From a virus: a DNA stretch of 21,873 nt. The position numbers and the translations under genes were made by a program. Shown one piece after another: positions 1 through 21,873 of the stretch. The stretch lies in IMG/VR virus record IMGVR_UViG_3300024520_000540, positions 1 through 21,873 of that record; one strand, 5' to 3'. How positions within the stretch are numbered: the first letter of the stretch is position 1; the number at the start of each line of letters is the position of its first letter. Below the pieces are notes generated by a model. The model was given only the letters and a program-made list of their open reading frames with translations, was not told the DNA's origin and searched no databases.

Positions 1-386
1 GTCGCCCCGATGGCTGCGCCGTCAATCGTGCCGCCGTCAATATCAGCCGTGTCAGCAACCAGCGAGTCGATGTTTGCCGTGCCGGCAATGTTGAGGTTGC
101 GCCACGCGTGGCCCGGGCGACCAAGGTCGTGGGTGTCGTCGGTCGCCGGCGTAAGTTGAGACGCAATCCGAGCGTTGAATTCTACCGTATCTCCATGGCT
201 GGTGCCAAGGGTTGTATTGTCCGACACGTCGAGAGACGTGAGACCCGTCACGCTGCCGCCGGTGATGGCAACTGCGTTTGCGTCTTGTGTGGACATCGTG
301 CCAAGCCCAATACGATCTCGCATCTGAGCTTCGTTGGCTGACTGCATGAAGCTGTCAACGGGTGAGGATACTGTGATATTTGCCAT
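1..386 (-). CDS. Second tail fibre / structural protein, N-terminal part (runs off window)
   Basis: The frame begins at ATG 386, has a strong ribosome site (AGGAGA at 394-399) and stays open to base 1, so at least 128 residues are visible and the stop is outside. It opens MANITVSSPVDSFMQSANEA and QMRDRIGLGTMSTQDANAV, then has ITGGSVTGLTSLDVSDNTTL, a DTHDLGRPGHAWRNLNIAGT segment and DSLVADTADIDGGTIDGAAI. The GLGTMSTQ, ITGGSVTG and lGxxxxxWxNLxxxGTANIdsL signatures are typical of phage fibre or tail-spike stems with repeated β-strands. It probably encodes a longer second fibre. It is 15 bases downstream of the 48-aa gene in the same operon. The C-terminal receptor-binding part is not visible. 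Confidence 0.82.
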   Translation of the reverse strand, partial: MANITVSSPVDSFMQSANEAQMRDRIGLGTMSTQDANAVAITGGSVTGLTSLDVSDNTTLGTSHGDTVEFNARIASQLTPATDDTHDLGRPGHAWRNLNIAGTANIDSLVADTADIDGGTIDGAAIGA

Positions 387-393
387 CGGTTTA

Positions 394-399
394 TCTCCT
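394..399 (-). promoter_or_regulatory. Ribosome binding site of the second fibre gene
   Basis: Minus-strand AGGAGA lies 7 to 8 bases before the ATG at 386. It fixes the start of a gene whose end is outside the window, and sits in the 15-base gap after the 48-aa gene. Confidence 0.75.
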
Positions 400-401
400 G
401 A

Positions 402-548
402 TTATAAAGGTCGGTTGTATTTGTCGGTCCCTCCCGGTCGGCGGTATTCGTCGGTCCCTCCCGGTCGGTTGTAGACGTTCGTTGAGACACCACCACTACC
501 AGCAAAGGTGCCGTTCGTGATCGCTACGCCTGTGCCTACTTTGATCAT
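402..548 (-). CDS. 48-aa protein with tandem YxRPGGTD repeats
   Basis: A small open frame beginning MIKVGTGVAITNGTFAGSGG and ending in a tandem 9-residue repeat: YNRPGGTDE, YRRPGGTDK, YNRP, then L and stop. It starts 3 bases after the preceding stop. AGGGGG lies about 10 bases upstream of the ATG, inside the preceding gene, and the stop is 15 bases before the next ATG. Position and ribosome site in a tightly packed operon argue that it is translated. The repeats are Gly/Pro-rich with alternating charge, suggesting a linker or a small trimeric fibre-associated piece. The function is unknown; I have an uncertain memory of RPGGTD-like repeats in other phage fibre regions. The frame is too short to be proven by coding bias alone. 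Confidence 0.65.
   Translation of the reverse strand: MIKVGTGVAITNGTFAGSGGVSTNVYNRPGGTDEYRRPGGTDKYNRPL
409..473 (-). repeat. 27-base tandem repeat, about 2.4 copies
   Basis: Copies at 409-435 and 436-462 are identical except at three positions, and 463-473 is a partial third copy. The unit on the plus strand starts ggtcggttgtatttg and ends in cctccc. Read on the minus strand it encodes the 9-residue YxRPGGTD(E/K) repeat of the 48-aa protein in frame. Copy number could vary by slippage in multiples of 9 residues. Confidence 0.9.
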
Positions 549-551
549 TGC

Positions 552-806
552 TCAGTATCCCCCTAAAAGGTCACTTGCTACAGTGCCGGTGGATCGGACG
601 TGAGTGATTCGCATCGGGTGCCAGACACCTTCCGCCATGTTCTTGAGCATTACCGTCTGCCCCTTGTCTGTGATGACTGATACGTCACCTCCGACGCCGA
701 CGTAGAGTGCCCGGGTTGATTGCTCCTCCCCGTTCGACGTGAGGATAGCTGCCGAGTCGTTCGGGGTTACTGCGACCATGTCGCCGATGGGTGATTCACT
801 TGTCAT
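552..806 (-). CDS. Small phage structural protein (84 aa)
   Basis: An 84-residue β-rich protein of a recognisable phage type: TPNDSAAILTSNGEEQSTRA then LYVGVGGDVSVITDKGQTV, LKNMAEGVWHPMRITHV and RSTGTVASDLLGG. The scheme alyvGxxGdvxvxxxxGxxvxxxnxxxGxxxPxRvxxVxxTGT is widespread in small phage genes near fibre or head-fibre genes, but its function is unassigned. AAAGG lies 6 to 7 bases from the ATG. The gene is 25 bases after the fibre stop and 3 bases before the next start, so it belongs to the fibre operon. Possibly a small trimeric tail or head component. Confidence 0.78.
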   Translation of the reverse strand: MTSESPIGDMVAVTPNDSAAILTSNGEEQSTRALYVGVGGDVSVITDKGQTVMLKNMAEGVWHPMRITHVRSTGTVASDLLGGY

Positions 807-831
807 GATGTGCCTTTGTTTGAGTTGAGAA

Positions 832-1746
832 TTAGACGTCCGATGGGACTCGTTGAGCGATTAGGTATCCGCTGGGGCCATCCGGTGATGCGCCCACATC
901 GAGAGTGTAGTCCTCCGCGAATACGTGGAAATGAATCGTGCGGGTCTCACCAGCTGGGACGTTCAGATATCCCGCAGCACTGAGGTTCGTGCGCACCTGT
1001 AACTGCCAACAGGATCCGCCGCCACCAAAGGTGAGGTTATCCTCTACGTTGCGTAGCCGAGCCCAGATCGTGTCGTTGCCATTTGAGGTCCGTGCAGTCA
1101 CTTCACCAGTGACCAGCCACTTCCCTTCTGAAAGGATCAACTTGGGGGCATCTTCGGAATCAAAAATAACCGAAGCACCGTTACCGGATCCCGCTTTCGT
1201 CACGTTGAACGAGTCATCGTGATCAGACTGTACCGTGAGCGATCCACCCACCGTTGATGCATCCTTCATCACCATGTCACCGTCCGAATCAAACCCCACA
1301 AACTTATTGGCGCGGGTCGCTGCGAGCGGTAGCTCCATGCTGGCGGATCCGGCCTCATACTCTGGCAGCCTGATCGCTCTGCTTGCGATCTCTGCAACTT
1401 GCTGGACCAAGGTCACGATCTTATCGAAAGCACGCTCAATCGTAGTTGAGGGGAAACCACCGTTGTTGGTCAACGTGACCTGCTGGTCGAGTGGACCGTC
1501 GCGGAGGATGGCCAGCTTCGAACCGATCACCAGTCCGTTGCCTGCTGTAGGGATAGTTGTGATATTGCCTCCCGCCGAGTTGCCAGCACCAGCCACACTG
1601 TAATCCACTCCCTCGACAAGGGTCACCCCCGCACTGGTCACGACCTTGAGGTCGGACGATTGGACGAAATAGAAGGCCACCGGGATCTCCTGAGCAGCCG
1701 ATGTCAGGGTGACCGAAAGTCTGGTTGTTTCAGATGAGATGCTCAT
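832..1746 (-). CDS. Tail fibre with T7 gp17-like anchor and jelly-roll-like tip
   Basis: A 304-residue fibre. Residues 1-130 follow the T7 gp17 N-terminal pattern that attaches fibres to the tail: EIPVAFYFVQSSDLKVV, VEGVDYSV, KLAILRDGP, then PSTTIERAFDKIVTLVQQVA and EIASRAIRLPE. Residues 135-190 form a short Gly/Asp-rich stalk (KFVGFDSDGDMVMKD). Residues 190-304 are β-rich (LILSEGKWLVTGEVTARTS, then TRTIHFHVFAEDYTLDVGAS), resembling TNF/C1q-type jelly-roll tips that bind receptors. It is about half the length of T7 gp17 (553 aa), so it is a short fibre. The leader has no clear Shine-Dalgarno (AGAAAACCATACGTC). It starts 39 bases after the giant ejection gene. A chaperone could lie outside the window; none is seen here. 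Confidence 0.82.
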   Translation of the reverse strand: MSISSETTRLSVTLTSAAQEIPVAFYFVQSSDLKVVTSAGVTLVEGVDYSVAGAGNSAGGNITTIPTAGNGLVIGSKLAILRDGPLDQQVTLTNNGGFPSTTIERAFDKIVTLVQQVAEIASRAIRLPEYEAGSASMELPLAATRANKFVGFDSDGDMVMKDASTVGGSLTVQSDHDDSFNVTKAGSGNGASVIFDSEDAPKLILSEGKWLVTGEVTARTSNGNDTIWARLRNVEDNLTFGGGGSCWQLQVRTNLSAAGYLNVPAGETRTIHFHVFAEDYTLDVGASPDGPSGYLIAQRVPSDV

Positions 1747-1785
1747 GACGTATGGTTTTCTGGATACATTTTTGTGCTATGGCGA

Positions 1786-4700
1786 TCATCTATTGCGAGA
1801 ACCGATTCCCTCCCGCTCCTCACGCCTCTCCTCAACTTTGTCAGCTCCACCCCCAGCCCACCAGTAAATTGGTGACCCGCCGACCGGAATTATGCGCCAT
1901 GTGTTGAATTTACCGGGTTTGATGTCCTCTCCTTCTGCGATTTGCTTGGCTGCCATCTCGATGTCGAGAAGCGGGTATGTGAGAAAAGGTGCTGCTGGCA
2001 TCGCCAACTGCATCGCAAACTCGAGCGGGTTCTTCCGGTAGCGGAAGTTCCACACATGCCACCGGGAGATGCCCATCAACTTGAACAGGTTGTCTACCAT
2101 GATGTCCTCCAGTTGGGGGTCGCGCCCCATCAACCAATCCTTGATCCAGTCCACCGGGATGTTGCCGAGGTAGAACAGACCAGCGAGGTGGAGGAGTCTA
2201 CGGAAGCCGGACGCTTTCTGTTGGAGGTTGCCGTTGACGATGTCGTCGAGCCCCTCCCGCCGGAAGGATTCTAGCTGCTTCAGCGTAAAAGTCTTTAGCA
2301 TGTAGAAGACTCGTCCGTTCGGGTTCTCGAGATACCCCTGTGGATATTCACTGAGGGAGATCGGCTGGTAGTCCGCGAGGACTGAGTAAACTGCGAACAC
2401 CGTATCATCATTGATGATACCTTCGGCGAAGTCTTCCAGCACCTCAGCTGCTTTTTCCTGACCGAACGTGGTCTCGAGTAGCTGTGCCGTCTTCTGGCTG
2501 ATTTTGCCCTTCTTGGCCTGCTGCGAGATCTGGCGGAACCTCGCGTTGATCAGCGTCTCCTTGCCTACCATGTCGATGTAGCGAAGGCCGGTAATGGTGA
2601 ATACCCCGTCCAGCAACTTGCTCAACGTGGTAATATCCGTATCGAACTCCCGGGCGACGTTCTCGAGGCCGAGGTGCCCCTTCACTGTGACGTTGGACTG
2701 GCGAACAGCAGCCTTTGTTCCCGCAACCATCGTATTGAATGCGCCGCTCTCGTAGAGGCTGAACATCAGGTCGCCGAACTGGGTGATGGCGGAAGTGACC
2801 TGCCCCATCGTGGTCATGTAGCCAAGCGTCTTAAACGCTTGGATCTTACCACTAGAGGCTGCGTAGTTGAACCGGGCACTGAGTATGGCGACCACCTGCT
2901 CCTGTTGGGCCGGGGTGATCAGTCCATCTGCAATTAACCCATCGACCAGCCCGCCGATGGATGCGTCCATTGCCAGCACCTTGCTCGATTCATCTGTGGC
3001 GCCATCCTGCTCAATGGCATACTTGCCGAAGAACCTGCGCTGCTCGATAGCCTTGTTGGTAGATTCTATGTAGCCGATCAAGGCCGTCGCGGAGTCCGCG
3101 TAGAACTGACTGGCATCGACACTCACGATGTCGGTCACTCGTCCCTTGAAGTTACCCGGCTTGGATGCAGCACGGTTGACCCGTTGGAGGGTCCGGTTGA
3201 CTACCTCGATCCGTTCCTCCCGGGTCAGCTCTCTTCCATCAGCCCGGGCTTTCTTGGCAGCCTCGGTGATCGCACGATCAATCTCTCCATCGACCGTTGC
3301 ATCTCCAGCGTAAAACTGCCGCAGACCCTCGTAGTCGATGACCCTGCGTGGGTAGTAGTCCTCGATCTCTCCGATATCGTAGCCTGCTGCCTCCCCGCGT
3401 TTGCGGGTTTCATTCAAGACCTCGATGACGGCCGAGAATGCCTCACGGAGGTTGTAGGCATCGAGCACCGTGTTTCGGGTCTCCACGTCGCCGTTCTTCA
3501 GCGCAAGGTCCAAGGTCTGGGCATCCTCTTTCGACATCCTCTTAAAGCCCTCCATGAACGGGGTGACCTTCTCAAGATCGTCCTTAATAGCTACACCGAG
3601 ATCGAACTCGAACCGGCGTAGGCGCTGTGCAAGGGGTCGAGAGATGCGCTGTAGGCGACCAGATACCGGCACAAGGAACTGAGCTGCCATCGTGGCCTCA
3701 CCGGTCTTCTGTGCACGCTCCACCCGCTCCGGGATTGGGAGCTTGTTGATCTGGCGATTGAGGAGGTCGGTTGCTGCTGCGAGGCGCTTTGCGTTGATCT
3801 GCTCCCAGCGTGCCTTCAGCTGCTGTGCTTCAGTGACCGGCTGGCCGGATAGTTCGTAAGCTAAAGCAATGTCGTCTTTGGCACTGCTCGTTGAAAACGT
3901 AGTCTTTACGCCTTTTGATCTGCTTCCATCAGTGCCTGTTTTAGCTCCTCGTCGCTGAACTCCGGCACCTCCGAGCTGAAGTCCGCTGGCCATGACGGTC
4001 CTTTCAACGCGAATCTGTCCTCGGTCGAGGATGACTTTGGAGTTCGTGTATCGGTTTTCCGAGCCTTCTGTAAAGTAGCTGCCATTGCGGATGAAATCGT
4101 GGACCTTGTTCGCATCAATATCAACTCCATACTCCCGCATCAGGTCCTTGGTCAAATCCAGCGAACTGTGACCTACCGCTTCGTTCTTGATCGCATTCCA
4201 GCCGTGCCAATGCAGGCCACCCGGGTTGGCGTGTTTGCCAAGATGGGCCTGCAGTTCTGGTGACGCGTCGATTGCTGCCTGCAACGAAGTCTCGAGCGCC
4301 TCGTACATCGCCAGCGAGAGGACTGTGTTGCTCGCGTCAACGCCCCCATAAACACCATACACTCCGACCGGGTCTCCGGGCACGTTTTCAGAGTACTTGA
4401 AGTACTGCTTGGGCTCACCATGTCCCACTCCCTCCATCGCGGACGGAAGCCAAAACTCAACGAACTTCCAACGGTCCATGATCACGCCGGGGACACCAAA
4501 CGTGAGCCCGATGAAACGTTGGACCTTGTTCTTGATCCCTAGAGCACCGGCATCGAGTGCCCAAAACTTGCGTCCCATCTCCTTGGCATTTGGTGCTGCG
4601 TACACATCCGCCGCATCGCTCCACCGTCCGTTCAGGTTTTTGAGCATCAGGTAGAACGCGTTCGCATTAGCTGTGGCAGCGTTGCCGATCTGGCCCGCAC

Positions 4701-7700
4701 CATCCTTGGTCGCCTTGCGGGCGTCCAACACCAGTCCACTCCACTGCTTTAGGGTCAGCGAGAACGTCCCGTCGATTGACGACTGGATGGCATCGAGCAC
4801 TGGACGGTGCGAAATCAAGCGTAGCCACATCCCCTCTTGGTGGATCGGTGGCAACATCCGTGAAAGCACGCCCCACATATGGTGCAACGCAACCGCCCAC
4901 TCCGCTGGGGCCTTACCTTCTCCGATTATTGACCGCATCTCTACCGTTCCGTCCAGACCTTGCTTGGCACTCTTCTGCGTGCCCGCGATGGACCGGTCTC
5001 CGTGGTATCCACCGTTCAGCTTTTCCACGTACCCTGCAGGGTTTTCGAACAGCTCTGCCAGTCCAGTCGGCGGCATTGGGACCTCGCCCCACACACCGGC
5101 CTTGCGCATGAACTGCACCCATCCCGAGCTGGTGGCGATCACTGAAGGATCCTTGCGCAGCCAGTTCAGAGCCGAGTCCAGACGTTTGTAGAACGCGTCC
5201 CGTGACTTGGGGTTGGTGATTACCTTTGTGAGGGAATCCGCACGCTTGGGTATATTCCAGATCGGCAACGCCCCGGTATCGATAGCATTTACTCCCCTCG
5301 GGGGTTTTACGGACAGGTCTTTTGCTGTGATCGAGAACGTGACATCCGGCACCGCATCCGCAGCATCTGCCACCTTGGCCTTAGCCTTAGCCTGCACTGC
5401 GGCGGCAGCTTCGTATTCGGACGCCTCGAAAGTTGGCACCTCGATACCTTTGAGCACGTCGTCGGTGTCCCGAACCATGAAGACCACGTCCGGCTCACCC
5501 ATGGTTTCGTAGTTCCAACCATCTGGAGCATATTCCCGGGAGAACTTAACACGGGCAACCTGTGCGAACTTGAACTGCCCGTATAGGTTCGGGAGGAATC
5601 CACCGATGTCGAACGCATCCAGCGTGCTGGCATACTCGGAAGCCTCCGCCAGCACTGCCTTCATCTTAGCGGTCGATCCCGGCACCTTGTGGACGCTCTG
5701 CAGGTCACCATAGCTGGTAACCATTACCCCACCGAGCTGATCCTCGGACTGGAAGAGTAGGTTCTCTGGGTTGAGGTAGGTCTCGAGCTCGTAAACCGCT
5801 ACCGCTGCACCTTGGGGGTGCTCTTTGCGGGTGCGCTCGAGGGCTTCCCGGAAGCTACGTCCTCGGGTTGCAGGATTAACCCTGAACCGGCTGCTGCCAT
5901 CCGTTCCCGTAGCGTCCGCTTGGGTGCTGGGATTCGGAACAGTTGAGCTTTTTGACGTTTGCTGAGCATCGGGAGAGGTAACTTGTGCCCCTGTAGAATC
6001 GAATTGTCCACCGATTTTTGCGATGCTGAAGGTCGTGTCATACCCCTCCATCTCCATCATCCGCTCAGCCTGAACTGAGAGCTGCGCACTGATGTTCTGC
6101 ACGGCGTTTGCCTCTGCCTGTTGGCGACGTAGATCGTAGTTGAGTCGGCCGGCTGCTTCCGGTGATTCACGGCGAGCCTCGTCCGGTTTACGTTGTCCCC
6201 CGAACGCGGCATCCAGTTCGGCCTGACGTTGTGCCCGGGCATCAGAAACTTCGGTCTGGGCCTGCTCCACGGGGATGATCCCAATCGCACCCTTGAGGGC
6301 CGACTCGAAACCCGTATCCAGTTTCCCATCACGCTGGAGCTTCTTCATCGTCGTGGACAGTTTAAGCACTGCCTTGAGATGCTCACCGAGGGACCGCAGG
6401 AAGTTCCCCCACGATGTCGGCATGCCCAACAGCTTCCGGTTGCCCACCGCGTAATCGATGACCCGCTTTGAGAACCACTCGATGTCGCTGATCGTGTCCT
6501 CTCCTTTGTTCACCACTCCGGTGTCGGCAGCATACTTCTCCCGCCATGCCTTGAGCTCAGCTTGGTCGAGATCTTTCAACGCGAGGCGCTTCTTGATGTA
6601 GCCCTCGGATACCTCCTCGATCACGTCCAGTGGTGTGCTGCCTTGGAACACCCGGGAGACATCCGTAAATAGATTGTTTCGATACTCGGCCTCGTTCACG
6701 CCGAACACCTTGGCTGCTGCAGGGTCCATCCCTGCGTCCTTGTTGTTCACGTCGCGTGCAACCTCGAGGCGCTTGACCGCTTCCTCTGCAGTGATCTTAC
6801 CCTCATCGACAAAGTCCTGCACCACCTTGGTGGTCTCCTCATCGACGATCAACTTACGACCCTCTTCAAGTCGGCTGTTCATCAGGGCGGCTGTCTCATT
6901 GCGAACCTGCTGTCGGATCTGGTCGGCGACAGTCGCCTTGAACTGCTCCACGAACGCAGCCTGCTTGGGGTCCTGCAGGTCGAGGACGTGGTATTGGCCT
7001 GCTGCATCCTTGAATACCATTGCGCCCTCAATCATGCCGAGGCTCGACCCGTTGAATCCGCCCATGTCCGGCCCATCCAGCTCAATACCGTCGATCTCAA
7101 CGAACATCTTGTCGGCGACCTTGTTGTTGTACTCTTCGATGGACACCTTGTTGCCATTGGCAGCCGACAGGAGGAGCTCACCAGTCGCGGGGTCCGGTGC
7201 CATCGCCTTGATTTCCTCATCGGTTTTCAATCGACGCATGATTCGGAAGTCCACCTCCGAGTAGAACTCACCGTCCTTGGTCGTCAGGTACTCGTCTCCC
7301 GCGTTCACGCCTCGGCCTTGGTCAATGTCGGCTGCAGTGGCGATACCCCCACCCATCAAGAAACCACCAGCGGCACCGATGGCTGCTTCCATGAGCCGAC
7401 GCTTGGCTGCTTCTCCGGTTACGAGCTCCCGCCCCTCATCGAAGGAGATCGTAGCCATCATGTCCTGAATGAACCCCTGAGTGGGCTCCGTGAGTCCCTC
7501 AGCCACAGCGCTCTTCGACCCTTCCCGAAAGAAGGTGGTGACGTAATCGCGGAAGACCACGCGACCGTGCTTCTTGGGCGTAGCTGCGAGCACCTTACCA
7601 AAGAGCACCTCCAAACCAAACGCCTTCTCAACCGCTGCCTGCATCGATGCGGTGGCCACGTTCTGGATAAACGCCTTGTCTCGGTCGTAGTCCTCTCCCT

Positions 7701-8748
7701 CGGTCTGTGCTCGGTCCTGCTCAACATCCGTGAACATCAGGGACTCGATTAGCACGGGACCTGCGTAGGGTATTACTGCGAGCGCAACCGTGGTGGGGAG
7801 GCTCCCAACGTATCCGGCAACCTGCCCAGCTGTGGTCTCCGCGAATTTAGGATCGACGTTGTAGAGGTTGTCCATCTCGTCAGCCATATCCAACAGCTGC
7901 TCCGTGATCTTGCGCATCTGCTTCGACGCTGCTGCTGCAGGCGTTTTAAGCCACTCCCTCATGTCGTTGCGATACTCGGCATCCAGTTGCTTGGAAATTG
8001 CCCTCTGCTTTGAGCGAATGGCCTTCAGGCGAGCTTCCTCAGCGTCGGTCGGGACCGGCTGGTAGCTCCCGGGCTCGTCATACGGGGATGTAGCGTAGTA
8101 ATCGAGGATCTGGCTGGCCTCATCCCTCAGCTTGGCGAACTCGGGGTCTGCTGCCAGCACTGGGCGCGTCGGGAATCCCGACACCATTTTCGTGATGCCT
8201 TCCGACTGAGCGGTCAGGCCTGCACCGGTTTTGTAGACCATCTCCGATGAACCTGAACCAATCTTCTTGGCGAAGTCTGGGATGAACGGGATCGCCTTGG
8301 AGCTGGCCACGCCGCCTACGCCCATGTTCCCAAATCCCGGGCCACGATCCATGCCGAAGGTTGGGTACATCAGAGCTCCCTTAGGCGCAGCCGGTGTGCC
8401 GATCTTGGGCACGTAGGGTGCGTCAGGCTGCTGTGCCTCTGGTGCCTCTTCTTCTTTCGGTTCTGGCGTGGTCTCGAACTGATAGGTCTCCGTGATCTTG
8501 TCGTAGATCTGACCCGGGGTCATCCCATCACCAAACATCCGGTTTGCGATGGCATCGTAGTTGGCGAGCACATCCTTGCGATTGGTGCCCATCTTGCTGG
8601 CCATCCAGATCGCGGTAAACTGGCGATCACCGAACTCAGGATCCAGTGACTTGGATTCGAGCTCCTTGAACTGGTCACGGACGCTTGAAGGGAGACGGTT
8701 GGCCCGGGTCTCTCGGGATTCGAAGAAGGGTGCTAAAGTTGATGCCAT
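1786..8748 (-). CDS. Giant polyvalent-type ejection protein in the T7 gp16 position (2320 aa)
   Basis: This protein fills the slot of T7 gp16 (1318 aa) but is far longer and modular, like the large polyvalent proteins that phages inject. Residues 1-90: helical, unrecognised; 91-200: Pro/Gly-rich linker; 200-480: charged helices with hydrophobic segments (316-335; Gly-rich 455-475). Residues 708-719 (DVIEEVSEGYIK) look like a degenerate HExxH-type site. Residues 966-1094 resemble a GNAT domain (LPNLYGQFKFAQVARVKF). Residues 1150-1600 are unrecognised, with GVPGVIMDRWKFVEFW at 1418-1433. Residues 1620-2320 have a polyvalent-type C-terminal pattern, with DYYPRRVIDYEGL at 1797-1809, hydrophobic helices around 2180-2260 and IPVGGSPIYWWAGGG near the end. 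A TFS motif recurs at 906, 1137, 1328 and 1617. I see no lytic transglycosylase motif, unlike T7 gp16. The ribosome site is weak; the start follows the previous stop by 6 bases. Confidence 0.85.
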   Translation of the reverse strand: MASTLAPFFESRETRANRLPSSVRDQFKELESKSLDPEFGDRQFTAIWMASKMGTNRKDVLANYDAIANRMFGDGMTPGQIYDKITETYQFETTPEPKEEEAPEAQQPDAPYVPKIGTPAAPKGALMYPTFGMDRGPGFGNMGVGGVASSKAIPFIPDFAKKIGSGSSEMVYKTGAGLTAQSEGITKMVSGFPTRPVLAADPEFAKLRDEASQILDYYATSPYDEPGSYQPVPTDAEEARLKAIRSKQRAISKQLDAEYRNDMREWLKTPAAAASKQMRKITEQLLDMADEMDNLYNVDPKFAETTAGQVAGYVGSLPTTVALAVIPYAGPVLIESLMFTDVEQDRAQTEGEDYDRDKAFIQNVATASMQAAVEKAFGLEVLFGKVLAATPKKHGRVVFRDYVTTFFREGSKSAVAEGLTEPTQGFIQDMMATISFDEGRELVTGEAAKRRLMEAAIGAAGGFLMGGGIATAADIDQGRGVNAGDEYLTTKDGEFYSEVDFRIMRRLKTDEEIKAMAPDPATGELLLSAANGNKVSIEEYNNKVADKMFVEIDGIELDGPDMGGFNGSSLGMIEGAMVFKDAAGQYHVLDLQDPKQAAFVEQFKATVADQIRQQVRNETAALMNSRLEEGRKLIVDEETTKVVQDFVDEGKITAEEAVKRLEVARDVNNKDAGMDPAAAKVFGVNEAEYRNNLFTDVSRVFQGSTPLDVIEEVSEGYIKKRLALKDLDQAELKAWREKYAADTGVVNKGEDTISDIEWFSKRVIDYAVGNRKLLGMPTSWGNFLRSLGEHLKAVLKLSTTMKKLQRDGKLDTGFESALKGAIGIIPVEQAQTEVSDARAQRQAELDAAFGGQRKPDEARRESPEAAGRLNYDLRRQQAEANAVQNISAQLSVQAERMMEMEGYDTTFSIAKIGGQFDSTGAQVTSPDAQQTSKSSTVPNPSTQADATGTDGSSRFRVNPATRGRSFREALERTRKEHPQGAAVAVYELETYLNPENLLFQSEDQLGGVMVTSYGDLQSVHKVPGSTAKMKAVLAEASEYASTLDAFDIGGFLPNLYGQFKFAQVARVKFSREYAPDGWNYETMGEPDVVFMVRDTDDVLKGIEVPTFEASEYEAAAAVQAKAKAKVADAADAVPDVTFSITAKDLSVKPPRGVNAIDTGALPIWNIPKRADSLTKVITNPKSRDAFYKRLDSALNWLRKDPSVIATSSGWVQFMRKAGVWGEVPMPPTGLAELFENPAGYVEKLNGGYHGDRSIAGTQKSAKQGLDGTVEMRSIIGEGKAPAEWAVALHHMWGVLSRMLPPIHQEGMWLRLISHRPVLDAIQSSIDGTFSLTLKQWSGLVLDARKATKDGAGQIGNAATANANAFYLMLKNLNGRWSDAADVYAAPNAKEMGRKFWALDAGALGIKNKVQRFIGLTFGVPGVIMDRWKFVEFWLPSAMEGVGHGEPKQYFKYSENVPGDPVGVYGVYGGVDASNTVLSLAMYEALETSLQAAIDASPELQAHLGKHANPGGLHWHGWNAIKNEAVGHSSLDLTKDLMREYGVDIDANKVHDFIRNGSYFTEGSENRYTNSKVILDRGQIRVERTVMASGLQLGGAGVQRRGAKTGTDGSRSKGVKTTFSTSSAKDDIALAYELSGQPVTEAQQLKARWEQINAKRLAAATDLLNRQINKLPIPERVERAQKTGEATMAAQFLVPVSGRLQRISRPLAQRLRRFEFDLGVAIKDDLEKVTPFMEGFKRMSKEDAQTLDLALKNGDVETRNTVLDAYNLREAFSAVIEVLNETRKRGEAAGYDIGEIEDYYPRRVIDYEGLRQFYAGDATVDGEIDRAITEAAKKARADGRELTREERIEVVNRTLQRVNRAASKPGNFKGRVTDIVSVDASQFYADSATALIGYIESTNKAIEQRRFFGKYAIEQDGATDESSKVLAMDASIGGLVDGLIADGLITPAQQEQVVAILSARFNYAASSGKIQAFKTLGYMTTMGQVTSAITQFGDLMFSLYESGAFNTMVAGTKAAVRQSNVTVKGHLGLENVAREFDTDITTLSKLLDGVFTITGLRYIDMVGKETLINARFRQISQQAKKGKISQKTAQLLETTFGQEKAAEVLEDFAEGIINDDTVFAVYSVLADYQPISLSEYPQGYLENPNGRVFYMLKTFTLKQLESFRREGLDDIVNGNLQQKASGFRRLLHLAGLFYLGNIPVDWIKDWLMGRDPQLEDIMVDNLFKLMGISRWHVWNFRYRKNPLEFAMQLAMPAAPFLTYPLLDIEMAAKQIAEGEDIKPGKFNTWRIIPVGGSPIYWWAGGGADKVEERREEREGIGSRNR

Positions 8749-8754
8749 GGATAC

Positions 8755-10449
8755 TTAAAGTCCGAAGTCTTCGAAGAGGCTATCTGCTGCAAGACCCTCA
8801 ACCCGCTGCTTGAGGCCATTCATGTATTCGGTGATCTCTCCGGCTGAGGCTTTCGGTTTCCCCATGAACCATTGCCGGATCTCCAAGTCGGTGGCCAACA
8901 TGAGCTCTCCAGCAGCAACCGGACCAAGTGCTCCGAGATTCAGCGCGACTGTATCGATGAAATCCATACGAGCCCCTTTCTCCTGTTCCGTGAACTTCCG
9001 ATCACCGAACCATCCAGTGCCCTCTTCTTCGAGGTCTTCAAGGTCTGAAGACCGGAGTGCCAAGAACGCCTGCACAAGCTCTATTCGGTTTTCCTTGGTG
9101 ATGTCCGCTTCTTTGATGTTCTCAAGTATCTTGCGGTAATCATCATCAGATGGCTGACGTGCCCAGTTCGGCATTATGCCATTCTTGCTACCCAAGATCT
9201 TAGCCGAGCGATCATTGATCATCTTGGCTGTGTAATCGTTGTAAATCTTGTGGTAGATCTTCGAGTAGTCGCTCTTCTCATCTGTGCGCTGTAACTGGGT
9301 GCGTGCATTCATCTGGGCGATGATCGTGTCGCCTTGCTCTTGGGTGTATTGCCCGGCCATGACCTTGGCCTGAATCTCTTCTTCACCAATGGTGCCTTTG
9401 ATGGCAGCATTTCGGTCTGTATCTGCGCGTCGGGTGTTCGCAACGCCCTCCTCAAGCAGCTCCTGTGCTGCCACGTCTTTGGCGTATTGCTCGGCCGCGT
9501 CCAAGTCCGGTTGGAGCATGTCCACAACCTCCTGTGAGATCTCCCCGGCAGCCACGGCCTCTTCCACGTCGAACAGCGTGGCGCGGCCTGCGGTGAGTTC
9601 GCGTAACAGCATGCGCCCATTCGAAGCCACCTGCTTCTCCGCCTGTCGGAGTCGTGCGTTTGCAATTGATTGCAGTCGAGTGCGACCACCAAGACTCATC
9701 CCGCCGATGGGGTCGCCGTTCTCGTCACTCTCTTCGTATTCAACAAATCGCCCATCTTCTTTTGCGGTGATGTTGTCGATGAACGCCTCGTATCCAGTTA
9801 TCTGATTTGCGAGGGTCTCCTCTTCAAGCGCATCCATCTGGTTGCTGGCGATGTTATACATCCCCTCCTCTAGGCCCTCAGAAAGCATCTTTAGACGCTG
9901 CTCTTCTGTGAGGTCCATTTCATTGATCGCCTTGATGAATCCTTTCCGATTATTTGCACGCAGATGGGCGTCCGCGTTTGCTTTCAGGCGAGCATTGGAA
10001 TACCGGACCATCCCCTGATTTGTCTTCGCATTGAAACTGATCTCGGCTCGGGTCCAAAACTCGTCATTGGCTATGCTATCGGCACTGGTGACATCTCGGC
10101 CCCAGCTGTTCTTTTCCATGCGCGTTTGCCGTTCCTGCTTGTAGGACTCTATCGTGTCCTCCCTGAACTTCGTCCAACTCTCTGGATCGGCAGGGTTGTC
10201 TTGCATGTATTTGTCGATGGCTGCCGCTGTCTCCATCCGCGTGGTCTCCTCGCTGGCGAGGATCCCTTTGTTCACTTGGTTCTGCACGTCGCCAGCGATC
10301 TTCGAGAGCATCTCGGCACTGCGGCGGATCTCCTGACCTACTCCCTCGATTGCTCGACCCGGGGCCATCGCTGCGGCCTGATCAATTGGTGCTGCTCCAA
10401 CCGGAACGGTCGGGGTGAAGTTGCGTGGTGCTAGTTGGATTTTTGCCAT
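8755..10449 (-). CDS. Internal virion (ejection) protein, T7 gp15-like
   Basis: A 564-residue helical protein in the T7 gp15 position (gp15 is 747 aa and forms the periplasmic tube of the ejection machine). I start at the ATG at 10449: AAGGA lies 10 bases upstream and the protein opens MAKIQLAPRNFTPTVP. The longer frame to 10509 would overlap the gp14-like gene. Long, strongly charged Glu/Arg/Gln helices run from residue 35 to 400 (for example RQAEKQVASNGRMLLRELTA, and EEQRLKMLSEGLEEGMYNIA), and the C-terminus is acidic, ending DSLFEDFGL. No transmembrane or catalytic motif is visible. Its stop is 6 bases before the giant protein's start, so the two are probably co-translated. The assignment depends on order and composition more than on sequence identity. 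Confidence 0.75.
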   Translation of the reverse strand: MAKIQLAPRNFTPTVPVGAAPIDQAAAMAPGRAIEGVGQEIRRSAEMLSKIAGDVQNQVNKGILASEETTRMETAAAIDKYMQDNPADPESWTKFREDTIESYKQERQTRMEKNSWGRDVTSADSIANDEFWTRAEISFNAKTNQGMVRYSNARLKANADAHLRANNRKGFIKAINEMDLTEEQRLKMLSEGLEEGMYNIASNQMDALEEETLANQITGYEAFIDNITAKEDGRFVEYEESDENGDPIGGMSLGGRTRLQSIANARLRQAEKQVASNGRMLLRELTAGRATLFDVEEAVAAGEISQEVVDMLQPDLDAAEQYAKDVAAQELLEEGVANTRRADTDRNAAIKGTIGEEEIQAKVMAGQYTQEQGDTIIAQMNARTQLQRTDEKSDYSKIYHKIYNDYTAKMINDRSAKILGSKNGIMPNWARQPSDDDYRKILENIKEADITKENRIELVQAFLALRSSDLEDLEEEGTGWFGDRKFTEQEKGARMDFIDTVALNLGALGPVAAGELMLATDLEIRQWFMGKPKASAGEITEYMNGLKQRVEGLAADSLFEDFGL

Positions 10450-10462
10450 GGTGTGCTGATCC

Positions 10463-10990
10463 TTATTTGGACATATTATACCCCATACCAGCGATGGACG
10501 TTGCGCCACTCAAGAGGGTTCCAGCAGATGCGATCTTGAGCGCACGGGATTGATCGTATCCAGAAATACGTGACGACACTGCGCCCGCCCTTTGTGCGGT
10601 TGCCTTCGCTTTAGCCTGACGTCCGATCTCGAGAGCATCCAGCTCGAGCAGTCCTGCTGTCTCGGCCATGACCTCAAGTGGTGTGCCCTCGTTGATGACT
10701 CCGGCAGCTGCGTATCGTGAACGCTGGGTCTTGAGCTTGCGCTTGTTCTCCTCGCGTAAGCGTCGGGCATTCTCCCGGGCATCCATCTCCAGCTGCAGTG
10801 CTTGGTTCTCTTGGATCTTCGCGTTGCGTTCAGCCGTCCGCTGCGCCGTCTTCGCCTGCTGGCGCTGCCCATACATCTGCACGCCGGTCCCGACTGCTGT
10901 CGCGCCCATTGCAGTTACACTAAGTCCTACTGCCATTGCTGATGCTTGGGATGCCCCCAGTGCTAATCCAAGTGATGTAAATGCTGCCAT
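10463..10990 (-). CDS. Internal virion (ejection) protein, T7 gp14-like
   Basis: A 175-residue protein with the layout of the smallest T7-type ejection protein (gp14, 196 aa), which forms the outer-membrane pore after ejection. Residues 5-40 are hydrophobic and Ala/Gly-rich (SLGLALGASQASAMAVGLSV and following), residues 42-90 form a charged coiled coil (QRQQAKTAQRTAERNAKIQE), RSRYAAAGVINEGTPLEVM at about 91-108 is the typical family segment, and a second Ala/Ser/Gly-rich hydrophobic patch lies near the C-terminus. It has one of the best ribosome sites here (AAGGAGGAG, 10996-11003), 5 bases before the ATG, so high copy number is expected. It lies between the GNAT-like and gp15-like genes. The call rests on layout and synteny. 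Confidence 0.85.
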   Translation of the reverse strand: MAAFTSLGLALGASQASAMAVGLSVTAMGATAVGTGVQMYGQRQQAKTAQRTAERNAKIQENQALQLEMDARENARRLREENKRKLKTQRSRYAAAGVINEGTPLEVMAETAGLLELDALEIGRQAKAKATAQRAGAVSSRISGYDQSRALKIASAGTLLSGATSIAGMGYNMSK

Positions 10991-11400
10991 TATTGCTCCT
11001 CCTTTTTTACCATTTTGAGGAGGTGAGTCACTCCCTCATCGGTTTTAATGAATCCACTTTTCTCATACATTCGAGCAAGTGAAGGCTGACGGCAAGTCGT
11101 GAGCATCACGCCGTAGTTCATTTCCTTCGCCCGGTCCGACATGAATGCCACCAGCGTCTTGATTGCCCGTGCGGTCTGCATCGGTGATACGTCGGGGTTG
11201 GTGACCAGCCACTCGAGCATCGAGACACCTACGCTGTTGTCCATGTAGAGCCATGCCGCGCAGATGGGGGCCTCGTCGTCCACCACCATCATGCCCAGCT
11301 TCGGGAGCACTACGGCAGGGACCGGCTCCCATCCGTGACCAGACCACCATTGGGCGCAGGTCTCGTAGTCGTCTGCCGTGAACTCCTTAAGCTGCATCAT
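10990..11400 (-). CDS. GNAT-fold protein at the T7 gp13 position (136 aa)
   Basis: A 136-residue protein with a GNAT acetyltransferase pattern: sensor strands (GMMVVDDEAPICAAWLYMDN), the β4 to helix 3 region (MLEWLVTNPDVSPMQTARAI), a helix (VAFMSDRAKEMNYG), strand β5 (VMLTTC) and the classic ARMYEKSGF turn at residues 109-117. The acetyl-CoA loop, normally Q/RxxGxG/A, reads VSPMQTARA, so cofactor binding is uncertain. Length and position, between the gp12-like and gp14-like genes, match T7 gp13 (138 aa), a protein needed for assembly of the internal core that also reads as GNAT-like. The start overlaps the previous stop (ATGA), and the TAA overlaps the next ATG by one base. Either an active modifier of virion or host proteins, or an inactive assembly factor. 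Confidence 0.8.
   Translation of the reverse strand: MMQLKEFTADDYETCAQWWSGHGWEPVPAVVLPKLGMMVVDDEAPICAAWLYMDNSVGVSMLEWLVTNPDVSPMQTARAIKTLVAFMSDRAKEMNYGVMLTTCRQPSLARMYEKSGFIKTDEGVTHLLKMVKKEEQ
10996..11003 (-). promoter_or_regulatory. Strong Shine-Dalgarno of the gp14-like gene
   Basis: Minus-strand AGGAGGAG, preceded by an A-run, lies 5 bases upstream of the ATG at 10990 and inside the end of the GNAT-like gene. It is among the strongest ribosome sites in the window and predicts high output of this ejection protein. Confidence 0.75.
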
Positions 11401-14018
11401 CCCGTCACCTCGTATTTCGCTGTTATACCCAGAACCGTCATGGGCAGAGGTTGAGTCTGTTCGATCACGATGTCACCTGCGTAGTCGTAGCCACCGTCAA
11501 ATGGGATCTCCTTGTCCCCGGTGAACAGAGGTGGAGAATTGTCCATCAGGTCACCAGCACTGCGGAACGTGACCTCGTCCATGGTCTCACCATCTCCAAC
11601 TATCAGGCCCAATGAATGGAGGAGTCGTGCGTGGATCTCGGTGATGCGCTTCTTCATACCCTGCGAGACACCGGTGGTCGGGTTCACGTCTAGCCTCATG
11701 GGCTTGATGCGCGAGGTGTAAGGCAGGCCGATGTGGATCACGCTGGCCGCATTGTCGAGCTGTATTGAGCCGGTTGATACGTCCACGGTGAGTGGGCGGT
11801 GGACTGATCCGTCTGCGAGGATGCTGACCTCTTTTTCTTTTAAGTGATCGAGGCCGGAGATCGTCTTCACTGCTTTTGTCACATAGCTTCCGGGGTATGG
11901 GAATGACGGCAGCGATGCTAGGGCCGAGTTGAAGGTGTAGTAGTCGCCTGTTCCATCAGTCGCTGAGGTGTAAGGTCCGGTGTCGCCTTCCAGCGTTGCC
12001 TTTAGCAGGCGGACCCGGGAAGTTGTCTCCACCTCAACTGCGAACTCACCGAGTGCACCAAAGACTCTGGTGCCGGTGATGTTGATCACGTCACCGTCCG
12101 TCAGACCATGGACAGTATTGGTGGTGACTAGGATCTCGTAGGTGTAGACCCCTCCTACGCTTCCAACCTGATCGGTGGTGATGAGACTCACTTCAAGTGC
12201 AGTATCCGAAGCCGTGAAGGTCAGACCGCTGTCTACGAAGAATGCATCCTCCTTGGCGTCACCCTCGTCCGGCTCGAAAGCTGGCTTCATGGCTTCCACG
12301 TATCGCTTGTCGCCCCCTTGGATATTGCGACGGACTACACACCAGACCTCGTCATTAGGATCTCCAAAAGCCACTGCCACTGATTCCACGAATCCATCTG
12401 TGGTGTGCTCGGTCCATCCTACGACATCCTGCTCTCGCTCGTAGGTCATCGAAAGGAGTCGGCCATCGGTGGTCACTGCCCACAGGATGTTGATTGGTAG
12501 CTGCTGTGCTGCGATCTGCACAATGCCTGACTTGGTGATGTGGTTGGCCAACGTGGTCATGTCGGGTGCCACGTATTTGTCCTTCTCGAACGAGAATGTG
12601 AGCTCACGGATCTTCCGGTCGTTGCGTTGCACGAACAGGACGACGTCGCCGACCAGCTTTGCTGCGATGGTTGAGCTCCCGTGTTCAGACTGTGGATACA
12701 CCTGCACGCTCGTCGGCGTGATCGGATCGTTGTCCGCTCCACCCATCATAGCCCACTCACCTGATGTGGTGCCGATCATTAGTGCCTTCTGCGCTACGAA
12801 CCAGAGGATGGTCTGGCTTCGCTTTGACCCAATGGTGAATGAGAATGCATCCGTGTCACCTGAGCCGTAGAGGAAGTTCTCGTAGTCTCCAGTCACTGAC
12901 CCCCAGACGGTCTGCTTTCTGTATTCGGTCCCTCCATACACGATGCGCTGGTTGTAGATCGTGACTGCCCGGGGATAGCCCCTGACGTCGGACCATGCGC
13001 CCTCCTGCCAGTAGATGGATGCGGTGGTGGCGTAGAAGTCCGTGATGACCGTTGCAGTGACCTGCGTGCCGGACGTGTATGCCGTGACCTTGGCGAGTCC
13101 GTAGATGTAGTTGTCAACCGCTTCAATGACCACCCGAGGAGTGGTTGCTCCTGCGGTCCCGGGTGCTGAGTAGTTCTCGATCTTCACGCGGAACAAAGCT
13201 TCGAAGTCCTGCGTTCCGACACTGTCAACGTTGCGGTCCTCCTTGCCACTGAACTTGCGGATGGTGTTCCACGTAGAACCACCGTCGAGGCTGCGCTGGA
13301 TCAGGATGTCTGCGTTCCAAACTCCGTAGGTCCTGACGTTCCACTCACCGAGGATCGGGATCGTGGATGACGTGGCGGCACTGGTGATGTTCTGTTCCAC
13401 GAAGTTGGACTCACGGAGGTGAGCAACGCGCCAGTAGCTGCCTACGTGGCCAGACTCAAAGATTGAGGTGCTTGCGGTGAGTGTGATGCTGCCGGTAGTG
13501 CCACTTGGAGTGATCGTCGTGGTGCTGATGTTCTCGTCGAGCATCGGAGGGACGTTAAACTCCGCTTCTGCAATCGTCCAGTTGGTGTTCGCGATGCGCG
13601 TGAGCTTTTGGACCGGGTGATCAGGGTGCGTGATGTAGGCCACATCGTTGATCTGGGTGAACTGCAGATCGAACAGCTCGTCCTCGGTGTAAACCGTGCT
13701 GATCTCGTAAGGCGATCCACCACTCTCTACCTGTGCCCGGGAGGAGTAGAACCGGATGTATTGATCACCAAACTCGAGGACGAATACCGTGGTGCTCGAG
13801 AACTCCCATTCGATCAGGCGACTCTTCTTACTGTTGGTCTTGGTGCCTGCGATATACTCCAGCCCCATCCTCCGCTCAGCCTCTCCGTAAATGCCTGCGA
13901 TGCAGTTTTTCATCTCCCTGCACCCGTTCTGGTATTTGGAGATGTCTACCCGGGCATCGAGCTTCGGCGATAGCTCACCGGCATTGAATGAGGTGAAGTT
14001 ACGGGTCAGTTCAGCCAT
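11397..14018 (-). CDS. Tail tubular protein B / nozzle (T7 gp12-like)
   Basis: This is the nozzle protein that closes the tail and guides DNA out (T7 gp12, 794 aa). The N-terminus (FTSFNAGELSPKLDARVDIS, then KYQNGCREMKNC and AERRMGLEYI) is the diagnostic opening of the family. The body is β-rich, consistent with stacked β-propeller and OB-like domains, with LEFGDQYIRFYSS, AVTIYNQRIVYGGTEYRKQT and VEAMKPAFEPDEGD segments. I start at the ATG at 14018 (873 aa), which overlaps the gp11-like stop by 8 bases (ATGGCTGA) and is probably translated by coupling; an in-frame ATG at 14057 would add 13 uncharacteristic residues. The stop overlaps the next gene as ATGA. Length is somewhat above the T7 protein. 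Confidence 0.88.
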   Translation of the reverse strand: MAELTRNFTSFNAGELSPKLDARVDISKYQNGCREMKNCIAGIYGEAERRMGLEYIAGTKTNSKKSRLIEWEFSSTTVFVLEFGDQYIRFYSSRAQVESGGSPYEISTVYTEDELFDLQFTQINDVAYITHPDHPVQKLTRIANTNWTIAEAEFNVPPMLDENISTTTITPSGTTGSITLTASTSIFESGHVGSYWRVAHLRESNFVEQNITSAATSSTIPILGEWNVRTYGVWNADILIQRSLDGGSTWNTIRKFSGKEDRNVDSVGTQDFEALFRVKIENYSAPGTAGATTPRVVIEAVDNYIYGLAKVTAYTSGTQVTATVITDFYATTASIYWQEGAWSDVRGYPRAVTIYNQRIVYGGTEYRKQTVWGSVTGDYENFLYGSGDTDAFSFTIGSKRSQTILWFVAQKALMIGTTSGEWAMMGGADNDPITPTSVQVYPQSEHGSSTIAAKLVGDVVLFVQRNDRKIRELTFSFEKDKYVAPDMTTLANHITKSGIVQIAAQQLPINILWAVTTDGRLLSMTYEREQDVVGWTEHTTDGFVESVAVAFGDPNDEVWCVVRRNIQGGDKRYVEAMKPAFEPDEGDAKEDAFFVDSGLTFTASDTALEVSLITTDQVGSVGGVYTYEILVTTNTVHGLTDGDVINITGTRVFGALGEFAVEVETTSRVRLLKATLEGDTGPYTSATDGTGDYYTFNSALASLPSFPYPGSYVTKAVKTISGLDHLKEKEVSILADGSVHRPLTVDVSTGSIQLDNAASVIHIGLPYTSRIKPMRLDVNPTTGVSQGMKKRITEIHARLLHSLGLIVGDGETMDEVTFRSAGDLMDNSPPLFTGDKEIPFDGGYDYAGDIVIEQTQPLPMTVLGITAKYEVTG

Positions 14019-14622
14019 TGGTCGAGAAGCGTCGGGATTGGACAAAGCGGGACTCATCGGCCGGGTTACGTCGGATCCTCTTCCGCTCGTTGCCGTCCTT
14101 CACCCGGGCCTTGGGTAGGTGGACCTGCTCATACTCTGCGAGGAGCCTTTGGGAGGCTTGACCGTCGTCTGCGCGTAGTGCTGTGACGATCTCAGATGCC
14201 AGCCTAGTGGCCACTGCAGCAATCAGGAGCGCATCCCACTTGGCCACAGTGAGATCGAGCTTCACGTATTGGACCTTGGCCGACTCTGCGTTTGTGAGGA
14301 TCAATCGACCCTCTACCTCATACGTGTCACCCGGCTCGGCGTCGTTGTAGGTGCCATTGATTTTGATCACCCGGGCGCAGTCTTCGGGCATCGTGTAGGC
14401 GTAGTCCCAGCCGAACTCCGGCGTGGTTGCCTGTGGTAGGTTTGCCCGGGCCTTCAGGCAGTTCCACTCACCCGAACGGATGACCTCCTCTGCGATCTGG
14501 TCGAATACCTCGTTGCAGGTCCGAGCGTTCGTGTTGCTGTCATCGGCGAGGTCGGTGATGCGCTTGGCACCAATCTTAACGAGGGCCTTGTTGGCGATCT
14601 GGGTCTTACTTGTTACGGACAT
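14011..14622 (-). CDS. Tail tubular protein A (T7 gp11-like adaptor)
   Basis: A 203-residue protein matching the podovirus tail tubular protein A family (T7 gp11, 196 aa), the ring of adaptors that joins the portal to the nozzle. The N-terminal pattern SKTQIANKALVKIGAKRITD, followed by NARTCNEVFDQIAEEVIRSG and EWNCLKARANLP, is typical, as is the FGWDYAYTMPEDCARVIKIN segment. The C-terminus is highly basic (ERKRIRRNPADESRF). I start at the ATG at 14622, where family similarity begins; the frame extends to a TTG at 14664 inside the terminator stem, which is unlikely. Neither start has a Shine-Dalgarno (the bases before the ATG read CCCTCCTTCAAA), so expression may be limited. The final 8 bases overlap the next gene. 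Confidence 0.9.
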   Translation of the reverse strand: MSVTSKTQIANKALVKIGAKRITDLADDSNTNARTCNEVFDQIAEEVIRSGEWNCLKARANLPQATTPEFGWDYAYTMPEDCARVIKINGTYNDAEPGDTYEVEGRLILTNAESAKVQYVKLDLTVAKWDALLIAAVATRLASEIVTALRADDGQASQRLLAEYEQVHLPKARVKDGNERKRIRRNPADESRFVQSRRFSTNG

Positions 14623-14646
14623 TTTGAAGGAGGGTTGGAAAGTAAA

Positions 14647-14679
14647 ACGCCCCACCCACCACAACGGCAGATGGGGCGT
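14647..14679 (-). terminator. Rho-independent terminator after the capsid/decoration pair
   Basis: A 7-bp perfect stem (ACGCCCC with GGGGCGT) has a 19-base loop. On the minus strand it is followed by TTTACTTTCC after the closing T, a modest U-tract. It starts 23 bases past the decoration stop and lies upstream of the tail-tube A start at 14622, so it would cap the capsid transcript while allowing some read-through into the tail genes. Confidence 0.65.
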
Positions 14680-14702
14680 AGTTCACCATCAGTGAGTGGG
14701 TA

Positions 14703-15161
14703 TTAAACCACCACCAAGTAGGGCACCTTGAAGACGATCTTCTTGCCAGCGGTCATCGGGAGAGTCCCGGCGAGCGTGGCTTTGATGGTCTTCGTGGTCT
14801 CCGTGATCTTGAACGGGGTCACGACGATGGCATTGGTCGGCGTAACGGAGACGTTGCCCGCAGCAGTCAACGCGATGTTGGTCGCGCTGTAGCGGTCATC
14901 GTCTTCCGCGTCACCGATCTTGGAGATGACGACACTAGTGCCGCCTGCTCCGTCGTTGGCCACCTTCATGAGGTCGGGGACCAGTTCGGCACCGGCCGGG
15001 AGGTCGATGATGTTGATCACGTCCGCAGCAGCTTCAGTGGCATCCACCGTGCGAGTGACGGTAGCCCAGAGGAGCATGGGGGACAGGAGCTTCGCCGAGA
15101 GACGGCTTCCGAGGTTCGGAGCGATCTGAACGGCGCGTTCGGCAGTATTCTTTTCAGCCAT
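14703..15161 (-). CDS. Probable head decoration / minor capsid protein (152 aa)
   Basis: A 152-residue protein directly downstream of the capsid gene and before a terminator, so it should be made at similar levels. The first 35 residues are polar to amphipathic (AEKNTAERAVQIAPNLGSRL), and the remainder is β-rich with Thr/Val/Ala content (VINIIDLPAGAELVPDLMKV, then GAGGTSVVISKIGDAEDDD, ending KIVFKVPYLVVV). There are no Cys residues or enzyme motifs. Position, size and β-content fit a capsid decoration (cement) or head-fibre protein, common after capsid genes; no specific family was recognised. AAGGAA lies upstream of the ATG with about 8 bases of spacing. The alternative is an unrelated virion protein. 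Confidence 0.65.
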   Translation of the reverse strand: MAEKNTAERAVQIAPNLGSRLSAKLLSPMLLWATVTRTVDATEAAADVINIIDLPAGAELVPDLMKVANDGAGGTSVVISKIGDAEDDDRYSATNIALTAAGNVSVTPTNAIVVTPFKITETTKTIKATLAGTLPMTAGKKIVFKVPYLVVV

Positions 15162-15185
15162 GGTAATTGGTTCCTTGGTTGAGGG

Positions 15186-16085
15186 TTAGGGCGACTCGTC
15201 GCAGTAGACGAGAACGACACGCTCTTCTTCCATGCGGGTAGCACCGAGAAGGAGGGTGGTGCGGATTTGCACCGTGTGGTTGAGGTCCGCACGGATGTCC
15301 ATATTCACCTTCTTGTCCTGACCGATACCGAGCAACACACCAGCCTTGTGGTAGGCGATGCAGGTGCGGATGTCGGTCGAGGCATCGATGGTGAGGAGCT
15401 CCAACATGCAGAACGTGAAGCCGAGGAACCGGCTGACTTTGCCGTCCACCAACGCTTTCACGTTGTTGTAGTCCGAGGACTTAACCTCGATGGCGTTGTC
15501 GAGCAGGTCCTGCAGCTGCTTGGCGCTGTGCAGGAAGTAGCGGTCTTCCTCTTCCACCTCGTTGGAATCGAGGATGAACTTAGCCTTGGTGAGCTTGTCG
15601 AGTATGAGGCCGGAGTTCGCAGCGGAACCGGACTTCACGTAATCGACAGCGACCTTCTGGCCAGCAGGAACATCGACGGCATCGGTGCCAGTCGTGCCGA
15701 TGTAGGCAGTGCCTTCAAGGGCGGCGATGATCACCTCGTCCATGGTGCGCTTAGCAGCCATGGAGTGAGATACGACGTGCTCGGAATCGGGAGCTGGGAG
15801 CTCGCCGAGGGCGATGTCATCGAACTCATCGATGTGGGTGACCTCGTCGTAGCCTTGCGGGCGAACCCAGCGTTTGGCCATCGGAGTGTCGGAAGCAATG
15901 GTCTTGCCATTGCGGGTGGTGATGAGGCGCATCTTGCTCTTCCCGAGTTGGGAGAACTGACGTTCCTTGCCACTGATCGTGGCGCGGCGGCATTTGCCCT
16001 CGAGGCGCGAATCCTTCTGCTGGAGAAGGTGCTCCCAGTTGTCGGCAAACTGCGTCTGATAATGGTCAGGCAGACTTTCTAACAT
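15186..16085 (-). CDS. Major capsid protein
   Basis: A 299-residue protein placed directly after the scaffold region, as the capsid gene is in T7-like phages. It resembles the Phage_capsid_2-type HK97-fold proteins: an N-terminal helix with an FADNWEHLLQQKDSRLEGK pattern, then KERQFSQLGK, a WVRPQGYDEVTHIDEFDDIA segment, HSMAAKRTMDEVIIAALEG and a C-terminal β-rich domain ending in EEERVVLVYCDESP. Several hundred copies would form the icosahedral shell. The ribosome site is weak (GAAAG, 8 bases from the ATG) in an A/T-rich leader, surprising for what should be the most abundant protein. Length is slightly below T7 gp10A (345 aa). The gene is divergent from the metalloprotease and 24 bases from the decoration-like gene. 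The assignment rests on resemblance plus position. Confidence 0.85.
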   Translation of the reverse strand: MLESLPDHYQTQFADNWEHLLQQKDSRLEGKCRRATISGKERQFSQLGKSKMRLITTRNGKTIASDTPMAKRWVRPQGYDEVTHIDEFDDIALGELPAPDSEHVVSHSMAAKRTMDEVIIAALEGTAYIGTTGTDAVDVPAGQKVAVDYVKSGSAANSGLILDKLTKAKFILDSNEVEEEDRYFLHSAKQLQDLLDNAIEVKSSDYNNVKALVDGKVSRFLGFTFCMLELLTIDASTDIRTCIAYHKAGVLLGIGQDKKVNMDIRADLNHTVQIRTTLLLGATRMEEERVVLVYCDESP

Positions 16086-16370
16086 GATAAAAACTTTCGT
16101 TTACGAGTGAATGTGATTCAGCCGGATTGGCTGGGTAAAACAGTCATTACGTGGAGGGTGTCCTGATTGGGCCTCAGTAGGTTGACTCTGATGGCTCAGG
16201 CTCCGATGAACGAAGGTGTCTGCGCTGTATCCATACATCGGCGACATCCGGCTCATGTGTCAAGCTCCGGTATTTCACCAAAACCCGGTCAAGCACTTTT
16301 TCTATGCCCCGTGGGTGTTTCGTAAGTCGTTGGGCTTGGTCCGAAATCACCGGATCCCCCAAAGTCGATT
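16086..16370. other. Intergenic region between capsid gene and metalloprotease
   Basis: About 285 bases separate the two divergently transcribed genes, by far the longest gap in the window. The capsid gene must be transcribed from here if the terminator at 16878-16911 works, but I find no convincing minus-strand sigma70 promoter. A perfect TTGACA reads on the minus strand at 16258-16263, yet no good -10 lies 16 to 18 bases further on. A 5-bp hairpin (CAGCC, loop, GGCTG) lies at 16119-16133 in the capsid leader. Short open frames on both strands (for example 16174-16362 minus, which needs a TTG start) lack ribosome sites. The promoter may be phage-specific. Confidence 0.5.
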
Positions 16371-16379
16371 TGGTATAAT
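16371..16379 (+). promoter_or_regulatory. Extended -10 promoter for the plus-strand metalloprotease
   Basis: The sequence TGGTATAAT is a full match to the bacterial extended -10 (TGnTATAAT). No recognisable -35 is present at normal spacing (cggatc at 16351-16356), which extended -10 promoters tolerate. Transcription would start near 16385-16387, only 2 to 4 bases before the ATG at 16389, giving a leaderless or nearly leaderless message. The element was identified by eye. Confidence 0.55.
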
Positions 16380-16388
16380 GGTGGTGAT

Positions 16389-16865
16389 ATGCGATTCACA
16401 AACACATCTAACGTCCCCTCCGAGATCCTAAAAGAGATGATCCGCCAAGCGGTTCCTCCCGGGGTCTCGTCCTTCGATATCAAGTTCAACAAAACCAGTT
16501 ACAGCCTCCGTGGACTAGCGTATGAATGGCACCGCTACAACGCTCGGCTACGACGCCATGTCCCCCTCGTCACGATCAAGATTCCATCTTCGTTTGGAGA
16601 ACACCCTCGCCCGATCCGAGTCAGCTGTTCTCGCAAAGAAGTCAGGAAGCAACGCCAGCAGTGCAGGGGCTACATGCCTTGGGAGTGCTACACTGATCAC
16701 GAAGAGATCGTCCATGTCATTGCCCACGAACTTCGCCACCTCTGGCAGTTCAAAGGAAAGGGAAAGCGACGGAAAGGAATGGTCTGGGGAGCGAGGGGAT
16801 CAGCCTCGGAGCGGGACGCTGATGCATACGGGATCCGCATCACTCGGTCATGGCGTAGGCGCTAA
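16389..16865 (+). CDS. Small zinc metalloprotease with HExxH motif (opposite strand)
   Basis: A 158-residue basic protein, the only convincing plus-strand gene here. The motif HVIAHELRHLWQ supplies His113, Glu114 and His117 of an HExxH zinc site. About 24 residues later SERDADAYG provides Glu141 in an ExxAD-type motif, as in minigluzincin-like families (M48-like, ImmA/IrrE-like), where this Glu is the third zinc ligand. The N-terminal 105 residues are unrecognised: helix (SEILKEMIRQAV), strand pairs (SFDIKFNK, PLVTIKIPS), three Cys (80, 92, 100). No signal peptide or membrane segment is seen, so it is probably cytoplasmic. It lies between scaffold and capsid genes, head to head with the capsid gene and convergent with the scaffold. 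An extended -10 lies 9 bases before the ATG. The substrate is unknown; virion maturation or an independent accessory (moron) role are both possible. Confidence 0.85.
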   Translation: MRFTNTSNVPSEILKEMIRQAVPPGVSSFDIKFNKTSYSLRGLAYEWHRYNARLRRHVPLVTIKIPSSFGEHPRPIRVSCSRKEVRKQRQQCRGYMPWECYTDHEEIVHVIAHELRHLWQFKGKGKRRKGMVWGARGSASERDADAYGIRITRSWRRR

Positions 16866-16877
16866 CCGGATACAGAA

Positions 16878-16911
16878 AACCCCCGGGGTGGTGAACTGCT
16901 CCCCGGGGGTT
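16878..16911 (-). terminator. Rho-independent terminator after the scaffold gene
   Basis: An 11-bp perfect stem (AACCCCCGGGG pairing with CCCCGGGGGTT) encloses a 12-base loop at 16889-16900. Read on the minus strand the stem is followed by TTTTCTGT, a usable U-tract. Read on the plus strand the tail is weaker (TTCCCTTATCT). It lies between the scaffold stop at 16940 and the stop of the convergent plus-strand metalloprotease at 16865, so it may end both transcripts and keep packaging/scaffold transcription out of the capsid unit. Confidence 0.8.
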
Positions 16912-16939
16912 CCCTTATCTTGTGACCAAGACCCTACCC

Positions 16940-17929
16940 CTAGGACTTGGAGACCGCACGTTTGTTGAATGCGGTGACTTGGTCAACCGCTTGTTTATGC
17001 CTTGGATCATCGGGATCATGGTAGGCTGCGTTGAGCGGGTTGGCCTTATTGAAGATGATGTCCTTTGCTTTTTCCCGGTCGGATGACCCGAGGTTGTTGC
17101 CACCATCGCCGGAGACTATCCTGTCTTCGCTGACCATGGTGAACATCTGAGCAAACGCCTTCACGACGTTGGCCGAGTTGAACATCGGATCCGTGGCGGG
17201 GTCGAGTCCGAGGGTCCGTGCCATGCGCTTGGCGTGGTCGGTCTTTTCTTGGATCTCGCTGCCGAACGCCTCTGTGAGCTTGGCCGACTCTGCCTTCATG
17301 GCTGCTGCCTGAGCGGCTTCGGTCTCGGCGCCTAGTTTGGCTGCATGCTGGCCATCCATCTCGAATAGCTCATTCACCATTGCTGGTGGTGCGTTATACT
17401 TGTGGAGGACCGAGACCATGTCATTGACGTATTCCCCATTCCACTGCTCATCGGGCATGTCGTCTGGCTTGACGATGCCGTAGTCAGCGGGAGTAGCAGG
17501 CACGCCGTTGGCCTTACGCATTATCTCGGCCCGTTCTTCCTTCACCGAGTCAGGGGCATCATCTGGTAACGGCTCGAGGCCTTTGGTGCCGGCGAGGTAT
17601 TGGAGGTTCTTAATGCCGTCCAGCACTGCCTTGTTGGGATCCTCGGCCTTGGCGTATTTGCCGAAGAACGAGTGCAGGCCTTTGTCCTCACCGAACTGCT
17701 TCGCTGCCTCGGGGAGGATCTGTCCATCCTTGAACACGTTGAGCATGGAGTATGACGGCTCGCCACTGGATCCGGCGTCACCTGCGCCATCACTGGCACC
17801 TGCATCTCCACCATCTCCAGCACCACCTGCATCTCCAGAGAGCAGTGTGCCTCCTCCACCGCCAGAGTCATCGTCGGCGTGGAGCATGATCGGGGCGATG
17901 AACGCCCATAGGAATTGAATTAGCTTCAT
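16940..17929 (-). CDS. Capsid assembly scaffolding protein
   Basis: This 329-residue protein lies between the portal block and the capsid gene, the position of T7 gene 9, and has scaffold-like composition: acidic, rich in Ala/Asp/Gly, helical and without Cys. After the first 18 residues comes a low-complexity Gly/Asp segment (about residues 19-57), then a helical body with NGVPATPADYGIVKPDDMPD, a heptad-like Ala/Glu stretch (GAETEAAQAAAMKAESAKL) and a basic C-terminus (VTAFNKRAVSKS). Basic C-termini commonly dock scaffolds onto capsid subunits. The ATG at 17929 follows GAGGACTAATCC; the next Met (residue 15) has no ribosome site. The N-terminus MKLIQFLWAFIAPIMLHADD is oddly hydrophobic, like a signal peptide or membrane anchor. 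A terminator follows at once. Function is inferred from synteny and composition. Confidence 0.8.
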   Translation of the reverse strand: MKLIQFLWAFIAPIMLHADDDSGGGGGTLLSGDAGGAGDGGDAGASDGAGDAGSSGEPSYSMLNVFKDGQILPEAAKQFGEDKGLHSFFGKYAKAEDPNKAVLDGIKNLQYLAGTKGLEPLPDDAPDSVKEERAEIMRKANGVPATPADYGIVKPDDMPDEQWNGEYVNDMVSVLHKYNAPPAMVNELFEMDGQHAAKLGAETEAAQAAAMKAESAKLTEAFGSEIQEKTDHAKRMARTLGLDPATDPMFNSANVVKAFAQMFTMVSEDRIVSGDGGNNLGSSDREKAKDIIFNKANPLNAAYHDPDDPRHKQAVDQVTAFNKRAVSKS

Positions 17930-17932
17930 GGA

Positions 17933-18496
17933 TTAGTCCTCGTATCGGGAGTCAGCACCGGTCCCAGCTTCGACCTTCTCGGTCCTGTGGGTTTTGCGTC
18001 GAGCGAGGAGAGCCTGCTCTTGGTAGACCTCCGTAGTGGGGTTGCCATCGTTGTTGAGCACCTGACGGGTGCGGTTCACCGTGCCGTGGCCGATGATGCC
18101 GTAACGGGCACGGAACTCGGCCGGCTTGTGTTTCTCAAACCACTCCATGACCGCAGGAGTCTTGTCCCCCATGGAACGCAGCATCTTGGGCATCGGTGGG
18201 ATCTGGTTGGCTGGGATCTGTCGCTCCTGCTTGGCGATCTCCTCGTCACCACGGACGATGGTCTGGACGATCTCCCACGGCTCATCACCGCTGTTGAGGA
18301 ACCGGACGATGGCAGCCCTGAATCGGACATACTCCTTCTCGATGGACAGCACGCCCTCTGGATTGAGGTTGGCCACCAGCGTGGTGTTCTCGCCTTCGGT
18401 GCGGTAGATGTCTCCGCTCTTCTCGTTGATGGTGTAGCCACGCTTCGGTGCGTCGGCTGGGAAGCCCTCTTCGGGCATGTCGTTATCTTCACTCAT
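17933..18496 (-). CDS. Unrecognised head-region protein (187 aa)
   Basis: I do not recognise this protein. The frame is open back to 18577, but the start at 18496 is preferred: AGGAG lies 8 bases upstream of that ATG, and a longer form would run back over the end of the preceding gene. The N-terminus is acidic and Pro-rich (MSEDNDMPEEGFPAD). The middle has a helix (EKEYVRFRAAIVRFLNSG) and a charged stretch (VRGDEEIAKQERQIPANQ). The C-terminus is basic (LLARRKTHRTEKVEAG). There are no Cys residues, membrane segments or enzyme motifs. It sits immediately before the scaffold, whose Shine-Dalgarno overlaps its last codons, so both are probably on one transcript. A packaging or prohead accessory role is plausible from context only. 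Confidence 0.7.
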   Translation of the reverse strand: MSEDNDMPEEGFPADAPKRGYTINEKSGDIYRTEGENTTLVANLNPEGVLSIEKEYVRFRAAIVRFLNSGDEPWEIVQTIVRGDEEIAKQERQIPANQIPPMPKMLRSMGDKTPAVMEWFEKHKPAEFRARYGIIGHGTVNRTRQVLNNDGNPTTEVYQEQALLARRKTHRTEKVEAGTGADSRYED

Positions 18497-18503
18497 GGTG
18501 ATG

Positions 18504-18509
18504 TCTCCT
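18504..18509 (-). promoter_or_regulatory. Ribosome binding site fixing the start of the 187-aa gene
   Basis: On the minus strand this reads AGGAGA, ending 7 to 8 bases before the ATG at 18496. No comparable sequence precedes the upstream in-frame start at 18577, which would overlap the end of the 92-aa gene. It therefore supports the shorter 187-residue product. Confidence 0.7.
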
Positions 18510-18528
18510 GATGGTGTTGTCGTTGATG

Positions 18529-18807
18529 TCAGACCCCTGTGGACTGACGGATAAAATCTCTGATCTCGTTGAGCCATGACCGGCGACCTTCGTTGGCTGC
18601 CATCTTCATGGGATCTACTCTCCCGCCTTCATCGACTGCCATGGTGGATCGGAATGCGAAGCTGCCCCTCTCCATGTCATCCCAGACGATCTTTTGCGCA
18701 TCTGTGCGCTTTCCCGGCGTTCCGAATACCGTGGCATAGGCTATCGCTCTGCGGCGCTCCTGTGCCTTCTTTGCGGCATCCAGCTTTTTGACGTCGTCCG
18801 GCTTCAT
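18529..18807 (-). CDS. Bbp19-like small phage protein (92 aa)
   Basis: A 92-residue protein starting by ATGA overlap with the portal stop. A charged N-terminal helix (KKLDAAKKAQERRRAIAY) is followed by TVFGTPGKRTDAQKIVWDDM, an SFAFRSTMAVDEGGRVDPMK segment and a C-terminal helix (RRSWLNEIRDFIRQ). The arrangement AYxxVFxTPxG...VxxDM...DxxxMxxNEGRR resembles the short Bbp19-type proteins (named from Bordetella phage BPP-1) found beside portal genes in many podoviruses. Their role is not established; position between portal and scaffold suggests head assembly. The coding call is solid; the family link is from memory of the pattern. Confidence 0.75.
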   Translation of the reverse strand: MKPDDVKKLDAAKKAQERRRAIAYATVFGTPGKRTDAQKIVWDDMERGSFAFRSTMAVDEGGRVDPMKMAANEGRRSWLNEIRDFIRQSTGV

Positions 18808-20477
18808 GCTCCGAGCATCTGCTCCTTAATCTCAGGATCCGCATCAGCCATGTCTTTAGCTGCCTTGGCCATGCCGGGTGCTGCCTGTGCTGCAGCTGCC
18901 TGCTGCTCGGCCTGAGCCCGTTGTTCACGGATCTCGTCACGGTCAATGACCTTGCGCTGCCATTCGACTGGCATGCCGGTATTCTCACCCACACCCCGGG
19001 CGACCTTGTCCATGTCCCAGTTGTCGGTAATGATGGTTGGATCGATGGAAAAGATGTTCTGCATCATGCCTTGGTACTCCATCCATGAGTTGTTGTCGGC
19101 TGCCTTGATCGCCTTGGCCAGTTTGCCGGTCAGGACGACCTTGGGCATCGGGAGGACCGGTGACGATCCGTCAGGTCCAATCGCGAGGGCTGCCATTGGA
19201 GGCTCCGGTAGACGGTCAGCACGGAACAGCATTGCATATCCCCGGGCCAGCAGTGGCTGCATCACCTCTGCGTCGAGCTGGTAGTAGGTCGGGCTGAAGT
19301 CGGCGATCTTCTCGGCTTCACGACGGCTCACCTCGTAGGCAGTCATCTGCCCCTTGTCCAAGTCCCTGAGCATGTGGAACAGGTCGTTGTGGTAGAGCTC
19401 ACGGATCGCTTGGTCCTTCATCTCGATCCGGTCCTTGCCGATGTCGTAACGGCCCTGAGTGCCCCACTCCTCAGGCTTTGCATCACCTGCTGTGGCTGGA
19501 TCGTAAACCGTCTGGCCACCTGCACGTAGATCTACCTCACCGTCAACACCGTTGGGGATGAGGATGCGAGGGAATGCTGCGATCTCTGCGAGGGCATCCA
19601 TCTGCTGCTCGATGAAGTTGACCTGTTTGATGGTCGGCAGTGCTGCGATGGATGGGCTGAAGCCATACGGGGTGTCTCCCCACTTCAGGAAGCGCGTGGT
19701 CGCGTTGGGCATCTCATCGTAGCCACCGACTCGCAGCGTGTGCTTATCGTCTTTTGCAACATACACTGAGGCCACCGCTTTGTTGCGGCCATCGATCTTG
19801 CCCATATCCCGATCAGCATCAGCCCGGGGAGCGATGTAGTGGAGGATCTGGAACTTCTGCTCCAAATCCTTTACGTTGTCGCTCTGGATGCACTTGAGCA
19901 TGCGAGGGGAGAGCATCTCCTCCCCGAACTTGTTGAGGCACTGACGGGCATTGAGGCTGAACTCACGAATGATGGTGTCGACGTATCCCTCCTCGTCCTG
20001 ATCGCAGACGAAGGTGCCGACATCGAACTTCACGAAATTGAACAGCGACCGTTTGCCCTCCTCGAGGTTGATCGAAGCAGTGCCGAACGCTCCTCGGTCG
20101 AGGAACATCTCATGGATCTGTGAGTGGAAGTTGGACCGGCCAAGCTCATCGCGGAGGATCTCAGTCACCTCCCGATACCACCGCTTCACCTCGTCGTCTT
20201 CGGTCTTCATGGGTGGCGCAAGGTCGAACCAATCACCCGAGACCATGTAGTCCTTCTGGCCAGCTGCGAGGACCCCGTTGGCATCTACTGCGGTAAGGTT
20301 GAACAGGTCGTCTCCAAACCCCTCCACGCCTTCCGTCTTCTTGGTGGTGATCTGACTCTTACGTGGCATGACGTAGTCGGCGATGTTTTGCCACAGGGTA
20401 AACCATGTGTCGGCCTCAGCCGTCAGTGCGCCGTGTCGGGCAACGATGGCTGCCGCAGTGTTATCGCTGTCGTACAT
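18804..20477 (-). CDS. Portal (head-to-tail connector) protein
   Basis: This 557-residue protein matches the podovirus head-to-tail connecting protein family (T7 gp8, 536 aa): an N-terminal region with EADTWFTLWQNIADYVMPRK, then LFNLTAVDANGVLAAG, a GDWFDLAPP segment and an HSQIHEMFLDRGAFGTASI segment. Twelve copies normally form the ring at one capsid vertex through which DNA enters and leaves, docking terminase during packaging and the gp11-like adaptor afterwards. The last 60 residues are Ala/Gln-rich and probably a coiled coil (EQRAQAEQQAAAAQAAPG), as in the barrel end of other portals. The start is 2 bases after the preceding stop and the final codons overlap the next gene (ATGA), so translation is probably coupled. 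Family assignment is from overall resemblance plus synteny and is strong. Confidence 0.92.
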   Translation of the reverse strand: MYDSDNTAAAIVARHGALTAEADTWFTLWQNIADYVMPRKSQITTKKTEGVEGFGDDLFNLTAVDANGVLAAGQKDYMVSGDWFDLAPPMKTEDDEVKRWYREVTEILRDELGRSNFHSQIHEMFLDRGAFGTASINLEEGKRSLFNFVKFDVGTFVCDQDEEGYVDTIIREFSLNARQCLNKFGEEMLSPRMLKCIQSDNVKDLEQKFQILHYIAPRADADRDMGKIDGRNKAVASVYVAKDDKHTLRVGGYDEMPNATTRFLKWGDTPYGFSPSIAALPTIKQVNFIEQQMDALAEIAAFPRILIPNGVDGEVDLRAGGQTVYDPATAGDAKPEEWGTQGRYDIGKDRIEMKDQAIRELYHNDLFHMLRDLDKGQMTAYEVSRREAEKIADFSPTYYQLDAEVMQPLLARGYAMLFRADRLPEPPMAALAIGPDGSSPVLPMPKVVLTGKLAKAIKAADNNSWMEYQGMMQNIFSIDPTIITDNWDMDKVARGVGENTGMPVEWQRKVIDRDEIREQRAQAEQQAAAAQAAPGMAKAAKDMADADPEIKEQMLGA

Positions 20478-20479
20478 GG

Positions 20480-20698
20480 TCAGGATCCCAAGAGGGTTTT
20501 AGTGCCGAGGTTGTCTTTCGATACCCCGCCCGTCTCACCAGCGAAGAAGGTCCGGCGGTACCCCTTCCGGCGGTTGGCATCACGACGACTCTGGTCGGAC
20601 GCTGCTTTGACCTCCGCTGACCGCTCGGTCACGGGAGGAGTGGGTGGTGGCACTGCCTGTTGCTGCTGCTGCCGACTAGATGATTTTCCGAAACACAT
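20480..20698 (-). CDS. Short conserved phage protein ending in KTLLGS, upstream of portal
   Basis: A 72-residue basic protein. It begins MCFGKSSS, has a run of five Gln and a Pro-rich patch (VPPPTPPVT), then a charged helix (AEVKAASDQSRRDANRRKG), and ends with a Gly-rich tail finishing in KTLLGS. Short proteins with a TLLG-type C-terminus next to the portal gene are a recurring feature of podovirus genomes; their function is unknown to me. A Shine-Dalgarno sequence GGAGAG lies 8 bases before the ATG, and the gene starts 2 bases after the preceding stop. Its stop is 2 bases before the portal start, so it probably shares a message with the portal. It could be a connector accessory or minor head protein; this is inference from position. 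Confidence 0.75.
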   Translation of the reverse strand: MCFGKSSSRQQQQQAVPPPTPPVTERSAEVKAASDQSRRDANRRKGYRRTFFAGETGGVSKDNLGTKTLLGS

Positions 20699-20700
20699 GA

Positions 20701-21054
20701 TTAGATCTCTCCTATGAATAGTTCGCCTTTGCCGAGATGGGTGAGCCCCAACCCTGTTAAGTATTCGAAATATGGTGACGACTCCTCGATGGGCAAGATC
20801 ATACGGTGATGCCCCATCTCCCTCAGGGTCTTCCTGACGAGGGTGATCGCTCTAAACGATGTGATACCGGTCACGCCGGTCTGCATCCAGAAAAACACTA
20901 CAGGCGCGTAGGCCACGCTGAACGCTCCAACCACGCCCTCGTTCTCTATGATGAAGTAATGCGATACGCTGGGCACGTTGTGGCCATCCTCGTCCATCGT
21001 GTCTTGCACGACCTGCATCTCAGCTGCGTCAGCTATCTTGCGGCATCTGATCAT
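20701..21054 (-). CDS. Small GNAT-like phage protein (117 aa)
   Basis: A 117-residue protein whose ATG overlaps the terminase stop (ATGA). Its layout resembles a small GNAT fold: a sensor-like strand pair (FIIENEGVVGAFSVAYAP), a central helix (SFRAITLVRKTLREMGHHR) and a C-terminal ESSPYFEYLTGLGLTHLG segment that looks like the YxxxGF-type end of acetyltransferases. I see no clear acetyl-CoA loop (Q/RxxGxG/A), so catalysis is doubtful. T7 gp13 has a comparable short GNAT-like pattern, and a second such protein is encoded at 10990-11400. Position between terminase and portal suggests a virion or assembly role, but the function is not known. Confidence 0.6.
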   Translation of the reverse strand: MIRCRKIADAAEMQVVQDTMDEDGHNVPSVSHYFIIENEGVVGAFSVAYAPVVFFWMQTGVTGITSFRAITLVRKTLREMGHHRMILPIEESSPYFEYLTGLGLTHLGKGELFIGEI

Positions 21055-21873
21055 CCTACTCTCCTCAGTCCTGTCTTGGTTGGTATTCGGCGTTTGGCGT
21101 GGAGGCTCCTGATTCCCATTCGTGACGCATTGGATTGGTTGCCCTGCTTAACCTTGGCAGGGATCGCGGATCGGTCGATGAGCCATCCGAGCTTCATGGC
21201 TTGGTGACCGTATCCAAAAGCTGTAGACGCATGCGATGCCCAGTCATGTACCGGGACGTTGCGCACGGTGACTCCATCGCTCTCTTCCTTGGACCTGAAC
21301 GCATCCAAAGAGTCGATACCATGCTCGCACCCGTCCTTGTTGAACTTGCACCGGCTCAGGTTGCCGAGAGCTGTGTTGATGTTGTCCCACTCGTTGGTGT
21401 TTCGAGGGAGGCAGACGGTGTGCTGCAGGCCTGCCCTGATCAGCTGCCCTTGGTAATCGGTCTTCGCATCGTGTGGTAGGAAGTGGCCACCATAGGTGTA
21501 GTTGCGTGACTGGAGTCGCTTTACCCACTCACCAGCATGTGAGCAGTCATCTCCACCAGTGAGACACTCGAGCCAGTTGATCGAGTCGGCCACGACTTGG
21601 AATGCCCAGACCTTGGTGTTCACGGCTGCTCCGATGTCCCAGCAGGTGTAGACCGGCAGCTGTTCGTAGTGGAGCACTCCATCGGTGATCCGACCATCTC
21701 CCCGGGCCTTGTCCATGCCGGGTGCGTAGATGGCTCCCGGGAACGGCGCCAGCCAGCACTCCTCGATGGTGGACGGGTATTCGGAGTAGATCTTCCGGCC
21801 GAGCTCCTGACGCTTCTTGAAATACCAAAGCCGCTGCCCGTTGGTGAGCTTGCGGCCGACGGTCTGCTGCAGG
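21051..21873 (-). CDS. Terminase large subunit, C-terminal part (5' end outside window)
   Basis: This is the C-terminal 273 residues of the ATP-driven motor and nuclease that packages phage DNA into the prohead. The reading frame stays open to the window edge; an internal Met at 21716 is not the start, because the 52 codons before it continue the family pattern (LTNGQRLWYF, then EYPSTIEECW, then a PFPGAIYAPG stretch). The rest fits the RNase H-like nuclease domain: CWDIG (Asp at visible residue 79), LPHDAKT (Asp 135) and VHDWASHASTAFGYG (Asp 210) are the likely metal-binding acids. The ATPase half with the Walker motifs lies outside the window. The stop overlaps the next start as ATGA, implying translational coupling. 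In T7 the terminase follows the structural genes; here it precedes the portal. The family assignment is secure; the catalytic residues are inferred from the pattern. Confidence 0.9.
   Translation of the reverse strand, partial: LQQTVGRKLTNGQRLWYFKKRQELGRKIYSEYPSTIEECWLAPFPGAIYAPGMDKARGDGRITDGVLHYEQLPVYTCWDIGAAVNTKVWAFQVVADSINWLECLTGGDDCSHAGEWVKRLQSRNYTYGGHFLPHDAKTDYQGQLIRAGLQHTVCLPRNTNEWDNINTALGNLSRCKFNKDGCEHGIDSLDAFRSKEESDGVTVRNVPVHDWASHASTAFGYGHQAMKLGWLIDRSAIPAKVKQGNQSNASRMGIRSLHAKRRIPTKTGLRRVG

Follow-up and report, generated by a model that had tools for sequence, protein, structure and literature searches.

Phage morons are accessory genes that function autonomously, having a promoter and a terminator of their own; they are single genes between conserved structural genes, are bordered by a hairpin, are exchanged between phages and are absent from near relatives. 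In the counter-defence repertoire of phages, inhibitors that act by binding and enzymes that act on nucleic acids are better known than proteases. In M48-type gluzincins the motif of the third zinc ligand is E-x-x-A-D, followed three positions later by Gly or Ala, and together with the motifs of ImmA/IrrE it provides the basis for comparing proteins with an HExxH plus E-x-x-A-D arrangement. The zinc motif of YbeY consists of three histidines.

HTVC010P-type pelagiphages possess a hypervariable region that encodes a ribonuclease, one internal virion protein and a protein with a lectin domain; this region has not been described as the gap between the scaffold and capsid genes (PMC10504331). The virus analysed here, an uncultured podovirus with a complete record of 21,873 bases (the window), resembles these phages in its capsid protein, which shares 33-39% identity with the capsid proteins of the listed Pelagibacter phages. 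It differs in having a putative zinc metalloprotease gene between scaffold and capsid, which tblastn detected in none of the annotated phages. A literature search found nothing on this gene or on DUF6782, the Pfam family closest to its relatives.

Gene content of the locus

All recognisable phage genes of the window, encoding portal (PF12236), scaffold, capsid, tail and internal virion proteins, are located on the minus strand, among them one ORF of 2320 aa (1786-8748, minus strand), presumably a giant internal virion protein. The metalloprotease gene is read in the opposite direction, as the preliminary description had claimed. It and its neighbours are:

15186-16085, minus strand: major capsid protein, 299 aa (PF19821, E 1.9e-67)
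16389-16865, plus strand: putative zinc metalloprotease gene, 158 aa, HExxH...ExxAD (ORF, full-length homologs, AlphaFold2 model with family alignment)
16940-17929, minus strand: scaffold-like protein, 329 aa, upstream border of the slot (phrog_3742, unknown function, E 3.6e-19; phrog_458, weak)

The name scaffold for the 329-aa protein is given by position and composition; the gene is recognisable in all 24 related contigs. The frame of the metalloprotease gene is open from the ATG at 16389 to the stop ending at 16865. The span given previously (16371-16865) held for the ORF and not for its start, as it includes 18 bases 5' of the ATG. The key residues of the protein are H113, E114, H117, E141 and D143, with HELRH at residues 113-117 and SERDADAYG at residues 140-148, so that the earlier reading of a 158-residue HExxH protein with His113, His117 and Glu141 is borne out. 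Arg and Lys are abundant in the protein.

The scaffold-capsid gap in related phages

We compared the locus with 24 related podovirus contigs, whose capsid proteins are 62-94% identical to that of the window. In 21 of them the gap between scaffold and capsid measures 234-271 bp and contains no gene; the only ORF of at least 45 aa within these gaps is one of 51 aa (L050). Larger gaps were found in the window (854 bp) and in L001 (588 bp), L058 (1601 bp) and L055 (410 bp). Synteny in related phages, which the preliminary description had named as informative, thus showed that 21 of 24 relatives lack the gene at this place and that the remaining three have other contents there. L055 has a tRNA-Met (anticodon CAT) inside its gap (L055:4671-4747). 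In L058 (3529-4834) the sense strand encodes a metallophosphoesterase and two further proteins, one of 87 aa and one of 107 aa with the motif LLHEVMH. The latter belongs to a different HExxH family (PF14247, E 1.7e-5; phrog_1233, E 5e-19), and two unrelated HExxH proteins therefore occur in one slot.

In the ancestral gap the scaffold gene is followed directly by a hairpin with a T-run, then by a TTGACA-like element, a conserved leader and the capsid gene. The window retains these elements; the protease gene lies between the terminator and the capsid promoter and faces the other way. The elements in the window are:

16371-16379, plus strand: extended -10 promoter TGG-TATAAT of the cargo gene (TGGTATAAT), identical in L001
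16878-16911, no strand assigned: hairpin AACCCCCGGGG...CCCCGGGGGTT (fold z -3.8 on the plus and -4.1 on the minus strand), conserved in L001
16258-16263, minus strand: TTGACA, -35-like element of the capsid gene, ancestral according to the relatives and divergent from the cargo promoter
16156-16223, minus strand: conserved leader of the capsid gene, GACACC-hairpin-...-hairpin-GGACACCC, shared with relatives

Because the contents differ between the window, L001, L055 and L058, the gap evidently accepts different contents. This exchangeability identifies it as a cargo slot for accessory genes (morons), bounded by the terminator of the scaffold gene and the promoter of the capsid gene. With the slot named, accessory genes can be sought systematically in this part of the podovirus late region.

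The nearest relative, L001, has a capsid protein 94% identical to that of the window, and the remaining relatives reach 81% or less. The capsid leader, the promoter stretch AAAGTCGATTTGGTATAATGG and the opening codons ATGCGAT are common to both phages, as is the sequence CCGGATACAGAAAACCCCCGGGGTGGTGAA after the stop. The gene bodies between these common borders are unrelated: in place of the protease, L001 has behind the same promoter an ORF of 70 aa that contains a CxxC motif (L001:5487-5696, minus strand) and for which no homologs were found anywhere we searched. The 17-base promoter core was detected in viral contigs, besides the window and L001, in unrelated DNA only; the matches in L017, L018 and L020 were discarded for this reason. 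The swap rests on this one pair, as no other relative is close.

Promoter and terminator of the cargo gene

The extended -10 that the preliminary description had ascribed to the gene was found at 16371-16379. It has no good -35 and was not flagged by a consensus scanner. Since the ATG follows 9 nt after the end of TATAAT in the window (16371-16391) as well as in L001, transcription is predicted to start about 3 nt before the ATG and to yield a nearly leaderless cargo mRNA.

A terminator had also been proposed at the end of the gene. A strong hairpin is present there, folding at about -30 kcal/mol whichever strand is taken. Its T-run, however, reads on the minus strand (GGGGGTTTTCTG) and suits the direction of the scaffold gene. 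As the T-run has this orientation and hairpin and T-run are found at the same place in the relatives, the hairpin looks like first of all the scaffold terminator, acting bidirectionally for the cargo gene.

Protein family and conservation

Direct tblastn searches in phages and plasmids revealed no homologs of the 158-aa protein, and neither did a single-sequence scan of viral contigs and bacterial genome contigs. Weak tblastn matches (E 0.4-10) were regarded as chance; three of them were opened and showed no HExxH protein at the match. A scan of viral contigs with the peptide AHELRHLWQ revealed 19 loci, and the proteins at nearly all of these align over most of their length with 32-40% identity (E 1e-15 to 1e-30, the set searched being small). 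When two independent motifs were used in a profile-style scan, 28 viral loci were detected along with a single archaeal contig. Motif scan and full-length alignment together yielded 25 distinct relatives (identity about 26-41%). Almost all of them are encoded by contigs of uncultured viruses, although some of the member-carrying IMG/VR contigs may be misclassified cellular DNA. The archaeal contig (Nitrososphaeraceae, L061:5983-6591) encodes a distant member of 202 aa, in which N replaces E141.

H113, E114, H117 and D143 are kept in all 26 aligned distinct members and E141 in 25, the invariance of HELRH being partly built in because the first set was selected by that motif. Three members without the exact AHELRHLWQ string (L075, HELRHMWQ; L078, HELRHVWQ; L079, HEIRHLWQ) still pair HExxH with SERDADAY, and P23, G42, G134, G137, S140, E141, D143, Y147 and R156 are strongly conserved outside the selected string, which together gives the family independent support. 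Judged by sequence, the protein belongs to an unnamed, virus-enriched family.

No model of Pfam, NCBIfam, PHROG or PADLOC claims the window protein, and the family thus falls outside these collections; it comes with a clear hypothesis for catalysis (E114 with H113, H117 and E141). The profile of Peptidase M48 (PF01435) matched neither the window protein (E up to 1) nor 15 members (E up to 0.1), and SprT-like (PF10263) scored 15.7 bits on the window protein, below its cut-off of 25.6. The closest Pfam family is DUF6782 (PF20573, 'putative metallopeptidase family'), whose profile is touched by 13 of 15 members (best E 3.3e-5); in the window protein, however, the match is restricted to about 21 residues around HExxH and remains at 18.6 bits, below the curated cut-off of 27. 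No ImmA/IrrE (M78) profile matched, and no repressor-like neighbour was recognised in the window. The PADLOC effector SAVED_peptidaseM48 gave weak matches in four of 15 members (best E 0.0011); the window protein differs from it in having no match and no SAVED domain and in being encoded by a phage. Matches of four members to the Lit exclusion protease (NF007238; E 0.088 or worse) were not trusted, and the member from L083 gave no match as a query.

The neighbourhoods of other family members vary. One lies directly after a C5 DNA methylase gene (L073), one near a Dam-like methylase (L084), one between a papain-family peptidase and RecT and exonuclease genes (L069) and one convergent with a terminase gene (L082). 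In L077 the member is part of a plus-strand pair within a minus-strand block, beside a moron-class glycosyltransferase. A fixed head-operon context was found in none of them, and by gene order this is the distribution of accessory genes, not one of head assembly.

Predicted structure and zinc site

An AlphaFold2 model calculated with the family alignment reached pLDDT 78.8 and pTM 0.78; a model from the single sequence (pLDDT 49.0) was set aside. Residues 1-40, 101-120 and 141-158 average about 90, and residues 71-100 and 121-140 are weak. The model consists of a strand, a helix, three strands, the helix 103-122 that carries HExxH (local pLDDT about 90) and a helix 141-157, at the start of which E141 is positioned.

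The closest solved structures in VIA-align are zincins, the top rows having Z scores of 5.2-7.5, all below 8. They include YbeY (1oz9, Z 7.5, rmsd 4.7, 119 aligned residues; 1xm5, Z 7.3), M61 (7xyo, 7.0), M1 (4pw4, 7.0), Wss1 (5xbv, 6.2), selecase (4qhj, 5.6), BepA (6ait, 5.6) and matrix metalloproteinases (about 5.6); the best value of 7.5 is common among models that have no clear match. Since matrix metalloproteinases score equally with selecase and BepA, gluzincins do not stand out in the fold ranking. IrrE is not among the structural rows, an absence that does not count against IrrE likeness. Foldseek returned no match at E <= 0.001, a viral structure library gave weak matches alone, several of them SprT-like or zincin, and a sequence profile search of the PDB detected mostly HExxH helices of M1 aminopeptidases (E 0.67 or worse). 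Given the modest VIA-align scores and the Foldseek result, a zincin fold is likely, not proven.

The comparison with minigluzincins that the preliminary description had in mind thus produced a zincin-like model and a conserved motif pair, with modest scores that do not distinguish gluzincins. Like selecase and BepA, both among the structural matches, the protein combines a small zincin-like model with HExxH and ExxAD; unlike M48-type gluzincins it has no M48 profile match, membrane segment or TPR domain. Although D143 is more invariant, we prefer E141 as the putative third ligand because of the M48-type ExxAD motif. Motif conservation and model both favour the putative zinc site as first described, and catalysis at this site is presumed.

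Function of the cargo gene and alternative explanations

The earlier suggestion of an independently expressed accessory gene agrees well with these results: the gene has its own promoter and direction, a hairpin at its end, is missing from 21 of 24 similar phages and is replaced by an unrelated ORF in L001. We regard it as highly likely that the ORF is a moron in a cargo slot; its absence from relatives indirectly suggests that it may be dispensable for phage growth. Compared with known morons, the gene reads opposite to the structural genes and uses the terminator hairpin of the scaffold gene, and its promoter and start-codon region stay in place while the gene body is exchanged. It is probably transcribed from its own host-type extended -10, with a presumed timing independent of the late structural transcript. 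The product would be a compact cytosolic zinc peptidase of the gluzincin type, with zinc held by H113, H117 and E141 and with E114 as the general base that activates water; given the moron reading, protease activity is likely. Because nearly all relatives do without the gene, the infected cell, and not the virus particle, is probably where the protein acts. It may cut an intracellular protein of the host or of a rival phage and so serve host takeover, counter-defence or exclusion, and such a target seems fairly likely when set against a phage regulator. For the combined reading, a moron encoding a zinc peptidase with the target left broad, we estimate a probability of roughly 0.6. If the protein does cut a host immune or regulatory protein, a protease would be added to the counter-defence repertoire. 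Tentatively, the whole family could be viewed as minimal gluzincin proteases that serve as portable counter-defence or host-takeover cargo; in these podoviruses the gene would occupy an exchange slot in which the divergent promoter, the start-codon region and the hairpin are fixed and the gene bodies between them interchangeable.

A zinc-dependent protease that processes prohead or virion proteins and has acquired a separate promoter, the other role considered in the preliminary description, would fit the location between scaffold and capsid genes and the HExxH motif, and the different HExxH protein in the same gap of L058 could be taken in its favour. We nevertheless consider it improbable, because close relatives lack the gene: phages with 62-94% identical capsids and a still recognisable scaffold do without it, the relative with the 94% identical capsid has an unrelated ORF instead, the strand is opposite to the late operon, and other members reside beside DNA-methylase, recombination or glycosyltransferase genes and not in a fixed head operon. 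That the ORF is a chance product of antisense reading is hardly credible. Long antisense ORFs are common in the window, where other plus-strand ATG ORFs span 127-156 aa, so that length alone is no evidence for a gene; however, full-length homology at E 1e-22 to 1e-30 in the small search set to independently found proteins of other viruses, with the same length, start and motif order, argues for a real gene, and the border promoter and hairpin are conserved in L001.

Two further explanations concern what the product of the gene does. A zincin-fold protein without protease activity, such as a YbeY-like metal-dependent RNase or a binding protein devoid of catalytic activity, would agree with the best-ranked structural matches, both YbeY, and with the Arg/Lys-rich composition. 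It is unlikely, since the motif is HExxH...E and not that of YbeY, the M61 and M1 peptidases are within 0.5 Z of YbeY, which amounts to a tie, and the catalytic E114 is invariant in the family. The small size of the protein and the gluzincin-like arrangement of HExxH and E-x-x-A-D are also what would be expected of an ImmA/IrrE-type peptidase that cleaves a regulator and thereby switches expression of the phage or a neighbouring mobile element, rather than attacking host defence. This appears unlikely too, as no repressor-like partner adjoins the gene in the window, no ImmA/IrrE Pfam match was obtained and the other contents of the slot are unrelated genes.

The leader of the capsid gene

The conserved leader of the capsid gene is also present upstream of this gene in L001-L012 and L043-L060, and in nearly all relatives TTGACN, TTGTCA or TTGCCA lies 41-54 nt upstream of it. 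A search of Rfam revealed no match for the leader. Its single-sequence folds are mildly better than those of shuffled sequences (z -0.3 to -1.7), and its stems have changed but apparently re-paired across relatives, making it a candidate cis-acting RNA. With a terminator hairpin and a TTGACA-like element between them, the scaffold and capsid genes of this phage group look like separate transcription units.
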